NCBI RefSeq assembly: GCF_003096835.1
Contig: NZ_QENZ01000003.1
Location: 124,001 to 188,000, forward strand
DNA: 64,000 bases
From: Balneicella halophila
GTDB lineage: Bacteria; Bacteroidota; Bacteroidia; Bacteroidales; Balneicellaceae
Direction: 5' to 3'
A program made the position numbers and the translations under genes. Positions within the stretch are counted from its first letter, which is position 1. The number at the start of each line of letters is the position of its first letter. Shown here piece by piece: positions 1 through 64,000 of the stretch. The notes under the pieces are model-generated. The model saw nothing but the letters and a program-made list of their open reading frames with translations. It was not told the DNA's origin and made no database searches.

Positions 1-202
1 TTCCCCCAAATTCCCAAAATAATCGGGCTAACTCATGAGATGGCGCATAGTCAGATGCTATGGATTCTAAAAATACGATAGGTACTCCAAGTGACTTTTT
101 ATAAGTTGCACCATATTCTTTGTGCATTTCACGAATTTCACCATCTCTATGGTTAAAAATCCGTTTATTAATTTCCGTAAATAATTCTCGTAAAGGCTTC
201 AT
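1..202 (-). CDS. DNA alkylation repair (AlkD-like) protein, N-terminal part only
   Basis: The gene runs off the left edge of the window; only its first 67 codons are present, beginning with an ATG at 202 on the minus strand. The visible protein starts MKPLRELFTEIN and continues through a stretch with the order (M)HKEYGATYKKSLGVPI followed by an acidic, hydrophobic helix and HELARLFWE. This order (a short helix, a YKxxxGVP turn, then HxLAxxLWE) resembles the first HEAT-like repeats of Bacteroidota AlkD-family proteins, which excise alkylated bases. The active-site part of the protein lies outside the window, so the assignment rests on the N-terminus only. It is transcribed away from the tRNA gene. 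Confidence 0.5.
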   Translation of the reverse strand, partial: MKPLRELFTEINKRIFNHRDGEIREMHKEYGATYKKSLGVPIVFLESIASDYAPSHELARLFWEFGG

Positions 203-271
203 AAGAAACAAAAATAATAAATTATTTGCTCAAAAAACAAGGATCTTTTAATCTATCTAAAGAAAAATATG

Positions 272-279
272 TATATTTG
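272..279 (+). promoter_or_regulatory. -7 box (TATATTTG) for tRNA-His
   Basis: This fits the Bacteroidota TAnnTTTG promoter element. It ends 15 bases before the tRNA, leaving room for a short 5' leader. No good TTG -33 element is visible at the usual distance. Confidence 0.5.
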
Positions 280-293
280 CACCCGATAAAAAT

Positions 294-368
294 GGTAGGC
301 GTAGCTCAGTTGGTTAGAGCGCTGGATTGTGGTTCCAGAGGTCGCCGGTTCGACCCCGGTCGCTTACC
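294..368 (+). tRNA. tRNA-His (GTG)
   Basis: A full cloverleaf can be drawn. The acceptor GTAGGCG (295-301) pairs with CGCTTAC (361-367). The D stem is GCTC/GAGC, the anticodon stem CTGGA/TCCAG encloses TTGTGGT with anticodon GTG, and the T stem GCCGG pairs with CCGGT around TTCGACC. The extra G at 294 opposite the discriminator C at 368 is the G-1 expected for histidine tRNAs and is encoded in the DNA. The 3' CCA is not encoded. Confidence 0.95.
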
Positions 369-371
369 CTC

Positions 372-405
372 AAAGCTTGTAGCAAAATGTTACAAGCTTT
401 TTTTT
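372..405 (+). terminator. Rho-independent terminator after tRNA-His
   Basis: A 10-bp perfect stem (372-381 with 391-400, AAAGCTTGTA/TACAAGCTTT) closes a 9-nt loop and is followed by a T run to 405. It sits directly behind the tRNA. Confidence 0.85.
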
Positions 406-466
406 ATTTCTTTAGCATACTATTTTTTCTTTATTTTGCATTAACGTTTCATTTTTTAAGAAGGCT

Positions 467-925
467 ATGTTGAAATATTATTTTACGAAAAATAAATCCT
501 TGTGGGGATTGTTTCTTCCCATCATACTTATCGGGCTTTATTCCTGTACAGATGATGATTTTGTTAAGGACTTTAACTATGTATCTATCCCTATAAATAG
601 CGTTGACATTCCTGATACAATCTTTCTAGACCAGAAAACCACATTTACTGCGCACTCATTAATAAAGCAAGGTTGCCAGGTATATTTAACTATGGACTAC
701 GTAACTTTTGGGAAACAGATAATATCTACGGCTAAAGCAATAGAACATGAGGATCAAGATTGTGGAGAACTTACAGATCTTACGTTAAATATTGACTTCA
801 CGCCGAATAACATTGGATCATACACTTTTTTGTTTTGGGCTGGTGAGAATCCCACTACTGAAGTTGACAAGTACATCACTAAAGAAATTTTTGTGAAGGC
901 TAAAAATACACAGGCTGTAGAATAA
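467..925 (+). CDS. Putative lipoprotein, paralogue of the next gene
   Basis: A 152-residue protein of unknown function. Residues 12-26 are hydrophobic and end in a lipobox-like LYSC, so Cys27 is the likely lipidation site. Acidic residues (TDDD) follow, which in Bacteroidota may favour surface export. The mature part shares an ordered set of motifs with the protein at 1029-1460: S-(V/I)-x-x-PDT, K-x-x-CQ with T-x-DY, CGE, and near the end a G-x-Y-x-F-x-FWAG block with ITK. Two non-lipidated cysteines (about 70 and 99) are conserved in the pair and could form a disulfide. No database family was recognised. It lies upstream of an ECF sigma factor in the same direction, so it may belong to that envelope-signalling locus. 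Confidence 0.8.
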   Translation: MLKYYFTKNKSLWGLFLPIILIGLYSCTDDDFVKDFNYVSIPINSVDIPDTIFLDQKTTFTAHSLIKQGCQVYLTMDYVTFGKQIISTAKAIEHEDQDCGELTDLTLNIDFTPNNIGSYTFLFWAGENPTTEVDKYITKEIFVKAKNTQAVE

Positions 926-1028
926 TATTTATAGACTATCAATTCCGATATTTTTTCTGACTTTAGACGCAACCTTTTGCATTTTTTCACGTCTATACTA
1001 TAGATTTTAATTTTAAAAGCTAAATGAT

Positions 1029-1460
1029 ATGAAAAAGTATTTGTTATTGGGAGTAGCTTTAGTAACGGCTACCCTTTTGTTACAGTCTTGTTTTGATGAC
1101 GATGATGATTATATCAATTATGGTTACTTCGTAACCCCATTTGATAGCATCAGTATGCCTGATACTGCAGATTTTGGAGGAGTCATTAAAATCACTACCT
1201 ACACTAAGTTAAAGGATAAGTGCCAAGCATTTTATACCTTTGACTACAAACCTCAAGATTCTATACGAACTGTATCAGCTATTGCAATTCAATATGATGA
1301 AGAGGAGGTTGCATGTGGTGAGGAAAAAACTATAGCTCCTGTATTGGATTTTAATCCTATACGCTCTGGAAATTACAAGTTTAAATTCTGGGCTGGGAAA
1401 GACACGACCACGAATACGGATATCTTTATAACAAAAGACATCCATATTAAAATGAAGTAA
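1029..1460 (+). CDS. Putative lipoprotein, paralogue of the previous gene
   Basis: A 143-residue protein whose signal peptide ends LLLQSC, making Cys21 the predicted lipidated residue; a run of five Asp residues follows. The mature domain resembles the protein at 467-925 almost throughout, including SMPDT, KCQ, a TFDY-like block, ACGE and the C-terminal FKFWAGKD...ITKDI, which points to a tandem duplication. The two genes are separated by about 100 bases. Its stop codon (1458-1460) is followed immediately, in the same reading frame, by sequence coding for the N-terminus of the sigma factor. The function is unknown; context suggests a sensor or client of the sigma/anti-sigma module behind it. 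Confidence 0.8.
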   Translation: MKKYLLLGVALVTATLLLQSCFDDDDDYINYGYFVTPFDSISMPDTADFGGVIKITTYTKLKDKCQAFYTFDYKPQDSIRTVSAIAIQYDEEEVACGEEKTIAPVLDFNPIRSGNYKFKFWAGKDTTTNTDIFITKDIHIKMK

Positions 1461-1532
1461 GTACAACTGGATCAAGATATAGACATACTCATTGCTCTTT
1501 GTTGTAAAAACGACAAAAAAGCACAGCAAGCA

Positions 1533-2027
1533 TTGTACAATAAATATGCAAGTACAATGTTTGCTGTATGTATGAGATATTGTCATTCTAGGCAAGATGC
1601 TCAAGACGCCTTCCAAGACGGTTTTATCAAAGTCTTTCAACATATTCAATCTCATAAGAGGTCTGAGTCTATTGAAGGCTGGATACGACGCATTATGGTA
1701 AACACTTGTATTGACAAGCACCGTAAAGAAAACTGGATAGTGACAGACACCGTTGAACACCAATACAATGCACAGACTCTAAACCATGTGACTAAGGAAG
1801 ATAGTCCCGTTACACTTCCGACAAACGAGAAACTTATTGAACTCATTCAGCAACTGCCTAAACAATATCGGACAGTCTTTAATATGTATGTGCTTGAGGA
1901 ATATACGCACCAAGAAATAGCTAACCAATTGCAAATAAGTGTAAGCACCTCCAAGTCGAACCTCTATAGGGCTAGAAAGTGGTTGCAAAATGCAATAGCT
2001 GATGAAAATATATTGAATAATAAATAA
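1533..2027 (+). CDS. ECF (sigma-70 family) RNA polymerase sigma factor
   Basis: The protein has sigma region 2 (DAQDAFQDGFIKVF, core binding and -10 recognition) and region 4 with a helix-turn-helix (EEYTHQEIANQLQIS, then SNLYRARKWLQ). Group IV sigma factors of this kind redirect RNA polymerase to envelope or stress genes. The coordinates use the first conventional start, a TTG at 1533, giving 164 residues. The family normally has about 25 more residues before this point, and the DNA from 1461 does encode a matching stretch (DILIALCCKNDKKAQQAL) in frame, but with no ATG, GTG or TTG. The true start is therefore probably a rare codon between 1461 and 1491, or a base has changed. It is followed within 3 bases by its likely regulator. 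Confidence 0.88.
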   Translation: MYNKYASTMFAVCMRYCHSRQDAQDAFQDGFIKVFQHIQSHKRSESIEGWIRRIMVNTCIDKHRKENWIVTDTVEHQYNAQTLNHVTKEDSPVTLPTNEKLIELIQQLPKQYRTVFNMYVLEEYTHQEIANQLQISVSTSKSNLYRARKWLQNAIADENILNNK

Positions 2028-2029
2028 AG

Positions 2030-3334
2030 ATGGAAGATAATTTTTTTAATAACGTAAAAAAACAGCTGGGAGAGCATCAGGTTGCTCCGCCAGATACGGC
2101 GTGGGATGTCATTGAGACTAGCCTCGACCAAGGAAAATCATCGTCTTCTATCTTTTGGAAAAGATGGATGGGTGTTGCAGCTCTATTAGCGTTTCCAATA
2201 GGTATTGGGATAATTTTATTTTTATCTAAACCTAAGGAAGCAAAATACTACACTCAAACTCCTGAAAAACAAGTTTTTCAAAAACGAATCAAAGAAAAGA
2301 AAAGAACAGAAATTGCAACAGAAAATGAAGATGAGATTTCAAAACAAACTGATGTTAATAAAAGAACTATCTATCTAGCAAAAAAAAGTGAGCAAATTAT
2401 TTCCTCCAATTCTATAACAGAAGACATTCCAGAAAAAGAACCCAAGAAGGAACTTCGTAACAAACCTGAAAACCAAAAGGATAATTCCAAAGTAACGCAA
2501 AAGAAGTGGAATGAAAATACTCATACAACTGTTGATAATAGAGAAAACATAAAGAAAACAAACAATCTGTCCCCACAGGAAAATGCTCCAAAGGAAATGT
2601 TCTCTAAGAAAAATAAAAAAATTCAAATTGAAATTTCACCTTATACTGGGATTACTAGCATTATGCCACTAAGTGATGCCAATCTAATCACAGCCAAAAT
2701 GAATGATTTTTCTACAACCAATAGGGTGGCAATGACTTACGGATCTAATTTTAGTGTTCAAGTAAATTCTAAATTGAAAATTCGATCAGGTATAGGAGTG
2801 TTGAATATAGAACAGCAAACCCAAGATATTCCCCTTGCTTTGACCTATGGGAATGATGTTTCTATAGAAAACAATATAATTTCAGCTTCAAATTTGAAAG
2901 TTGCTCTACCTACATCTGGTCTTTATGAAGACATGGTTTACTCGAGTATGGAACTCAAAAACTCTCAACCTATTTACGAAACTTTGTCTTACGAATTACA
3001 ATTTATAGAAATTCCGTTAGGCGTTGAATACAAATGGCTTGAAACTTCTTCGTTTGATTTGTTTACAACAACTGGAATCAGTACTTTATTAAGAAATAAA
3101 AACAATATTTATATTAATGAGAATCAACAATTCGCTGAAAGTACAAATATTAATAAAACATCATTTTCAGCAAATCTGGGTTTAAAATTCAACTACCAAC
3201 TGAATTCTAAACTCTCTGTAAATCTAGAACCGCAAGTGAAATATTTGCTAAATACTGTTACGAATAATAACAACTTGAAACCATACACCTTGGGTGTTAA
3301 TGTTGGCTTTTCTTGGAAATTATTTGACGAATGA
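2030..3334 (+). CDS. Membrane-anchored anti-sigma-like protein with outer-membrane beta-barrel domain
   Basis: A 434-residue protein in three parts. Residues 1-45 are a soluble head (MEDNFFNNVKKQLGEHQVAPP, with DTAWDVIE) of the kind found at the start of Bacteroidota proteins encoded behind ECF sigma factors. Next comes one membrane helix (about 47-65). A long Lys/Glu/Asn-rich linker (70-195) follows. The C-terminal 235 residues are alternating strands typical of the OMP_b-brl family, ending in aromatic-rich VNVGFSWKLF. The gene starts 2 bases after the sigma gene, so the two are co-transcribed and the N-terminus probably binds the sigma factor. A one-protein link from outer membrane to cytoplasm is an inference. 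Its last 15 bases overlap the convergent glycosyltransferase gene. Confidence 0.75.
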   Translation: MEDNFFNNVKKQLGEHQVAPPDTAWDVIETSLDQGKSSSSIFWKRWMGVAALLAFPIGIGIILFLSKPKEAKYYTQTPEKQVFQKRIKEKKRTEIATENEDEISKQTDVNKRTIYLAKKSEQIISSNSITEDIPEKEPKKELRNKPENQKDNSKVTQKKWNENTHTTVDNRENIKKTNNLSPQENAPKEMFSKKNKKIQIEISPYTGITSIMPLSDANLITAKMNDFSTTNRVAMTYGSNFSVQVNSKLKIRSGIGVLNIEQQTQDIPLALTYGNDVSIENNIISASNLKVALPTSGLYEDMVYSSMELKNSQPIYETLSYELQFIEIPLGVEYKWLETSSFDLFTTTGISTLLRNKNNIYINENQQFAESTNINKTSFSANLGLKFNYQLNSKLSVNLEPQVKYLLNTVTNNNNLKPYTLGVNVGFSWKLFDE

Positions 3335-4291
3335 TTTTATATCTGCAAATACATAATAAATAGCTCCCATGAGGAAGTAAATATATTTTAAGAAAATAAT
3401 TTTGAAACTCCCTTGATTTAAAATGTCTTTTAAAATACGAAAACCTTGTTTTTTGTTAGCGTTTTTACTGAAAAAAAAACGTTTCCCCAACTTCCCGACT
3501 TGCAACATATTTTTTTCAATTATCTTTCTATAGAGTTTCTTCTGATTAGATTCAACATGGAAATATCTTTTCTGCAAATAAGAAATAATCTTTTGATACG
3601 ATTCTATCGATTTTAATGAAGCAGTTGTATGCACTATAGAATTTTCTCTCAATCTCCTTTGATAAAATTTCTTTGGCAAATAATAAATATTATCCAACAA
3701 CGGCATCAATTGGTAGTGAAACAGAACATCCTCATGAAGTAGACCCTTTACAAAAAGAACTTCCACTAGTTTTTCCTTCTTTACGAAATAGAATGGAGCA
3801 CTTACGACTACAGATTTTTGAAAAACTTCCCGTTTGAGAAACTCTTGTCCAGAGTAAATTTTTTCTTCTAATTTTTTACTTCTATCGAAATAGCCACCCT
3901 CTAATATTTCTTCTGTTCCATTTTTTTCTATAAAATCATAGCCATCAAAGGTGACCGCATCAAGATTATACTTTTCAATTAAGCTGTAGCACTTCTCTAT
4001 AGTTTCTTTTTGTAATCGGTCATCACTATCTAAGAAAAGAACATACTTCCCCTCAGCCATTTTCACACCTTGGTTACGAGTAGCAGAAAGTCCTATATTT
4101 TCCTGGGTAAAGGATTTTATGCGAATATCATTAAACGTTCGTATTACTTCTAAAGTATCATCTGAAGAACCGTCATCGATAACTAAAGCCTCCCATGCAG
4201 AAAAGGTCTGTGCTAACACAGACCTTAAACACTCCGCAATGTATTTTTCAACATTGTATGCCGGAATAATTATAGAGACCTTGGGAGTCAT
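3320..4291 (-). CDS. Glycosyltransferase family 2
   Basis: A 323-residue GT-A fold enzyme. It starts with KVSIIIPAYNVEKYI, has the nucleotide-binding DDGSSDDT (about 39-46) and the metal-binding DSDD (88-91), and carries a HEDVLFHYQL acidic block near residue 187 in the position of the catalytic base. The C-terminus has a short hydrophobic patch (about 300-315) that may touch the membrane. Such enzymes add sugars from nucleotide donors to surface polysaccharide or glycolipid; the acceptor cannot be told. It lies 3 bases downstream of glyS on the same strand and may be co-transcribed with it. It resembles the other GT2 at 7678-8673 only in the catalytic core. Confidence 0.88.
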   Translation of the reverse strand: MTPKVSIIIPAYNVEKYIAECLRSVLAQTFSAWEALVIDDGSSDDTLEVIRTFNDIRIKSFTQENIGLSATRNQGVKMAEGKYVLFLDSDDRLQKETIEKCYSLIEKYNLDAVTFDGYDFIEKNGTEEILEGGYFDRSKKLEEKIYSGQEFLKREVFQKSVVVSAPFYFVKKEKLVEVLFVKGLLHEDVLFHYQLMPLLDNIYYLPKKFYQRRLRENSIVHTTASLKSIESYQKIISYLQKRYFHVESNQKKLYRKIIEKNMLQVGKLGKRFFFSKNANKKQGFRILKDILNQGSFKIIFLKYIYFLMGAIYYVFADIKSFVK

Positions 4292-4294
4292 TTT

Positions 4295-5839
4295 TTACAA
4301 TTTCTCTAACAACGTTCGTAAGTTGACTTGCTTCCCAATAATCTTTTCTAAATCTTGAATTTTCACACGCTCTTGCTCCATCGTATCACGATAGCGTATC
4401 GTTACCGTATTATCTTCCATAGTATCATGGTCAACAGTTACACAAAATGGTGTTCCTATGGCATCTTGACGACGATAACGCTTACCAATAGAATCTTTTT
4501 CATCGTATTGACAATTGAAAGAATAACGTAATTCTTTGATAATTTCTTTTGCTTTCTCGGGCAAACCATCTTTCTTCACTAAAGGAAGAACTGCTAATTT
4601 TACAGGAGCTAAAGGTGCTGGAAGTTTCAATACTACACGCGTATCATTCTTTTCCTCATTTATTACTTCTTCCTCATAGGATGCTGACAAAACCTGTAAA
4701 AACATTCTATCCACTCCAATAGAAGTCTCAACTACGTAAGGAACATAACTTTCATTACGTTCAGGGTCAAAGTATTGGATTTTCTTTCCTGAAAATTTTT
4801 GATGCTGTGACAAATCAAAATCAGTGCGTGAATGAATTCCTTCTACTTCTTTAAATCCAAATGGAAATTGATATTCAACATCAGTAGCAGCATTGGCATA
4901 ATGAGCCAACTTATCATGATCGTGATAACGGTAATCTTCATCATTAAAACCTAATGCCTTATGCCATTTCATTCGTGCCTCTTTCCAGTATTCAAACCAC
5001 TTAATTTCTTCCCCCGGTTGTACGAAAAACTGCATTTCCATTTGTTCAAATTCACGCATGCGGAAAATAAACTGACGTGCCACTATTTCATTACGAAAGG
5101 CTTTACCTATTTGGGCAATACCAAAAGGCAATTTCATTCGTCCTGTTTTTTGAACATTCAAGTAGTTTACGAAAATACCTTGAGCCGTTTCCGGACGCAA
5201 ATAAATAGTATTTGCTCCCTCAGCAGTTGAGCCCATTTCTGTAGAGAACATCAAATTAAATTGACGAACCTCTGTCCAATTTCGACTTCCAGATACCGGA
5301 CAAGCAATATCACAATCAATAATTAATTGACGCAAGTCAGTTAAATTATTATCTTCCAAGGCTTTTACAAAACGACTGTGCGTTTCATCAATTTTTGCTT
5401 GGTTTGCTAAAACTCTTTGATTTGTTGATCGGAACTCTTCTTCATTAAAGGCATCGCCAAAACGTTTTTTTGCTTTATCGATTTCTTTATTAATCTTCCC
5501 CTCTATTTTCTGCAAATATTCTTCAATTAAAACATCAGCTCTGTAGCGTTTTTTACTGTCTTTGTTATCAATCAATGGGTCGCTGAATGCATCAAGATGA
5601 CCAGAAGCTTCCCAAACCTTTGGGTGCATAAAAATAGCACTATCAAGTCCTACAACATTATCGTGCAAAAGCACCATGGCATCCCACCAATATTTCTTAA
5701 TATTATTTTTTAGTTCTACACCGTATTGACCATAATCATACACAGCTCCCAATCCGTCATAAATTTCTGAGGATTGAAATACATAACCATACTCCTTACA
5801 ATGTGCTACTACTTTTTTAAAAACGTCTTCTGATTTCAT
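4295..5839 (-). CDS. glyS: Glycine--tRNA ligase (alpha2 type)
   Basis: A 514-residue class II synthetase that charges tRNA-Gly. The N-terminus has the ...HCKEYGYVFQSSEIYDGL...YDYGQYGVELK block of the single-chain archaeal/eukaryotic-type enzyme, motif 2-like FRNEIVARQFIFRMREFEQME, RPETAQGIFVNY in the active site, and motif 3-like ETSIGVDRMFLQVL. The C-terminal anticodon-binding domain follows from about residue 405 (LAPVKLAVLPLVKKDG...). Bacteroidota use this form rather than the separate alpha/beta chains of proteobacteria. The ATG at 5839 is preceded by a good -7 box at 5861-5868. Confidence 0.96.
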   Translation of the reverse strand: MKSEDVFKKVVAHCKEYGYVFQSSEIYDGLGAVYDYGQYGVELKNNIKKYWWDAMVLLHDNVVGLDSAIFMHPKVWEASGHLDAFSDPLIDNKDSKKRYRADVLIEEYLQKIEGKINKEIDKAKKRFGDAFNEEEFRSTNQRVLANQAKIDETHSRFVKALEDNNLTDLRQLIIDCDIACPVSGSRNWTEVRQFNLMFSTEMGSTAEGANTIYLRPETAQGIFVNYLNVQKTGRMKLPFGIAQIGKAFRNEIVARQFIFRMREFEQMEMQFFVQPGEEIKWFEYWKEARMKWHKALGFNDEDYRYHDHDKLAHYANAATDVEYQFPFGFKEVEGIHSRTDFDLSQHQKFSGKKIQYFDPERNESYVPYVVETSIGVDRMFLQVLSASYEEEVINEEKNDTRVVLKLPAPLAPVKLAVLPLVKKDGLPEKAKEIIKELRYSFNCQYDEKDSIGKRYRRQDAIGTPFCVTVDHDTMEDNTVTIRYRDTMEQERVKIQDLEKIIGKQVNLRTLLEKL

Positions 5840-5860
5840 CTTCTTCTTTTTTCGATGCTA

Positions 5861-5868
5861 CAAATGTA
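5861..5868 (-). promoter_or_regulatory. -7 box (TACATTTG) for glyS
   Basis: A TAnnTTTG match on the minus strand, 21 bases before the glyS ATG, which gives a leader of about 15 nt. Confidence 0.5.
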
Positions 5869-5902
5869 CGAAAAACACCAATGTTTAGCTAAATTCAGTT
5901 TA

Positions 5903-5939
5903 TAAAAAATGCCTCACTTTAAACAAAGCGAAGCATTTT
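5903..5939 (-). terminator. Terminator after the secreted protein gene
   Basis: On the minus strand a 15-bp stem (5925-5939 with 5906-5920, two wobble pairs) and a 4-nt loop are followed by a T run. It separates the gene at 5962-6567 from glyS. Confidence 0.75.
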
Positions 5940-5961
5940 AAAAATTACAAATGGTTTTTGT

Positions 5962-6567
5962 TTACTCTACAACATAACGAATTTCCATATCAATATTTTT
6001 TCCTTCTAACACTTCCCAGCTATCAGTCTCGGGTAATTTAAAATAAATAATATTACCTTTCTTATGTCTAATATCCACGTAAAAATTCCATTCAGTATCT
6101 TCATCTAATCTTTTTATTCCCACAAAGAAGTTATTATTTACCTTTAAATTCAGGGGAGATAGATCAATGGTCACTTTCCCATTTTCATTTTTCAACACTT
6201 TGAAGATTAATTTCGATTCTGTCAATTTCTCGTTTGGATTGCCGTTTTCATCTCTATCAAACAACAGCAATTCAAATTCAGTTTCTTTTGGATTCAAGCT
6301 ACGTTGATTACTAAAGAAAAAAGACACATCTTTCAAAACACCTGAAAAACTCTTCTTAACCTCAACTTCTCCAACAAAAGAAATCCCCTGACTTATAGCA
6401 TAATATCCATTCTGTCTTCCTCGTGTTTTTAATATCTTGTGACTGTCTTTATTGATTTTTTTAGCTACAACAACCTCCTCAAGATAAACTATTGTATCCT
6501 GTGCATACAAATTGAAACTTAAAAAGTATAGCACAACAAGCAATAATCCTTTTTTTATATAATACAT
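5962..6567 (-). CDS. Secreted protein of unknown function with a TonB-box-like start
   Basis: The reading frame is open from a GTG at 6600, but the ATG at 6567 gives a normal signal peptide (MYYIKKGLLLVVLYFLSFNLYAQ in outline, cleavage after YAQ), so that start is used here: about 201 residues. The mature N-terminus, DTIVYLEEVVVAKK, looks like the TonB-box/linker seen just before the plug of SusC-like receptors or after CarboxypepD_reg domains. The rest is a predicted beta-sandwich (KTRGRQNGYYAIS...ELLLFDRDENGNPNE...FFVGIKRLDED) of a kind I associate with Flavobacteriia secreted proteins. No barrel or catalytic motif is seen. It probably acts in the periplasm or at the outer membrane. Confidence 0.7.
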   Translation of the reverse strand: MYYIKKGLLLVVLYFLSFNLYAQDTIVYLEEVVVAKKINKDSHKILKTRGRQNGYYAISQGISFVGEVEVKKSFSGVLKDVSFFFSNQRSLNPKETEFELLLFDRDENGNPNEKLTESKLIFKVLKNENGKVTIDLSPLNLKVNNNFFVGIKRLDEDTEWNFYVDIRHKKGNIIYFKLPETDSWEVLEGKNIDMEIRYVVE

Positions 6568-6671
6568 ATGAAAAATTTTATTAAAAAGGAGTCTTAACAC
6601 CTCCTTTGTTTAATTAGAAAAGACTCTCCTCTTGATTCAGCGTGACAAAACTACTTTTATTTGCAGAGATA

Positions 6672-7604
6672 TTATTTCACTTTTACCAACTCTACATCGA
6701 ACAATAAGGTAGCATTCGGTGGAATAACGCCTCCAGCACCAGCAGAGCCATAGGCTAAATCTGAAGGAATTACTAATTTAGCTTTTCCTCCTTCGTTCAA
6801 CAATGCAATACCTTCATCCCAACCTGTTATAACTTGGCCCATTCCAAGCAAGAATTCTATTGGTTGTTTTCTGCTATGTGACGAATCAAAAACACCTCCA
6901 TCGGTAAACATGCCTGTGTAGTGTACAGCGACGGTTTGTCCCTTTATTGGCTTTTTACCCTCTCCTTGCTCTTCTATTTTGTAATAAAGTCCACTGCTTG
7001 TTTTATCAAATCCTTCAGTTAAATTCTTCAAAGCTTCTTCTTGTTCTTGCTTAGCTTTGGCTTCTCGCTCTGCTTTATCAGCATTAAACTTCTCAAAAGT
7101 AGCAACTGCATCAAATTTTTCTGCATCTTCGCCAACCCTAACAATTTCAACGCCCTCAATTGTATCCCCTTGGCTTATGGAGTTTACCACATCCATGCCT
7201 TCCACAACTTTACCAAAAACGGTGTGTTTATTATCTAACCAAGGTGTTGCTGTATGGGTTATAAAAAACTGGCTGCCATTGGTGCCTGGACCAGCATTTG
7301 CCATAGACAATATTCCAGGTCCTGTATGCTTTAATTCTACATGATATTCGTCATCAAATTGATAACCAGGACCACCAACACCAGTTCCTTGAGGACAACC
7401 TCCTTGAATCATAAAATCTTCAATTACTCTATGGAATTTCAATCCATTGTAGTATGGAGTACCTGCTTCTTTGGAAGTATTTTTAATTTTACCCTCAGCC
7501 AAACCAACAAAGTTTGCAACTGTTCCCGGTGTTTTTTGATATTCTAACTCTAATAAGATTTCACCTTTTGTCGTATTCAATTTCGCGTAAATTCCGTCTT
7601 TCAT
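6672..7604 (-). CDS. Dual-family peptidyl-prolyl isomerase (cyclophilin-FKBP fusion)
   Basis: A 310-residue protein with two prolyl isomerase folds. Residues 1-165 are a cyclophilin: LKFHRV (catalytic Arg59), [21 protein letters not shown] and [10 protein letters not shown] are all present. Residues 170-205 are an Ala/Lys/Glu-rich helical linker. Residues 205-310 are an FKBP domain ([45 protein letters not shown]). This matches the cyclophilin-first dual-family immunophilins (CFBP) described from flavobacteria and spirochaetes. No signal peptide is visible, so it is probably a cytoplasmic folding catalyst and chaperone. It is flanked by unrelated genes. Confidence 0.93.
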
Positions 7605-7677
7605 TCTTATTTATTTTAATTTGGTCTATTCTATTCAAAGGTACATTTTTTACGGTAAAATGTAAAAATCCGCTATT

Positions 7678-8673
7678 TTATCTGAATCCTTTTTTATACA
7701 GTAAAGGCAACAAATGCTTTAAAATTGCTGGATTTAAAGATGCTTTATAGAATGATAAAGCATCTTTCCAACGTTTTTGAGATGCAAAATAAAATATCCA
7801 GCGATACCAAAGAAAAGCGACAAACCGATGTTGATTAAAAACCTTTTGTTGTCTATTCCTTTGAATTAACTTTTCTATTGTTCCGTTAAGATTCTTCTTG
7901 AATATTTTTGAGTTTTCATTATTCTCTAAAAGATTGCCTATTACTATTAAATGAGTCACATCACCTTTTGTGAAATCTCCTCCGAATTCTTCTAGTTGCC
8001 TTCTTATGATACTGTCTCGTCTTTCAGCCATTAACTCAGCTTTCTCTTGAGATATATTTTCTGGATGACATCGGTAACCAACTAAATACTCTGGCAAGTT
8101 GTGTGCCTTCGGATTCCAGCGTTCGACAAAGTCATAATCTTCTGCTACGGAATAATCCTTATTGTACCTGGAAGCACCTAGAGCTGATTTTCGCATCATC
8201 AATGTAGAGTGAACAAAAGAAAATTGAAAAAGCATATTAATATAAATATCTTCATCATGGACTGGAGGTTGCAACTTTCCAATACGTTCATTGCTTTCAG
8301 TTATTTTATATGCCCAACTACCGCAAAGATTGCATTCTTTATTGTTGAGAAGATATTGTAACTGCTTTTCCAATCGTTTGGGGTAAGCAATATCATCACT
8401 ATCTAAATTAGCCATAAAATCACCTTCCGCCAGATTCATTAGCCTATTACGAGTGTAAACAATTCCTTTGTTTTCTTCATTTTCAAAATATTTGATACGA
8501 CTGTCTTGGAAAGACAACACTGCATTTTTTGAATTATCCGTAGAGCCGTCATTCACAATAAGCAACTCCCAATTCTGATACGTTTGCTGTAAAATGCTTT
8601 CAATCGATGCTCCAACATATTTTTCACTATTATAGAGAGGCATCAGCACTGAAACCAAAGGCTGTTTATTCAT
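7678..8673 (-). CDS. Glycosyltransferase family 2
   Basis: A 331-residue GT-A enzyme that starts PLVSVLMPLYNSEKYV, with NDGSTDNS, NLDSDDIAYP as the metal-binding DxD region, and the ..SVAEDYDFVERW block holding the acidic residues typical of GT2 chains. The C-terminal 100 residues are basic and helical (QRNRQQKVFNQHRFVAFLWYRW), a likely membrane-contacting segment. It should transfer a sugar to a cell-surface glycan or lipid; donor and acceptor are not evident. It follows menB by only 12 bases on the same strand, so it may sit at the end of the menaquinone transcript, without any obvious functional link. Confidence 0.88.
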   Translation of the reverse strand: MNKQPLVSVLMPLYNSEKYVGASIESILQQTYQNWELLIVNDGSTDNSKNAVLSFQDSRIKYFENEENKGIVYTRNRLMNLAEGDFMANLDSDDIAYPKRLEKQLQYLLNNKECNLCGSWAYKITESNERIGKLQPPVHDEDIYINMLFQFSFVHSTLMMRKSALGASRYNKDYSVAEDYDFVERWNPKAHNLPEYLVGYRCHPENISQEKAELMAERRDSIIRRQLEEFGGDFTKGDVTHLIVIGNLLENNENSKIFKKNLNGTIEKLIQRNRQQKVFNQHRFVAFLWYRWIFYFASQKRWKDALSFYKASLNPAILKHLLPLLYKKGFR

Positions 8674-8685
8674 TATACGATCGAT

Positions 8686-9504
8686 TTATGGGAATTTAGG
8701 GAAACGGTCAAAATTTGGCTTCCGTTTTTCCAAGAATGCTTCTTTACCTTCTTGTGCTTCCTCCATTAAATAAAACATCAAGGTTGCATCACCTGCCATT
8801 TCCATAAGTCCTCTCTGCCCGTCAAGCTCAGCATTTAAACCGCGCTTAACCATACGCAATGCCATAGGACTAAGTTCAATCATTCTCTGACACCATTCTA
8901 TTGTTTCATCTTCTAGTCTCTCAAGTGACACAACTGTATTTACCAACCCCATTTCAAGTGCTTCTTTAGCAGAATATTGCTTGCATAGGAACCAAATCTC
9001 TCGGGCTTTCTTCTGTCCAACAATACGTGCCAAATATGAAGAACCAAAGCCAGCATCAAAAGATCCCACTTTAGGTCCTGTTTGACCAAAAATAGCATTT
9101 TCTGAAGCTATCGATAAATCACAAACTACATGCAATACATGTCCGCCTCCAATAGCATAACCATTAACCATTGCTACTACTGGCTTAGGAATAGAACGTA
9201 TTTTCTTGTGCATCTCTAAAATATTCAACCGAGGAACACCATCGTCACCTACGTACCCACCAATTCCTTTTACGTTTTGGTCACCACCGCTACAGAATGC
9301 CTTATCTCCAGCACCAGTTAGTACGACAACTCTTACATCCGAATTCTCATGAGCTATATCCATCGCATCCAGCATCTCATTTACCGTTTGTGGACGAAAT
9401 GCATTACGAACCTGCTCTCTATTTATTGTGATTTTCGCAACTCCCTCGAAAAATTCAAACCGAATATCTTTATATTCTTTTATTGACTTCCATTCTCTTT
9501 TCAT
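8686..9504 (-). CDS. menB: 1,4-dihydroxy-2-naphthoyl-CoA synthase
   Basis: A 272-residue crotonase-fold enzyme that closes the second ring of menaquinone by a Dieckmann-type reaction on O-succinylbenzoyl-CoA. CSGGDQ (71-76), GYAIGGGH (115-122) forming the oxyanion hole, and [15 protein letters not shown] (140-154) are the MenB signature. The frame stays open 81 bases upstream to 9585, but that part is simply translated intergenic repeat; [11 protein letters not shown] is the family N-terminus, so the ATG at 9504 is chosen. It is read in the same direction as menD, but a nuclease gene and two repeats lie between them. Confidence 0.95.
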
Positions 9505-9523
9505 AATATTTATTTTTTTCTTT

Positions 9524-9620
9524 TCAGTTCGAGTGATTTTGTAAGAAATCGTATCGAGAACTTCATTCTCATCATCTCGATACAAATTTGCTCGTTCCTC
9601 GCAAATCCACTCGATGTGAC
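9524..9620. repeat. Foldable 97-bp repeat, copy A (between GIY-YIG gene and menB)
   Basis: It matches copy B (9952-10048) at 81 of 97 positions, without gaps and in the same orientation. Read on the minus strand it has three stems. The outer stem joins TCGAGTG with CACTCGA near the ends. An inner perfect 9-bp hairpin GTATCGAGA/TCTCGATAC has a 15-nt loop. A small TTTGC/GCAAA hairpin completes a three-way junction. The ends resemble GTCA...TGAC. This copy keeps all its pairs, whereas copy B has lost several. Confidence 0.85.
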
Positions 9621-9638
9621 AAATAATTGTTTGTTATT

Positions 9639-9932
9639 TTATCTTATAAAATCTTTTTTAGACAAATTTACTAAATCTTCAAATTTCCCATCAATTAAAG
9701 CTCCTTTCTTTAATCTCGACCACTTCTTCAATTGCTTTTCCTTTTCAATAGCCATATTTATATCTGAAAAATCAGTATAAAAAACCAATTCTACAGGGCG
9801 TCTTTTATATGTATAACTATCTTTATGAAAACCTGTTTGGTGTTCTAACAAGCGATTTTCAATATCTGACGTAACACCCGTATAATAACTCCCGTCAGAA
9901 CATCTTAATATGTAAACATAAAATATAGCCAT
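9639..9932 (-). CDS. GIY-YIG domain nuclease-like protein
   Basis: A 97-residue single-domain protein of the small URI/YhbQ-like branch of GIY-YIG nucleases. The first strand VYIL (6-9), the YYTG strand (16-19), Arg27, His31 and Glu63 stand at the catalytic positions, followed by the usual KxLKKWSRxKKxxLI tail. Members cut or nick DNA; most small ones have no known biological role. The ORF is packed between two copies of a foldable repeat, 19 bases from one and 18 from the other, and the whole unit lies between menD and menB. That layout recalls enzymes that mobilise palindromic repeats; see findings. Copying or moving of the repeat by this protein is a hypothesis. Confidence 0.93.
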   Translation of the reverse strand: MAIFYVYILRCSDGSYYTGVTSDIENRLLEHQTGFHKDSYTYKRRPVELVFYTDFSDINMAIEKEKQLKKWSRLKKGALIDGKFEDLVNLSKKDFIR

Positions 9933-9951
9933 ACTTTATTAAATAGGGTTG

Positions 9952-10048
9952 TCAGTTCGAGTTATTTTTGAAGAAATCGTATCGAGAACTCTATACTCAA
10001 CCTCTTCATACAAACTTGCTCGTTACTCACAAACCCACCCAATGTGAC
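9952..10048. repeat. Foldable 97-bp repeat, copy B (between menD and GIY-YIG gene)
   Basis: A direct repeat of 9524-9620 with 16 substitutions and no indel. The cores shared without change include CAGTTCGAG, AGAAATCGTATCGAGAACT and the terminal ATGTGAC. Several changes break pairs that are intact in copy A (for example TCTCGATAC becomes TCTTCATAC), so this copy looks older or is under less constraint. Confidence 0.85.
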
Positions 10049-10072
10049 AGAATTTCTTAAATACAACATCAA

Positions 10073-11752
10073 TTATTTTTTCTTCATAAATCTAAAATAC
10101 CCTCGCAATACCTTGGCACTATCTATCTGTGGAGTAAATATCTCTAAAATTCTTGCTTTATTTCCTGTATAAAAATCTTTTAACTTAAGTTCCAAATCAT
10201 TTTTATTGTCAACACTTTGGTAATTTATTCCCCAATGTGATGCTAAATGCTCATAGCTTTGGTTGCTATGTGTTGTTTCAAAAAATTGTTCCAATTCTTG
10301 GTGCTTCGATGAGGCTTCCAAGAAGCGGAAAATGCCACCTCCGCCATTATTGATAACAATAATTCGCAACTTTGGGTTTACATACTGATGCCACAGTGCA
10401 TTACTGTCGTAACCCAAACTGATATCTCCTGTAATTAAAGTCGTAAAACCATCAAAATTATAAGCAGCTCCAACTGCTGTAGATGTACAGCCATCAATAC
10501 CACTTACACCACGATTGGAAAAATAACTGACTTCAGCATTGTACGGAAATAATTGATGATAGCGGATTACCGTACTATTTCCTAAATGCAACAGGCTCTG
10601 GGCTGGAAGATTTTTTAGTATGACATTAAATGCTTGAAAATCACTCCATAATAAATCTTTTAGATAATTGTGATGTTTCTTATCTGCAATCTTAGCGAGT
10701 TCTCTCCATCTAGTAGAATATTCTTCGTCGCTTTTTTTCCATCCTTTTGATATTTGCTCAAAGAAAACTTCTGGTTTCAATGGGATGTTCTCTGACAAAC
10801 ACTGAAATGTATCTACAAAGTAGTCTCTTTTATTTAAATGCCAATGCTCTTTCGGAGGGTCTTTACGTAACCACTGTTTCACCATCTTGGAAATTAATGT
10901 TCCTCCGAAAGTTATCAACAAATCAGGCTGAAAAGATGAATTTTCAGGCATAGCTGATAGTAATCTATCGATATTATAATAAAACTTATCACTTTTTTGA
11001 TTGGCAATGCTCTCAGTTAAAACGACTGCTTTCCCCTTATTTACCATAGAATCAAGCAAATCATTAAGTTTAGAATTTTCTGAAATAAATCCTCCTACAA
11101 TCAACACACTAGATGCATCATTCAGTTTAGCTAACAATCGGTCTTGTTCATTTTTTGTAAGCTGTTGCGATAATTCTGTTGAGTGAATCACTTTATGCTT
11201 GTCATCATCATACTCTGTTTTGTCATATAAAGGCTCCCAAAATGGAATATTAATATGTACAGGGCGGTGTTTTTGTTTGCATAAATTAACAGCTTCATTT
11301 GCCATTCGTCTCGCATAAGCAACATCTTTTCGCTCACTCCCTGCAGGTAATTGATAGTGTTTTTCAACAAAATTGTTTAGTATTCCTTTCTGTCTAATCG
11401 CTTGCCCTACACCTTGGTCTATAAATTCTTCCGGTCTATCAGCAGAAATTACCAATAAAGGAATATTCTGCTCATAAGCTTCAGCTACAGCAGGTGCATA
11501 ATTTAACACTGCTGTTCCAGAAGTACAGACTAAGGCAGTTGGCAAGTGTGATTGCTGACTTAATCCTAAGGCAAAAAATGCTGCCGTTCGTTCATCAACA
11601 ACACTAAAACATTCAATATCAGGTTGTTTTGCAAAAGTAAGAACAAGTGGTGCATTACGTGAGCCTGGAGAGATTACCACCTGTTTCACTCCATTAGCAA
11701 TACATGCTTGAAGAACTTCATACGCACTTCGATGATTTGAATATTCTGTCAT
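10073..11752 (-). CDS. menD: 2-succinyl-5-enolpyruvyl-6-hydroxy-3-cyclohexene-1-carboxylate synthase
   Basis: A 559-residue thiamine-diphosphate enzyme that joins 2-oxoglutarate to isochorismate in menaquinone synthesis. SPGSRNAPL (28-36), the cofactor-activating Glu in VVDERTAAFFALGLS (Glu54), TSGTAVLNYAPAVAEAY, and NRGVSGIDGCTSTAVG together with TLITGDISLGYD near residues 400-450 form the ThDP/Mg site. Its length is normal for the family. A -7 box lies 17 bases before the ATG. Menaquinone is the usual respiratory quinone in Bacteroidota. menB lies downstream on the same strand beyond the repeat-nuclease cassette. Confidence 0.96.
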   Translation of the reverse strand: MTEYSNHRSAYEVLQACIANGVKQVVISPGSRNAPLVLTFAKQPDIECFSVVDERTAAFFALGLSQQSHLPTALVCTSGTAVLNYAPAVAEAYEQNIPLLVISADRPEEFIDQGVGQAIRQKGILNNFVEKHYQLPAGSERKDVAYARRMANEAVNLCKQKHRPVHINIPFWEPLYDKTEYDDDKHKVIHSTELSQQLTKNEQDRLLAKLNDASSVLIVGGFISENSKLNDLLDSMVNKGKAVVLTESIANQKSDKFYYNIDRLLSAMPENSSFQPDLLITFGGTLISKMVKQWLRKDPPKEHWHLNKRDYFVDTFQCLSENIPLKPEVFFEQISKGWKKSDEEYSTRWRELAKIADKKHHNYLKDLLWSDFQAFNVILKNLPAQSLLHLGNSTVIRYHQLFPYNAEVSYFSNRGVSGIDGCTSTAVGAAYNFDGFTTLITGDISLGYDSNALWHQYVNPKLRIIVINNGGGGIFRFLEASSKHQELEQFFETTHSNQSYEHLASHWGINYQSVDNKNDLELKLKDFYTGNKARILEIFTPQIDSAKVLRGYFRFMKKK

Positions 11753-11769
11753 ATTTTTATTTTCTTCTT

Positions 11770-11777
11770 CAAAAATA
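11770..11777 (-). promoter_or_regulatory. -7 box (TATTTTTG) for menD
   Basis: A TAnnTTTG match on the minus strand, 17 bases ahead of the menD ATG. Confidence 0.4.
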
Positions 11778-11812
11778 ACATTATCATGCCAAAAAGCATT
11801 GTTTTTATTCTA

Positions 11813-11847
11813 AAAAGAAAAAGAGACACTACAAGGGTAGCATCTCT
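11813..11847 (-). terminator. Terminator after the prolyl oligopeptidase gene
   Basis: On the minus strand an 11-bp stem (11837-11847 with 11822-11832, two wobbles) and a 4-nt loop are followed by a T-rich tract. Confidence 0.75.
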
Positions 11848-11870
11848 CTATATCTAAAAGGAATAGCTTG

Positions 11871-13991
11871 TTATTTCTTTGGCAATTCCTTCACATCCAT
11901 ATTCCACAATATAAAACTGTATATATCAGCATATTGCTGAATGGTTTTGCTTACCGGTGTACCAGCTCCATGACCTGCATTGGTCTCAATACGAATCAAA
12001 ACAGGATTATTGCCAGCTTGCTTGTCTTGTAACTCTGCAGCAAATTTAAAGCTATGCGCAGGAACTACTCTATCATCATGGTCGCCAGTCATCACCATTG
12101 TTGCAGGATACTCAACACCTTCTTTTACATTATGTACTGGAGAATAGTTTTTTAAGTAGTTAAACATCTCTTCACTATCTTGTGCTGTTCCAAAGTCGTA
12201 TGCCCAACCAGCACCTGCAGTAAAAGTATGGTAACGCAACATATCTAATACCCCAACTTGAGGGATTGCCACTTTCATCAAATCAGGACGCTGTGTCATT
12301 GTCGCTCCGACAAGCAAACCTCCATTAGAACCTCCTCGAATTGCGAGATAATCTGATGAAGTATAGTTTTCTTTAATTAAATATTCTCCTGCAGCGATAA
12401 AATCATCAAATACATTTTGTTTCTGCATTTTAGTTCCAGCAAGATGCCACTCCTTACCGTACTCACCACCTCCGCGCAGGTTTGCTACTGCATACACACC
12501 ACCATTATTCATCCAAATAGCATTTGCCACACTAAATGCAGGCGTTAAAGGAATATTGAAACCACCATAACCATACAATATCGTTGGATTTTTTCCGTTT
12601 AATTCCAGTCCTTTTTTATAAGTAATAATCATTGGAACTTTTGTACCATCTTTAGAAGTATAAAACACTTGTTTGCTCTCAAAGTTATCAGCATTGTACT
12701 CCATATTTGGTTTCCAGTACACTTCGTAGCTACCATCCTCTGGATTAAGTTTGTAAGATGTAGCAGGTGTACTGTAGTTTGTGAAATTGAAATACAATTC
12801 CTCAGCATCATTTTTACCTCCAAAACCACCAGCACTACCGATGCCCGGCAAGTCAATTTCTCGCACTAATTTTCCATCATAATCATATTGGAATACTTTA
12901 GAAACAGCATCGACCATATATGTTGCAAAAATATAACCGGCACCAGTAGAGATACTCAATACATTTTCTGTCTCAGGAATTAATTCTTTCCAATTTCCTA
13001 TTGTCGGTTTCGAAGCATCTACGGTAATCATCTTTTGATTTGGAGCATCTGTATTCGTAACTATATAAAGCTTACTTCCTTTATTTTCTGCAACATAAAC
13101 ATCAGTACTTATATCTTCATCTATGGTAGCAATCTTACTGTTCGCTTTAGACAAATCTTTAATAAACAGTCTATTGCCAGAGGTAGAGTTAGCTCCTGAG
13201 ATAATTAAATATTGATCGTCTTCTGTAACACTGCCGCCCACATAACGGTACTTCTCTTTCTCTCCGAAAATAACTTCATCATTTTTTTGCGATGTTCCTA
13301 ACTTGTGATAATAAAGTTTATGTTGATCTGTCTTAGCAGAAAGCTCGCTTCCTTCAGGTTTATCATAACTTGAGTAGAAGAAGCCATCATTCCCTTTCCA
13401 AGAAATACCGCTGAATTTCACATCGACTAATGTATCTTCTTTTACTTCTTTGGTTTCTGCATCAATAATGATGATTTTTCTCCAATCACTCCCGCCTTCA
13501 GAAATTGAATATGCTACAATACTTCCATCTTTAGAAAAGCTCACTTGTCCCAATGAAGTAGTTCCATCATCACTAAAGGTATTTGGATCTAAAAATAGTT
13601 CTTCCTTACCATCTTCTCCTTTTTTACGATATAATACATATTGATTTTGCAATCCATCATTTTTGTAAAAGTATGTATAATCACCTTCCTTGAAAGGAGT
13701 TGACAGCTTCTCATAATTCCATATTTCTGAAAGCTCATTTTTTAAATTCTCTCTATATGGGATTTGCTCCAAATAGTCAAAAGTAACTTCATTCTGGGCT
13801 TTTACCCAAGCTTCCGTTTCTGGACTTCTATCATCCTCTAACCAACGGTAAGGGTCGTCAACCTTGGTTCCAAAGTAGTCATCTGTCACCACCTTTTTCT
13901 CTGTCTTTGGATACTTTATTTTTTTCTTTTCTTGCGTACACGATAGTACCATAACACCAACTAATAACATTAAGAATATTCTTGTTTTCAT
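11871..13991 (-). CDS. Prolyl oligopeptidase (S9A), lipoprotein
   Basis: A 706-residue serine peptidase that cleaves after proline in short peptides. A lipobox (VMVLSC, Cys18) anchors it in the envelope. Residues 28-430 begin [26 protein letters not shown] in outline, then form the seven-bladed propeller. The C-terminal alpha/beta-hydrolase domain has the nucleophile elbow GGSNGG, the catalytic Asp in TGDHDDRV and the His in NAGHGAG. All three catalytic residues are present. It is bordered by its own terminator and likely takes part in scavenging of proline-rich peptides. A second, dipeptidyl-peptidase-like S9 enzyme lies at 35891-37981. Confidence 0.95.
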
Positions 13992-14063
13992 ACGAATAAA
14001 GATTTTTATTTAGACTGCGTGAAGTTAATCATTTTTCCACGACCGAACAAATTGGTGAAATTA

Positions 14064-14549
14064 TTAATAATTTTTCCCTTCTTTTTTCACTTTTGCATCT
14101 AAGCGACTGCCGTAAATCACACCTGCGATAAGGAATGCTGACGCTGTAAGCCCAACCGATGACAACAGAACGGTATCATAAAACAAATAACTCAAAACGG
14201 CTCCAACAACAAGCCCTGCAAAGAAGCTGTAACTACTATACCGATAGTTGAAATAAAGATCGGGGAAAACGCCGTGCTTTTCTTTTAAGTGCTCTTTCCA
14301 AGCCTCAATTTCTCGCTCAAGTTCTGGACCTTTATATTTTAGCACTTTGGGCAAATTCTCAACAACTCGCTCTATTTCTTTTCGATAAAGCTTGCACTCT
14401 GAGCAATTGGATTCATACGTTTTCATGAAAGCTCCCAATGCAGGAATTTTATCAACCTGTCGAAAGCGAGCCTCACGCTTAGATATCTTCGGAATTTGTT
14501 CTTTAATTCGTTCCCAAAGCCATTCTTCGTATGCTTTATCTCTACCCAT
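14064..14549 (-). CDS. Conserved membrane protein of unknown function
   Basis: A 161-residue protein. The first 105 residues are soluble, charged and helical, with a CSEC pair (about residues 52-55) that could bind a metal or be redox-active. Two membrane helices follow (about 112-128 and 133-148), and the tail is short and basic (GSRLDAKVKKEGK). I recognise no family. It ends about 72 bases before the start of the oligopeptidase gene and begins 5 bases after the end of pyrF on the same strand, so co-transcription with pyrF is likely, with no functional hint. Confidence 0.75.
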   Translation of the reverse strand: MGRDKAYEEWLWERIKEQIPKISKREARFRQVDKIPALGAFMKTYESNCSECKLYRKEIERVVENLPKVLKYKGPELEREIEAWKEHLKEKHGVFPDLYFNYRYSSYSFFAGLVVGAVLSYLFYDTVLLSSVGLTASAFLIAGVIYGSRLDAKVKKEGKNY

Positions 14550-14554
14550 AATTT

Positions 14555-15379
14555 CTATCTATATTCTTTCAGTAGAGATGCCATTTCTTGTTGCATTTTT
14601 TTTGCTTCTGCTCTTGCCGCCTCAGCAAAATCATGTCCACTACCTGCATAAATAATACTGCGAGATGCATTCACTAACAAACCACAATCTTTCGTCATTC
14701 CATATTTAGCAACTTCGCTAAGGCTACCACCTTGAGCCCCTACCCCGGGCACTAGTAAAAAGCTCTTTGGAACATGTTTTCGAATTGTTGTGAACATTTC
14801 AGCCTGTGTTGCACCCACTACGTACATTAACTGCTGCTCATCAGCCCAATTTTTTGAAGTATCTAAAACCTTCTCAAATAGTTTCTTTTCTTCTCCAGTA
14901 AATTGGAAATCAGTAGCTCCATTATTTGAAGTCAGTGCTAAAAGAATAACCCATTTATCCTTAAACGTTAAAAATGGTTGCACAGAATCACTTCCCATGT
15001 AGGGTGCTACGGTAAGGGCATCACAAGGTAATTGTTCAAAAAATGCTTTAGCATAACGCTCTGATGTATTACCGATATCACCACGTTTCGCATCAGCAAT
15101 AACAAACATTTCTGGATATTTTGATTTGATGTAAAGTACTGTCTCTTCAAATGCTTGCCAGCCCGCTACGCCCAAAGCTTCATAAAAAGCAGTATTCGGT
15201 TTATAAGCAACAGCTATATCATGTGTAGCATCAATAATTGCTTTATTAAAACGAAAAATGGCATCTGGTGTTTGGTGCAAATGCTTTGGCATTTTTTCTA
15301 CTGCAGTATCTAATCCTACACAAAGAAAACTTTGTTTTTTCTCAATTTGCCGAACAAGATCTTGGTATTTCATAGTCAT
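14555..15379 (-). CDS. pyrF: Orotidine 5'-phosphate decarboxylase (type 2)
   Basis: A 274-residue TIM-barrel enzyme that makes UMP in the last step of pyrimidine synthesis. [29 protein letters not shown], the catalytic [11 protein letters not shown] and [11 protein letters not shown] are the markers of the longer PyrF type 2 subfamily. The start at 15379 (MTMKYQ) has an alternative ATG two codons later; either gives a full protein. No promoter box of good quality is seen in the roughly 240-base gap upstream. Confidence 0.96.
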
Positions 15380-15566
15380 TGGAAAATTTTACTTTTATAG
15401 GTCTCTAATTAATAAGAACCCATTTTGGGTATAAAGTTACCAAATTAATTCAATTCTAATAGTTGAATTAATCGATTGTGAGACGAAATTTTACTAAGAT
15501 TACAAAAGAATCAAACTATTTTCAATTAACAATTTCTATACAATTCATTAAAAATTAGTGCATAAA

Positions 15567-15592
15567 AAAACCACCTCATTTTTGAGATGGTT
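15567..15592 (-). terminator. Terminator after the GlsB/YeaQ-family gene
   Basis: On the minus strand a 10-bp stem (15583-15592 with 15569-15578, AACCATCTCA/TGAGGTGGTT) is followed by a run of T. It stands about 26 bases after the stop codon. Confidence 0.8.
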
Positions 15593-15617
15593 TCTTAATA
15601 TACTTATAGTTCTTAAA

Positions 15618-15872
15618 CTATCTTTTCTTTACTCCAAAAAGAAGGTTGATAATAGCAAGAATTACGATGGCACCAATGGCACCAGTTATTATAGCAGGAA
15701 CCCAACCTGAACCTAGTGATACACCAAGTACTCCGAATAACCATGAGCCTACTGCTCCACCTAAAATACCGATAATAATGTTCCAAAGTAATCCAAGACC
15801 ACTCCCTTTAAAAATAAGGCTGCCTAACCAACCTGCAATTGCTCCAATAATAATAGCTCCAATAAGTTCCAT
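15618..15872 (-). CDS. GlsB/YeaQ/YmgE family membrane protein
   Basis: An 84-residue, very hydrophobic protein with three short membrane helices rich in glycine: IIGAIAGWLGSLIFKGSG, then NIIIGILGGAVGSWLFG, then IITGAIGAIVILAIINLLFG. This is the transglycosylase-associated/GlsB pattern. Such proteins are often induced by stress or stationary phase, but their biochemical role is not known. It is a single-gene unit with its own terminator. Confidence 0.9.
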   Translation of the reverse strand: MELIGAIIIGAIAGWLGSLIFKGSGLGLLWNIIIGILGGAVGSWLFGVLGVSLGSGWVPAIITGAIGAIVILAIINLLFGVKKR

Positions 15873-15978
15873 AATAATCTTTTTTATTTAGTTAATGAAT
15901 AAATTAAATTAATTCGTTTGTAACCTATTTAACAAGTTACAAGATAAGAAATATTTATATAATATCTATCTATAATCA

Positions 15979-16974
15979 TTAGTTGTTTTTTATAAACTTT
16001 AATGTTGCTACATAGGGTAAATGATCAGAAATCATGCCAAAATCCGTAAAAACCTTAGAATTCACGATTTCAAAATCTGATTTGGTATAAAAAATATAAT
16101 CAAGTCGTTCTTTGGGTGAGTCAGATGGATAGGAGTACAAGCCCTTTGTATCCTCTGTAGTTTCGATTTTTCCACTGCCAATACGTTTATCATTAAGGAA
16201 TTTCAATACAGCACTGTTTTTATAAGTTGGATCGCTATTAAAATCACCTACTAAAATAACGGGCCCTTTCTTAGCTAATTCCCAGAACTTATCGTATATA
16301 AAGTTGATGTGCTGTGCTCGGGTCTGTTGGTCAAAAGCCTCAGCATGCACATTCATAAAAAATATAGTACCAAAAGGATGTTTTATTGTTGCGATTTGCA
16401 ACAATCGGTTAAGATACATCGCCTTGTAATAAAACGGCTGAGACGCTACATCTTCTAATACAATTCTTTCTGAACTCACAATAGGATACTTAGACATAAT
16501 AGATTGTCCTGAAACGATTTTACCAAAATGGACACTGAAAGGATAATAGGGAAAAGGCACATACCGTTTGTCCCAATTTACTGCTTTAGCTGTATATGGA
16601 TAGAGGTTTTCAGCTATCATTTTATGCTGATCAATTTCATAAGAACGTTTGCTCCCATAATCAATCTCTTGAAATCCGACAATATCCGGATGCAAATCAG
16701 AAAAATACTGAATTGCTAATGTTTCATTCTCTTTATAAAATTCACGCTTTGGTCTCACTGCCAAGTTGTTAGTCATTCCTGATAAATAACCGATATTATA
16801 AGACATTACGGTAATAATACTATCATTTTGTGTAGTCAGTTCTACTTTGTAGCTTATCTCTTGTTTGTATTGCTCATATGGAAGTGTTGGTGATTTCGCC
16901 CAAAAATAAAACCCTACAATGGCTAAAATTAGTACTACGAGTGCTATAAGTAAATATTTGAGGATCTTTTTCAT
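15979..16974 (-). CDS. Endonuclease/exonuclease/phosphatase family protein, membrane-anchored
   Basis: A 331-residue protein with one N-terminal membrane helix (about 5-26) and a periplasmic EEP domain. The metal-dependent phosphoesterase motifs are intact: MSYNIGYLSG, VGFQEID, the His in NVHAEAF, LVGDFNSDP and the terminal SDHLPYVATL. The substrate could be nucleic acid, sphingomyelin-like lipid or inositol phosphate; the family does not decide. It is transcribed alone and diverges from the TonB-dependent receptor locus, with 181 bases between the two starts. Confidence 0.9.
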   Translation of the reverse strand: MKKILKYLLIALVVLILAIVGFYFWAKSPTLPYEQYKQEISYKVELTTQNDSIITVMSYNIGYLSGMTNNLAVRPKREFYKENETLAIQYFSDLHPDIVGFQEIDYGSKRSYEIDQHKMIAENLYPYTAKAVNWDKRYVPFPYYPFSVHFGKIVSGQSIMSKYPIVSSERIVLEDVASQPFYYKAMYLNRLLQIATIKHPFGTIFFMNVHAEAFDQQTRAQHINFIYDKFWELAKKGPVILVGDFNSDPTYKNSAVLKFLNDKRIGSGKIETTEDTKGLYSYPSDSPKERLDYIFYTKSDFEIVNSKVFTDFGMISDHLPYVATLKFIKNN

Positions 16975-17051
16975 TTCATTTACATTTAATTTTTTACTAA
17001 AATAATGCTATTCTTTGGTTTTGTAAATTATATTAATATTAATAAAGTAAT

Positions 17052-17092
17052 CTATGGATAGTCACAATTAATTCATACAAAGTTATCCATAG
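17052..17092. promoter_or_regulatory. Inverted repeat upstream of the TonB-receptor locus
   Basis: CTATGGATA (17052-17060) and TATCCATAG (17084-17092) are perfect 9-bp inverted repeats whose centres are 32 bp apart, about three helical turns. They lie midway between two divergent genes, in the position of a repressor or activator site. The arms are one base away from a DnaA box core (TTATCCACA), but there are only two. Confidence 0.4.
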
Positions 17093-17155
17093 GATAATCT
17101 ATAGACACTTCAAAACATCTACTTTTAAATTTTGAAACATAAAACCTAAAGGAAC

Positions 17156-19813
17156 ATGAAGAAGATTATTGGATTATTACTATTAGTGACATTATCCTCA
17201 TTTGCTTTCGCTCAAAATTTCATTGTACAAGGCAAAGTGATAGATGAAGAAGGAAATCCTATAGTTGGTGCCAACGTATATATAAAAAATTCATCACTTG
17301 GCGCTGTAACAAACATTAATGGCGAATACACTATCGAGAATATTGGTAAAGGAATTCAAGAATTTGAAGCTTCCTATATCGGTTTTGAAACGGTAGCTAA
17401 AAGTTTAGATATTCAAAGAAATACTGTTTTAGACTTTCAACTTTCTTCGGGTGTTTTGCTTGAAGGCTTAATTGTTACTGCACAGAAAAGGGAACAATCA
17501 ATAAAAGAAATTCCAACAGCGCTTACCTCTATTTCAAACAACTTTATTGAGAAAACCGGAAATTCTGAAATAGATCAACTAGCATCATACATTCCTGGTC
17601 TTGAGTTTCAAGTGCAAAGTCCAAACAATCCCGGATTTGTGGTCAGAGGAATTACCAGTGATGACGACTCAGCTAATAACGAACCTCGAGTCTCAATTTT
17701 CCAAGATGGGGTTTCAATTAGTAAATCAAGAGGTTCTGTGGTTGAAATTTTCGATATGCAACGTGTTGAAGTTCTGAAAGGTCCACAAGGAACATTATTT
17801 GGTCGTGGTGCCCAAATCGGAGCTTTGCATTTGATACAAAACAAACCAAAGAATTATTATGATGCTGGGCTACGTATTGGCTTCGGAGACTACAAATACA
17901 ATCATGTTGAGATTTTCGGGAATGCCCCAATAGTGAAAGATAAGCTTTTTCCACGTATCTCAGGTATTTATAAAAAAAGAGAGGGATTTATTGAGAATCT
18001 ATCTGGAGGAAAATTGAATGGTAAAGACACAAAAGCAGTATGAGCTTCTTTGAAATGGATGGCTTCTGATCAAACGGATTTTACATTAATCGGGAATTAT
18101 CAAAAAGATACGCCTCCGGGAACAGCTTTCAAAAGTGGCACTTATGCTCCAAAAAGTGGTGATTTAAGTCCATTTACTTTTGCAGATTTAGAAAGAGGAC
18201 ATGAATTAGGACTCAAAAGAGATGTATAGGGTATTACTTTGCTCGGAGAGCATCAATTTAATGATAAGGTATCATTATCATCAATAACTGCATATAGAAA
18301 ATTTGATTCTGATGAAGCTTTTGATGCAGACGGAACAGTAGCTCCAGTACTTTTCTTTCATGAAAAATCAAAAGGAGATCAATTCAGCCAAGAACTTCGT
18401 TTAAATTTCAAATTAGGTGAGCGATTCAAGGGATTTGCAGGCTGCAATTATTTCTCAGAAGATGGATATCAAGATGTGCCTATGACAACAGATGAGCGCA
18501 GTTTTTTAGCTATTCTCTCACCACTTGTAGCGCCATAATTAAATGAACAGCTACTGCCACTAAACCAACTCTATCAAGGAATGCAACCAGGATACCCTAA
18601 TGTTTCGATAGTGCCAACCCCTCTTTTAATAAATGGTGTGCCAATACTTCCTTCATCACCGAGAGATTTATTGTCAGCACCACTCATTCCTTTTGAATAC
18701 ATTCCTGCTCCATACCAACCACAGGTAGCACCTCTGTATGGATTAATGAGCTTGCCTCTAAGTCCTGAACATCATGAATATTATAAAAACTATGGAGATA
18801 ATAAGGCTTACGAATTGTTCGCCGATGGAACTTATGACATCACTGAACAATTAAGCATAACTGCCGGAGTTCGCTTTAGTATTGAAAAGATTTCTTCATC
18901 TTGCGAGGCTGGTGGTGATAATAAAGCCCACCTAGGTTTTGCAAGAAACGCAGGTTCTAATCTCCTTTTTATGCCAACAGAGAAAATCTCTGAGGAAGAC
19001 ACTTTCAAATCATGGGTTGGACGTTTAGCCTTAAACTATGCACTTACAGAAGACTGGGAATTATATGCAAGTGTCGCTAAAGGTCGTCGTCCTAATGTTA
19101 TTCAATTTATTTCAACACCTAACAATGATGGCAGTTACACAAGCAACTACAACATCCAGACTTTAAATGATGAGATTGTAAAGAGTTACGAATTGGGTTT
19201 GAAAGGATTGACATTAGGCAATCATTTGTACTTTGATATTGCAGCATTCTATTATGATTATACTGATTTTCAAACAAGTACTGTTGACGAAAACTCTCTT
19301 CTGATTATTTATAAAGACGCAGGAGACGCTACTGCTTATGGTGCAGAGACATCACTACAATGGCAAATCAACAAAGGTGTTTCTCTTTTTGGAAATTATG
19401 CATACATCAATGCTGAATTTGCTGATGAAGATTCTGAGGGTAATCAACAATCCTTGTCAGGAAATACATTCCGACTTACGCCTGAGCATAGTTTCACTTT
19501 AGGCACTCATATGAGTTGGAAAATTAATAATAATTTCAATCTATTCCTCAGACCTGTCTATAAATACAAATCAAAGGTTTTCTTCGAAGAAACAAACTTA
19601 GAAGTAGAGTCACAAGATGGTTACGGCTTACTAAACGGCAGAGTAGGTTTTGAGATGCCAGAGAACAAACTAACGGTCACTTTCTTTATGAATAATATTT
19701 TAAATGAAGAATATTTGATTGATGCTGGTAATACAGGACGTAATTTTGGTATTCCAACATTTATTGCTGGTGCACCCCGCATGTGGGGAATCGAATTAAA
19801 TGTTAAATTATAA
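17156..19813 (+). pseudogene. TonB-dependent receptor with three in-frame stop codons
   Basis: One continuous 886-codon frame encodes a whole outer-membrane receptor but contains TGA at 18041-18043, TAG at 18227-18229 and TAA at 18536-18538. The order is: signal peptide (1-20, ending FAFAQ), CarboxypepD_reg-like domain (22-105), plug (from VTAQKREQSIKEIP through GPQGTLFGRGAQ), then barrel strands to a C-terminal aromatic end. There is no frameshift, and the sequence between the stops remains receptor-like (for example KWMASDQTDFTLIGNYQ). Substitutions such as CGA to TGA and CAA or CAG to TAA or TAG would explain all three. The family imports large nutrients with TonB energy. The start of the glycerophosphodiesterase gene 4 bases downstream suggests a phosphodiester-related substrate, which is an inference. 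Confidence 0.85.
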
Positions 19814-19817
19814 TTGA

Positions 19818-20729
19818 ATGAGAAATATAATTGTCCTATTTGTTTTCGTTCTTACTCTTTTATCTTGTATCAACACGCATAAAAAACAAGTTAAAAGTGC
19901 TCCCAAAGAAAAATATCATTATGATCTTCAAGGACATAGAGGCGCAAGAGGTTTAGCTCCTGAAAATACCATGCCCGCTTTTGAAAAAGCTCTAGAATTA
20001 GGTGTTAAAACTTTAGAGTTAGACGTAGTTCTAAGTAAAGATAAGCAAGTTGTTGTATCGCATGAACCTTGGTTCAATGCGATACTTACGTTAACGCCTG
20101 AGAACGAGGAAATGCAGGAAATAACCCCTCCTTCCACTAATTTCTATCAAATGGATTACTCAAATATAAAAGAGTATGATTGTGGAAGTCGTCAGCATCC
20201 AAATTTTCCACATCAAAAGTTAAAACGAACTCATAAGCCTTTACTAACAGATGTTTTTGAAGTTATTGAAAAGAAGAGTTTAGAAACAGGTAAATCCTTA
20301 CACTATAATATAGAGATAAAAAGTATGCCTCAGGGAGATAACATTTACCATCCTGAGCCTAAAGAATATGTTGACATCGTACTGAACACTATTCAGGATA
20401 GAATCCCAAACGAACGTTTCAACATTCAAAGTTTTGATTTTCGGATTTTACAATATTTGCATGAAAACTACCCCAAAATTGCCGTTGCCGCATTGGTAGA
20501 AAAAGGTACTCTCAATGCTAATCTGACAAATTTAGGTTTTACCCCAGAAATTTATAGCCCTAATTATACATTGGTTGATAGTGAATTGGTCGCAGATGCA
20601 CACCAAAAAGGCATAAAAGTGATACCTTGGACAGTAAATTCAAAAAAAGAAATGTTAAAGCTTTTACAAGCAGGAGTGGATGGAATAATCACGGACTATC
20701 CTGACCGAGCTCTTGAGTATAGGGAGTAA
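19818..20729 (+). CDS. Glycerophosphodiester phosphodiesterase, lipoprotein
   Basis: A 303-residue GDPD-family enzyme. The lipobox TLLSC puts the lipid on Cys17. The catalytic HRGARGLAPENT (His40 region), the metal ligands in LELDVVLSKD and the second His in VVSHEP are present, and the TIM barrel ends with ITDYPDRAL. It hydrolyses deacylated phospholipids such as glycerophosphocholine to sn-glycerol 3-phosphate and an alcohol. It starts 4 bases after the receptor gene, so the two form an operon; the stops in the receptor could reduce its expression by polarity. It meets the next gene tail to tail with one base between them. Confidence 0.94.
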   Translation: MRNIIVLFVFVLTLLSCINTHKKQVKSAPKEKYHYDLQGHRGARGLAPENTMPAFEKALELGVKTLELDVVLSKDKQVVVSHEPWFNAILTLTPENEEMQEITPPSTNFYQMDYSNIKEYDCGSRQHPNFPHQKLKRTHKPLLTDVFEVIEKKSLETGKSLHYNIEIKSMPQGDNIYHPEPKEYVDIVLNTIQDRIPNERFNIQSFDFRILQYLHENYPKIAVAALVEKGTLNANLTNLGFTPEIYSPNYTLVDSELVADAHQKGIKVIPWTVNSKKEMLKLLQAGVDGIITDYPDRALEYRE

Positions 20730-20730
20730 A

Positions 20731-21321
20731 TTATTTCCCTTTTCGGAAACGTCCAAAACGCTTCTTTGGTACGCCCTCAGTCGGAAGGTAACTTAGATTG
20801 GCAAAACGGATATCACCAATCGTATAAAAAGCTTTTGGATTATGCTCTTTAACTATTTCCAATACTTTAGCAATCGCTTTGCGCTTGATGATGCAATAAA
20901 TGATATTCACATCTCCTTTGCCGCCTTTCGCTTTCACATTAGTAACACCATAGCCTGATGTCGTCAATTTGTCGATAAGCTCCTGTCCCGGAAGGCGTGT
21001 TATAATTTGAATACCCACATGCCCAAGTGCCATACGCTCTTCGATAAGTAATCCCACATAATTACCTGCAGCAAAACCGCCTGAATAGGCAACATAATAA
21101 ACCCAATTATCAAGATTTTCAAAAATTTTACTCATCGCAATGAGCCAAATCAGCACCTCAAAAAATCCTAATAATGGCGCTAAGAATTTATAGCCTTTTG
21201 AAACAAAAACAATACGGATAGTTCCAATGGTAACATCGGCAATTCTTGATAAGAAAATCAACAAAGGAATCAAAACATATACAAAAAAGAATCCGTCAGT
21301 ATCTATCAAAAATGCTGTCAT
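20731..21321 (-). CDS. DUF5698/DUF2179 membrane protein (UPF0316-like)
   Basis: A 196-residue protein with three N-terminal membrane helices (about 10-30, 40-63, 70-88; includes SRIADVTIGTIRIVFVSKG) followed by a small cytoplasmic domain (IQIITRLPGQELIDKLTTSGYGVT and NIIYCIIKRK) of the DUF2179 type, also found at the end of the YitT protein at 30255-31163. The C-terminus is basic (KKRFGRFRKGK). The function is not known. A -7 box lies about 20 bases ahead of its ATG. Confidence 0.88.
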   Translation of the reverse strand: MTAFLIDTDGFFFVYVLIPLLIFLSRIADVTIGTIRIVFVSKGYKFLAPLLGFFEVLIWLIAMSKIFENLDNWVYYVAYSGGFAAGNYVGLLIEERMALGHVGIQIITRLPGQELIDKLTTSGYGVTNVKAKGGKGDVNIIYCIIKRKAIAKVLEIVKEHNPKAFYTIGDIRFANLSYLPTEGVPKKRFGRFRKGK

Positions 21322-21341
21322 TATTTTATGTTTTTAGTATT

Positions 21342-21349
21342 CAAAAATA
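21342..21349 (-). promoter_or_regulatory. -7 box (TATTTTTG) for the UPF0316-like gene
   Basis: A TAnnTTTG match on the minus strand, 20 bases upstream of the ATG at 21321. Confidence 0.4.
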
Positions 21350-21414
21350 AAAGTACAAAAATCTTTAGGGAATACGAAATTACCGACAATCAACTTCAGA
21401 AAGAAATAACATAA

Positions 21415-21443
21415 AATAACGACTTGGAAGTTCCCTAGTCGTT
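21415..21443 (-). terminator. Probable terminator of the efflux operon
   Basis: On the minus strand AACGACTAGGG pairs with the AACGACTTGG complement (one mismatch), with a short loop and a T-rich tail. It starts 17 bases after the TolC-family stop codon. Confidence 0.55.
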
Positions 21444-21459
21444 TTATACCTAGTGGAAT

Positions 21460-22863
21460 CTATAGCTTTAAGGGTTCTCCACTGTAAAATTCTAGAATTT
21501 TTGTTCGGAATATATATTCATACTTAGCTTGAAGCATATCTGATTTTGCAGTGGTAAGCGTATGCAACGACTCGTTGTAGTCAAAATTGCTGACCTTGCC
21601 TAATTGATATTTCTCTTCCACATAGCGAAATGTTTCTTCAAGTGAAGCTAAAGACATTCTTTGAGCTTCGTATTTCTTAATCGCAAGAACTGCATTAGTA
21701 TAAGCTTGTTGCAATTCTTTATAAAGCCTATTATACTCTATCTCCTGCTGTATCTTCACATCCTCCATTTGTAATTTTGTATTTCTTACAGCAGTACGAG
21801 TCTGGAATTTATTGAAAATTGGAATATTCAAATTTAATCCCCACGATTTGCTTAAGTTCAAGTCATATTGGTCTGCAAAAGACATTTTATCGCCTTGAAT
21901 AAATTGCCCGGGATTGGAGGGGTCAGGAACATAATTATAACGTAAGTTCGAATATCCTGAACCAATATTCGCACTTAATCCCAAAGTTGGATAATAATTA
22001 GATTTTGCGATATCAATACTTTTCTCTGCACTCTCAAGTTGGTAATTATATGACTTCATACTTGGTCTTTGCTCAATAATCTCATCATACGTACTCGTAT
22101 AATTAATTAAAGTTGCATCAGCTTGGTCAATTTCTTCAACATCTGGATCGATGATTGTAAAAGCATTGTCGTATGGAATGTCTAGCGCTTGATAAAGATC
22201 TAAATAGGCTAATGAAAGTCTGTTTTCAGCCTCTACGATAGTGCTTTGGTTTTTAGCTACTTGAGATTGCTGTTCCAACAGATCTCCCTTAGGCAATTTC
22301 CCGGCTTCAACCAATTGATTGATTCTATTCATCTGAGCCTCTATAATACTCAAATTATCTTTAGCTACTTGGAGTTGCTCTTTGGCATACAATATATTTA
22401 GATAATAAGAAGTGATATTTAAAGCAAGATCTTCTCTGGCAGTCTCTATATCCAACAAACTGGCTTGCAAATCAATTTCTTGTTTTTCAATCTCATGTTT
22501 TTTCCGAAAACCATTGAAGATATTAACAGACGTTCCTATACCATAATTGATATTTGAGCTATTTTCATCTGTATAAGTGTTTGTTACATAATTGACATTT
22601 CTGCCATAGTTATTATTCCACGAGGTAGAACCACTTACTATAGGAAGTCTGTCATATTTTGCTTGTTTCAAATTGTTCTCGCTTATATGAATACGATTTC
22701 TGTTGCGCAATAACTGTAAATTATTCTCTTGTGCATATTCAATACAATCTTGAAGTGTCCACTCAGTTTTCTTAGAGGTTTCTTGTGCATTTACGTAAAA
22801 AGTAGCTACAGCTGAAAATAGGATTGTTAAGATATATGGGATGATTTTTTGCATGCTTTCCAA
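21460..22863 (-). CDS. TolC-family outer membrane efflux channel
   Basis: A 467-residue protein with a signal peptide (cleavage after VNAQ, about 26) and two OEP repeats of long amphipathic helices with short strands, which assemble as the trimeric outer-membrane and periplasmic tunnel. The first repeat starts WTLQDCIEYAQENNLQLL; the second contains IDIAKSNYYPTLGLSANIGSGYSN. Length and architecture are normal. It is the last gene of a five-gene set (ATPase, two permeases, adaptor, channel), which gives a complete MacAB-TolC-like export route. Confidence 0.94.
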   Translation of the reverse strand: MESMQKIIPYILTILFSAVATFYVNAQETSKKTEWTLQDCIEYAQENNLQLLRNRNRIHISENNLKQAKYDRLPIVSGSTSWNNNYGRNVNYVTNTYTDENSSNINYGIGTSVNIFNGFRKKHEIEKQEIDLQASLLDIETAREDLALNITSYYLNILYAKEQLQVAKDNLSIIEAQMNRINQLVEAGKLPKGDLLEQQSQVAKNQSTIVEAENRLSLAYLDLYQALDIPYDNAFTIIDPDVEEIDQADATLINYTSTYDEIIEQRPSMKSYNYQLESAEKSIDIAKSNYYPTLGLSANIGSGYSNLRYNYVPDPSNPGQFIQGDKMSFADQYDLNLSKSWGLNLNIPIFNKFQTRTAVRNTKLQMEDVKIQQEIEYNRLYKELQQAYTNAVLAIKKYEAQRMSLASLEETFRYVEEKYQLGKVSNFDYNESLHTLTTAKSDMLQAKYEYIFRTKILEFYSGEPLKL

Positions 22864-22879
22864 TTTTATAGGTAATGAG

Positions 22880-23968
22880 TTAATCTTTCTTTACTCCGGC
22901 CTTTACTTCTTCCTCGGGAGATAATCCGTCTAGTATTTCTACGTTAATACCATCAGACAATCCAGTTTCGATAGGGCGTTCTTCAAATTGTTGTTTTTCG
23001 CCTCCCGGTTTCAGAACTTCAACAAAAATAGAATCATTTCGGAAAGTCAAGTAGCTTTCTTTTAAAGTATATACGCTATCTCTTTTATCCAAGACAATGT
23101 CAGCATTGGCACTATATCCGGCACGAATGGCCTGTCCTTCTTTTAGATTAACTTTTGCTTTTATTTCAAATTTCACTGCGCCTCCATCGTCATTACCTTT
23201 AGGAGCGATATGTTCTAATGTCGCCTCGAACTTCTCATTATTTACTGCACCTATAGTCAGCTCCACAGGCATTCCGATATAGAGTTTTGCCACATCTGTT
23301 TCATCAATTTTCCCTTCAAAAATAATTTCATCCATATCCGCAACTGATGCAATCGTAGTACCGTCGTTAAAGTTATTCGAAGCAATTACTGAATTACCAA
23401 TCTTAACAGGAATTTGTAGAATCATTCCATCAATAGTAGAACGAATGGTGGTATTTGAGGATTTATTACCTGACAATGCACCTGTTTTGGTGATTTGCAA
23501 ATTGCTTTTTGCACCTTCCAACTCTTCTTTAGCATTTAAGTAGCTTACTTCCGTTTTTTCAAACTCCACACTGGCAATCACTCCTTTAGTAAATAAATCT
23601 TTATCTCGGTTGTAATTTTTGAGTGCATTATTATAATTAATCTGTGCAACATTGACACGATTCATTGCACTATTCAAATTCACCTCATTAGGTATAATGC
23701 TCACTTTGGCAATCTTATCCCCCTTTTTCACAATCTGCCCTTCCTTCACATACAATTCTTCTATGATTCCTGAAATACTTTGCGGTTTTATAGCAACCTC
23801 TTTCCTCGGAACAATTTTTCCTGTAGCCATTGTGCGTTTTTTAATGTCTTCTTTAGTCATCGTCGTTGTTTCGTACACAGTGTCTTTTTTTATTCCTTTC
23901 AAGAATAACCAACCTAATGTGCCTACGAAAAGCAAGACAGCAAGTACGATAAAAATGATTTTTTTCAT
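22880..23968 (-). CDS. Periplasmic adaptor (MacA/HlyD family)
   Basis: A 362-residue membrane-fusion protein. It has one N-terminal membrane helix (3-22), a lipoyl-like half (IKPQSISGIIEELYVKEGQIVKKGD), a coiled-coil hairpin (about 100-160), the second lipoyl half with a beta-barrel domain (MPVELTIGAVN), and a membrane-proximal domain near the end (GLSDGINVEILDGL). It links the inner-membrane ABC permeases to the TolC channel encoded 16 bases downstream, and probably gates substrate entry from the periplasm. Confidence 0.94.
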   Translation of the reverse strand: MKKIIFIVLAVLLFVGTLGWLFLKGIKKDTVYETTTMTKEDIKKRTMATGKIVPRKEVAIKPQSISGIIEELYVKEGQIVKKGDKIAKVSIIPNEVNLNSAMNRVNVAQINYNNALKNYNRDKDLFTKGVIASVEFEKTEVSYLNAKEELEGAKSNLQITKTGALSGNKSSNTTIRSTIDGMILQIPVKIGNSVIASNNFNDGTTIASVADMDEIIFEGKIDETDVAKLYIGMPVELTIGAVNNEKFEATLEHIAPKGNDDGGAVKFEIKAKVNLKEGQAIRAGYSANADIVLDKRDSVYTLKESYLTFRNDSIFVEVLKPGGEKQQFEERPIETGLSDGINVEILDGLSPEEEVKAGVKKD

Positions 23969-24009
23969 TGCGGTATGATTTTTATTGTTTTTTTTATAAT
24001 TCTAAATTT

Positions 24010-25269
24010 TTATTCGTCTCTCAGAGCGTCAATTGGTTTTATGCTCGTTGCTCTAGAGGCAGGGAAAAGTCCTGCAAATATTCCTCCTAATATCAAAATA
24101 ACCAATGCTGCTAAACCCATTCTTAAGTTGGCTTCAGGAACAAAATGTATGAAAGCATCCTTAGTTGCTTCGTCACTAATCATGCTCACTAGTTCTAGAA
24201 ATGCTACAGAAAAGAATAACCCAAAGAACCCTGCAAAAACGGTAAGTATTGCTGATTCAAAAAGTATTTGGTTTCGTATCATTTTTGACTGTGCTCCTAG
24301 TGCTCTTTTAATACCAATCTCTTTCGTCCTTTCTTTAATCACAATAAGCATGATATTACCCACACCTATAATCCCAGCGAGTAGTGTGCCCAATCCAACA
24401 ATCCATGAAAGGAAACTTACTCCCTTATACACACCATTTAACTTAATAAATTCTTTTTGCATATTGAAACCGCCTATGGCTTTAGTATCTTCTGGGGAAA
24501 GGTCATGCTGTTTCAACAAAAAGGCTTTGATATCTTCCTCAACCTCTTCAACCATTACATCTTTCTTAGCAGTGAAGCAGAAAAAGTGCACTTCATTGCC
24601 ATACCCATAAGTTTTCTGAAGCGTTGTAAATGGGATATAAACAGTAGATTTGGGATTAGACCCAATATTCATTTGCGTCTTTGGATGAGCAACTCCGACT
24701 ATTTTGAAATAAACATTATCAACTTCAATATATTCGTCTATAGGGTCAGTGCCTCTGAAAATCTCTTCAACTATATCTTCACCTATTACACACACTTTAC
24801 GCTCTTCGTCAATATCTCTTTGGTTCAATGAACGACCACTGGTAATGTCAATAGGAATGATTTGAAAATACTCTGGATAATCTCCAAAGACGGAATAGCT
24901 TCCTTTCATTTCACCATAGACAACATTTTCTCCACTGTCATTAAATGAACCTTGCAATCGTGGTGCTATTAGATCAAGATCAGGAACTAGAGTTTTTATA
25001 CTTTTGATATCGTAATTATTGATAGTCCATCTGCGTCCTGCATTGTATCCTTTGTAAGGTATAGAAGAGCTCTGTGACCACATAAATGCTGAGTTAGTAG
25101 CTATCCCCTCAAAATTTTCATTGAGACCATCTTCAAAGCCTTTACTTGCACCCAACATAATTATAAGAATGAAAATCCCCCAAAACACGCCAAAAGCGGT
25201 AAGCACACTGCGGAGCTTGTTACTCTTTATCGTTGACCATATTTCTATCCAGTTATCTCTATTAAACAT
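24010..25269 (-). CDS. ABC transporter permease, MacB type (second copy)
   Basis: A 419-residue MacB/FtsX-family permease: one N-terminal helix (about 17-40, LTAFGVFWGIFILIIMLG), a large periplasmic MacB_PCD domain, and three C-terminal helices with the conserved cytoplasmic KERTKEIGIKRALGA loop and the terminal KPIDALRDE coupling motif. MacB proteins push substrates out from the periplasmic side rather than across the membrane. It has no fused ATPase; the separate ATPase at 26544-27218 should power it together with the paralogue at 25303-26538. Confidence 0.94.
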   Translation of the reverse strand: MFNRDNWIEIWSTIKSNKLRSVLTAFGVFWGIFILIIMLGASKGFEDGLNENFEGIATNSAFMWSQSSSIPYKGYNAGRRWTINNYDIKSIKTLVPDLDLIAPRLQGSFNDSGENVVYGEMKGSYSVFGDYPEYFQIIPIDITSGRSLNQRDIDEERKVCVIGEDIVEEIFRGTDPIDEYIEVDNVYFKIVGVAHPKTQMNIGSNPKSTVYIPFTTLQKTYGYGNEVHFFCFTAKKDVMVEEVEEDIKAFLLKQHDLSPEDTKAIGGFNMQKEFIKLNGVYKGVSFLSWIVGLGTLLAGIIGVGNIMLIVIKERTKEIGIKRALGAQSKMIRNQILFESAILTVFAGFFGLFFSVAFLELVSMISDEATKDAFIHFVPEANLRMGLAALVILILGGIFAGLFPASRATSIKPIDALRDE

Positions 25270-25302
25270 TTCTTAGTTTTCTTTTAAGGAGTAGCTCTTA
25301 AT

Positions 25303-26538
25303 TTATTCATAACGAAGTGCTTCTATCGGTTTTATTTTTGCTGCTTTTCTTGCTGGTAGCCATCCTGCTAAAGCACCTGCTACTATGAGAACTACAGTAG
25401 CAATAATTGCAGTTTTTATATCAACAGTCGGATTTAAAAAAGCTGAACTATCTCCTCCCTTTGTTAAGTAATTTATTCCTTCTACAAGGACTGCACCCAG
25501 CACTAAACCTATATAACCAGCCAATGAGGTTATAAGAACAGATTCGAAAATAACTTGTTTGATTATACTGTTTGGTCTAGCTCCTAAAGCTTTTCTTATA
25601 CCAATCTCTTTTGTTCGTTCTTTAACTGAAATAAGCATAATATTACTGATACCCGTTATCCCAGATATTAAGGTCAAAATACCAATAATCATTACAAAAA
25701 GTTTTATCGCAATAATAACTCCTTTTGCTCTGCCATATTCTTCAATATTGTTTTGTACACCTAAAGCTCGTTTGTCGTCTTTTCTAAAATCATATTTTCT
25801 GCCAAAAAAACCTCTTATCTTATTTTCCAATTTTTTGGAAGCTGAAAGATCGGCATCAACGATTAGGCTAATGTTGTGTATCCGATCACTCCCGGAGTTA
25901 TAGATATTTTGTGCTGTAGAAATAGGAACTAGCAACCGCCCATTTTCCCAAGGGTTGTTGTATTCTATAACTCCAACAATTAGAAAAGATGAACCATCAA
26001 TTTTCAGATATTTGCCTTCGATATCTTCGTCTTTATCAAATAATTCCTCATAAGGTGTTTTACCTAGCAAAACAACTTTTCGATTATGTAAAATATCCAA
26101 ACCATTGATAAATCGACCTTGAAGCAGGTTTAAGTTCTCCATTTCAAGACCATCCGCTCCAATACCGTTAGTCTGGTATGAACCATTCTTGTCTTTATAG
26201 TTGGCTGTTTTTGTCCCAAACCAATAGGTCGAAGCATACCCAGTTACTTCATCAAAATATTCTTCTAGGATTTCTGCATCTTCATTGTAGATATGAATAG
26301 GACGCCCTTTCTGCAGACCTTTATATTCTTCAGAAGTTGTTCCTCCAGAAACGGAAATTTTATTCTGGGCATCTTTACCAAATCCTTCTTCCATAGCATT
26401 CTCAACGCCATTGCCCATCCCTAGTAGCACAACGAATATAAATATTCCCCAAGCTACAGCAAATCCAGTAAGTGCGGTTCGTAATTTGTTTTTGCTGAGC
26501 GTATCAATTATCTCTGTTAATGCTTCGCTTTGGAACAT
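25303..26538 (-). CDS. ABC transporter permease, MacB type (first copy)
   Basis: A 411-residue permease with the same plan as its neighbour: MFQSEALTEIIDTL before helix 1 (20-42), a periplasmic MacB_PCD domain, KERTKEIGIRKALGA, and KPIEALRYE at the end. The two permeases resemble each other at both ends but diverge in the periplasmic part, so they probably form a heterodimer that binds an asymmetric substrate. The start codon is 5 bases after the ATPase stop codon, consistent with translational coupling. Confidence 0.94.
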   Translation of the reverse strand: MFQSEALTEIIDTLSKNKLRTALTGFAVAWGIFIFVVLLGMGNGVENAMEEGFGKDAQNKISVSGGTTSEEYKGLQKGRPIHIYNEDAEILEEYFDEVTGYASTYWFGTKTANYKDKNGSYQTNGIGADGLEMENLNLLQGRFINGLDILHNRKVVLLGKTPYEELFDKDEDIEGKYLKIDGSSFLIVGVIEYNNPWENGRLLVPISTAQNIYNSGSDRIHNISLIVDADLSASKKLENKIRGFFGRKYDFRKDDKRALGVQNNIEEYGRAKGVIIAIKLFVMIIGILTLISGITGISNIMLISVKERTKEIGIRKALGARPNSIIKQVIFESVLITSLAGYIGLVLGAVLVEGINYLTKGGDSSAFLNPTVDIKTAIIATVVLIVAGALAGWLPARKAAKIKPIEALRYE

Positions 26539-26543
26539 AAGGT

Positions 26544-27218
26544 TTAGTGTTCAGTTATTTTTTCAATAATACCATCAGTAAGATGAATCACTTTTTGAGT
26601 CATTTCAGCTATATCATGCTCATGCGTTACTATAACCACAGTCATTCCTTCATGATGAATTTCTTTCAGCAATTCCATTACTTCATAGGAAGTTGTAGTG
26701 TCTAATGCCCCCGTCGGCTCATCAGCTAAAATCAGCTTTGGTTTGCTTGCTAAAGCTCTAGCAATAGCAACCCGTTGTTTTTGTCCTCCAGAGAGTTCAT
26801 TTGGCATATGTTCTGCCCAAGGTTTCAAGCCTACTTTATCTAAATACTCTAATGCAATTGCATTTCGTTCTTCTCTTTTTACTCCTTGATAATATAGAGG
26901 GAGAGCTACATTCTCTTGTGCATTTTTAAAGGATATTAAATTAAAAGACTGAAATACAAAACCTAAAAAACGATTTCTGTAATAAGCTGCTTGGTTTTCT
27001 GTTAAATTCTTCATTAAATTACCATCAAGATGATAAGTACCCTCATCATAGTTGTCAAGTAGTCCAACAAGATTTAGCAATGTTGATTTTCCGGAGCCTG
27101 ATGAGCCCATTATGGACACTAACTCACCCTCTTTAATGTGTAAGTCAATACCTTTAAGCACATGAAGACTTTCTTTACCTACATGATAGGATTTGTGAAT
27201 ATTATGGAGTTTTATCAT
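26544..27218 (-). CDS. ABC transporter ATP-binding protein (MacB/LolD type)
   Basis: A 224-residue ATPase of the class that serves MacB- and LolCDE-like permeases. Walker A GSSGSGKST, Q-loop FVFQSFNL, the ABC signature LSGGQKQR, Walker B LILADEPTGALD and the switch His in VIVTHEHD are intact. It is the first gene of the efflux operon; no exact TAnnTTTG promoter was seen in the 83-base gap to the next gene. Confidence 0.96.
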   Translation of the reverse strand: MIKLHNIHKSYHVGKESLHVLKGIDLHIKEGELVSIMGSSGSGKSTLLNLVGLLDNYDEGTYHLDGNLMKNLTENQAAYYRNRFLGFVFQSFNLISFKNAQENVALPLYYQGVKREERNAIALEYLDKVGLKPWAEHMPNELSGGQKQRVAIARALASKPKLILADEPTGALDTTTSYEVMELLKEIHHEGMTVVIVTHEHDIAEMTQKVIHLTDGIIEKITEH

Positions 27219-27301
27219 TTTTTAGAATTGCTTATTTCTGTCTTATTAGACGCAAGCTTTCCTAAAAAGTTACAAGATGTGGTGAAAAAAATGAAATAGG
27301 A

Positions 27302-28237
27302 CTATTTTAGAACTCTTTTTAGAACCCAGGCAGATGGTGCATCTCCGCTATTTCTAAGTGCATTCATTGTTACTTTTGCTTCCTCAAAGGTTTCATAGGA
27401 ACCTACTGACACACCTGTCATTTTGTTGCTATAAGGAAACACAATAGCCTCAATATTCTTTGCAGCTAATTGCTTTTGTTGAAATTCTGCATTTCCTTTC
27501 ATTGAAAAGCATCCAACGATAACATGGTATTTCTTTAAAGTTGGAGCTACTGTGTTTTTTACAGTTGTTTTATTCGCTGTGACTTCTGTGTGAGTCAAGG
27601 CAATGCTCTTTTGACTAACTGCAGGAGCAGAAATACTAGTTTCGTAGACTGATGTTGGAGCAATCGCAGAAAGTGTAAGATTTTTATATTCGCCAGGATT
27701 CAGCAATAATGAGAGTAAGGCAAAACCAGAAACACTAGCAACCAACACTCTTCTTATCATAGGCAAATTATCTCTCTTTTCTGTAATTTCAGAATGTCTT
27801 ACAATATCTGGCTGTTTTGCAACCAAAGGAGCCATTTGAAATGCACTTGCACCAAGTGGCGATAGTAAGAAATTTGTTGTCGTGTCAGGTGTGAATAGAA
27901 TACGATCTTGTGTACCTCTTTCCAGTTTTCCGACAGTAGGAATCATGTAAAATCCCTTAGCTCTCAGTTCTTTTTGGATATCTAACACAAAAGACTCCAC
28001 GCGTTTCATTGCTTCAGCATAGTTTACTTCTTCAATTTCAACAATTGTATTAGCAAGTAAACCGTCATTTTGTTTTAGCTGGGGATTAAATGCAATTGCT
28101 TTACGAGGTGGAGTAAAATAATTCTGCTCTGTTTTTATTGTTGGTTGATAGCTCCCAACAAATCCCCCAAAACCGGGAAGAATCACGCAGTCATGTAAAA
28201 ATAAAAGGTCTCGTAAATAAGCATTTAACGTTCTCAT
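27302..28237 (-). CDS. HU-CCDC81-like and SPOR domain protein
   Basis: A 311-residue protein taken from the ATG at 28237 (MRTLNAYLRDLL); the frame extends three codons further to 28246, into promoter sequence. The N-terminal 130 residues fit the bacterial HU-CCDC81 fold (LHDCVILPGFGGFVGSY, NPQLKQNDGLLAN), a single membrane helix is at about 165-185, and the last 75 residues are a SPOR domain (HVIVGCFSMKGNAEFQQKQL) that binds denuded peptidoglycan. The membrane topology puts the SPOR part in the periplasm and the HU-like part in the cytoplasm, which would suit a link between the division site and the nucleoid; that role is inference. Confidence 0.86.
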   Translation of the reverse strand: MRTLNAYLRDLLFLHDCVILPGFGGFVGSYQPTIKTEQNYFTPPRKAIAFNPQLKQNDGLLANTIVEIEEVNYAEAMKRVESFVLDIQKELRAKGFYMIPTVGKLERGTQDRILFTPDTTTNFLLSPLGASAFQMAPLVAKQPDIVRHSEITEKRDNLPMIRRVLVASVSGFALLSLLLNPGEYKNLTLSAIAPTSVYETSISAPAVSQKSIALTHTEVTANKTTVKNTVAPTLKKYHVIVGCFSMKGNAEFQQKQLAAKNIEAIVFPYSNKMTGVSVGSYETFEEAKVTMNALRNSGDAPSAWVLKRVLK

Positions 28238-28243
28238 AATAAA

Positions 28244-28251
28244 CAAAGATA
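28244..28251 (-). promoter_or_regulatory. -7 box (TATCTTTG) directly in front of the HU/SPOR gene
   Basis: The box ends 6 bases before the ATG at 28237, so the transcript is predicted to begin at or next to the start codon (leaderless or nearly so). Confidence 0.5.
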
Positions 28252-28284
28252 TGACTTTTGTAGAATTTACAACTACAAAAATAC

Positions 28285-28292
28285 TACTTTTG
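28285..28292 (+). promoter_or_regulatory. -7 box (TACTTTTG) for the CPBP protease gene
   Basis: A TAnnTTTG match 22 bases before the ATG at 28315. It forms a divergent promoter pair with 28244-28251. Confidence 0.45.
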
Positions 28293-28314
28293 TGAAAAAT
28301 TTAAAAGACGATAA

Positions 28315-29229
28315 ATGTTTTTCCAAAGAGCTAAAATAGGACTAAATGAAACCTGGAGGTATATCGTTGGTAGTTTTTTAATACTGATAGGTTGGCTTAG
28401 TATCTCGTCAGCTCCAGTAGTTGTGCTTTACATTTATATTGCTATAAAAGGTGGGACAGTTACTGGTGATATTGCAAATGATGCTTTGTCGGTTGGGCTA
28501 GGTAAAAACATTGCATTGCTTTCCATGCTCTCTACATTTGTTTTAGCATGTTTATGCATCTATTTTGTTGTGAAGTATTTTCACAAGAAACCTTTTATGA
28601 GCATTATTACCTCTCGCTATACATTTTCATGGAAACGAGCAGGCTTCGGTTTCTTAGTTTGGTTTCTGCTAGCAATGATTCCCTTTTATTTCAGTTACCA
28701 ACAAAGTCCAGAAGACTATACCTTTTCATTTAATCCTACTACGTTCATTCCTTTGCTATTGATTTGCATTTTTATATTGCCTTTTCAAACGAGTTTCGAA
28801 GAATTATTAATGAGAGGCTACGGAATGCAAGGAGTCGGATTAACTACACAGTCCAGCTTATTAGCACTTATAATTCCTGCGGTGATATTTGGCTTACTGC
28901 ATTCTGCCAATCCTGAGGTGATGGAATATGGTTTTTACAAAATGATGCCATTCTACGTAGGCATGGGGCTTTTTTTAGGCATCATGACGATAATGGATAA
29001 TGGTTTGGAAATGGCAATAGGCGTACATTTTGCTAATAATTTTACCGCGGCAGTATTCGTGAATATGGAAAACTCAGCTTTAGCCACCGATGCTTTATTT
29101 ATGGCTAAATCCTACAATCCTACGAAAGATATACCATACGCAGTAGCTACAATGGTCATTTTTCTGATACTCGCTCATTTAACATTTAAATGGGGCAATT
29201 GGAATAAATTAATTCGAAAAATAAAATAA
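28315..29229 (+). CDS. CPBP-family intramembrane glutamic protease
   Basis: A 304-residue protein with about eight membrane helices. The active-site motifs of the CPBP/Abi family are present: FEELLMRGYGMQG (the EExxxR motif) and, in the following helices, FGLLHSANPE and GVHFANN, which supply the two His/Asn residues. Bacterial members cleave membrane peptides or modify secreted peptides; some give immunity to bacteriocins. The 5-base gap to the next gene suggests an operon with the MarC-family protein. Confidence 0.92.
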   Translation: MFFQRAKIGLNETWRYIVGSFLILIGWLSISSAPVVVLYIYIAIKGGTVTGDIANDALSVGLGKNIALLSMLSTFVLACLCIYFVVKYFHKKPFMSIITSRYTFSWKRAGFGFLVWFLLAMIPFYFSYQQSPEDYTFSFNPTTFIPLLLICIFILPFQTSFEELLMRGYGMQGVGLTTQSSLLALIIPAVIFGLLHSANPEVMEYGFYKMMPFYVGMGLFLGIMTIMDNGLEMAIGVHFANNFTAAVFVNMENSALATDALFMAKSYNPTKDIPYAVATMVIFLILAHLTFKWGNWNKLIRKIK

Positions 29230-29234
29230 TTTTT

Positions 29235-29891
29235 ATGGATAGTTATATTAGTTATTTCTTACTAGTTTTTATGTCTTTTTTCACATTGATCAATCCCTTT
29301 GGCTCTATGCCAGTTTTTTTATCAATGTCATCAGACTTGCAACCTAAACAACGTAATAGAACAGCTCGGAAAGCAGTTATTGTAGCTTTCTTCACACTTT
29401 TGCTTTTTGCATTTGCAGGAAATTATATTTTCCAAATTTTTGGGATTTCTGTAAATAGTTTAAAAGTCGTAGGAGGAATCATTTTCCTTATGGTTGGTCA
29501 CGATATGCTAGAAGCACGCATTGGTAGAACAAAAATCAGCGACTCAGAAAAGCAAGTAAATGCTTATGTAAACGATATATCTATAACCCCACTGGCTATT
29601 CCCATGATATGCGGTCCGGGAGCAATCACAAATGCCATCTTATTAATGCAAGACGCTGAAACAACTGTGAAGAAGGGTGTTTTGGTATTAGCTATTGCGG
29701 CGATTATGATGCTCACCTATTTTATTTATTATGGAGGTACTAAAATTCTTCATCGCATTGGAGATACCGGAACTAAAGTGATGATGCGAATCATGGGTTT
29801 AATTGTGATGGTAATTGCTGTAGAATTTTTATTCGGAGGTTTAAAACCTATCTTGGTAGATATTATTCAATCTGCTACAAATCCACAATAA
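29235..29891 (+). CDS. MarC-family integral membrane protein
   Basis: A 218-residue protein with six helices. The signature features of the family are FFTLINPFGSMPVFL at the N-terminus and TPLAIPMICGPGAITNAI in the middle. The family was once linked to multiple antibiotic resistance, but that role was not supported; transport of small molecules is assumed. Length is typical. It ends 5 bases from the convergent S4 gene. Confidence 0.92.
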   Translation: MDSYISYFLLVFMSFFTLINPFGSMPVFLSMSSDLQPKQRNRTARKAVIVAFFTLLLFAFAGNYIFQIFGISVNSLKVVGGIIFLMVGHDMLEARIGRTKISDSEKQVNAYVNDISITPLAIPMICGPGAITNAILLMQDAETTVKKGVLVLAIAAIMMLTYFIYYGGTKILHRIGDTGTKVMMRIMGLIVMVIAVEFLFGGLKPILVDIIQSATNPQ

Positions 29892-29896
29892 AAGCA

Positions 29897-30103
29897 CTAT
29901 TGAACTAGAATGGTTTGTCCATTGAATGAAACTGTATCTCCAGGATACAGTTTTTTTCTTTTAACGGTAGTAACAACACCATTGACCTGAACTTCGCCCT
30001 GACTAATTCGCAACATCGCTTCGCCACCAGTTCCTACCCAAAATAAAGCTTTGAGCAATTGATTGAGTTGAATATATTCTCCTTCTATAATAAATGCTTC
30101 CAT
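29897..30103 (-). CDS. Small S4-domain RNA-binding protein (YbcJ-like)
   Basis: A 68-residue protein made up of one S4-like fold: IQLNQLLKALFWVGTGGEAML, then the loop QGEVQVNGVVTTVKRKKLYPGD that contacts RNA. It corresponds to the YbcJ/RNA-binding S4 family, which probably acts on ribosome or rRNA fragments. There is no partner gene next to it. Confidence 0.88.
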   Translation of the reverse strand: MEAFIIEGEYIQLNQLLKALFWVGTGGEAMLRISQGEVQVNGVVTTVKRKKLYPGDTVSFNGQTILVQ

Positions 30104-30192
30104 TAGCCTGCTTATTTTTAAATGAGATACAAAGCTATCGATTTCTTAGGATATTTCCTTGTAATTGTTTAAAACATCATTTTCTTAAATAA

Positions 30193-30227
30193 GAAAAAAG
30201 GCACTTAGGTAATAGTCCTAAATGCCT
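30193..30227 (-). terminator. Terminator after the YitT-family gene
   Basis: On the minus strand an 11-bp stem (30217-30227 with 30199-30209, one mismatch) and a 7-nt loop are followed by a T run, 28 bases after the stop codon. Confidence 0.8.
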
Positions 30228-30254
30228 CTCATTTTCATGTATTAATAATTACAA

Positions 30255-31163
30255 TTAGCTACTTTGAGGGTTATCGTTAAGTGAGGTAAATCCTCTACCT
30301 AAAGTTTCATTTGCATCGTTAATCGCAACAAATGCATCAGGATCGGTCTCTTTAATATAGAGTTTCAATATCTCCAATTCACGACGGCTCATCACTGTAT
30401 AGACTACTTTACGCTCTCCATATGCACCCTCACCCGTAAGAATAGTAGCACCGCGGTTTAGGTCTTGACGAATCTTAAGGGCAATTTCTTTGTATTTGTC
30501 GGAAACGATCATTGCCGCCTTATGGTAAGTAGCCCCACCAAGAATCATATCAATCACTTTACCCTCAATAAAAATGATAATTAAAGAATAGATAACAAGC
30601 TCCCAAGGCAGTCTGCCATCTGGTTCTAATTGCGTTAGCACCGAGAGCACGATAATCCCATCAACTATCATCACTAATGTCCCCAAGGAGAATTTAGCGT
30701 ATTTTGAAAGAATCATAGCTATGATATCAGACCCGCCTGATGTGGCTCTAGATTTGAAAATCATTCCAATAGAAATCCCATAAAATACACCTGCAACAAG
30801 TGCATTTAACATAGGGTCTAAAATAACTTTTTCATAATCAGGCCAAAGGTGGTTTTCCATCAACCAAACAGTAGCCCAAATAATGAAAATACTTACAATC
30901 GTTTTTACTCCAAACCGAGGACCTAAAATCAAAGTTCCAATGATAATCAAAGGAATTTCCATAGAGATGGTACTGACATTAATTTGCCAACCAAAATGTG
31001 TATTCAATACTGTTGCCAAACCATACACGCCACCAGGCGCCAATTTGTATGGCACAACAAATAGTATATCAGAAGCAGCAAAAATGATACTTCCTGCAAT
31101 GAGGAAGAAATAGGCCTGAAACCACTCTAGGGAAAATAGCTTTTCTTTTGTAGTAAATGACAT
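30255..31163 (-). CDS. YitT-family membrane protein (DUF161 plus DUF2179)
   Basis: A 302-residue protein. The first 200 residues form five or six helices with the family signature VVPYKLAPGGVYGLATVLN and SRATSGGSDIIAMIL. The C-terminal 80 residues are the DUF2179 domain (GATILTGEGAYGERKVVYTVMSRRE). Function is unknown; related proteins in Firmicutes are annotated only by similarity. It has both a promoter box and a terminator of its own. Confidence 0.93.
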   Translation of the reverse strand: MSFTTKEKLFSLEWFQAYFFLIAGSIIFAASDILFVVPYKLAPGGVYGLATVLNTHFGWQINVSTISMEIPLIIIGTLILGPRFGVKTIVSIFIIWATVWLMENHLWPDYEKVILDPMLNALVAGVFYGISIGMIFKSRATSGGSDIIAMILSKYAKFSLGTLVMIVDGIIVLSVLTQLEPDGRLPWELVIYSLIIIFIEGKVIDMILGGATYHKAAMIVSDKYKEIALKIRQDLNRGATILTGEGAYGERKVVYTVMSRRELEILKLYIKETDPDAFVAINDANETLGRGFTSLNDNPQSS

Positions 31164-31197
31164 AATTTCGTAGACTTAAGGTTAAAAATTCAAGCCG

Positions 31198-31205
31198 CAA
31201 AAATA
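31198..31205 (-). promoter_or_regulatory. -7 box (TATTTTTG) for the YitT-family gene
   Basis: A TAnnTTTG match on the minus strand, 34 bases upstream of the ATG at 31163. Confidence 0.4.
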
Positions 31206-31220
31206 TGCTTTATTTCCTTA

Positions 31221-32888
31221 TTAAAAAAGCCCAGAAATGTTTCCTTCAACATCTATATCAATTTTCTCTGCAGAGGGTACTTTTGGCAAGCCCGGCATAC
31301 GCATAATACTTCCTGCTATGGGTATGATAAAACCAGCCCCGGAAGCGATTTCAACATCACGAATCGTAATAATAAAATCTGTAGGTCTTCCTTTTAATTT
31401 TGCATCATCAGATAACGATTTCTGAGTCTTTGCAATACAAACATTTAAATCGACACCTAACTTTTCGTATTGTTCTAGATTCTTACGAGCTTTCAAAGAA
31501 TACTCTACACCTTTGGCACCATACATTTTTGTTGCAATTGCCTCAATCTTCTCCTTAAATGAAAATTCATTATTATAAAGAAACTTAAAGGTATTTTTAT
31601 AGCTTTCGGCAGCCTCAATAACTTTTTGTACTAAATCCTCAGCTCCTTCACCACCTTTTTCCCAACTAGAATTTAAGGCTACTTTTACACCTTTTTTCTC
31701 ACAATATTCTTCTAACAAGGCAATCTCTTTTTCACTATCAGTAGCAAACTGGTTGATGCCAATAACCGGTTGGTAACCAAAGTGCTGAATATTTTCAATG
31801 TGCTTGTCTAGATTCGCAAAACCTTTTTGTAAAGCTTCGATATCTTCATTGGCTAAATCAGCAAGTTTAGCTCCACCATGATATTTCAAGGCACGGATTG
31901 TGGCAACAATAACAACTGCTACTGGCTCTAAGCCTCCACTCTTACACTTAATATCAAAGAATTTCTCTGCACCTAATTCACTGGCAAATCCAGCTTCAGT
32001 AATAGTATAATCAGCTAAAGACATTCCCATCTTAGTTGCTAAAACGGTATTGGTTCCCTGTGCAATATTCGCAAAAGGACCACCGTGTATAATTGCAGGA
32101 GTTCCCTCTAGTGTTTGTACTAAATTGGGTTTAATCGCCTCTTTCAATAATGTTGCCATAGCACCATGTGCATTGATATCTCTTGCAAATACAGGATCAC
32201 CATCAAACGTATATCCAATTAACATATTTCCTAAACGCTTCTTCAAATCTTCCAAATCTGTTGCAAGACAAAGAATTGCCATAACTTCAGAAGCTGCTGT
32301 AATATTAAAACCTGTTTCTCGAGGTACTCCTTGTGTAGTTCCTCCAAGCCCAATAACGATATTGCGTAGCGCTCTATCATTCATATCCATCACTCGCTTC
32401 AGAGTAATCGTACGAGGGTCTATTTCAAATTGATCATTCTTGAATTGAAGTATATTATCAACCAATGCAACTAAAAGATTATGTGCCTTTTCTACTGCAG
32501 CCATATCTCCGGTAAAGTGCAAATTAATCTCTTCCATTGGAATTACTTGAGAATATCCACCACCAGCAGCTCCACCTTTAATTCCAAATACAGGTCCTAA
32601 AGAAGGTTCACGAATTACCACAATGGCATTTTTCCCTACGCGATTTAGTCCCATAGATAAACCTATAGACGTAGTCGTTTTTCCTTCCCCAGCAGGAGTA
32701 GGAGTGATTGCTGTCACCAATACTAAATTTGACTTCTTAACTTTTTCTTCATCAATTAGATTCAATGGTAATTTTGCCTTATTTCTTCCGTATGGCTCAT
32801 ACTGTAATTCATCTATATTTAGCTTTGAAGCTATTTCCTTAATAGGTCTTTGTTCTGCCTCTTGAGCAATTTGAATATCAGATTTCAT
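31221..32888 (-). CDS. fhs: Formate--tetrahydrofolate ligase
   Basis: A 555-residue enzyme that uses ATP to make 10-formyl-THF from formate. The ATP loop TPTPAGEGKTTTSIGL, VVIREPSLGPVFGIKGGAAGGGY and the C-terminal MPGLPKVPSAEKIDID are hallmark segments and the length is typical. In Bacteroidota it feeds one-carbon units to purine and formyl-methionine synthesis. It is divergent from mnmH. Confidence 0.97.
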   Translation of the reverse strand: MKSDIQIAQEAEQRPIKEIASKLNIDELQYEPYGRNKAKLPLNLIDEEKVKKSNLVLVTAITPTPAGEGKTTTSIGLSMGLNRVGKNAIVVIREPSLGPVFGIKGGAAGGGYSQVIPMEEINLHFTGDMAAVEKAHNLLVALVDNILQFKNDQFEIDPRTITLKRVMDMNDRALRNIVIGLGGTTQGVPRETGFNITAASEVMAILCLATDLEDLKKRLGNMLIGYTFDGDPVFARDINAHGAMATLLKEAIKPNLVQTLEGTPAIIHGGPFANIAQGTNTVLATKMGMSLADYTITEAGFASELGAEKFFDIKCKSGGLEPVAVVIVATIRALKYHGGAKLADLANEDIEALQKGFANLDKHIENIQHFGYQPVIGINQFATDSEKEIALLEEYCEKKGVKVALNSSWEKGGEGAEDLVQKVIEAAESYKNTFKFLYNNEFSFKEKIEAIATKMYGAKGVEYSLKARKNLEQYEKLGVDLNVCIAKTQKSLSDDAKLKGRPTDFIITIRDVEIASGAGFIIPIAGSIMRMPGLPKVPSAEKIDIDVEGNISGLF

Positions 32889-32974
32889 AATTCTACATTT
32901 TTTTTAATTAAAGTCGCTAATTTAGACTAAATTAATGAAAGTTCCAAGATGGAATATTGTGCGTTGAATTTCCT

Positions 32975-32982
32975 TACCTTTG
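32975..32982 (+). promoter_or_regulatory. -7 box (TACCTTTG) directly in front of mnmH
   Basis: The box ends 5 bases before the ATG at 32988, which predicts a leaderless or nearly leaderless transcript. It also shows why the upstream in-frame ATG at 32949 cannot be the normal start. Confidence 0.5.
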
Positions 32983-32987
32983 CACTA

Positions 32988-34010
32988 ATGATACGAGAAA
33001 TTACGATAGCTGAATACTGTAAAAACGTTGTAAAACTGCCATTAATAGACGTACGTTCTCCGGCAGAATTCCGACAAGGACATATTGTAGGCGCAACGAA
33101 TATTCCATTATTTTCTAATGAGGAGCGAGCTTCCGTTGGTACAGTTTACAAGAAACAATCTAAAGAAAAAGCTATTGAAATAGGCTATGAATATGTAACA
33201 CCAAAACTGCAATATTTCTTAGATGAAAGCTCAAAAGTTTTAAAAAACAATGCTATTGCTGTTCATTGCTGGCGAGGAGGAATGCGTAGCCGTTCATTCG
33301 CAGAACACTTGTATGCAAATGGCTTTGAAAATGTTTATGTGATTACCGGAGGCTATAAGGCATTTCGAAATTATGTCCTAGATTTTTTCGCTCAAAAATT
33401 TAATTTGAAAATTTTAGGCGGTTATACTGGAAGTGGAAAAACATTTATTCTTCAGGAGCTAAAAAAGTTAGGAAAACAAGTAGTTGACTTAGAAGGCTTA
33501 GCAAACCATAAAGGTTCTGCTTTTGGTGCTTTAGGAGAGCAGCCTCAGCCAAGCTCAGAACATTTTGAAAATGAATTATTTGAATATTGCCGTCATTTGG
33601 ACATTGATAAGCCAATCTGGATAGAGGATGAAAGTGCTAGAATTGGTTGTGTGCAGTTACCAAAAACGCTATATCGACAGATTCGTGAGCAACAACTTTA
33701 TTTTGTAGATATTCCTAAAGAGGAAAGAGCTAAGTTTTTGGTAGAAGAATATGCCGGATTTGATGATACGCTTTTAGCCGAGAGTGTTGAAAGAATAAGA
33801 AAACGACTGGGAGGACAGCATGTAAAGGCTGCCATAGAGGCTATAGCACAAAATGATTATTACAACGTAGCGATGATCACTTTACAATATTATGACAAAG
33901 CATATCTCAACGGTGTTGAAGACAGAGCAAAAGATAAGGTTATGCGTATTTCTCTCCCTAGAGTTAATCATTTCAAAAATGCTAAGAAATTAATAGAAAT
34001 AACGAAATAA
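32988..34010 (+). CDS. mnmH: tRNA 2-selenouridine synthase
   Basis: A 340-residue enzyme that replaces sulfur by selenium at the wobble 2-thiouridine of tRNA-Lys, -Glu and -Gln, through a geranylated intermediate. The N-terminal rhodanese domain contains the catalytic Cys in VHCWRGGMRSRS; the second half has a P-loop, GGYTGSGKTF. The ATG at 32988 (MIREITIAEYCK) is used: homologues start with such a sequence, and the promoter box at 32975-32982 lies between it and the earlier ATG. The stop codon abuts the start of selD, so the two are translated together. Confidence 0.95.
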   Translation: MIREITIAEYCKNVVKLPLIDVRSPAEFRQGHIVGATNIPLFSNEERASVGTVYKKQSKEKAIEIGYEYVTPKLQYFLDESSKVLKNNAIAVHCWRGGMRSRSFAEHLYANGFENVYVITGGYKAFRNYVLDFFAQKFNLKILGGYTGSGKTFILQELKKLGKQVVDLEGLANHKGSAFGALGEQPQPSSEHFENELFEYCRHLDIDKPIWIEDESARIGCVQLPKTLYRQIREQQLYFVDIPKEERAKFLVEEYAGFDDTLLAESVERIRKRLGGQHVKAAIEAIAQNDYYNVAMITLQYYDKAYLNGVEDRAKDKVMRISLPRVNHFKNAKKLIEITK

Positions 34011-35042
34011 ATGGAACAGATAAAATTAACACAATATAGTCATGGAGCAGGATGCGGTTGTAAAATATCGCCCAAAGTTCTCAGCACCATTTTGCACTCT
34101 GAAACAAAAAAAGAGAACTACACACAACTTTTGGTTGGAAATGATAGTCGTGATGATGCCGCTGTTTATGATTTAGGTGACGGAACAGCAATAATTAGTA
34201 CTACGGATTTTTTCATGCCTATTGTCGATGACCCTTTTTCTTTTGGCAGAATTGCAGCTGCTAATGCGATAAGTGATGTCTATGCGATGGGAGGCGACCC
34301 CTTATTAGCGATTGCCATTTTAGGCTGGCCTGTTGACAAGCTGGCTCCGGAAGTTGCACAGCAAGTATTGGAGGGAGGTCGCAGTATTTGTACTGAAGCG
34401 GGTATTCCGCTTGCTGGAGGGCATAGTATTGACAGTCCTGAACCTATTTTTGGATTGGCAGTTACCGGAAGAGTTGCTATTAAAGATTTGAAGCAAAATG
34501 ATACTGCTGAGAAGGGGTGCCAACTCTTTATTACAAAACCCTTAGGAGTTGGTGTTTTAAGTACGGCACAAAAGCAAGGAAAACTCAAAGAAGAAGATGC
34601 AAATATCGCCCCAAACACAATGATGGAATTGAATAAAATTGGTCAGAAATTATCTAAAATTTCGGGAATCAAAGCCATGACGGATGTTACGGGCTTCGGA
34701 TTGCTGGGCCATTTGGTAGAGATGTGTGAAGGTAGCAATTTATCTGCTGAGATCTATTTAGATAAAGTTCCTTTACTTCCTAAAGTACATGAATATTTGG
34801 ACCAAGGATGTATTCCGGGAGGCACACACCGCAACTGGGCTAGTTACGGAGACAAAGTAAAATTAAGCTCCGAAAAAGATAAATTTATTCTTTGTGACCC
34901 ACAAACCAGTGGCGGTTTAATGATTGCTGTGGAATCTTCAGCTGTAGAAGAAGTAAAATCGCTATTAGCTAAAGAAAATATTCACGTACAATCTTTTGGT
35001 AAATTAATAGAAAGAAAAGAAGATTTAATTACAGTAAAATAA
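34011..35042 (+). CDS. selD: Selenide, water dikinase (selenophosphate synthase)
   Basis: A 343-residue ATP-dependent enzyme that makes selenophosphate. The active-site segment is GAGCGCK with Cys, not selenocysteine, at the key position (about 15-17). [28 protein letters not shown] and GGHSID are conserved ATP and metal sites. It directly follows mnmH, its user. No selA or selB is in the window, so selenium appears to serve tRNA modification; selenoproteins elsewhere in the genome cannot be excluded. Confidence 0.97.
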
Positions 35043-35066
35043 TTTATTAGTTCTTTTATATAATTC

Positions 35067-35107
35067 AAAAATAGCCTATCTAAAAAACTAGATAGGCTAT
35101 TTTTTTG
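35067..35107. terminator. Bidirectional terminator between selD and pepE
   Basis: A stem of 16 bp (AAAATAGCCTATCTA on the left arm, 35067-35082, with 35089-35104) has a 6-nt loop, A-rich on the left and T-rich on the right, so it can stop transcripts from both convergent genes. Confidence 0.85.
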
Positions 35108-35127
35108 AATTGTACCAGAATATCAAA

Positions 35128-35832
35128 TTAGAAATTTAATTCTGATAAATCATTGTATTCTTTCGTTTCTTCACCATGTTTGAAGACTTTACAAGGCTGT
35201 TCATGTCCCCTTAGCGTATATTTTCCATCTTCTACCCAAATCATACTTCCTTCACGAAGACCAAGTACATAAGTATCAGGATTGGCAATAACGAACTCGT
35301 CAAGGCGCATTTCACGAGTTTCTCCACCATGTCCTTGCACTGTTAAGTCTGTATAGTGTGCATTGATTTGGAAAGGCACTAGATTGAAGGTATCAAAACC
35401 AAGCGGATCGACAATAGGCATATCATTAGTCGTTTTCAGTGTAGGACAAGCCACGTTGCTTCCTGCACTCCAGCCTATATATGGAACACCATCCTCAATA
35501 ACACGCTTGCGTACCGCATCAATCAAATCATTTTCATGAAGTAGTCTTGTTAAATGCCATGTGTTACCACCACCTACCATAATCACTTCCGCTTCTAATA
35601 TTGCCTTTCTAAAATTATCATAGCGGTGTATTGATTTTAACTGATGGCCTGAAGCTACAACACTTTTCTTCACCTTTTGCTCATATTCATCAAAAGTCAT
35701 GCTTACTCCTGCAAAAGGAATAAATACAATGTGTCTAGGCTCATCACCCAAAAATTCTTTGATATATGGTTGTGGATAGGAGAAGTAAGGTTCTCCTGGC
35801 ATTGTAGAATTGCTTATTAATAGTAGTTTCAT
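35128..35832 (-). CDS. pepE: Dipeptidase E (S51 aspartyl dipeptidase)
   Basis: A 234-residue serine peptidase that splits Asp-X dipeptides. The nucleophile elbow GWSAGSNVACP, the preceding VMVGGGNTWHL and the His-containing PFQINAHYTD are the conserved catalytic elements of PepE. There is no signal peptide, so it is cytoplasmic and should recycle peptide breakdown products, as may the neighbouring S9 peptidase on the periplasmic side. Confidence 0.94.
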   Translation of the reverse strand: MKLLLISNSTMPGEPYFSYPQPYIKEFLGDEPRHIVFIPFAGVSMTFDEYEQKVKKSVVASGHQLKSIHRYDNFRKAILEAEVIMVGGGNTWHLTRLLHENDLIDAVRKRVIEDGVPYIGWSAGSNVACPTLKTTNDMPIVDPLGFDTFNLVPFQINAHYTDLTVQGHGGETREMRLDEFVIANPDTYVLGLREGSMIWVEDGKYTLRGHEQPCKVFKHGEETKEYNDLSELNF

Positions 35833-35890
35833 ATCAATATATTTTTAATGAGTATTTAAAGTTACGACTTCCTTAAACTCTACGTCTGTT

Positions 35891-37981
35891 TTATTCGCTT
35901 TTTAAATGTTTGTCTAAGAAATTAAAGAACGTACGTTGCCAGATTACACTATTTTGTGGTTGTAATATCCAGTGATTTTCCTCTGGAAAAATTAACATCT
36001 CCGCATCCAGTCCTTTTAATTTTGCAGCATTAAACGCTTGTAACCCTTGTGTGTAGGGAATGCGATAATCTTTCTCTCCGTGTATAACTAAAATTGGTGT
36101 ATCCCAATTATTAACATATTTATGAGGTGAGAATTTAGAGAAAGTACGTTGTGCTTCCTTATTTGATTTGTCCCAATAAGCACCGCCTAAATCCCAATTT
36201 ACAAAGAACATTTCTTCTGTTCCTAAATACATTGCTTCGAGATTAAACATTCCAGCATGTGAAATAAATGCACTGAAACGCTTATTGTGATTTCCTGCTA
36301 ACCAGTACACAGAATAGCCACCATAAGATGCACCAATAGCTCCTAAATTTTCTTTATCAACATAAGATTCTTTAGCTGCATCATCAATTGCTGATAAATA
36401 ATCCTTTTGGTTCTGTCCTCCATAATCTTTTGATATCTGCTCTAACCATTCTCTTCCAAAACCCTGTAAACCTCTACGGTTTGGTGCAACGATGATATAC
36501 CCTTTTGCTGACATCATTTGGAAGTTCCAACGATAACTCCAAAACTGAGAAACAGTTCCTTGCGGACCTCCTTGACAATACAATAACGTTGGATATTTCT
36601 TGTTAGGGTCGAAGTTCGGTGGATAAATCATCCAAACCAACATATCTTTCCCGTCAGTTGTTTTCACCCAACGCTCTTTAACCTCACCCATTTTTAATTG
36701 ATTAAGCACATCAGCATTTACAAAAGAAATTTCTTTTGCTTCACCAGTTGAAGGATTAACGGTGTACATTTCTGAAGGTTGAGACATAGATTGTTTCGTT
36801 GCAACTAAAATATCATTAGCCACCTCTACACTCTTATAATTGTGAACGCCTTCGGTTACTTTTGTTACTTTCTTATCAGATAAATTCAACTTATAAATAT
36901 CATCTTTCGCATGCCAATCAGAAATAAAATAAATGGCATCACCATTAGAACTCCATGATAAACCATGAGCTAACATTTGTTCGAAATCTGAAGTATAATC
37001 CTCTTTTTCACCTGTTGCAAGGTTCATGATGAAGATACGTTCTTTGTCAGCTTCGTAACCGTCACGCTCCATACTTTCCCAAGCCATCTTCGTTCCATCA
37101 GGAGAGAAAACAGGATTTTTATCATACCCTAAGTTTCCTTCAGTTACATTTTTTGTCTCTCCTGTTTCGATATTGTAGAAATAAATATCGGTATTTGTTG
37201 AAACGGCATAGTCTCTACCTTTTTTCTTACGAGAAACGTAAGCTAACTCTTTACTATTGGGTAGCCAAACGACTTGTTCAGTACCACCGAAAGGACGAAC
37301 TGGAGATTCCCACTGCTCACCTTCCATAATATCTTTTCCTTCTTCTAGATTATTTGATTCAGAATAAGTTGTGATAAAAATATGTGAGTACTTTGTTACC
37401 CAATGATCCCAATGGCGACTCATCATATGATCAGTAAAGTGGGCATTTGCTTTGTCCATATCAGGATGACGCTCTTTCAGCGATTCTCCAAAACTCACAT
37501 CTTTCAGATAATAGATATGTTTCATGTCTGGTGAATAATTGAATCCATTAATACCTTCTTCGATATCAGAACGCTGTGTTCTTCCAGTACCATCAGGATT
37601 CATTTCCCACAGTTGTCCATCAAGGATAAAACCAATCTTCTTTCCGTCTGGTCTCCATTGCATGCCGCCTTCATTTTTTGCAGTATTAGTAATGCGTACG
37701 GGCTTCCCATCAGGTAATGCAATGGTGTACCAATCTTTGTACATTTTGTTCTCGTCAATCTTGGGATAAGTCACAGAATACAGGACTGTGTTTTTATCAG
37801 GAGAAACAGAAACTCCTCCAATTCGACCTAAAGCATTAAGTACTTCTGGAGTCATAATGTCAGAATCCAATGTTACCTTCTCAGGAACGTAACCTTCTTT
37901 GTTATCTCCCTTATCTTTTGCTTCCGCAGTACATGCTAATAAAGCTGTAGCCATAAATGTGATTAAAATTAAATTTTTCAT
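35891..37981 (-). CDS. S9 family peptidase (DPP/acylaminoacyl type), lipoprotein
   Basis: A 696-residue protein taken from the ATG at 37981 (MKNLILITFMATALLAC), which gives a lipobox with Cys17; the frame runs 20 codons further but that part is not signal-like. A beta-propeller (residues 40-430) precedes the hydrolase domain with GASYGGYS (Ser), VIHGEKDYRIP (Asp) and PEENHWI (His). It resembles dipeptidyl- and acyl-peptidases and probably trims peptides in the periplasm. It lies 32 bases behind recA on the same strand. Confidence 0.94.
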   Translation of the reverse strand: MKNLILITFMATALLACTAEAKDKGDNKEGYVPEKVTLDSDIMTPEVLNALGRIGGVSVSPDKNTVLYSVTYPKIDENKMYKDWYTIALPDGKPVRITNTAKNEGGMQWRPDGKKIGFILDGQLWEMNPDGTGRTQRSDIEEGINGFNYSPDMKHIYYLKDVSFGESLKERHPDMDKANAHFTDHMMSRHWDHWVTKYSHIFITTYSESNNLEEGKDIMEGEQWESPVRPFGGTEQVVWLPNSKELAYVSRKKKGRDYAVSTNTDIYFYNIETGETKNVTEGNLGYDKNPVFSPDGTKMAWESMERDGYEADKERIFIMNLATGEKEDYTSDFEQMLAHGLSWSSNGDAIYFISDWHAKDDIYKLNLSDKKVTKVTEGVHNYKSVEVANDILVATKQSMSQPSEMYTVNPSTGEAKEISFVNADVLNQLKMGEVKERWVKTTDGKDMLVWMIYPPNFDPNKKYPTLLYCQGGPQGTVSQFWSYRWNFQMMSAKGYIIVAPNRRGLQGFGREWLEQISKDYGGQNQKDYLSAIDDAAKESYVDKENLGAIGASYGGYSVYWLAGNHNKRFSAFISHAGMFNLEAMYLGTEEMFFVNWDLGGAYWDKSNKEAQRTFSKFSPHKYVNNWDTPILVIHGEKDYRIPYTQGLQAFNAAKLKGLDAEMLIFPEENHWILQPQNSVIWQRTFFNFLDKHLKSE

Positions 37982-38012
37982 TGTAGATATATTACTTTTT
38001 TGGATAATTGAT

Positions 38013-39014
38013 TTATTTCTTATCATTTTTAAGCTTCTCAAGAATCTTTTCCTCTAATTCAGATAATAGCTCCGGATTATCTTGTAATAATGCTTTTACA
38101 GCCTCCTTGCCTTGTCCTAATTTTGTATCTCCATATGAATACCAAGACCCTTTTTTATCAATGATATCATGCAATACACCGAGGTCAATGATTTCTCCTA
38201 CTTTTGAGATACCTTCTCCATACATAATGTCAAATTCTGCTTTCTTAAAAGGCGGAGCCACCTTATTTTTCACAACTTTAACAACCGTCTGGTTTCCGAT
38301 AGTATCTTCTCCCTCCTTAATAGCTGTTCTTCTACGAATATCTAAACGCACTGAGGCATAGAATTTAAGAGCATTACCGCCAGTAGTGGTTTCTGGATTT
38401 CCAAACATCACCCCAATTTTTTCACGCAATTGGTTAATGAAAATACATGTCGTATTCGTTCTACTGATAACTCCAGTCAGTTTACGCAACGCTTGTGACA
38501 TTAGTCGTGCTTGTAATCCAACATTCGAATCGCCCATCTCTCCTTCTATCTCCTTTTTAGGAGTTAATGCAGCAACAGAATCGACCACCACAATATCTAC
38601 AGCAGAGGAACGAATCAATTGCTCAGCAATTTCTAAAGCCTGTTCTCCATTATCTGGCTGTGAAATATAGAGGTCTTCGATATTTACACCTAACTTTTCT
38701 GCATAAAAGCGGTCAAATGCGTGTTCAGCATCAATAAAAGCTGCTATACCTCCTTGCTTCTGTGCCTCAGCAATGGCATGTATGGCTAAGGTCGTTTTAC
38801 CGGAAGATTCCGGACCGTAAATCTCAATTACTCTTCCTCGAGGATATCCCCCTACACCCAAAGCAATGTCTAAAGACAAAGACCCTGAACTAATTACAGG
38901 AACATCGACCACTGTAGCATCACCCATTCGCATTATGGCGCCTTTACCGTGTGTCTTTTCAATCTTATCCATCGTAAGCTTCAGTGCTTTCAATTTTTCT
39001 TTATTCTCTGCCAT
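38013..39014 (-). CDS. recA: RecA recombinase
   Basis: A 333-residue ATPase that pairs homologous DNA and triggers LexA cleavage. [17 protein letters not shown] (Walker A), [21 protein letters not shown], and [21 protein letters not shown] (loop L2 region) are unmistakable. The start at 39014 ([12 protein letters not shown]) is chosen over the upstream in-frame codon at 39077 because a -7 box lies between the two. No LexA-like operator is evident near the promoter. Confidence 0.98.
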
Positions 39015-39066
39015 CTGATTTTTTATTTTAAATATTTCTTTTTTAACTAATAGATTATTAGCCAAA

Positions 39067-39074
39067 CAAAGATA
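39067..39074 (-). promoter_or_regulatory. -7 box (TATCTTTG) for recA
   Basis: A TAnnTTTG match on the minus strand, 52 bases before the ATG at 39014. Confidence 0.5.
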
Positions 39075-39113
39075 CAATTTCTTGACAAATTAAAAATTAT
39101 AAAAAGTCTTATT

Positions 39114-39141
39114 TTGAACTACCATTTTTTGTGTAACTTTG
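39114..39141 (+). promoter_or_regulatory. Complete promoter for clpS-nfeD-like genes
   Basis: TTG (39114-39116) is followed after 17 bases by TAACTTTG (39134-39141), the expected spacing of Bacteroidota -33 and -7 elements. The clpS ATG is 23 bases downstream. Confidence 0.65.
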
Positions 39142-39164
39142 GTAGTTCAATTTATTAAAAACAA

Positions 39165-39440
39165 ATGGGAGAATCTACACGAAAACAGCCAGAGAGTACA
39201 TCCGAGACTACCGAAGCAAAGGGTCGCTCATTGATTTTACATAATGATGATTTCAATGATTTTGACTTTGTAGTAGATACATTGATTGTTGTTTGTGAGC
39301 ACGAATATGAACAAGCCTTTCAGTGTGCATTAATCACACACCACAAAGGAAAGTGTGAGGTAAAACGTGGAAGTTTAGAAGAATTGAAACCTCTGAAACA
39401 TCGCATTATCGACAGAGGTATAAACGCAACAATAGATTAA
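39165..39440 (+). CDS. clpS: ClpS-like ATP-dependent Clp protease adaptor
   Basis: A 91-residue protein. Residues 25-90 are the ClpS core (LILHNDDFNDFDFVVDTL, the EHEYEQAFQCALITHHKGKC block, and GIN at the end), which binds N-degron substrates and hands them to ClpA/ClpC. The first 24 residues are polar and disordered, like the ClpS tail that enters the Clp pore. It is followed 3 bases later by an NfeD-like gene. It has a well-formed promoter. Confidence 0.93.
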   Translation: MGESTRKQPESTSETTEAKGRSLILHNDDFNDFDFVVDTLIVVCEHEYEQAFQCALITHHKGKCEVKRGSLEELKPLKHRIIDRGINATID

Positions 39441-39443
39441 GCT

Positions 39444-39914
39444 ATGGAACTTATCTTTATTATTCTAATACTACTGTTGGGGATTGTTTTTGTATTATTG
39501 GAAATCATTGTTTTCCCTGGAGTAACAGTTTCTGGCATTGCAGGTATAGCTTTGCTTACGCTTGGAATTTATTTTGCTTATAGCGATCATGGAAATGTAG
39601 TAGGACATCTTACTCTTTCAGGAACCATAGTGATTGCAATAGTTGCAACAGCATTAGCATTTCGATACAGCGCTTGGCGTAAAGTTTCTTTAGAAACCAA
39701 AATTGATGGGCAAGTCAATCTGTTAAAAGATTTAGCGATTGAGGTAGGAGACGAAGGCAAAACACTGACTCGATTAGCACCAGTAGGCAGTATTAAAATT
39801 CAAGACCGTATCATTGAAGCAAAATCCAGGCAAGGCTATATAAATGAAGGTGTTTCAGTTGAAATTGTTAAAGTAATGAAAAATGCGGTAGTCGTTATTC
39901 CAAAGTCTAAATAA
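39444..39914 (+). CDS. NfeD-like membrane protein
   Basis: A 156-residue protein: three N-terminal helices (about 2-25, 27-45, 53-75) with the VLLEIIVFPGVTVSGIAGIALL segment, followed by an OB-like cytoplasmic or periplasmic domain (VGDEGKTLTRLAPVGSIKIQDRIIEAKS...SVEIVKV). This is the short NfeD type. Such proteins usually pair with an SPFH/flotillin gene, but here the next gene is fabD. Its function in membrane organisation is inferred from the family. Confidence 0.88.
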   Translation: MELIFIILILLLGIVFVLLEIIVFPGVTVSGIAGIALLTLGIYFAYSDHGNVVGHLTLSGTIVIAIVATALAFRYSAWRKVSLETKIDGQVNLLKDLAIEVGDEGKTLTRLAPVGSIKIQDRIIEAKSRQGYINEGVSVEIVKVMKNAVVVIPKSK

Positions 39915-39968
39915 TCTATTGCTTTTCATTATTGTTTAATTTTTTCAATATCTTAAAATTGATTTTTT

Positions 39969-39976
39969 TATCTTTG
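39969..39976 (+). promoter_or_regulatory. -7 box (TATCTTTG) for fabD
   Basis: A TAnnTTTG match 37 bases before the ATG at 40014. No TTG at the usual distance. Confidence 0.45.
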
Positions 39977-40013
39977 AACCTGATTTTAGAAATTTTTCAT
40001 TAAAAAAATAAAA

Positions 40014-40898
40014 ATGAAAGCATTTGTATTTCCTGGACAGGGTGCACAGCACGTTGGTATGGGACAAGATTTATATGAAGCTTCTCCTAAGATAAAGGAA
40101 CTCTTTAATAGGGCTAATGAGGTTTTAGGATTTTCTATTACAGACCTTATGTTCCATGGAACTGAGGAAAATTTAAAGGAAACAAAAGTAACCCAACCTG
40201 CTATATTTCTACATTCCGTACTATTGACGGAATATTTAGGGGAACAATTTAAGCCAGCTATGGTTGCAGGTCACTCTTTAGGAGAATTCTCTGCATTAGT
40301 AGCAACTAAAGCCATGTCTTTTGAAGATGGTTTGACATTAGTATCGAAGCGAGCTAATGCCATGCAAGAGGCTTGTGATATTACACCCTCAACAATGGCA
40401 GCTATAGTAGGATTGGCAGACGAAATTGTTGAAAAAGTTTGTACTGAAACTGATGGTGTAGTCGTTCCTGCAAATTATAATTGCCCTGGACAATTGGTTA
40501 TCTCAGGTGAGATAGATGCAGTTAAAAAAGCGTGTGAAGCACTGAAAGAAAAAGGCGCTAAGCGGGCTCTTATTTTAAAAGTTGGTGGAGCATTTCATTC
40601 ACCACTGATGGAGCCAGCACATGAGAAATTGGCACAAGCCATTGAAAAAACAGAAATTCACGAGCCAATCTGTCCCATCTATCAAAATGTGGATGCCAAA
40701 GCCCACACAGATGCTAAAACAATCAAGGAAAACCTAATTGCTCAATTGACTTCACCTGTTTATTGGACGCAGACAGTGCAGAATATGGTAGCTGATGGTG
40801 CAACTTCATTTACTGAAGTAGGGCCTGGGAAGGCACTTCAAGGCATGATTCGAAAAGTAGATAATTCTTTGGAAATTACTGGTATTGAAAAGATATAG
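40014..40898 (+). CDS. fabD: Malonyl-CoA:ACP transacylase
   Basis: A 294-residue enzyme that loads malonyl groups on acyl carrier protein for fatty-acid synthesis. GQGAQHVGMGQDL (oxyanion side), the nucleophile elbow AGHSLGEFSALVA, the Arg-containing SKRANAMQEA, the His in GGAFHSPLM and the terminal EVGPGKALQGMIRKV are all present. It is a single gene here, not in a fab cluster. It meets prfA tail to tail with an 11-base gap. Confidence 0.97.
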   Translation: MKAFVFPGQGAQHVGMGQDLYEASPKIKELFNRANEVLGFSITDLMFHGTEENLKETKVTQPAIFLHSVLLTEYLGEQFKPAMVAGHSLGEFSALVATKAMSFEDGLTLVSKRANAMQEACDITPSTMAAIVGLADEIVEKVCTETDGVVVPANYNCPGQLVISGEIDAVKKACEALKEKGAKRALILKVGGAFHSPLMEPAHEKLAQAIEKTEIHEPICPIYQNVDAKAHTDAKTIKENLIAQLTSPVYWTQTVQNMVADGATSFTEVGPGKALQGMIRKVDNSLEITGIEKI

Positions 40899-40909
40899 TG
40901 GGTTTATTT

Positions 40910-41992
40910 TTATAACCCACTTTCTTTCAATCTTTCGATATTTTCCTCCGTTTGCAATTTATCTATAATCTCCTGTATATCACCATCCATAACAGCAGAT
41001 AGATTGTATAGCGTTAAATTAATACGATGATCTGTAACACGTCCTTGTGGATAGTTATACGTACGAATTTTTGCAGAACGGTCTCCAGTTGATACCATTG
41101 TACGACGTTTTCCTGCAATCTCGTCCAAATATTTTTGATGTTCCAGGGCATAGATACGTGAACGCAACTCAACCATAGCTTTCGCAAGGTTTTTAATTTG
41201 TGATTTCTGATCTTGGCAAGTGACAACAATCCCTGTAGGAATGTGCGTCAAACGTATTGCAGAATATGTTGTATTTACAGATTGACCACCCGGACCCGAT
41301 GAACAGTAAGTGTCTTTACGGATATCGCTTTCTTTCACATCAATATCGAACTCCTCAGCCTCAGGCAATACTGCCACACTGGCAGCCGACGTATGAACAC
41401 GCCCTTGTGTTTCTGTTTGCGGAACACGTTGTACACGATGCACTCCAGATTCATATTTCAAAGTCCCATACACGTTGTCGCCCTCTACATTCATTACAAT
41501 CTCCTTGTAACCGCCCGATGTCCCTTCACTTACGCTACTTATGGAAACCTTCCAGCCTTTTGATTCACAATATTTGGTATACATTCGGTGCAAATCTCCT
41601 GCAAAAATACTTGCCTCATCACCTCCAGTACCCGCACGAATCTCCATGATAGCGTTTTTCGCATCTTCAGGGTCAGCAGGAACTAACAACATCTTGATCC
41701 GTTGCTCAATTACTGGTAACTTTTCTTCCAATTCATCCAATTCCATTTTAGCCATCTCCCGAAATTCCTCATCGGTTTCATTAGCTATAATATTTTTAGA
41801 TTCCTCAATACGCTCTATGGTTTCTTTATATTCATCACCCGCTTTGGTGATGTCTTCTAATTCTTTATATTCTTTGGTCAACTTCACGTAACGCTTCATA
41901 TCCTGCATAATATCAGGGTCGGTGATTTGCTCACCTACTTCTCTGAAGCGTACATACAATCCTTCTAATCTATCTACCAATAAGTTACTCAT
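40910..41992 (-). CDS. prfA: Peptide chain release factor 1
   Basis: A 360-residue factor that ends translation at UAA and UAG. The GGQ loop is in [17 protein letters not shown]; the tail [21 protein letters not shown]-like stretch and the [14 protein letters not shown] region also match RF1, with PQT at the usual place of the stop-recognition tripeptide. The presence of a normal RF1 shows that UAG and UAA are real stops here, which bears on the receptor pseudogene. Confidence 0.97.
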
Positions 41993-42013
41993 ATATTATC
42001 CTCTAATTTTTTG

Positions 42014-42021
42014 CAAAGATA
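42014..42021 (-). promoter_or_regulatory. -7 box (TATCTTTG) for prfA
   Basis: A TAnnTTTG match on the minus strand, 21 bases before the ATG at 41992. Confidence 0.45.
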
Positions 42022-42075
42022 CGAAATTTCAAGTTGTGGTTTATCACTTGAACTAAAAGCTGTTCAGATGTAGCT

Positions 42076-43299
42076 TTATTCTCCCGATAAAATTTGTCTG
42101 ATAGCAGAGGCTTTTAACAGGCACTCTTCATATTCTTTTTCTGGATCTGCCTCAGCAGTGATTGCACCGCCGACGGTGTAAGAAAGCTTTTGATTATTGC
42201 TATCGTATAGAATTGTTCTGATGACTACATTGAAATCAAAATCCCCATTTTCTTGAATATAACCAATGGCTCCCGAATACAATCCCCGTTTACTTACCTC
42301 ATACTGCTCTATGAGTTGCATTGCACTTATTTTAGGAGCTCCCGTCATTGATGCCATAGGGAAAGTTGCATTGACCACGTCATTCAAGGTTGCATTAGCT
42401 GGGAGTTTGGCAGTAACCGTTGATATCATTTGATGCCATTGCTGAAAAGTATATACCTTACATAACTCAGGAACCTCAACTGTTCCGGGTTTTGCCACGC
42501 GAGCAAAGTCGTTACGAACTACATCAACAGCCATTACATTCTCTGCTCTTTCTTTAGGGTTCGTTTGCAATGCCTCAATCAACATTTTATCTTCTTCCAA
42601 AGAAGCTCCTCGCTTTGCAGTTCCTTTTATGGGTTGTGAAATGATTTCATTCCCCTCTTTCTTCACATATCTCTCGGGGCTCGAGCATAATGCATACTTA
42701 CCGTTATGCTTTAGAAAAGAAGCAAATGGAGTCGGAGAAACATCGATTAATTGATTGTAAAGAGAAACCGGACTCAACTTTGCATCTTCTGCTACGAACT
42801 CTTGACAAAAATTTACTTCATAGATATCACCTCTGTGAATATGTTTTTGTAATGCCTGGACTCTTGAAAGATATTCTTGTTTTGATAACTGATTCGTAAC
42901 ATCAACTTCGGTTGTATCCGACTTTTCTATAGACGTTAGCAGAATCTGCTCTGTTAAGTTCTCTATGTCAAAATCACTTTTTTGTACAGAAAACTCTGTT
43001 CCAGTCAGTATAAACACATTCGCTGGTTGAAAAAAATAAGCGTCATTAAAAGAAATGGTCTCGGGATGTTCCGAAACCAAATCTTCTAATTTATTTTTAT
43101 AGTCGTAGGAAATGTATCCAAACATCCACTCATTTTTAGGTAATCCTTCAATTGTATTATATTCTTTCTCTACACCTACACCAACTATTATCGTTTTGGT
43201 AAAAGTGTCTTCTAAAAATACACAACAATCGAAGTTGCTTGCCCACTGCAAAAGTTTCGCACGAAAGTGCTCATAATTATCAACTCTTACAGCTTGCAT
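42076..43299 (-). CDS. pabB: Aminodeoxychorismate synthase component I-like protein
   Basis: A 407-residue chorismate-binding enzyme. SPERYVKKEGNEIISQPIKGT has the PIKGT motif, whose Lys marks PabB rather than TrpE (PIAGT). AVDVVRNDFARVAKPGTVEV, FPMASMTGAPK and GAIGYIQENGDFDFNVVIRT follow. It should make 4-amino-4-deoxychorismate for folate. No amidotransferase (pabA) is adjacent; one elsewhere is needed. It begins 3 bases downstream of pepT. Confidence 0.9.
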   Translation of the reverse strand: MQAVRVDNYEHFRAKLLQWASNFDCCVFLEDTFTKTIIVGVGVEKEYNTIEGLPKNEWMFGYISYDYKNKLEDLVSEHPETISFNDAYFFQPANVFILTGTEFSVQKSDFDIENLTEQILLTSIEKSDTTEVDVTNQLSKQEYLSRVQALQKHIHRGDIYEVNFCQEFVAEDAKLSPVSLYNQLIDVSPTPFASFLKHNGKYALCSSPERYVKKEGNEIISQPIKGTAKRGASLEEDKMLIEALQTNPKERAENVMAVDVVRNDFARVAKPGTVEVPELCKVYTFQQWHQMISTVTAKLPANATLNDVVNATFPMASMTGAPKISAMQLIEQYEVSKRGLYSGAIGYIQENGDFDFNVVIRTILYDSNNQKLSYTVGGAITAEADPEKEYEECLLKASAIRQILSGE

Positions 43300-43302
43300 T
43301 TT

Positions 43303-44529
43303 TTACTGCTTACCAATATTTTCTGCAATACGCACGATTAACTTTGTGGCTTTTTGCATAGATGGGATTGGTACGTATTCAAATTTCCCGTGGAAATTAT
43401 GTCCCCCGGCAAAAATATTTGGACAAGGCAATCCCATGAATGATAAGCGAGCTCCATCAGTACCTCCACGTATCGCTTTTACATTAGGCTTTATGCCCTC
43501 TTCTTCCATTGCTTGGCGTGCAATGTCAACAATATACATTTGTGGCTCCACTTTTTCTCTCATATTATAGTATTGATCTTTAATTTCAATATCTATATAC
43601 TCTTGACCATACTTTTGAGCAATCTGGTCTGCCACATTTTTCATGAATTGCTTTCTGTTTTCAAAGTGCTCTCTATCGAAATCTCTTATCATATATTGCA
43701 ATGTTGTCTTTTCGATAGAACCTTGAATATCTACTAAATGATAAAAACCTTCATAGCCCTCTGTTTTTTGTGGAACCTCACTTGCTGGCAATTGGTTCAT
43801 ATATTCTTGAGCAATAAGCATAGAATTGACCATTTTATCCTTTGCATAGCCTGGATGTACACTGCGTCCTTTACAAGTAACAACTGCTCCTGCGGCATTA
43901 AAGTTTTCAAACTCTAATTCTCCTATTTCACCACCATCCATAGTGTAAGCGAAATCAGCACCAAACTTCTCCACGTCGAAATGATCTGCACCCTCACCAA
44001 TCTCTTCATCAGGAGTAAATCCTATCTTTATAGTTCCATGCTTTATATCTGGATTTTCAACCAAATATGCGACTGCAGACATAATCTCAGCAACACCTGC
44101 TTTATCATCAGCTCCTAACAAAGTAGTACCATCAGTTACAATAATATCTTGACCTTTGTATTGTAACAATTCTGGAAAATCTTTCGTTGTCATTACAATG
44201 TTTTGCTCTTCGTTTAAAACGATATCTTTACCATCATAATCTTCTATGGTGCGTGGCTTAACATCTTTCCCAGAAAAATCAGGACTGGTATCCATGTGAG
44301 CAATAAAACCAACAGTAGGCACTTTCTTATCAATATTTGAAGGAAGTGTTGCCATTACATAGCAATTATCATCCATGTGAGCATCTTCTAGTCCTAAATC
44401 TAAAAGCTCTTGTACTAAAATCTTAGCCAAATCTTTTTGACGCTCAGTACTCGGAGTCACTCCTGTGGTTGGGTCTGAATCTGTATATATTTTTACATAA
44501 TTTAAAAATCTTTTTACTACATCTGTCAT
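43303..44529 (-). CDS. pepT: Peptidase T (tripeptide aminopeptidase)
   Basis: A 408-residue di-zinc M20 peptidase that removes the N-terminal residue from tripeptides. [27 protein letters not shown], the catalytic Glu pair in [26 protein letters not shown] and [20 protein letters not shown] supply the metal and catalytic residues. Cytoplasmic, with no signal sequence. It is the first of two genes with pabB, apparently a chance pairing. Confidence 0.96.
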
Positions 44530-44553
44530 GATATCTAATTTTTATTATTGTTT

Positions 44554-45234
44554 TTATACGTCGTCTGTATTAAATTGAAATCCTAAACGTTTTCCTGTTT
44601 GGATTTTATTGTCTTGTGCCTTCTGTTGCATCTGCCCCACAGTAGATAACTTTATCATATCATATGGAGGTACAAGCAAATCAAAATTTATTGTATAATT
44701 TATGGCTGTCTCAATAACATGCCTTAAGTTTTCTTTATTCACTTCACATGCTGAGATATCCTTATCGCGGAAAGACATTTGTCTTTTCCCTTCTACCATA
44801 TAATGATTTTCCCTATTGACGAAGATACGGCCAACCAAATAGCCGATATCATCATTTCGATTGTACACAAAAGAATCTGTCAAAAAATTATAAATAGATA
44901 TCTGCCCCACATAACCATTGTCCGGATTATTTTTCATATAGGAATGTTTCCAGATAATATTCTCTTTATTGAATTGGAAAACATTTGTGTGCATACTAAA
45001 AATGAGGATGTCAGAGCCTAATTTTAATTGCAAATCATAAATTCCTGTTTTATGGTGTAGAACTTTAATGCGATTGTCTTCTCCGTCTAATAATTCATTG
45101 TATTCTTGTTCAATCTCAGATATAATTTCTTCAATTAATTTCAGAGTATTGAGTGTTGTATCAAAAACTTTTTGTTTTAGTGTTGCTTTACTCTTTAGCG
45201 TATCTATTATTTTATGTGTCAAATTCTCTTCCAT
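44554..45234 (-). CDS. Conserved protein of unknown function
   Basis: A 226-residue cytoplasmic protein without signal or membrane segments. The N-terminal 50 residues form a helix with coiled-coil character (LKLIEEIISEIEQEYNELLDG); the rest is predicted mixed alpha/beta with an aromatic, Asn-rich centre (FNKENIIWKHSYMKNN, GYLVGRIFVNRENHYMVEGKRQMSFRD). I recall similar proteins only as hypothetical Bacteroidota genes. It starts 5 bases after proS ends, so it is likely read from the proS transcript. Confidence 0.78.
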   Translation of the reverse strand: MEENLTHKIIDTLKSKATLKQKVFDTTLNTLKLIEEIISEIEQEYNELLDGEDNRIKVLHHKTGIYDLQLKLGSDILIFSMHTNVFQFNKENIIWKHSYMKNNPDNGYVGQISIYNFLTDSFVYNRNDDIGYLVGRIFVNRENHYMVEGKRQMSFRDKDISACEVNKENLRHVIETAINYTINFDLLVPPYDMIKLSTVGQMQQKAQDNKIQTGKRLGFQFNTDDV

Positions 45235-45239
45235 AATCT

Positions 45240-46715
45240 CTAATATGCTTTAGCAAAAAGTACTCTTTGTTTCGACGGCTTACCTGTAAGGATGCATTTC
45301 CCTTCTTCTTGTTTATTATCTAACGGAATGCATCTAATTGTAGCTTTTGTTTCTTCTTTTATTTTTTGTTCTGTCTCTACCGTTCCATCCCAATGCGCAG
45401 ATAAGAAGCCGCCTTTCGTTTCTAACAACTCTTTAAACTCCTCATAATCATCAACTTCTGTAATGTGATCGTCTCTGTACTTTTTAGCATTTCTGAAGAT
45501 CGCTGATTGTATCTCTTCCAGTAGGTTTTCAATATAATCCACTAATCCATCAAAGGGAACGGTTTCTTTTGTCAAAGTATCACGACGTGCTACTTCAATA
45601 GTTCCGTTTTCTAAATCCCTACCTCCCATTGCTAGACGAATAGGAATACCCTTCAATTCGTATTCTGCAAATTTCCATCCTGGTTTTTTTGTATCACTAT
45701 CATCAAATTTAACTGAAATACCTTTAGTTTTTAACTCATCTAAGATAGGATTTATTTTCTCAGAAATTGCACTTAACTGCTCATTATTTCTAAAAATTGG
45801 GACAATTACCACTTGGATTGGCGCTAATTTAGGAGGCAATACCAATCCATGATCATCAGAATGTGCCATTATCAGTGCACCCATCAAGCGTGTAGAAACA
45901 CCCCATGATGTAGCCCACACATAGTCTTCTTTTCCTTCTTTGTTGGTGAATTTCACATCAAAAGCTTTGGCAAAATTCTGTCCAAGGAAATGCGAAGTTC
46001 CTGATTGCAATGCCTTACCATCTTGCATCAATGCTTCAATAGAGTAGGTATCTAATGCACCGGCAAAGCGCTCACTCTCAGACTTAACGCCTTGAATAAC
46101 GGGCATAGCCATCCACTCTTCTGCAAACTTTGCATAAATATCAATCATTTGCTTAGTTTCATACTCTGCTTCTTCTTTTGTAGCGTGTGCAGTATGCCCT
46201 TCTTGCCATAGAAACTCTGCAGTGCGTAAAAACAAACGCGTACGCATCTCCCAGCGCATCACGTTTGCCCACTGATTGCAAAGTACAGGCAAATCTCTAT
46301 AGGACTGTATCCAATTTTTATAAGTATTCCAGATAATCGTTTCAGAAGTCGGCCTAATAATCAGCTCTTCTTCTAATTTTGCTTCTGGATCCACTACCAC
46401 TCCTCTCCCATCGTCAGCATTTTTCAGTCGATAGTGTGTCACTACTGCACATTCTTTAGCAAATCCTTCTACGTGATCCGCCTCACGACTCAAGAAAGAT
46501 TTTGGAATTAATAAAGGGAAATACGCATTTTGATGTCCGGTTTCTTTAAACATGTCATCTAGGACCCTTTGCATTTTTTCCCAAATAGCATATCCGTAAG
46601 GTTTTATAACCATACAACCTCTTACTGCTGAATTCTCAGCAAGGTCTGCCTTTACTACCAACTCGTTGTACCAAGCTGAATAATTCTCTTCTCTAAATGT
46701 TAAAACTTTTGCCAT
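45240..46715 (-). CDS. proS: Proline--tRNA ligase (archaeal/eukaryotic-like type)
   Basis: A 491-residue class II synthetase. [34 protein letters not shown], motif 2 ([25 protein letters not shown], given in part) and [18 protein letters not shown] before the anticodon-binding domain identify it. The C-terminus carries the extra zinc-type domain of this form (around [17 protein letters not shown]). It lacks the bacterial editing insertion. A -7 box lies 54 bases ahead of its ATG. Confidence 0.97.
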
Positions 46716-46769
46716 TCTTATTTATGGTATGGATTTTGTGCTTTTACAAACAAATCATTATATTTACTG

Positions 46770-46777
46770 CAAAAGTA
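46770..46777 (-). promoter_or_regulatory. -7 box (TACTTTTG) for proS
   Basis: A TAnnTTTG match on the minus strand, 54 bases upstream of the ATG at 46715. Confidence 0.45.
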
Positions 46778-46816
46778 AAGATTTAATTGTTAAATTACGA
46801 ATAGGAGAAACACACA

Positions 46817-48271
46817 ATGAAAACATTACTCAAAAAAACCAACGATGCGGTAGTTTTATTCGCATTTTTTCTACTGGGGACAGTAGGAATTTCTGCACAA
46901 ACCTACCAAGACGATGTGTACTACTCTCCTTCTAAAGATACATCAAAAAAGGTTGAAAAACCTAAGATTGTAAAGAAAAAAGAAGTGAAAAGGACATATC
47001 GTGCTAATGATAAAGCAGAAGATTTTTCTGTTGCGCAAGAAAAGTATGCACAGATGCTAAGGGAGAAACAGGAAGATTCAAACTATGCACAAAATACTTA
47101 TGAAGAAGAAGTTACATGGGTGGAAGATACTCAAGGACTTACGCCAAAGCATGAAATTCAAAAAGAAGTTTCACTTTACAACACTGGCGATGTAAACGCC
47201 GACAATCCTCAAGCGGATGCATATTATGAAGATAGTTATGTATTATGGCAACCCACTACAGTAACACGCGTTTATGCTCAGCCTAGGTTCTATTCAAATT
47301 TCTATTTTGGATTTAACTTTGGATGGGGAGGAGCTTATTACAGTCCAGTTTATCGCCCTTATTACACTCATTATTACGACCCATTTTATTGGGACTATTA
47401 CTATAGCCCATACTGGGGTAACCCATTCTATTATGGATATTCACCTTTCTACAGTTCTTGGTATTATCCATATGCAGGATGGAGACATCGTTACTACACT
47501 CCTTACTACCGTTATGACAGTTATTATTACACTAAATATTACAGAGATCATTACACCTATTCACAACGTCCTCGTGAATATAGTAACAGGAGTAAAAATT
47601 CTAGAAGACAAAGTCTTATTTCTGATAGAAGAACGAATAATAGCAGTGCTAAAGCTCAAAGAGTTCGTGCTGAAAATATGAACAGAAGATACAGTGCATT
47701 GGCAGATAATAGAAAGAATACAGACAACAGTAGTTTTAGAAGATCTTCTAAAACGCATGATTCTAGATTGTCAACCAATAAGAATGACATACGAAGAAGA
47801 AATCCTAATATTCAAGACAATAAAACGAATAGTGCAGTTAAACGCAGAGTTTCTAGAAATACTGTACACCAAGGCAAAGCGCCATATGTAAGACGTATTG
47901 AAAAATCTTCGACGAGTTATAGAAGAAGTACAGCTACACCAAAACAGAGTGTAAACAAGCCAAACACGAACTCAAGGGTTTATAGAAGAAGTACTCCACA
48001 AGAATATAGACGTATGAACAGCAATAAAAATATACGAAGGAGTACGCCTACAATATATCGCAAAACGACAAGCCCGGCAAGAAAGAGTAATCGTAGTTCT
48101 GTAAGTACTAAAGCACCTAAGCGTACAAGTACGTATAGGACAACTACTCCGAGAAGCAAGGTAAACCGTTCACCTTCGCCTAGTCGTAACACTTCGGTTC
48201 GTAGCACTTCAACAAGATCTACAAAAACCAGCACTCCAAGCAGATCTACTAGAACAAGAAATAGACGATAA
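46817..48271 (+). CDS. Secreted low-complexity protein, Tyr-rich centre and Arg/Ser/Thr-rich tail
   Basis: A 484-residue protein of unknown function. A signal peptide (about 1-32, GISAQ) leads to a charged region (35-150), then a tract with tyrosine in about every third position (roughly 160-250; YYDPFYWDYYYSPYWGN, YYTPYYRYDSYYY). From about 260 to the end the sequence is very basic and disordered, with repeated RRST, YRR and SRSTRT units and almost no acid residues. Similar proteins occur in flavobacteria as hypothetical or are mislabelled as vitellogenin. It may bind glycan, nucleic acid or other cell-surface polyanions. A terminator follows, before the porin-like gene. Confidence 0.8.
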   Translation: MKTLLKKTNDAVVLFAFFLLGTVGISAQTYQDDVYYSPSKDTSKKVEKPKIVKKKEVKRTYRANDKAEDFSVAQEKYAQMLREKQEDSNYAQNTYEEEVTWVEDTQGLTPKHEIQKEVSLYNTGDVNADNPQADAYYEDSYVLWQPTTVTRVYAQPRFYSNFYFGFNFGWGGAYYSPVYRPYYTHYYDPFYWDYYYSPYWGNPFYYGYSPFYSSWYYPYAGWRHRYYTPYYRYDSYYYTKYYRDHYTYSQRPREYSNRSKNSRRQSLISDRRTNNSSAKAQRVRAENMNRRYSALADNRKNTDNSSFRRSSKTHDSRLSTNKNDIRRRNPNIQDNKTNSAVKRRVSRNTVHQGKAPYVRRIEKSSTSYRRSTATPKQSVNKPNTNSRVYRRSTPQEYRRMNSNKNIRRSTPTIYRKTTSPARKSNRSSVSTKAPKRTSTYRTTTPRSKVNRSPSPSRNTSVRSTSTRSTKTSTPSRSTRTRNRR

Positions 48272-48320
48272 TTTATGTATAATAAAATTCGAAGAGGATT
48301 TATAAACATATAAATAAATA

Positions 48321-48360
48321 GAGCCATATATATTACCTTCTATAATATGTGGCTCTTTTT
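48321..48360 (+). terminator. Terminator after the Tyr/Arg-rich protein gene
   Basis: GAGCCATATA (48321-48330) pairs with the arm ending GTGGCTC (one wobble), followed by a T run to about 48361. Confidence 0.75.
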
Positions 48361-48383
48361 TTAGCACTTTTAAATAAAAGAAC

Positions 48384-49832
48384 ATGAAAAAAATACTTAT
48401 CATAGCATTCTCTCTTTGCATAGTACAATTAGTCGGTGCACAAACTTACGAAGACGCAATTAGATACTCCAATTTCAACTTTTTTGGAACAGCTCGTTCC
48501 TCAGCCATGGGAGGTGCATTCGGGAGTCTCGGCGGTGACCTTAGCGTAACAAGCAATAACCCCGCAGGATTAGCTATCTATCGTAATTCTAGCGCCTCTA
48601 TTACACCAGGTATGCATTTTAGTGAATATGATGGCAATGGTTTAAGTGGTGATGATAATACGTTTATACTTCCTCAAGTTGGTTTTGTTTTCACAACTAT
48701 AGACGACTCATCTGATATTAAAAATTGGAATTTTGGAGTCACCTATACACAAGGTGCAAACTACAATAGTGAATATAAACTTGCTAATCTCGGCAGTCCC
48801 AATTCAAGGTTAGATGATATTTCACATGCTGCAGAGGGCTTTACACCTGATGAAGTTTATAAAGGTTATGCGGGATTGCTCCCTGCGCTGGCTTATGAAA
48901 GTAATCTTATTTATGAGAATCCTGATGTTCCTAATACTTATATGTCTGACTTGTACGATACTGATATTATGAATATTTCTCATTTCATCGAAGATGAGGG
49001 AAGTGCAGGTGAAGTTGCTTTTAGTGCTGCCGGAAACTTTGATGACATACTCTATTTTGGTGCCACTGTAGGCTTGCAGTCTATTGAGTTCAAAAGTATT
49101 GATAACTATTCGGAGCATATAGCCGATGTTAATAGCGAGTCCATTCTAGATCAGTTTTATTATGACAAAGATCTTCGCACGAGAGGTACAGGTATTAACT
49201 TTAAAGCTGGTCTAATCTTCAGACCCATCATTCCATTAAAACTAAGTTTAGCCATTCACACACCTACTTATTTCAGTATGGAAGAAGAATATCTATACCG
49301 TATGGAAAGTGTATTTATAGAAGAACCATATGAAGGGGAAGGAAAAGAATTTGTTGCGTTAGAGCCCATCGACGGGACAATTGGAATCTATGAATACAAC
49401 TTCCAAACTCCATGGAAATTTAGCTTTGGAGGCTCGTATATCTTTGGACAGAATGGTTTAATCAGCATTGACTATGATTTAATTGACTATTCATCTTCAA
49501 AATTCACTGATGGTGATTTTAACATCGTGAATGAAGAAATTAAAAATACTTTCAAGATGACAGGAAATTTGAAAGTAGGTGCAGAAGTTCGTTTAAGTAA
49601 CCAATTTTCACTGCGTGGTGGTTATAATTACTTTGGCAATATGTATGAAGATAACTCAGGCATGGAGCAAGAAGCCTCACAATATTCTGCAGGTGTAGGT
49701 TACCGATATAAAAATGTATTTATGGATGCTTCATACCAATATTATAGCCAAGAAAATACTTTCACTGAATACAACAGTTCATACGATTATAATATCAGTA
49801 CCGTGAAATTCACTATCGGTTACCAGTTCTAA
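48384..49832 (+). CDS. FadL/OmpP1-like outer membrane transport protein
   Basis: A 482-residue outer-membrane barrel. After the signal peptide (ending GAQ, about 19) the mature protein begins TYEDAIRYSNFNFFGTARSSAMGGAFGSLGGD-like sequence with SNNPAGLAIYRNSSASITPG; the SAMGGAF and NPAGLAIYR motifs match the hatch/N-terminal plug of the OmpP1/FadL/TodX family. About fourteen beta strands follow, ending in the aromatic TVKFTIGYQF. Such proteins carry hydrophobic molecules across the outer membrane; in Bacteroidota they are often labelled hemin receptors, without evidence here. Confidence 0.88.
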   Translation: MKKILIIAFSLCIVQLVGAQTYEDAIRYSNFNFFGTARSSAMGGAFGSLGGDLSVTSNNPAGLAIYRNSSASITPGMHFSEYDGNGLSGDDNTFILPQVGFVFTTIDDSSDIKNWNFGVTYTQGANYNSEYKLANLGSPNSRLDDISHAAEGFTPDEVYKGYAGLLPALAYESNLIYENPDVPNTYMSDLYDTDIMNISHFIEDEGSAGEVAFSAAGNFDDILYFGATVGLQSIEFKSIDNYSEHIADVNSESILDQFYYDKDLRTRGTGINFKAGLIFRPIIPLKLSLAIHTPTYFSMEEEYLYRMESVFIEEPYEGEGKEFVALEPIDGTIGIYEYNFQTPWKFSFGGSYIFGQNGLISIDYDLIDYSSSKFTDGDFNIVNEEIKNTFKMTGNLKVGAEVRLSNQFSLRGGYNYFGNMYEDNSGMEQEASQYSAGVGYRYKNVFMDASYQYYSQENTFTEYNSSYDYNISTVKFTIGYQF

Positions 49833-49854
49833 ATAGATGCACTAGCATCTTATA

Positions 49855-49894
49855 AAAAAGTCATATCCACCTCAATAGTGAATATGACTTTTTC
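49855..49894. terminator. Bidirectional terminator
   Basis: A 16-bp stem with one mismatch (49855-49870 with 49878-49893) and a 7-nt loop, with A and T runs on either side, serves the convergent porin and blaR1-like genes. Confidence 0.85.
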
Positions 49895-49918
49895 TTATAG
49901 TCGGAATAACTATATTTT

Positions 49919-51417
49919 CTATTTCTTTTCTTTATTTGTTGCTGGAGGCACATTTTCAAATCTGACAGGCATCTGATACCAAACATCTACAGCTTGCCCC
50001 CGTTGCATTCCCGGCTTAAACTTTGGCAACAGTTTCACTACACGTATCGCTTCATTCGAGAGCAGTTCGTGAGGGCTTCTTAGTACTTGAACGTCGCCAA
50101 CATCCCCGGTTTTTGTTACGACAAACTTTAGATAAACATTCCCTTCAATATTCTGTTCTACTGCTTGTTTTGGATATTTAATGTTTTCTGCTAAAAAGTT
50201 TAACATCGCTTTCTGACCTCCAGGAAATGCAGGCATTTGTTCAACCCTAACAAAGATTCTCTTATCTTTATTATCATTATCAACCTTAGTTCCAGTAGTT
50301 TTTAATGCATTTTTTTCATTACTCCAATTTACTGTAAACGACTGAGGATTATCAGTATTGATAGAAAGAATTAATTTTTCTCGTTTCTCTCCAGCTACTC
50401 CGCCTATAAGTTTCCTTATCTCCATTAAAATTTTATCATCTCCTGCAAATTTTAAGGTTTGTTTATTTACCATTGTTACCTTTACTGAAACATCTTCATC
50501 TTGCATTTCGGGAAACTGGGTTTCGGTTGCAGTCAGCTTATTTTCATATGCAAAGGTCACAATAAGACCTACCGCGAAAAAAACACCCAACAGGTATTTT
50601 AGATTCGCTATTTTCGGTGATTTTATTTTGTTCATCATTTTTATTCTGTTTTTAATAAGTGAGTAATTGAATGGACTTGCGATAAATATCGTATCGCCCA
50701 TACATTGGTTAAGTAATAACAATTTGTAATTTCCGCGCTTTACCCCTGTAGCAAGCACTGCATTATCAGCTAAATACTCGTGGTTTTCATGCACAGCACG
50801 CTTGAGCAACCACACAAAAGGATTGCACCATTGTATAATCGTAAGTATTTCTAAAATAAGAATATCATACGAATGGCGTTGCTTTACATGCTCCATCTCG
50901 TGCAGAATTATCTGCCGATAGCCTTCCTCATCCATTAAATCTTGAGGAATAAAAATAGTATTCAGAAAAGAGAATGGAGCCATTGATTCATTGGTACTTA
51001 CCACTTCTACACCGTCAATAAAAAAGAGTTTCCCATTATTTTTTATATTTCGAATTTGCATATATCGATATAAAAAACGGAAAGAAAAAAACAGCATTCC
51101 GATAAAATACCCCCACATAATTACCTCCGTAGAAGAAATGGTTTGTTCCAATTCTTTAGAAAATCCTTGCCCGTAAATGGTTACGGCATACAAGAAATTA
51201 TAATCGGGAGTAACAGTAACTCCCGGTAATTGCACAATTTGAGGCTCATAAATACGGATGTGTAATAAAGGTAAAACCATAGAAAATACTATCGTAACAA
51301 AAAGGTAGATGCGATTCTGTAAGAAGAATGTCTCCTTTCTCAAAACAAATAGTAGATTATTCCAAAAAAGGAAAGACTAATCCCCGATTCTATGATAAAA
51401 TTTACGATTAAACTCAT
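49919..51417 (-). CDS. BlaR1/MecR1-like M56 metallopeptidase with TonB domain; frameshifted N-terminus
   Basis: From an ATG at 51417 the protein reads MSLIVNFIIESGISLSFFGI in outline and meets a TGA at 51342-51340 after 25 codons. The family sequence resumes in the -1 frame from 51343 (RKETFFLQNR) and runs 474 residues. It contains helices typical of BlaR1, the zinc motif HEMEH (ILHEMEHVKQRHSYDIL) and a C-terminal TonB-like domain (GGQKAMLNFLAENIKYP...VLRSP). One missing T in the TTTT tract at about 51342-51345 would restore a normal protein. The start overlaps the stop of the BlaI-like gene (TAATG). Function: senses an envelope signal and cleaves the BlaI-like repressor. An error or a real mutation are both possible. 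Confidence 0.82.
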
Positions 51418-51788
51418 TATTTTTTCTTTTCTAAATCTTTTTTAATGTCTTTCATCAACATTTCTAAGTCAGAAAGACTCATATTATCCTCTTTCGCAAA
51501 AAAGGATACCATTTCTTGAAAAGAACCACTAAAGTAGTTGGATATAAAATTTTTCATAAATTTCCTCGTATATTCTTTCTTGGAAATCAAAGGAAAATAT
51601 TCATGGGTTTTCCCATAAGCTTGATGCCCCACAAAACCTTTTTTCTCCAATACCCGTATCACTGTGGAAACGGTGTTGTAGGCTGGTTTTGGCTCAGGCA
51701 TGTCTGCTATTATATTTCTCACAAAAGCACGCTGATGCTTCCACAATAATTGCATAACTTCTTCTTCAGCTTTTGTTAATTGTTTCAT
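51417..51788 (-). CDS. BlaI/MecI-family transcriptional repressor
   Basis: A 123-residue winged-helix repressor. LTKAEEEVMQLLWKHQRAFV and PAYNTVSTVIRVLEKKGFVGHQAYGKTHEYFPLIS form the DNA-binding half; the C-terminal half (FISNYFSGSFQEMVSFF, acidic and hydrophobic) is the dimer domain. Its gene overlaps the blaR1-like start, as in penicillinase-type regulatory pairs, although in Bacteroidota these pairs usually control other envelope functions. Three matching dyads AACTA-N6-TAGTT lie upstream, one across its own -7 box, so it probably represses itself. Confidence 0.94.
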   Translation of the reverse strand: MKQLTKAEEEVMQLLWKHQRAFVRNIIADMPEPKPAYNTVSTVIRVLEKKGFVGHQAYGKTHEYFPLISKKEYTRKFMKNFISNYFSGSFQEMVSFFAKEDNMSLSDLEMLMKDIKKDLEKKK

Positions 51789-51810
51789 ATCTACTTATCT
51801 TTTACATTTC

Positions 51811-51826
51811 AACTACAAATATAGTT
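51811..51826. promoter_or_regulatory. BlaI-like operator 1, overlapping the blaI -7 box
   Basis: AACTACAAATATAGTT has the dyad AACTA-N6-TAGTT. On the minus strand it contains TATATTTG (51816-51823), a good -7 box 27 bases from the blaI ATG, so a bound repressor would block transcription. Confidence 0.65.
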
Positions 51827-51909
51827 ATTCTTCTTGTGTTTTTAGGTGTATTCTCATAGGCAATTTATTTTTGTTAAAAATCTATAATTGGATATCCACT
51901 ACAAACATA

Positions 51910-51925
51910 AACTATTTTTGTAGTT
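51910..51925. promoter_or_regulatory. BlaI-like operator 2
   Basis: AACTATTTTTGTAGTT is the same dyad in the other orientation (15 of 16 bases equal to the reverse complement of operator 1). It includes TATTTTTG on the plus strand (51913-51920), a possible rightward promoter. Confidence 0.6.
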
Positions 51926-51929
51926 ACAC

Positions 51930-51945
51930 AACTAAAATAATAGTT
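51930..51945. promoter_or_regulatory. BlaI-like operator 3
   Basis: AACTAAAATAATAGTT is a third AACTA-N6-TAGTT dyad, with its centre 20 bp from that of operator 2 (two helical turns), suitable for cooperative binding. Confidence 0.6.
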
Positions 51946-52079
51946 TTTCAACGAAATAATTCTACATAAAAGAAATTGACTAAAATCTCCAAAATTTAAT
52001 TTCATGACAATAGAAACCATTTAGATTTTTATTTTTCACAACTTTAAATAGATTATTATTCATATTGAGCGGAAGTTTT

Positions 52080-52087
52080 TATCTTTG
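52080..52087 (+). promoter_or_regulatory. -7 box (TATCTTTG) for the histidine phosphatase gene
   Basis: A TAnnTTTG match 23 bases before the ATG at 52111. The rest of the 320-base intergenic region holds the three BlaI-like operators and otherwise nothing I can interpret. Confidence 0.45.
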
Positions 52088-52110
52088 GGTAAAATAAGAA
52101 TGACATCATT

Positions 52111-52707
52111 ATGAGCACTTTTTACGACAATATATTTGACAAGGAAATTTTCTTAATTCGCCATCCAAAAACAGTTGCTGGAAATTCTTATTGCTATGGT
52201 GCATCTGATGTAGCTGTTGATGACAAAATTTTGGAAGAAACTGCAAAAAAAGTAAAAGCTAAGCTTGAAGGTTTAAAAGCTGATATATGTTATTCCAGTC
52301 CGCTGATTCGTGCACACTCTCTAGCTAAATGTTTATTTCCTGAGCAAGAAATTGTTTTAGAAGATAAAATAAGAGAAGTAGACTTCGGTGACTGGGAGGG
52401 CGTTTCATGGGAAGAAATTCCCATAGATGCCCAAAAACGATGGGGCGATGATGTACTCAACTTTAAGGAGCATGGCGGAGAGAACTTTAACGATTTGAAA
52501 GCTCGAGTCGTTCCATTTTGGGAAGAAATTTTGCACAATGACAAAGAAAAAACGGTAGTTGTTGCCCATGCGGGGGTTATTGTCGCTACGCTATCTCATC
52601 TCTTGCAAGCCAATCCTTCTAAAGTTTTTATGCTAGATATCTCTTTTGGTTCTGTAGTAAGAATACAAATAAAAGGAGGAACTTATTTTAAGATAAAAAT
52701 TTTATAA
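52111..52707 (+). CDS. Histidine phosphatase family protein (alpha-ribazole phosphatase-like)
   Basis: A 198-residue branch-1 histidine phosphatase. LIRHPKT holds the catalytic His (about 18) with Pro in place of the usual Gly; the second Arg is in YSSPLIRAHSLAKC, DFGDWEGVSW supplies the acidic residue, and VVAHAGVI the second His. This arrangement fits CobC-like alpha-ribazole phosphatases, which remove a phosphate in cobalamin assembly, but no cobalamin genes are nearby, so the substrate is open. Its end overlaps the convergent hydrolase gene by 6 bases. Confidence 0.85.
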   Translation: MSTFYDNIFDKEIFLIRHPKTVAGNSYCYGASDVAVDDKILEETAKKVKAKLEGLKADICYSSPLIRAHSLAKCLFPEQEIVLEDKIREVDFGDWEGVSWEEIPIDAQKRWGDDVLNFKEHGGENFNDLKARVVPFWEEILHNDKEKTVVVAHAGVIVATLSHLLQANPSKVFMLDISFGSVVRIQIKGGTYFKIKIL

Positions 52708-54036
52708 CTGCTTTATCCAATTGGAAATGGTTTCCAAAACTTCCAGACTTATCGTTTCTTCTATTTGTCCATATTCTACAGGCAATCCTGTTTTGGCATT
52801 TTGAAAAAGATGATTAAGCCCGTCAAATTTCTTGGTTTCAAACTTTTTATTTCCTGTTGCTTGTAAAGATTTTTCTATTCCATGTAAGTTTTCATCCGCT
52901 AAAACCTGTAAATCTAAAGAGCCGTTAAGTGCTAAAACCGGTATTTTTATCTTCTGTAAATAATCATTAGGATTGAATCGGATAAAATATTGAAACCAAG
53001 GAGAAGTCAATACTTTTAGTTGCTTTTCATCTATCGGCAAATTCTCTTTCTTCATAAAAGCTCTCATATCTGCTTTTATATTATCACCTTCATAACTGTC
53101 AATAAAATCATACATTAATCTATTGATCTTCTTGTTGTGCTCCAAAAGAGAGTCAGGCATACCGTAACCTCTTGCAATAGCATCATTTTGTAAGATAAGT
53201 AACTCGGAACAAGGAATGCCCGGAGCTGCCAATAGTACAAGAAACTTTACTCGCACATCATCAACTGCAACTATCGGAGCAATCATGCCACCTTCGCTAT
53301 GTCCTAACAAACCAATATTCGTATAGTCTTCGGTTGTTAAATATTCTACTGCCGAAGCGATATCCGTTGCAAAGTCCGCAGTTGTTGGGTTAGGTTTTCC
53401 TTCATCAGAGCCTCCAATTCCTCTATCGTCCATACGCAAACTACCAATGCCGTACTTTGCCAAATAATTAGCAATCACTAAAAATGGTTTATGTCCAAAG
53501 ATTTCTTCATCTCTATTTTGCGTGCCACTACCTGTTATCATCACAACGATAGGAAAATCGTTTCCCTCACGAGGTAAGGAAAGTGTACCAGCTAACTTAA
53601 CTTCTTGTTTTTTATTAAAGACTTCTACTTCTTTAGTAATATAATCGTATGGAGGTTTCGGCGTCTGTGGACGAAGCTCTACTTCGTTATTATTTTTCTT
53701 AGCCAAAACCAAAGGAAACTCCATTCCTGCCTGCTTAAAAGTGCCTATTAACTTATCCCCGTCTATTTTCGCCGTATAAACAAGACCTGAGGCTTTCACT
53801 TTTAGCTCCAACACTCCTTTCTCATTAATCACTTCATCAACAGGAATCCCTGTAGCACCTTGCATAGGACTATCCATCGTCGCTTTTAGTTGATTTTCTT
53901 CTTCTGTAAAATGAAATACAATAGGCAATTTAATAGTTGGCAATTCTAATGTTCCTTGCCAAGTGCCTACTATATCTTGTGCGAATAAATTACTCCAAAG
54001 GATAGAAATAAAAATTAATAACCATTTCGTTTTCAT
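52702..54036 (-). CDS. Secreted alpha/beta hydrolase
   Basis: A 444-residue protein with a signal peptide (about 1-19, ends LFAQ), an N-terminal beta-rich domain (20-125; DIVGTWQGTLELP..., DUF-like in secreted Bacteroidota hydrolases) and an alpha/beta hydrolase domain: the nucleophile Ser in GLLGHSEGG, the Asp in ALNGSLDLQV and the His in FDGLNHLFQ. An esterase or peptidase of the S9/S15-like group is likely. The substrate is unknown. It is separated by 12 bases from the Yip1-like gene upstream, so the three minus-strand genes to 54892 may form an operon. Confidence 0.9.
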   Translation of the reverse strand: MKTKWLLIFISILWSNLFAQDIVGTWQGTLELPTIKLPIVFHFTEEENQLKATMDSPMQGATGIPVDEVINEKGVLELKVKASGLVYTAKIDGDKLIGTFKQAGMEFPLVLAKKNNNEVELRPQTPKPPYDYITKEVEVFNKKQEVKLAGTLSLPREGNDFPIVVMITGSGTQNRDEEIFGHKPFLVIANYLAKYGIGSLRMDDRGIGGSDEGKPNPTTADFATDIASAVEYLTTEDYTNIGLLGHSEGGMIAPIVAVDDVRVKFLVLLAAPGIPCSELLILQNDAIARGYGMPDSLLEHNKKINRLMYDFIDSYEGDNIKADMRAFMKKENLPIDEKQLKVLTSPWFQYFIRFNPNDYLQKIKIPVLALNGSLDLQVLADENLHGIEKSLQATGNKKFETKKFDGLNHLFQNAKTGLPVEYGQIEETISLEVLETISNWIKQL

Positions 54037-54048
54037 ATGTAAGTATTT

Positions 54049-54624
54049 TTAGATAATAAACTTTGTAATTACTTCCGATACAATCAAAACTAAGGCAAAC
54101 GATAAATAATGTCTCCACCCTTTTGCATTCGTTGCTGTCTTAAAACCATTAAACAATAAAATAATAGCATACACGAGCAATGCTAAAGAAACCATAGAGT
54201 AGCCAGAGATGATAAGAATGTTTTCAATTTCAAACTGGAACTCTTTTCCTATTTTTAGTGAGTTTGCAAACTCGTTTAGCGTATTTTTTATAAATGGAAT
54301 GCTACTCAATAATATCATCAAATAAAAAGGGATTCTAAAAATAAGAACACTTACAAGGACATCATTCCAACGAGTTTTTGCATTTATAAAAAGTCCTAAA
54401 CCTAACAATAGTAACCAAAGTATAACGATATTAATCGCATTTTGTTTGAATGCATTTAGTAACGAAATCTCACCTACAGTGTGTAAGTCCAAGACGCCAT
54501 CGAACGTAAAGCCGAAATAAAAGGCAAAAAAGCTCCCGATAAGGAATAATAAGCCTCCAATAATTAGTAGCGTATTTGTTTCAATCTTTTGAAACGGATT
54601 AAATAGCAGTTTCCAATTCATCAT
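54049..54624 (-). CDS. Yip1-like integral membrane protein
   Basis: A protein of about 190 residues with five membrane helices (LLIIGGLLFLIGSFFAFYFG; NIVILWLLLLGLGLFIN; VSVLIFRIPFYLMILLSSI; ILIISGYSMVSLALLVYAIILLF, given in part; YLSFALVLIVSEVI). The layout NWKLLFNPFQKIE followed by membrane segments is that of the Yip1-like family in Bacteroidota. The ATG at 54624 or the next one (54621) is the likely start; the longer frame overlaps the DUF2089 gene. It is coupled with the DUF2089 gene (TAATATG). Function unknown. Confidence 0.75.
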   Translation of the reverse strand: MMNWKLLFNPFQKIETNTLLIIGGLLFLIGSFFAFYFGFTFDGVLDLHTVGEISLLNAFKQNAINIVILWLLLLGLGLFINAKTRWNDVLVSVLIFRIPFYLMILLSSIPFIKNTLNEFANSLKIGKEFQFEIENILIISGYSMVSLALLVYAIILLFNGFKTATNAKGWRHYLSFALVLIVSEVITKFII

Positions 54625-54625
54625 A

Positions 54626-54892
54626 TTATTTTTTAAGTTTTTGTATTTTTTCAATCAAATCATCCATTTTGTTCCTCATGGTTGGATAAGATACTCCAGC
54701 TTGCTTTGCCATAGCTTTAATGCTACCACTTGTCAAAAAAAACGACAGGATGAAATCTTGCTCCTCATTAGTCAATTTCATATACAGTGGGAGATCATAA
54801 TTTCCATTCACGACAGTCTCACAATGCGAACATTTTAACTGACTTACTTGAAGCGCTTTTTCACAACTCGGACATTTCACAGGTAATTTCAT
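54626..54892 (-). CDS. DUF2089-like zinc-ribbon/HTH protein
   Basis: An 88-residue protein. The first 30 residues are a zinc ribbon with two CPSC/CSHC pairs (cysteines about 8, 11, 21 and 24). The rest is a helix-turn-helix region (EEQDFILSFFLTSGSIKAMAKQAGVSYPTMRNKMDDLIE) typical of the DUF2089 family of small predicted regulators. It is the first gene of the little cluster and could control the two membrane or secreted proteins behind it. Confidence 0.88.
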   Translation of the reverse strand: MKLPVKCPSCEKALQVSQLKCSHCETVVNGNYDLPLYMKLTNEEQDFILSFFLTSGSIKAMAKQAGVSYPTMRNKMDDLIEKIQKLKK

Positions 54893-55037
54893 AGAATACT
54901 TATCATTTTATTAATTTGATAAAAGTAAAAATATTTTTCATTTAATCAAAATAATTATCAATTTTATTAAATATATATTCATAAAAACGTAAAATGAAGA
55001 TTAACTGCTTTATCTTAAAATATCGTATTTTTGTAGC

Positions 55038-55808
55038 ATGCCCATAGAGAGAGATTCTATAGAGATAAAAACTGTAATTCCTTATCCTTCCTCCAAAGGA
55101 GCAGAAGATAAAGAAGTGACTAAAATCTCTGCACCGAGAAAAACTTTAGAGGAAATTCCTTTGTTTGTGCAGAAATATGATAATGTCATTTTAACTTCTG
55201 TATGCATATCGGTGGTTTTATTATTTCTCATGCTCATCTACACTAGAAATAGCAAAGAAAAATCATCTTTAACAACAAAATATCTGGATATGGGCAAACA
55301 CAAGGATAGTCAGGTATTTCTAGAAGGATTTAGCCTTCTCCAGCATTTATTGAACTATTTTGTCTATGCTACTCTTATTTACTATATTGTTGTGAGTAAC
55401 TCATCTTATTCTGGGTGGGAAGTTTTTGGGATTTTATCATTAACGTTATTTAGTTTCATTGGCTTAAGAACAATTCTTATAGGCCTAACTGGCTATTTTG
55501 TAAATAATACGCGAATCGTTATTGGGCATCATGGGATAGCACGATTTTTTAATAAACTATTAAGCATGCTATTTTTCCCTTTAATTATCGTTATTTTGTT
55601 CTACCCAAAGGAAGCATATACACTAGTGTTTTACACCTCATTAGTCTTGCTATTGATTAAAGTTATATTACAGTTATATTTTGTGTATAAACTACTTAAG
55701 TCCATAAAATTTTCTAAAATCCACAGTTTTTTGTACCTTTGCACCCTTGAATTGCTACCCTTTGTATATGTAGCTGTTTTAATTGATTTTTTGATGAACA
55801 ACCACTAA
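55038..55808 (+). CDS. DUF4271 membrane protein
   Basis: A 256-residue protein. A disordered, acidic-basic N-terminus (1-45) leads to about six membrane helices with the DUF4271 pattern: an initial helix at about 50-66, FLEGFSLLQHLLNYFVYATLIYYIV in part, RTILIGLTGYFVNNT, and the last two helices near the C-terminus. The family is widespread in Bacteroidota and usually sits next to hemD, as here, but its role is unknown. The stop codon is 13 bases before the hemD start. Confidence 0.85.
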   Translation: MPIERDSIEIKTVIPYPSSKGAEDKEVTKISAPRKTLEEIPLFVQKYDNVILTSVCISVVLLFLMLIYTRNSKEKSSLTTKYLDMGKHKDSQVFLEGFSLLQHLLNYFVYATLIYYIVVSNSSYSGWEVFGILSLTLFSFIGLRTILIGLTGYFVNNTRIVIGHHGIARFFNKLLSMLFFPLIIVILFYPKEAYTLVFYTSLVLLLIKVILQLYFVYKLLKSIKFSKIHSFLYLCTLELLPFVYVAVLIDFLMNNH

Positions 55809-55821
55809 ACATCGAAACGCC

Positions 55822-56577
55822 TTGAAAATAAAGAACATCTTAGTTTCTCAGCCAGAACCACGTAATGGCAAATCTCCTTATCTTGATCTTGCAAATGAAA
55901 ACAATGTTAAGATAGATTTTCGCACTTTTATTGAAGTTAAAGGAGTTGATACTCGTGATTTCCGAAAACAAAAAATAAATCTAGCTGATTTCCAGTCTGT
56001 AATTTTTACTAGCAGAACTGCTATTGATCATTATTTTAGAATTGCTGAACAAATGCGCTATACTGTACCAGATACAATGAAGTATTTTTGTACTTCTGAA
56101 TCTGTTGCCTTGTATTTGCAAAAATACATTCAGTATCGTAAACGTAAAATCTTTTACGGACAGCGTACAATAGAGGATTTATTACCTACGTTCAAAAAGC
56201 ATAAGAACGATGCATTTTTATTGCCATTATCAGATATTCATAAAGATACTGTTCCCAACTTTTTGGAGAAACATAAGCTGAAATACACTAAGGCAATACT
56301 TTACAGAACGGTGAGTAGTAACCTTTCAGATTTAGGGGATTTAAAATATGATGTACTAGTGTTTTATAGTCCATCAGGAATTAAATCATTATTTGAAAAC
56401 TTTCCTAATTTTGAACAAAAAGATACGCTGATTGCTTCATTTGGAACTGCAACAGCTGATGCAGTAGAGAAAGCAGGTTTACGTCTAGATATTAAAGCAC
56501 CGTCGCCGAAAGCTCCATCAATGACGATGGCATTAGAACAATATATCAAAGCGATAAATAGCAATAACAAAAAATAG
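55822..56577 (+). CDS. hemD: Uroporphyrinogen-III synthase
   Basis: A 251-residue enzyme that closes the tetrapyrrole ring in heme biosynthesis. It starts with a TTG (55822): the resulting MKIKNILVSQPEPR matches Bacteroidota HemD N-termini and no ATG precedes it in frame. ..IFTSRTAIDHYF.., VLVFYSPSGIKSLFENFP and IASFGTATADAVEKAGLRLDI are the low-conservation but recognisable motifs. It may be co-transcribed with DUF4271, rnpA and yidD. Confidence 0.88.
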   Translation: MKIKNILVSQPEPRNGKSPYLDLANENNVKIDFRTFIEVKGVDTRDFRKQKINLADFQSVIFTSRTAIDHYFRIAEQMRYTVPDTMKYFCTSESVALYLQKYIQYRKRKIFYGQRTIEDLLPTFKKHKNDAFLLPLSDIHKDTVPNFLEKHKLKYTKAILYRTVSSNLSDLGDLKYDVLVFYSPSGIKSLFENFPNFEQKDTLIASFGTATADAVEKAGLRLDIKAPSPKAPSMTMALEQYIKAINSNNKK

Positions 56578-56580
56578 CTT

Positions 56581-56967
56581 ATGATTTCCCCCTTGAATAC
56601 ATTTACAAAAGGGGAGCGACTGCGAAAAAAACAACACTTAGATGCTCTTTTCCAGTCCAATGAGAGTTTTATTGAGTTTCCATTTCGCGTCGTTTACTGT
56701 AAGATACCAACAAACGATATTTCTCCAGTAAAAGTACTGATTAGTGTTCCAAAACGACGAATAAAAAAGGCTGTGGATCGGAATTTGCTAAAACGCAGAA
56801 CACGAGAAGCATACCGAATAAGTAAAGAAAGTTTGTGCCAGCATATTGGAAATATAGGTGATACTTATGCTATTGGTTTGGTGTATGTAGGTAATGAAAT
56901 ATTACCATATTCAACAATTTTGAAGTCTGTTGCAGTTATTATTCAAGAACTTAAGTCAAGATTATGA
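56581..56967 (+). CDS. rnpA: Ribonuclease P protein component
   Basis: A 128-residue basic protein that assists RNase P RNA in processing of tRNA 5' ends. [20 protein letters not shown] at the N-terminus and [24 protein letters not shown] (RNR motif) in the middle are diagnostic. The gene is between hemD and yidD, not beside rpmH as in most bacteria. It overlaps yidD by 4 bases (ATGA). Confidence 0.96.
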
Positions 56968-57182
56968 AATATTTGGTGCAATTATTCATTTTCCCAATAC
57001 GAATTTATCAAAAGTTCATTTCGCCTCTCACCCCTTCATCGTGTCGTTACTATCCTACCTGCTCGTCGTATGCTATACAAGCATTACAAAAACATGGTAT
57101 TTTCAAGGGAAGCTTTTTGGCTATAAAGAGAATTTTATCTTGTCATCCTTGGGGCGGAAGTGGTTATGATCCTGTACCTTAA
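56964..57182 (+). CDS. yidD: Membrane protein insertion efficiency factor YidD
   Basis: A 72-residue peptide with the family pattern [25 protein letters not shown], containing two conserved Cys, then an amphipathic helix and [12 protein letters not shown] at the end. YidD helps membrane insertion through Sec/YidC. Its place behind rnpA is the classical arrangement. The tandem small-RNA units follow at once. Confidence 0.96.
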
Positions 57183-57189
57183 TCGGTTT

Positions 57190-57245
57190 TTAACCTCATT
57201 TAACGCATGCTTAACCCCTATTAACAATTTATCGAAATATATTTG
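57190..57245 (+). promoter_or_regulatory. Phased TTAAC array and -7 box of small RNA unit 1
   Basis: Four TTAAC copies start at 57190, 57200, 57211 and 57221 (steps of 10, 11 and 10 bp), followed after 12 bases by TATATTTG (57238-57245). No TTG -33 element is present; the array sits in its place, as for an activator that binds direct repeats on one face of the helix. Confidence 0.7.
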
Positions 57246-57250
57246 TACCA

Positions 57251-57325
57251 TGAAAATTTTTCATAGTTAGTAAGATTTAGGTTAGTTTTTAGAGGCAATT
57301 CATTTTATGAGTTGTCTCTTTTTTT
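57251..57325 (+). ncRNA. Candidate small RNA, unit 1
   Basis: The predicted transcript is about 75 nt, from a start roughly 6 bases after the -7 box to the end of a T run. Its 5' end can form a perfect hairpin (ATGAAAA/TTTTCAT, 57250-57264). The single-stranded core TCATAGTTAG-TAAGATTTAGG-TTAGTTTTT is nearly identical in unit 2. A 12-bp stem with two wobble pairs (57291-57302 with 57308-57319) and a T run form the terminator. There is no worthwhile reading frame (only six codons after the first ATG). Regulatory function is inferred. Confidence 0.65.
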
Positions 57326-57330
57326 ATTAT

Positions 57331-57386
57331 TTAACCTACATTAACGCTTTGTTAACTACCATTAACTATTTCTATAAATACATTTG
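57331..57386 (+). promoter_or_regulatory. Phased TTAAC array and -7 box of small RNA unit 2
   Basis: TTAAC starts at 57331, 57341, 57352 and 57362 (again 10, 11 and 10 bp); TACATTTG (57379-57386) follows after the same 12-base gap. Every element is shifted by exactly 141 bp from unit 1, although the bases between them differ. Confidence 0.7.
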
Positions 57387-57391
57387 TAATG

Positions 57392-57463
57392 TACAAATTT
57401 TCATAGTTAGATAAGATTTAGGTTAGTTTTAGAGGTAGTTTTAAGAACTGCCTCTTTTTTTTT
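57392..57463 (+). ncRNA. Candidate small RNA, unit 2
   Basis: The predicted transcript is about 72 nt. It shares with unit 1 the core TTTTCATAGTTAG, one extra A, then TAAGATTTAGGTTAGTTTT and AGAGG. The terminator stem is AGAGGTAGTT (57431-57440) with AACTGCCTCT (57446-57455); its bases differ from those in unit 1 but pair just as well, which is evidence for a selected RNA structure. The T run overlaps the thiL stop codon on the other strand. Confidence 0.65.
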
Positions 57464-58472
57464 ACTTCCAACCCTGCGCCTTTAACTCAACCTCAGCACC
57501 ACCTCTTGTTTGTAAAATATGACCTTTCGTTTCTTCAGTGATATAACCTATTGTTTGGATTTCTGGTGTCTTCTCAATAATATCATGAGCATCTAAAGGC
57601 AAAGTAAATAGTAACTCGTAATCTTCCCCTCCATTCAGTGCACAGGTCGTTGCGTTGATATTAAGTTCTTCTGCCATATTATATGCTGTATAATCAATAG
57701 GGATTTTATCCTCATAGAGTAAGCATCCAACTTTAGACGTCTTACATATTTGCAGTATATCACTTGCTAGTCCATCAGAAATATCAATCATAGAAGTTGG
57801 TTTTAACTTCAGTTTTTTGAGCAATGCAATAATATCTTGTCTGGCTTCTGGTTTTAGCTGACGTTCCAATATGTAATCATGTCCTGCTAAGTCGGGTTGT
57901 ACTCCTTCTTTCTCAAATAATGCTTTTTCTCTCTCCAGTAGCTGTAAACCTAAATACGAAGCGCCTAAGTCTCCCGATACGCAAATAAGCTCATTAGGTT
58001 TAGCACCATCACGATAACACAGCTCTTCTTCTGTAGCTTCCCCAATTGCTGTTACGCTAATTGCGAAGCCTGTAAGTGAGGACGTTGTGTCTCCTCCTAC
58101 CAAGTCAACACGATATTTTTCACAAGCATAATGAACTCCCTCCATAAAATCCTCTATCATCTCCACTGTAAAACGTTTATCTACAGCAATGGAAAGAAGT
58201 ATTTGAGAAGGAGTCGCATTCATTGCTAAGATATCAGAAACATTAATGGCAACAGCCTTATAACCTAAATGTTTCAAGGGTGTATACATTAGGTCAAAGT
58301 GAATTCCCTCCAATAGCATATCGGTTGTGGTTACAACTTTTTCACTAAATGATAGCACTGCAGCGTCATCACCAACCCCTTTTAGTGTAGAGGTATTTTG
58401 GATCTGAATATTTTTAGTGATTTCATTTATTAGAGCAAATTCGCCCAATTTTTCGATAGGAGTTTCTTGCAT
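57462..58472 (-). CDS. thiL: Thiamine-monophosphate kinase
   Basis: A 336-residue AIR-synthase-like ATPase that makes thiamine diphosphate. The start at 58472 gives MQETPIEKLGEFALINEIT; the frame extends to 58550 but that part contains a promoter box and is not family sequence. GVGDDAAVL, TTDMLLEGIHFDL, INVSDILAMNATP, the ALNGGEDYELLFTLP motif and DISDGLASDILQICK are typical ThiL segments. No other thiamine gene lies nearby. Confidence 0.95.
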   Translation of the reverse strand: MQETPIEKLGEFALINEITKNIQIQNTSTLKGVGDDAAVLSFSEKVVTTTDMLLEGIHFDLMYTPLKHLGYKAVAINVSDILAMNATPSQILLSIAVDKRFTVEMIEDFMEGVHYACEKYRVDLVGGDTTSSLTGFAISVTAIGEATEEELCYRDGAKPNELICVSGDLGASYLGLQLLEREKALFEKEGVQPDLAGHDYILERQLKPEARQDIIALLKKLKLKPTSMIDISDGLASDILQICKTSKVGCLLYEDKIPIDYTAYNMAEELNINATTCALNGGEDYELLFTLPLDAHDIIEKTPEIQTIGYITEETKGHILQTRGGAEVELKAQGWK

Positions 58473-58501
58473 GGCTTCTATATTTTCCTTTAATTTTATT
58501 G

Positions 58502-58509
58502 CAAAGATA
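58502..58509 (-). promoter_or_regulatory. -7 box (TATCTTTG) for thiL
   Basis: A TAnnTTTG match on the minus strand, 29 bases before the ATG at 58472. Confidence 0.45.
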
Positions 58510-58566
58510 CAAACTATTGAATGAAATGCTTTGTAGCAAAGTGATAACAAATTTGAAGAAATTTAA

Positions 58567-58574
58567 TAGATTTG
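58567..58574 (+). promoter_or_regulatory. -7 box (TAGATTTG) for the GATase-like lipoprotein gene
   Basis: A TAnnTTTG match about 54 bases before the ATG at 58629. Confidence 0.4.
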
Positions 58575-58628
58575 CAAATACTGAAAAACAATAAAAAAAT
58601 AACAATATCCTAAAACGTCCGTTTAATT

Positions 58629-59762
58629 ATGAAAAGAATATTTGTATTTCTACTATTTTTAAGTCTTTGGGCATGTACTGATAAGAAAAATGAAGAAGCT
58701 AAATCTAATGATCTCTCATTAGGAAAAATCCAAGTGGGTGTGTTCGATGGGCATGGTGGTGCTGAAGTCTGTAAATGGGAAGCTAAAGAAGCCATCAAAC
58801 TAGATAAAGACATGGAAGTAAGAATGATTACTTCTGCGGATATTGCTGGTGGTGTCTTAGACGAATTAGATGCTATTATTATTCCAGGCGGTGGTGGCAG
58901 TCGTCAATACCTCAACTTAGGACATGAAAACCAAGAGCGTATCAAAGAGTTTATTAAAAGTGGACACGGAGCCCTTGGAATTTGCGCGGGTGCTTATCTT
59001 TTCTCTGATACTCCAGAATATTCATGTATGGGAATAAATGGAGCTTGTGCTATTGATATTGAACATGATAATAGAGGACATGGACTTGCAAAATTCTCTT
59101 TAACTGATGAAGGTAAAAAATTATTCCCTGAACTTGCCGATCGTGACTTATCATACGTTGTTTATTATGAAGGTCCGGTAATTGACACAACTAGCAATCC
59201 TGCATTCACAACTTTCGCAATGATGGAAAGCGATGTTCATACGGAGGGTAATGCTCCTGCAAACATGACAAATAATAGACCTTTCTTTATCGCAAGTGAT
59301 TATGGTGAAGGTCGTGTTTTTAGCAGTATCGCACATCCAGAAGCAACTCCCGGAATGCGTTGGATTATACCACGCATCATTCGATGGACTTTAAAGAAAG
59401 ACTACGTTGATTATTCAGAAAATGCTGTTCGCCCTGATATGTTCAACCAAGAAATACTCTTTACAAAAGATATGCTAAAGAAAGAATCTAACTACTATGA
59501 TACTTTCCTTTATGGAACTTCTGAAGAAAAAGTTGCTGCATTGGATTGGTTGCATGATCATGTTTCTTGGTCAGCAAAACGTTGGGTACAAGGATTGGTC
59601 TACGACAAAGATCCAGCAGTACGTGCTCGTGCTGCATATTACATTTCTGAATCTGAATTTACACATTATTTGCCAGATTTAGAAAATGCGTATGCAAATG
59701 AAAAGAATGAAGAAGTGAAGGTAAAAATGAAAGAGGCTCTGGACTTTATGAAGGGCTTATAG
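58629..59762 (+). CDS. Lipoprotein with glutamine-amidotransferase-like (BPL_N) domain and HEAT-like tail
   Basis: A 377-residue protein. The lipobox SLWAC puts the lipid on Cys16. Residues 33-258 are a class I amidotransferase-like Rossmann fold (VGVFDGHGGAEVCKWEAKEAI, AIIIPGGGGSRQYLN, the nucleophile elbow GICAGAYLFSD, HPEATPG) of the type called biotin-protein ligase N-terminal domain. The last 95 residues (DTFLYGTSEEKVAALDWLHDH, then DPAVRARAAYYI) look like two or three HEAT/PBS repeats. Export to the envelope is unusual for an ammonia-channelling fold, so the domain may be a hydrolase or sensor. The substrate is unknown. Confidence 0.8.
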   Translation: MKRIFVFLLFLSLWACTDKKNEEAKSNDLSLGKIQVGVFDGHGGAEVCKWEAKEAIKLDKDMEVRMITSADIAGGVLDELDAIIIPGGGGSRQYLNLGHENQERIKEFIKSGHGALGICAGAYLFSDTPEYSCMGINGACAIDIEHDNRGHGLAKFSLTDEGKKLFPELADRDLSYVVYYEGPVIDTTSNPAFTTFAMMESDVHTEGNAPANMTNNRPFFIASDYGEGRVFSSIAHPEATPGMRWIIPRIIRWTLKKDYVDYSENAVRPDMFNQEILFTKDMLKKESNYYDTFLYGTSEEKVAALDWLHDHVSWSAKRWVQGLVYDKDPAVRARAAYYISESEFTHYLPDLENAYANEKNEEVKVKMKEALDFMKGL

Positions 59763-59776
59763 TTGTAGAAAAGCAG

Positions 59777-59784
59777 TATCTTTG
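59777..59784 (+). promoter_or_regulatory. -7 box (TATCTTTG) directly in front of tilS
   Basis: The box ends 4 bases before the first tilS ATG, which predicts a leaderless transcript. Confidence 0.5.
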
Positions 59785-59788
59785 CTAT

Positions 59789-61090
59789 ATGATGTTCTAT
59801 AAATTTCGAAAAATAGCAGAGAAATATCGTTTATGGGAGGATACTGATACTCTCTTAATAGCAGTAAGTGGCGGTTTAGATTCTATGGTTTTATTAGAAC
59901 TTTGCCGCCAACTTTATAATTCTATTGCTGTTGTGCACTGCAATTTCTCTCTTAGAAATGAGGCCTCTGATGATGACGAACAATTAGTTAGAGAAATATG
60001 TAAGAATCATAATCTTACTTTGCATACGAAGAAATTTGATACGATTAGCTATGCAAAAGAAAATGCCATTTCTATCGAAATGGCGGCAAGAGATCTGCGC
60101 TATGCCTATTTTGATGAGCTCTGCTATAAGAATGATTATGATAAAATACTAACGGCACATCATGCAAATGACAATGCAGAAACCTTACTTTTAAATTTAA
60201 CCAAAGGAACAGGTATAAAAGGTCTCACAGGTATTCCTAGAAAACGAGACAACATTGTTCGTCCTCTATTAGAATTTACCAGACAGGAATTGAGCGATTA
60301 TGCGACAAGAAACAAATTAGTATATCATGTGGATGCAACCAATAAAGAAACCATTTATCAACGTAACAAGATAAGACATGATGTAATCCCGCTATTGGAA
60401 GAAATTAATCCTAGAGCTGTAAAGACATTGAATGCTGACACTGAGAGATTGCAAGAAGTACGGGATATCTACGAGGAATACATTCAAGAAAAATTAGAAA
60501 CACTCATTGCTAACAATGAACTCCTTATTGATGATTTAATTTCAGAAAAACATTCCCATTCGCTACTTTTTGAATGGCTCACTCCTTTTGGATTTTCGTC
60601 AACAGTTATTGAAAATATTCTATCAAATATAGAGGATACTGAGGAAAAACACTTTAAAACAGCAGAACATAGATTAATAAAAAGCAGAGGTAAGCTCTAT
60701 CTTACATCATTGAAAAGAAATTCAAAAAAAGACAGTTTTTCTGTAACAAAAAAAGGCATCGAGTCTCCAATTCATTTAAAAATAGAACCATTTGACGGAA
60801 AAATACAAGCAGATCTTTGCAAAGCTTATTTTGACTTAGACAAATTACAATTTCCTCTACAACTTCGCCGTTGGAGAGAGGGAGACCGCTTCTTTCCTTT
60901 TGGAATGCAGGGTTCTAAAAAAGTAAGCGAGCTATTCAAAGACAAAAAATTGACAACACTAGCAAAAGAAAATACCTGGATTCTGTGTTCTGGTGAAACT
61001 ATAATTTGGGTAGTAGGACTTCGTTCCGATGACAGATTCAAGATAATGCCTCAAACAAAACAAGCAATAAAAATAACTTGGATAAAATAA
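59789..61090 (+). CDS. tilS: tRNA(Ile)-lysidine synthetase
   Basis: A 433-residue ATP-pyrophosphatase that adds lysine to C34 of the AUA-reading tRNA-Ile, an essential step. The PP-loop AVSGGLDSMVLLE (about 25-37), AAHHANDNAETLLLN-like TAHHANDNAETLLL and the KGLTGIPRKRDNIVRPLL segment define the catalytic domain; the C-terminal TilS domain (LQLRRWREGDRFFPFGMQGSK) binds the acceptor stem. Two adjacent ATGs (59789 and 59792) could serve as start; the promoter box is 4 bases upstream of the first. It is followed by nth after one base. Confidence 0.96.
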   Translation: MMFYKFRKIAEKYRLWEDTDTLLIAVSGGLDSMVLLELCRQLYNSIAVVHCNFSLRNEASDDDEQLVREICKNHNLTLHTKKFDTISYAKENAISIEMAARDLRYAYFDELCYKNDYDKILTAHHANDNAETLLLNLTKGTGIKGLTGIPRKRDNIVRPLLEFTRQELSDYATRNKLVYHVDATNKETIYQRNKIRHDVIPLLEEINPRAVKTLNADTERLQEVRDIYEEYIQEKLETLIANNELLIDDLISEKHSHSLLFEWLTPFGFSSTVIENILSNIEDTEEKHFKTAEHRLIKSRGKLYLTSLKRNSKKDSFSVTKKGIESPIHLKIEPFDGKIQADLCKAYFDLDKLQFPLQLRRWREGDRFFPFGMQGSKKVSELFKDKKLTTLAKENTWILCSGETIIWVVGLRSDDRFKIMPQTKQAIKITWIK

Positions 61091-61091
61091 A

Positions 61092-61742
61092 ATGCGTAAG
61101 AAAGAAAGATACGAAAAAGTTATAGCGTGGTTTCAAGAGCATGCCCCAAGTGCTGAAACGGAATTACATTACTCAAATCCGTATGAGCTCTTAGTTGCTG
61201 TGATTCTATCAGCACAGTGCACTGATAAACGAGTCAATATGATAACTCCAGCATTGATAGGGGCATTCCCAACTCCTGAAGTGCTAGCTGAAGCAAGTCC
61301 TGATGAGGTTTTTCCCTACATTAAGTCCTGTACCTATCCTAATAACAAATCGAAACATCTGGTAGGAATGGCGAAAGTATTGCACGAAGAGTTTAATGAC
61401 ATTGTACCTTCTGAAATTAAAGATTTAATTAAAATGCCTGGTGTTGGGAGAAAAACAGCTAACGTTATCGCTTCTGTAGTTTATGAAAAACCTGCTATGG
61501 CAGTTGACACTCACGTATTTAGAGTAGCAGAACGTATTGGTCTTACCACAAATTCTAAAACTCCACTTGCTACAGAAAAAGAACTCGTTAAGTATATTCC
61601 TGAAGAACTTATTGCTAAAGCTCATCATTGGCTAATACTTCACGGAAGATACATTTGTTTGGCACGAAAACCTAAATGTGAAAAGTGCAGACTCACAGAT
61701 TATTGCCGTTATTTTCAAAAAGAAATAAAAAACCTTATATAA
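61092..61742 (+). CDS. nth: Endonuclease III (DNA glycosylase/AP lyase)
   Basis: A 216-residue base-excision repair enzyme for oxidised pyrimidines. ILSAQCTDKRVN, the helix-hairpin-helix MPGVGRKTANVIAS with the catalytic Lys, the catalytic Asp in AVDTHVFRVAER and the iron-sulfur cluster cysteines in CLARKPKCEKCRLTDYC (spacing 6-2-5) are intact. The start is 2 bases after the tilS stop, an operon arrangement. Confidence 0.97.
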   Translation: MRKKERYEKVIAWFQEHAPSAETELHYSNPYELLVAVILSAQCTDKRVNMITPALIGAFPTPEVLAEASPDEVFPYIKSCTYPNNKSKHLVGMAKVLHEEFNDIVPSEIKDLIKMPGVGRKTANVIASVVYEKPAMAVDTHVFRVAERIGLTTNSKTPLATEKELVKYIPEELIAKAHHWLILHGRYICLARKPKCEKCRLTDYCRYFQKEIKNLI

Positions 61743-61779
61743 CATCAATTAGATGTGTTCTATTACATAATAAAAACCT

Positions 61780-61787
61780 TACATTTG
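61780..61787 (+). promoter_or_regulatory. -7 box (TACATTTG) for the SDR threonine dehydrogenase gene
   Basis: A TAnnTTTG match 37 bases before the ATG at 61825. Confidence 0.5.
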
Positions 61788-61824
61788 CAAAAATTTAAGT
61801 TTAAAAACCCTAAATTATTATATA

Positions 61825-62775
61825 ATGAAAAAAGTATTAGTCACAGGAGCTCTTGGTCAAATTGGCTCCGAATTGGTAAGAGAATTAGCGAAACGCTATG
61901 GGAAAGAAAACATTATTTCCTCTGACATTCGTGATGATTTGTATGAAAAAGTAAGACCTTATTCTACATTTGCGATTGCCGATGCTACTAATGCTTTAGA
62001 AGTAGAACGACTCATTGCAAAATACAGACCTGACACTGTCTATCACCTTGCGGCAATTCTTTCTGCCTCTGCTGAAGAACGTCCATTGATGGCATGGGAG
62101 ATTAATATGAATAGTTTAGTGAACGTATTAGAAAGCTCTCGTGTACATGGTTGCTCTGTTTTTGTACCCAGCTCTATCGGAGCATTCGGCCCCACTACTC
62201 CAAAAGAGAATACACCACAAGTAACTATTCAAAGACCTACCAGTATCTATGGCGTAACTAAAGTGGCTGGTGAGTTGCTTTGCGATTATTATCATTATCG
62301 TTTTGGAATTGACACCAGAGGCGTACGCTTTCCAGGTTTAATCTCTAACGACACACTCCCAGGTGGCGGAACTACTGATTACGCAGTTGATATATATTAC
62401 AGTGCAATAAAGGAAGGAAAATACTCTTCTTTTCTAAGTGCAGACACTCGTTTGGATATGATGTATATGCCAGACGCTATCAATGCAATGATTAAAATAA
62501 TGGAAGCAGATCCTTCAAAAATGAAAAATCGAAATGCTTATAACATCACAGCGATGAGCATTACTCCTGAAGATATTGCTGCTTCAATCAAAAAATTCAT
62601 GCCTGAATTTGAACTCACTTATCATGAAGACCACATGAGACAAGCTATTGCAGACTCATGGCCAGACAGCATTGATGCATCTGCAGCAAAGGAGGAATGG
62701 GGATTTTCTCCGGAGTATGATTTGGATGCCATGACTAAGGATATGCTTGACACAATTTCTAAGAAACAAAAATAA
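61825..62775 (+). CDS. L-threonine 3-dehydrogenase, SDR (GalE-like) type
   Basis: A 316-residue NAD-dependent enzyme of the extended SDR family. The N-terminus VLVTGALGQIGSELVREL has the nucleotide-binding GxxGxxG. VYHLAAILSASAEERPLMAWEIN, SSIGAFGPTTPKENTPQVT, the catalytic YGVTK (Tyr about 145, Lys 149), RGVRFPGLISNDTLPGGGTTDYA and FLSADTRLDMMYMPDAI follow the flavobacterial SDR threonine dehydrogenases very closely; the oxidised product would feed glycine and acetyl-CoA formation. A generic NAD-dependent epimerase is the alternative. A promoter box is present. Confidence 0.9.
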   Translation: MKKVLVTGALGQIGSELVRELAKRYGKENIISSDIRDDLYEKVRPYSTFAIADATNALEVERLIAKYRPDTVYHLAAILSASAEERPLMAWEINMNSLVNVLESSRVHGCSVFVPSSIGAFGPTTPKENTPQVTIQRPTSIYGVTKVAGELLCDYYHYRFGIDTRGVRFPGLISNDTLPGGGTTDYAVDIYYSAIKEGKYSSFLSADTRLDMMYMPDAINAMIKIMEADPSKMKNRNAYNITAMSITPEDIAASIKKFMPEFELTYHEDHMRQAIADSWPDSIDASAAKEEWGFSPEYDLDAMTKDMLDTISKKQK

Positions 62776-62805
62776 AGTCCACCCTTTTAATTATTAAGGG
62801 ATGAT

Positions 62806-62813
62806 TATCTTTG
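62806..62813 (+). promoter_or_regulatory. -7 box (TATCTTTG) for gltX
   Basis: A TAnnTTTG match 22 bases before the ATG at 62836. Confidence 0.5.
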
Positions 62814-62835
62814 TTTTTTAAATAATATCAAAACT

Positions 62836-64000
62836 ATGACACAAAAAGTAAGAGTTCGATTTGCTCCAAGTCCTACGGGAGCTTTGCATATAGGAGGAGT
62901 ACGGACAGCCCTTTATAATTATTTATTTGCAAAAAAACATGGAGGAGATTTTATCCTTCGAATAGAAGATACAGACCAAACAAGATATGTAGAAGGTGCT
63001 GAAGAATATATACAGGAAGCCTTGAAATGGTCTGGCTTGAAAGTTGACGAAGGCGTTGGCGTTGGAGGACCTCATGCCCCCTACAGACAGTCAGAACGTA
63101 AAGAATTATATCGACAATATTCAGATCAGCTTTTAGAATCAGGCAATGCCTATTTAGCTTTTGATACACCAGAAGAATTAGCAAAAAAGCGCCAAGAGGC
63201 TGAGCAAAATAAAGAGCCATTTATTTACAATTCAGTTTCAAGGAATCAGATGAGGAATTCTATTTCTCTTTCTTGTGAAGAAACACAGAAATTACTTGAT
63301 GAAGGTGCTCCTTATGTTGTGAGGTTTAAAATTCCTGAGGATGAAACCTTACATCTAAAAGATATCGTTCGCGGAGATATGTCCGTAAATACTTCTACTT
63401 TAGATGATAAAGTTTTGTTTAAATCAGATGGGTTGCCGACCTATCATTTAGCGAATATTGTTGATGATCACTTGATGGAGATTTCTCACGTTATTCGTGG
63501 AGAGGAATGGCTGCCTTCTTTACCTCTGCATGTACTACTCTATAGAGCATTAGGCTGGGAGAACTCGATGCCAGAATTTGCTCATCTTTCGCTTATTTTA
63601 AAACCAGTAGGAAAAGGAAAACTCAGTAAGCGAGACGGTGAAAAAATGGGATTCCCAGTATTCCCTCTAGCTTGGGAAGAATCTGCTGGGTATCGTGAAG
63701 ATGGTTATTTCCCTGAGGCATTTGTGAATATGCTTGCGTTATTAGGATGGAATCCCGGAACAGAACAAGAGCTTTTTACGATGGAGGAATTAATAGAAGC
63801 TTTTGATCTAAGCAGAGTAAGTAAATCGGGTGCTAAGTTTGATCCCGAAAAAGTGAAGTGGTTTAATCATCAATACCTAATCAAAAAAACTGATGAAGAA
63901 ATCGCCTCTTTATTTATGCCCATTCTTGAGGAAAAGGGTATTAGTATTTCCAAAGATAAACTGACTGCAATTTGTGGAGAGGTCAAAGAAAGAGTTTCTT
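62836..64000 (+). CDS. gltX: Glutamate--tRNA ligase, N-terminal part
   Basis: The gene continues beyond the right edge; about 388 codons are present. The translation begins [21 protein letters not shown] (the class I HIGH motif as HIGG), continues with [20 protein letters not shown], ..[18 protein letters not shown].., and has the KMSKS-equivalent KLSKRDGEK followed by [10 protein letters not shown]-type sequence typical of Bacteroidota GltX. It charges tRNA-Glu. The missing part is the anticodon-binding end. Confidence 0.96.

Follow-up and report, generated by a model that had tools for sequence, protein, structure and literature searches.

Tandem predicted FopS-like small RNA genes behind phased TTAAC arrays in Balneicella halophila, and their relatives across the Bacteroidales

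A 64,000-nucleotide stretch of the Balneicella halophila genome (hereafter the window) contains, within positions 57190-57463, two tandem units offset by 141 bp, which judging from sequence are relatives of the Bacteroides small RNA FopS (Rfam RF04319) and are named here FopS-like, not FopS. Both units have the same order of elements, namely four copies of TTAAC spaced 10, 11 and 10 bp apart, 12 nucleotides, a TAnnTTTG box, a core and an intrinsic terminator (Table 1); the coordinates confirm this arrangement, which had been proposed in the original prediction. The RNAs probably act in trans to repress outer-membrane-protein mRNAs, under activation by a regulator of the OmpR/PhoB type bound to the array. 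The new elements are the conserved phased operator and a range without RbpB, the protein that binds FopS in B. thetaiotaomicron.

Table 1. Features of the two units, in window coordinates.
Feature	Positions	Strand	Basis
Unit 1 operator (putative), 4x TTAAC (57190, 57200, 57211, 57221)	57190..57225	+	Register kept in other families
Unit 1 -7 box TATATTTG (TAnnTTTG), 12 nt past last TTAAC	57238..57245	+	Sequence match
Unit 1 FopS-like sRNA, ~74-77 nt	57250..57326	+	Covariance model R1, 59.4 bits; start by analogy with FopS
Unit 1 seed/core TTTTTCATAGTTAGTAAGATTTAGGTTAGTTTT, antisense to mRNA translation start	57257..57289	+	Alignment, duplex energies
Unit 1 terminator, stem 57291-57303/57307-57319, then U run	57291..57326	+	Folding, covariation
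Unit 2 operator (putative), 4x TTAAC (57331, 57341, 57352, 57362)	57331..57366	+	Sequence match
Unit 2 -7 box TACATTTG, 12 nt past last TTAAC	57379..57386	+	Sequence match
Unit 2 FopS-like sRNA, ~73 nt	57391..57463	+	RF04319, 27.5 bits; R1, 55.7 bits; start inferred
Unit 2 seed/core TTTTCATAGTTAGATAAGATTTAGGTTAGTTT	57398..57429	+	Alignment of copies, duplex energies
Unit 2 terminator, stem 57431-57440/57446-57455, then U run	57431..57463	+	Folding, covariation

As had been claimed for the -33 element, no TTG occurs 17-23 nt upstream of either TAnnTTTG box; the nearest lies 30 nt upstream of the unit 2 box, and none is present within 45 nt upstream of the unit 1 box. The terminator stems of the two units are built from different bases, also as predicted, and the folding z-scores of the units were -4.1 (unit 1) and -1.9 (unit 2). 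Since FopS RNA begins 5 nt past TTTG, the 5' ends would by analogy lie near 57250 and 57391, giving RNAs of about 75 nt. The pair is preceded by a gene that we take, from its translation, to be yidD (56964-57182, + strand), and a presumably thiL-like gene on the - strand, named in the same way, ends at 57462; no gene on the same strand was found downstream of the units.

A covariance model (R1) built only from the copies of this genome recovered exactly seven such RNAs, with scores of 55.7-74.7 bits and the next match at 33.7 bits. RF04319 also matched, in the whole genome, C3:625707-625779 (43 bits), C3:215372-215442 (36 bits) and C3:625560-625628 (22.5 bits), the first and last of which form another tandem pair, 147 bp apart. 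A weak RF04319 match at C3:357875-357948 was noticed through an antisense-seed search as well, and the copy at C4:106108-106175, previously unseen, was found by its promoter signature alone. The terminator stem covaries, 11 of 13 pairs being changed on both sides (score of 0.604 against 0.390 in shuffles), although some covariation has to be expected, the structure deriving from the same alignment. The array is carried whole or in part by the seven copies: all six promoters with a box had at least three of the four TTAAC copies in register (shuffle mean 0.00), at -17, -27, -37/38 and -47/48 from the box and almost nowhere else, and copy U3 has no TAnnTTTG box in register.

Array matches with at most two mismatches numbered four in the window against 0.47 expected, a count reached by none of 100 shuffles, and three exactly phased TTAAC copies were found nowhere else in the 2.09 Mb genome (reversed-pattern control, one match). 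The array is therefore no accident of base composition or order. A genome search for the promoter only (TTAAC N12 TAnnTTTG) returned six sites at exactly 12 nt, five of which belong to FopS-like RNAs; at spacings of 11-13 nt, 15 matches barely exceeded the 13 of the reversed control, so that the spacing is informative at exactly 12 nt only. A degenerate two-copy array with at most three mismatches gave 52 matches in the genome against 118 in the control, and therefore no wider regulon could be drawn. Looking for arrays before other genes had been proposed with the original prediction and gave a negative answer: none of comparable quality was seen in front of the protein genes of the genome, which is unusual for a response regulator and speaks against our main reading. 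Near the RprXY operon (L258 1333-1347), two TTAAC copies stood out of register and were not counted.

The relatives compared all came from other families of the same order, which also includes genomes rich in canonical FopS copies. R1 matched 129 of 295 genomes at E <= 0.05, about nine times the chance expectation (these E-values are rough), and 96 of 183 genera; sequences like TTTTTTCATAGTTAAGGTTTAGGTTAA with a terminator were found in many families. FopS-like RNAs are therefore, at the level of sequence, order-wide, which places them beyond the published range of FopS, confined to the Bacteroidaceae (PMC11697453). The position of TTAAC relative to the box was tabulated for 53 loci with TAnnTTTG within 120 nt upstream. 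In three families (f11, f35 and f80; 15 promoters), which took no part in finding the motif, an exact TTAAC stood at -17 in 8 promoters and at -37 in 12, and TTAAC with at most one mismatch at -27 in 9/15 and at -47 in 10/15, with the offsets between the phased positions empty or nearly empty. At least three of the four phased copies were present in nine of these promoters (shuffle mean 0.03); loci inside a family are related, and the independent count is about four families with a handful of distinct arrays. The 12-nt spacing thus recurs before related RNAs in three other Bacteroidales families, and one locus (L181, genome G225) has the complete layout of the window, TTAAC-TTAAC-TTAAA-TTAAC, 12 nt and TATTTTTG. 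The prediction of two tandem small RNA genes with an array promoter is borne out by the seven genomic copies, by this layout in three other families and by the covarying terminator, and the phasing, whose absence from relatives had been named as a point of refutation, recurs in the same register in other families.

No TTAAC array of this kind was found at 32 loci from the remaining families, and 5 of the 53 loci have in its place, at 22-24 nt upstream of the box, an inverted ATGTTnnATAACA element. Canonical FopS loci of Bacteroides-like type (L037-L044, L187, L192, L204 and L206) carry an inverted repeat, ATGTTnnATAACAT, about 22 nt upstream of TAnnTTTG, likely an operator for some other regulator and perhaps the missing link to the bile salts that induce FopS. 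Tandem pairs or triplets of FopS-like RNAs occur in several families (L065-L067, L079, L259, L260 and L070), as in the window, and the duplication extends to the entire array in G225 and G079.

Proteins of the OmpR/PhoB type bind direct repeats of some 5 bp placed every 10-11 bp, and the PhoP boxes of Bacillus consist of TTAACA-type direct repeats 10-11 bp apart next to the promoter, an arrangement shared by the TTAACA-like repeats of the window. Five OmpR-type regulators were found in the genome, comprising two PhoB-like proteins (L221 and L222; best match TIGR02154 PhoB, 218 and 230 bits, under the equivalog cut-off of 296), one RprY-like protein (L223; 353 bits against a cut-off of 370) and two others. 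The most conserved DAP-seq motif of PhoP from Riemerella anatipestifer, also of the Bacteroidota, is TTTAACA (PMC9603813); a paper on B. fragilis PhoB yielded no box sequence. The putative binding site described here differs from such boxes in its copy number, which reaches four, in its constant 12-nt distance from the -7 box and in standing before sRNA genes. Given the two PhoB-like regulators and the Riemerella motif, a PhoB/PhoP-type activator of the array is the leading idea, not a result. Such a regulator would bind the repeats on one face of the DNA and turn on transcription from the TAnnTTTG promoter lacking the -33 TTG, the last repeat lying near the place of the missing element, and several sRNA copies would then respond together to one signal. 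A delimited operator with few candidate regulators opens the way to a direct test of which signal feeds a Bacteroidales outer-membrane sRNA circuit.

An activator of another DNA-binding class is a possible but somewhat doubtful candidate for the TTAAC repeats: searches did not name the factor, and the FopS genes of Bacteroides use a different upstream element (the inverted ATGTTnnATAACAT), whereas the OmpR/PhoB-like repeat pattern, the Riemerella PhoP motif (PMC9603813) and the two PhoB-like regulators argue for the PhoB/PhoP type. Extending the latter reading, we tentatively propose, with somewhat less than even confidence, that outside the Bacteroidaceae a PhoP/PhoB-type regulator has a dedicated, almost purely FopS-like sRNA regulon, reached by way of a fixed operator of four repeats; a single two-component signal would then shut down the synthesis of outer-membrane transporters without RbpB.

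At gathering level, Rfam detected only a tRNA in the window and neither of the units. Unit 2 aligned to the complete RF04319 model (positions 1-71) with 27.5 bits (E 0.02-0.03) and the best copy in the genome with 43 bits, both under the gathering cut-off of 56 bits, and unit 1 had no Rfam match of its own. The suggestion of a flavobacterial sRNA family had to be abandoned, since Flavo-1 gave no match in the window even at E 5-10 and, among known families, the Bacteroidales FopS comes closest, though matched weakly, with the core as an anti-start-codon seed. In the reverse direction, R1 also retrieved loci above the RF04319 cut-off (called FopS) in G018, G058, G029, G002 and G059. FopS RNAs are multicopy Bacteroides sRNAs that repress SusC translation, susC being repressed by pairing of this anti-start kind (PMC11697453). 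The RNAs of the window resemble those of B. thetaiotaomicron (BTncRNA_FopS) in length (65-75 nt), copy number (14 there, 7 here), TAnnTTTG start, and an unstructured 5' seed (TTTTCATRGT...TAGATTT.AGGTTA) followed by an intrinsic terminator, an organization seen in the seven-copy alignment, the consensus fold and the covariance model alignment. Pairing with the starts of SusC mRNAs, as in FopS, is predicted for five of the seven copies and less clearly for U4 and U6. They differ in the seed (CATAGTT here, CATGGTATT in FopS) and in the promoter, which has the -7 box and TTAAC direct repeats here and is of the canonical sigma-ABfr type with a -33 TTG in FopS. RRM_1 (PF00076) had no match at E 0.001 in the genome (98.2% complete), with a positive control in Bacteroides ihuae, so RbpB seems to be absent, and FopS-like RNAs can exist in a genome where it is not found. 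Because the Rfam score, the promoter type and the RbpB partner, all three tested, depart from those of FopS, the units were not filed under that name, but they probably work like FopS.

Two further comparisons place the units among known regulators. GibS of B. thetaiotaomicron has the R1 seed of FopS and binds start-codon regions (PMC7366714), the kind of site with which the units are predicted to pair, but it is 145 nt long, about twice the length of the RNAs in the window, and has a PM2 promoter and a second seed, R2. The units have no sequence relation to MicF, OmrA/B and RybB of another phylum, which also have other chaperone biology. In enterobacteria an envelope-linked regulator (OmpR, PhoP or sigma-E) drives these sRNAs, which act around the start of outer-membrane protein mRNAs to block them, a scheme like the one proposed for the units.

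The resemblance to FopS is unlikely to reflect convergence on start-codon antisense instead of descent, even if any anti-start seed in the Bacteroidota contains TTTTCAT and the score stays under the Rfam cut-off, since the matches are reciprocal between models, the layout is the same (5' seed, short linker, terminator), both groups are multicopy with the same TAGATTT(A)AGGTTA tail, and intermediates occur across many Bacteroidales families. More improbable still is a reading of the array as a site for a repressor or as a structural (nucleoid or curved DNA) element, with constitutive sRNA promoters. DNA is also bent by A/T-rich repeats every 10-11 bp, and the sequence does not reveal the direction of control; however, the motif is sequence-specific, with the C of TTAAC kept in 41 of 51 units, the distance to the -7 box is exactly 12 nt in four families, and the missing -33 element suits a class II activator.

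Units 1 and 2 are best read as tandem paralogues in a seven-member set whose single-stranded 5' part (TTTTCATAGTT...TAGGTTA) would pair around the start codon of mRNAs for exported and outer-membrane proteins, including SusC/TonB receptors, and block their translation, the 3' part serving as intrinsic terminator. Read in reverse complement, the core gives a translation start region, TAACCTAAATCTTA.CTAACTATGAAAA. An ATG close to the expected start of each unit would allow short peptides (MKIFHS, MYKFS) or leaders, but we rejected this reading: the cores of the two units differ by a 1-nt indel, changes among the seven copies break the frame although the letters of the core are retained, the peptides show no conservation and no same-strand gene follows.

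Across 84,980 genomes, from which records of the B. halophila genome itself may be missing, the core pattern had six exact matches, five of them on the other strand at the starts of genes of 140-406 aa, over the start codon, and several of the genes have lipoprotein-type signals. The matches in Pedobacter, Epilithonimonas and others were ruled out as sRNAs, being mRNA starts on the opposite strand. Within the B. halophila genome 18 copies of WAACTATGAAAA were counted, compared with 5 for the reversed control, and 6 of the 18 are the RNAs themselves. Duplex energies (without accessibility) of the sRNA copies were compared for 19 TonB/SusC starts, for 56 window genes, which include one TonB receptor, and for shuffled sRNAs. 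TonB/SusC starts were preferred over window genes by U1 (p = 7e-4), U5 (2e-4), U2 (0.007), U7 (0.0095) and U3 (0.03), weakly by U4 (0.10) and not by U6 (0.26); at most 1 of 100 shuffled sRNAs did as well for U1, U2, U3, U5 and U7, and none for U1 and U5. This pairing signal is partly generic, because the translation starts of the genome are A-rich and have ATGAAAA in common.

ATGAAA stands at or just before the RNA start, facing TTTTTTCAT, in unit 1 (57250-57264), L160, L170, L190 and L193; being self-complementary, this stretch might mask the seed or let two RNAs pair. One locus (L115, G000:C3:691490-691801) encodes a TonB-receptor plug domain with its frame broken by one TGA, a possible pseudogene. 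Finally, at L016, a Pedobacter mRNA start matching the antisense core, the product has a double-glycine-type leader, LTQNEQLSVAGG, and from its sequence is likely a secreted peptide precursor.
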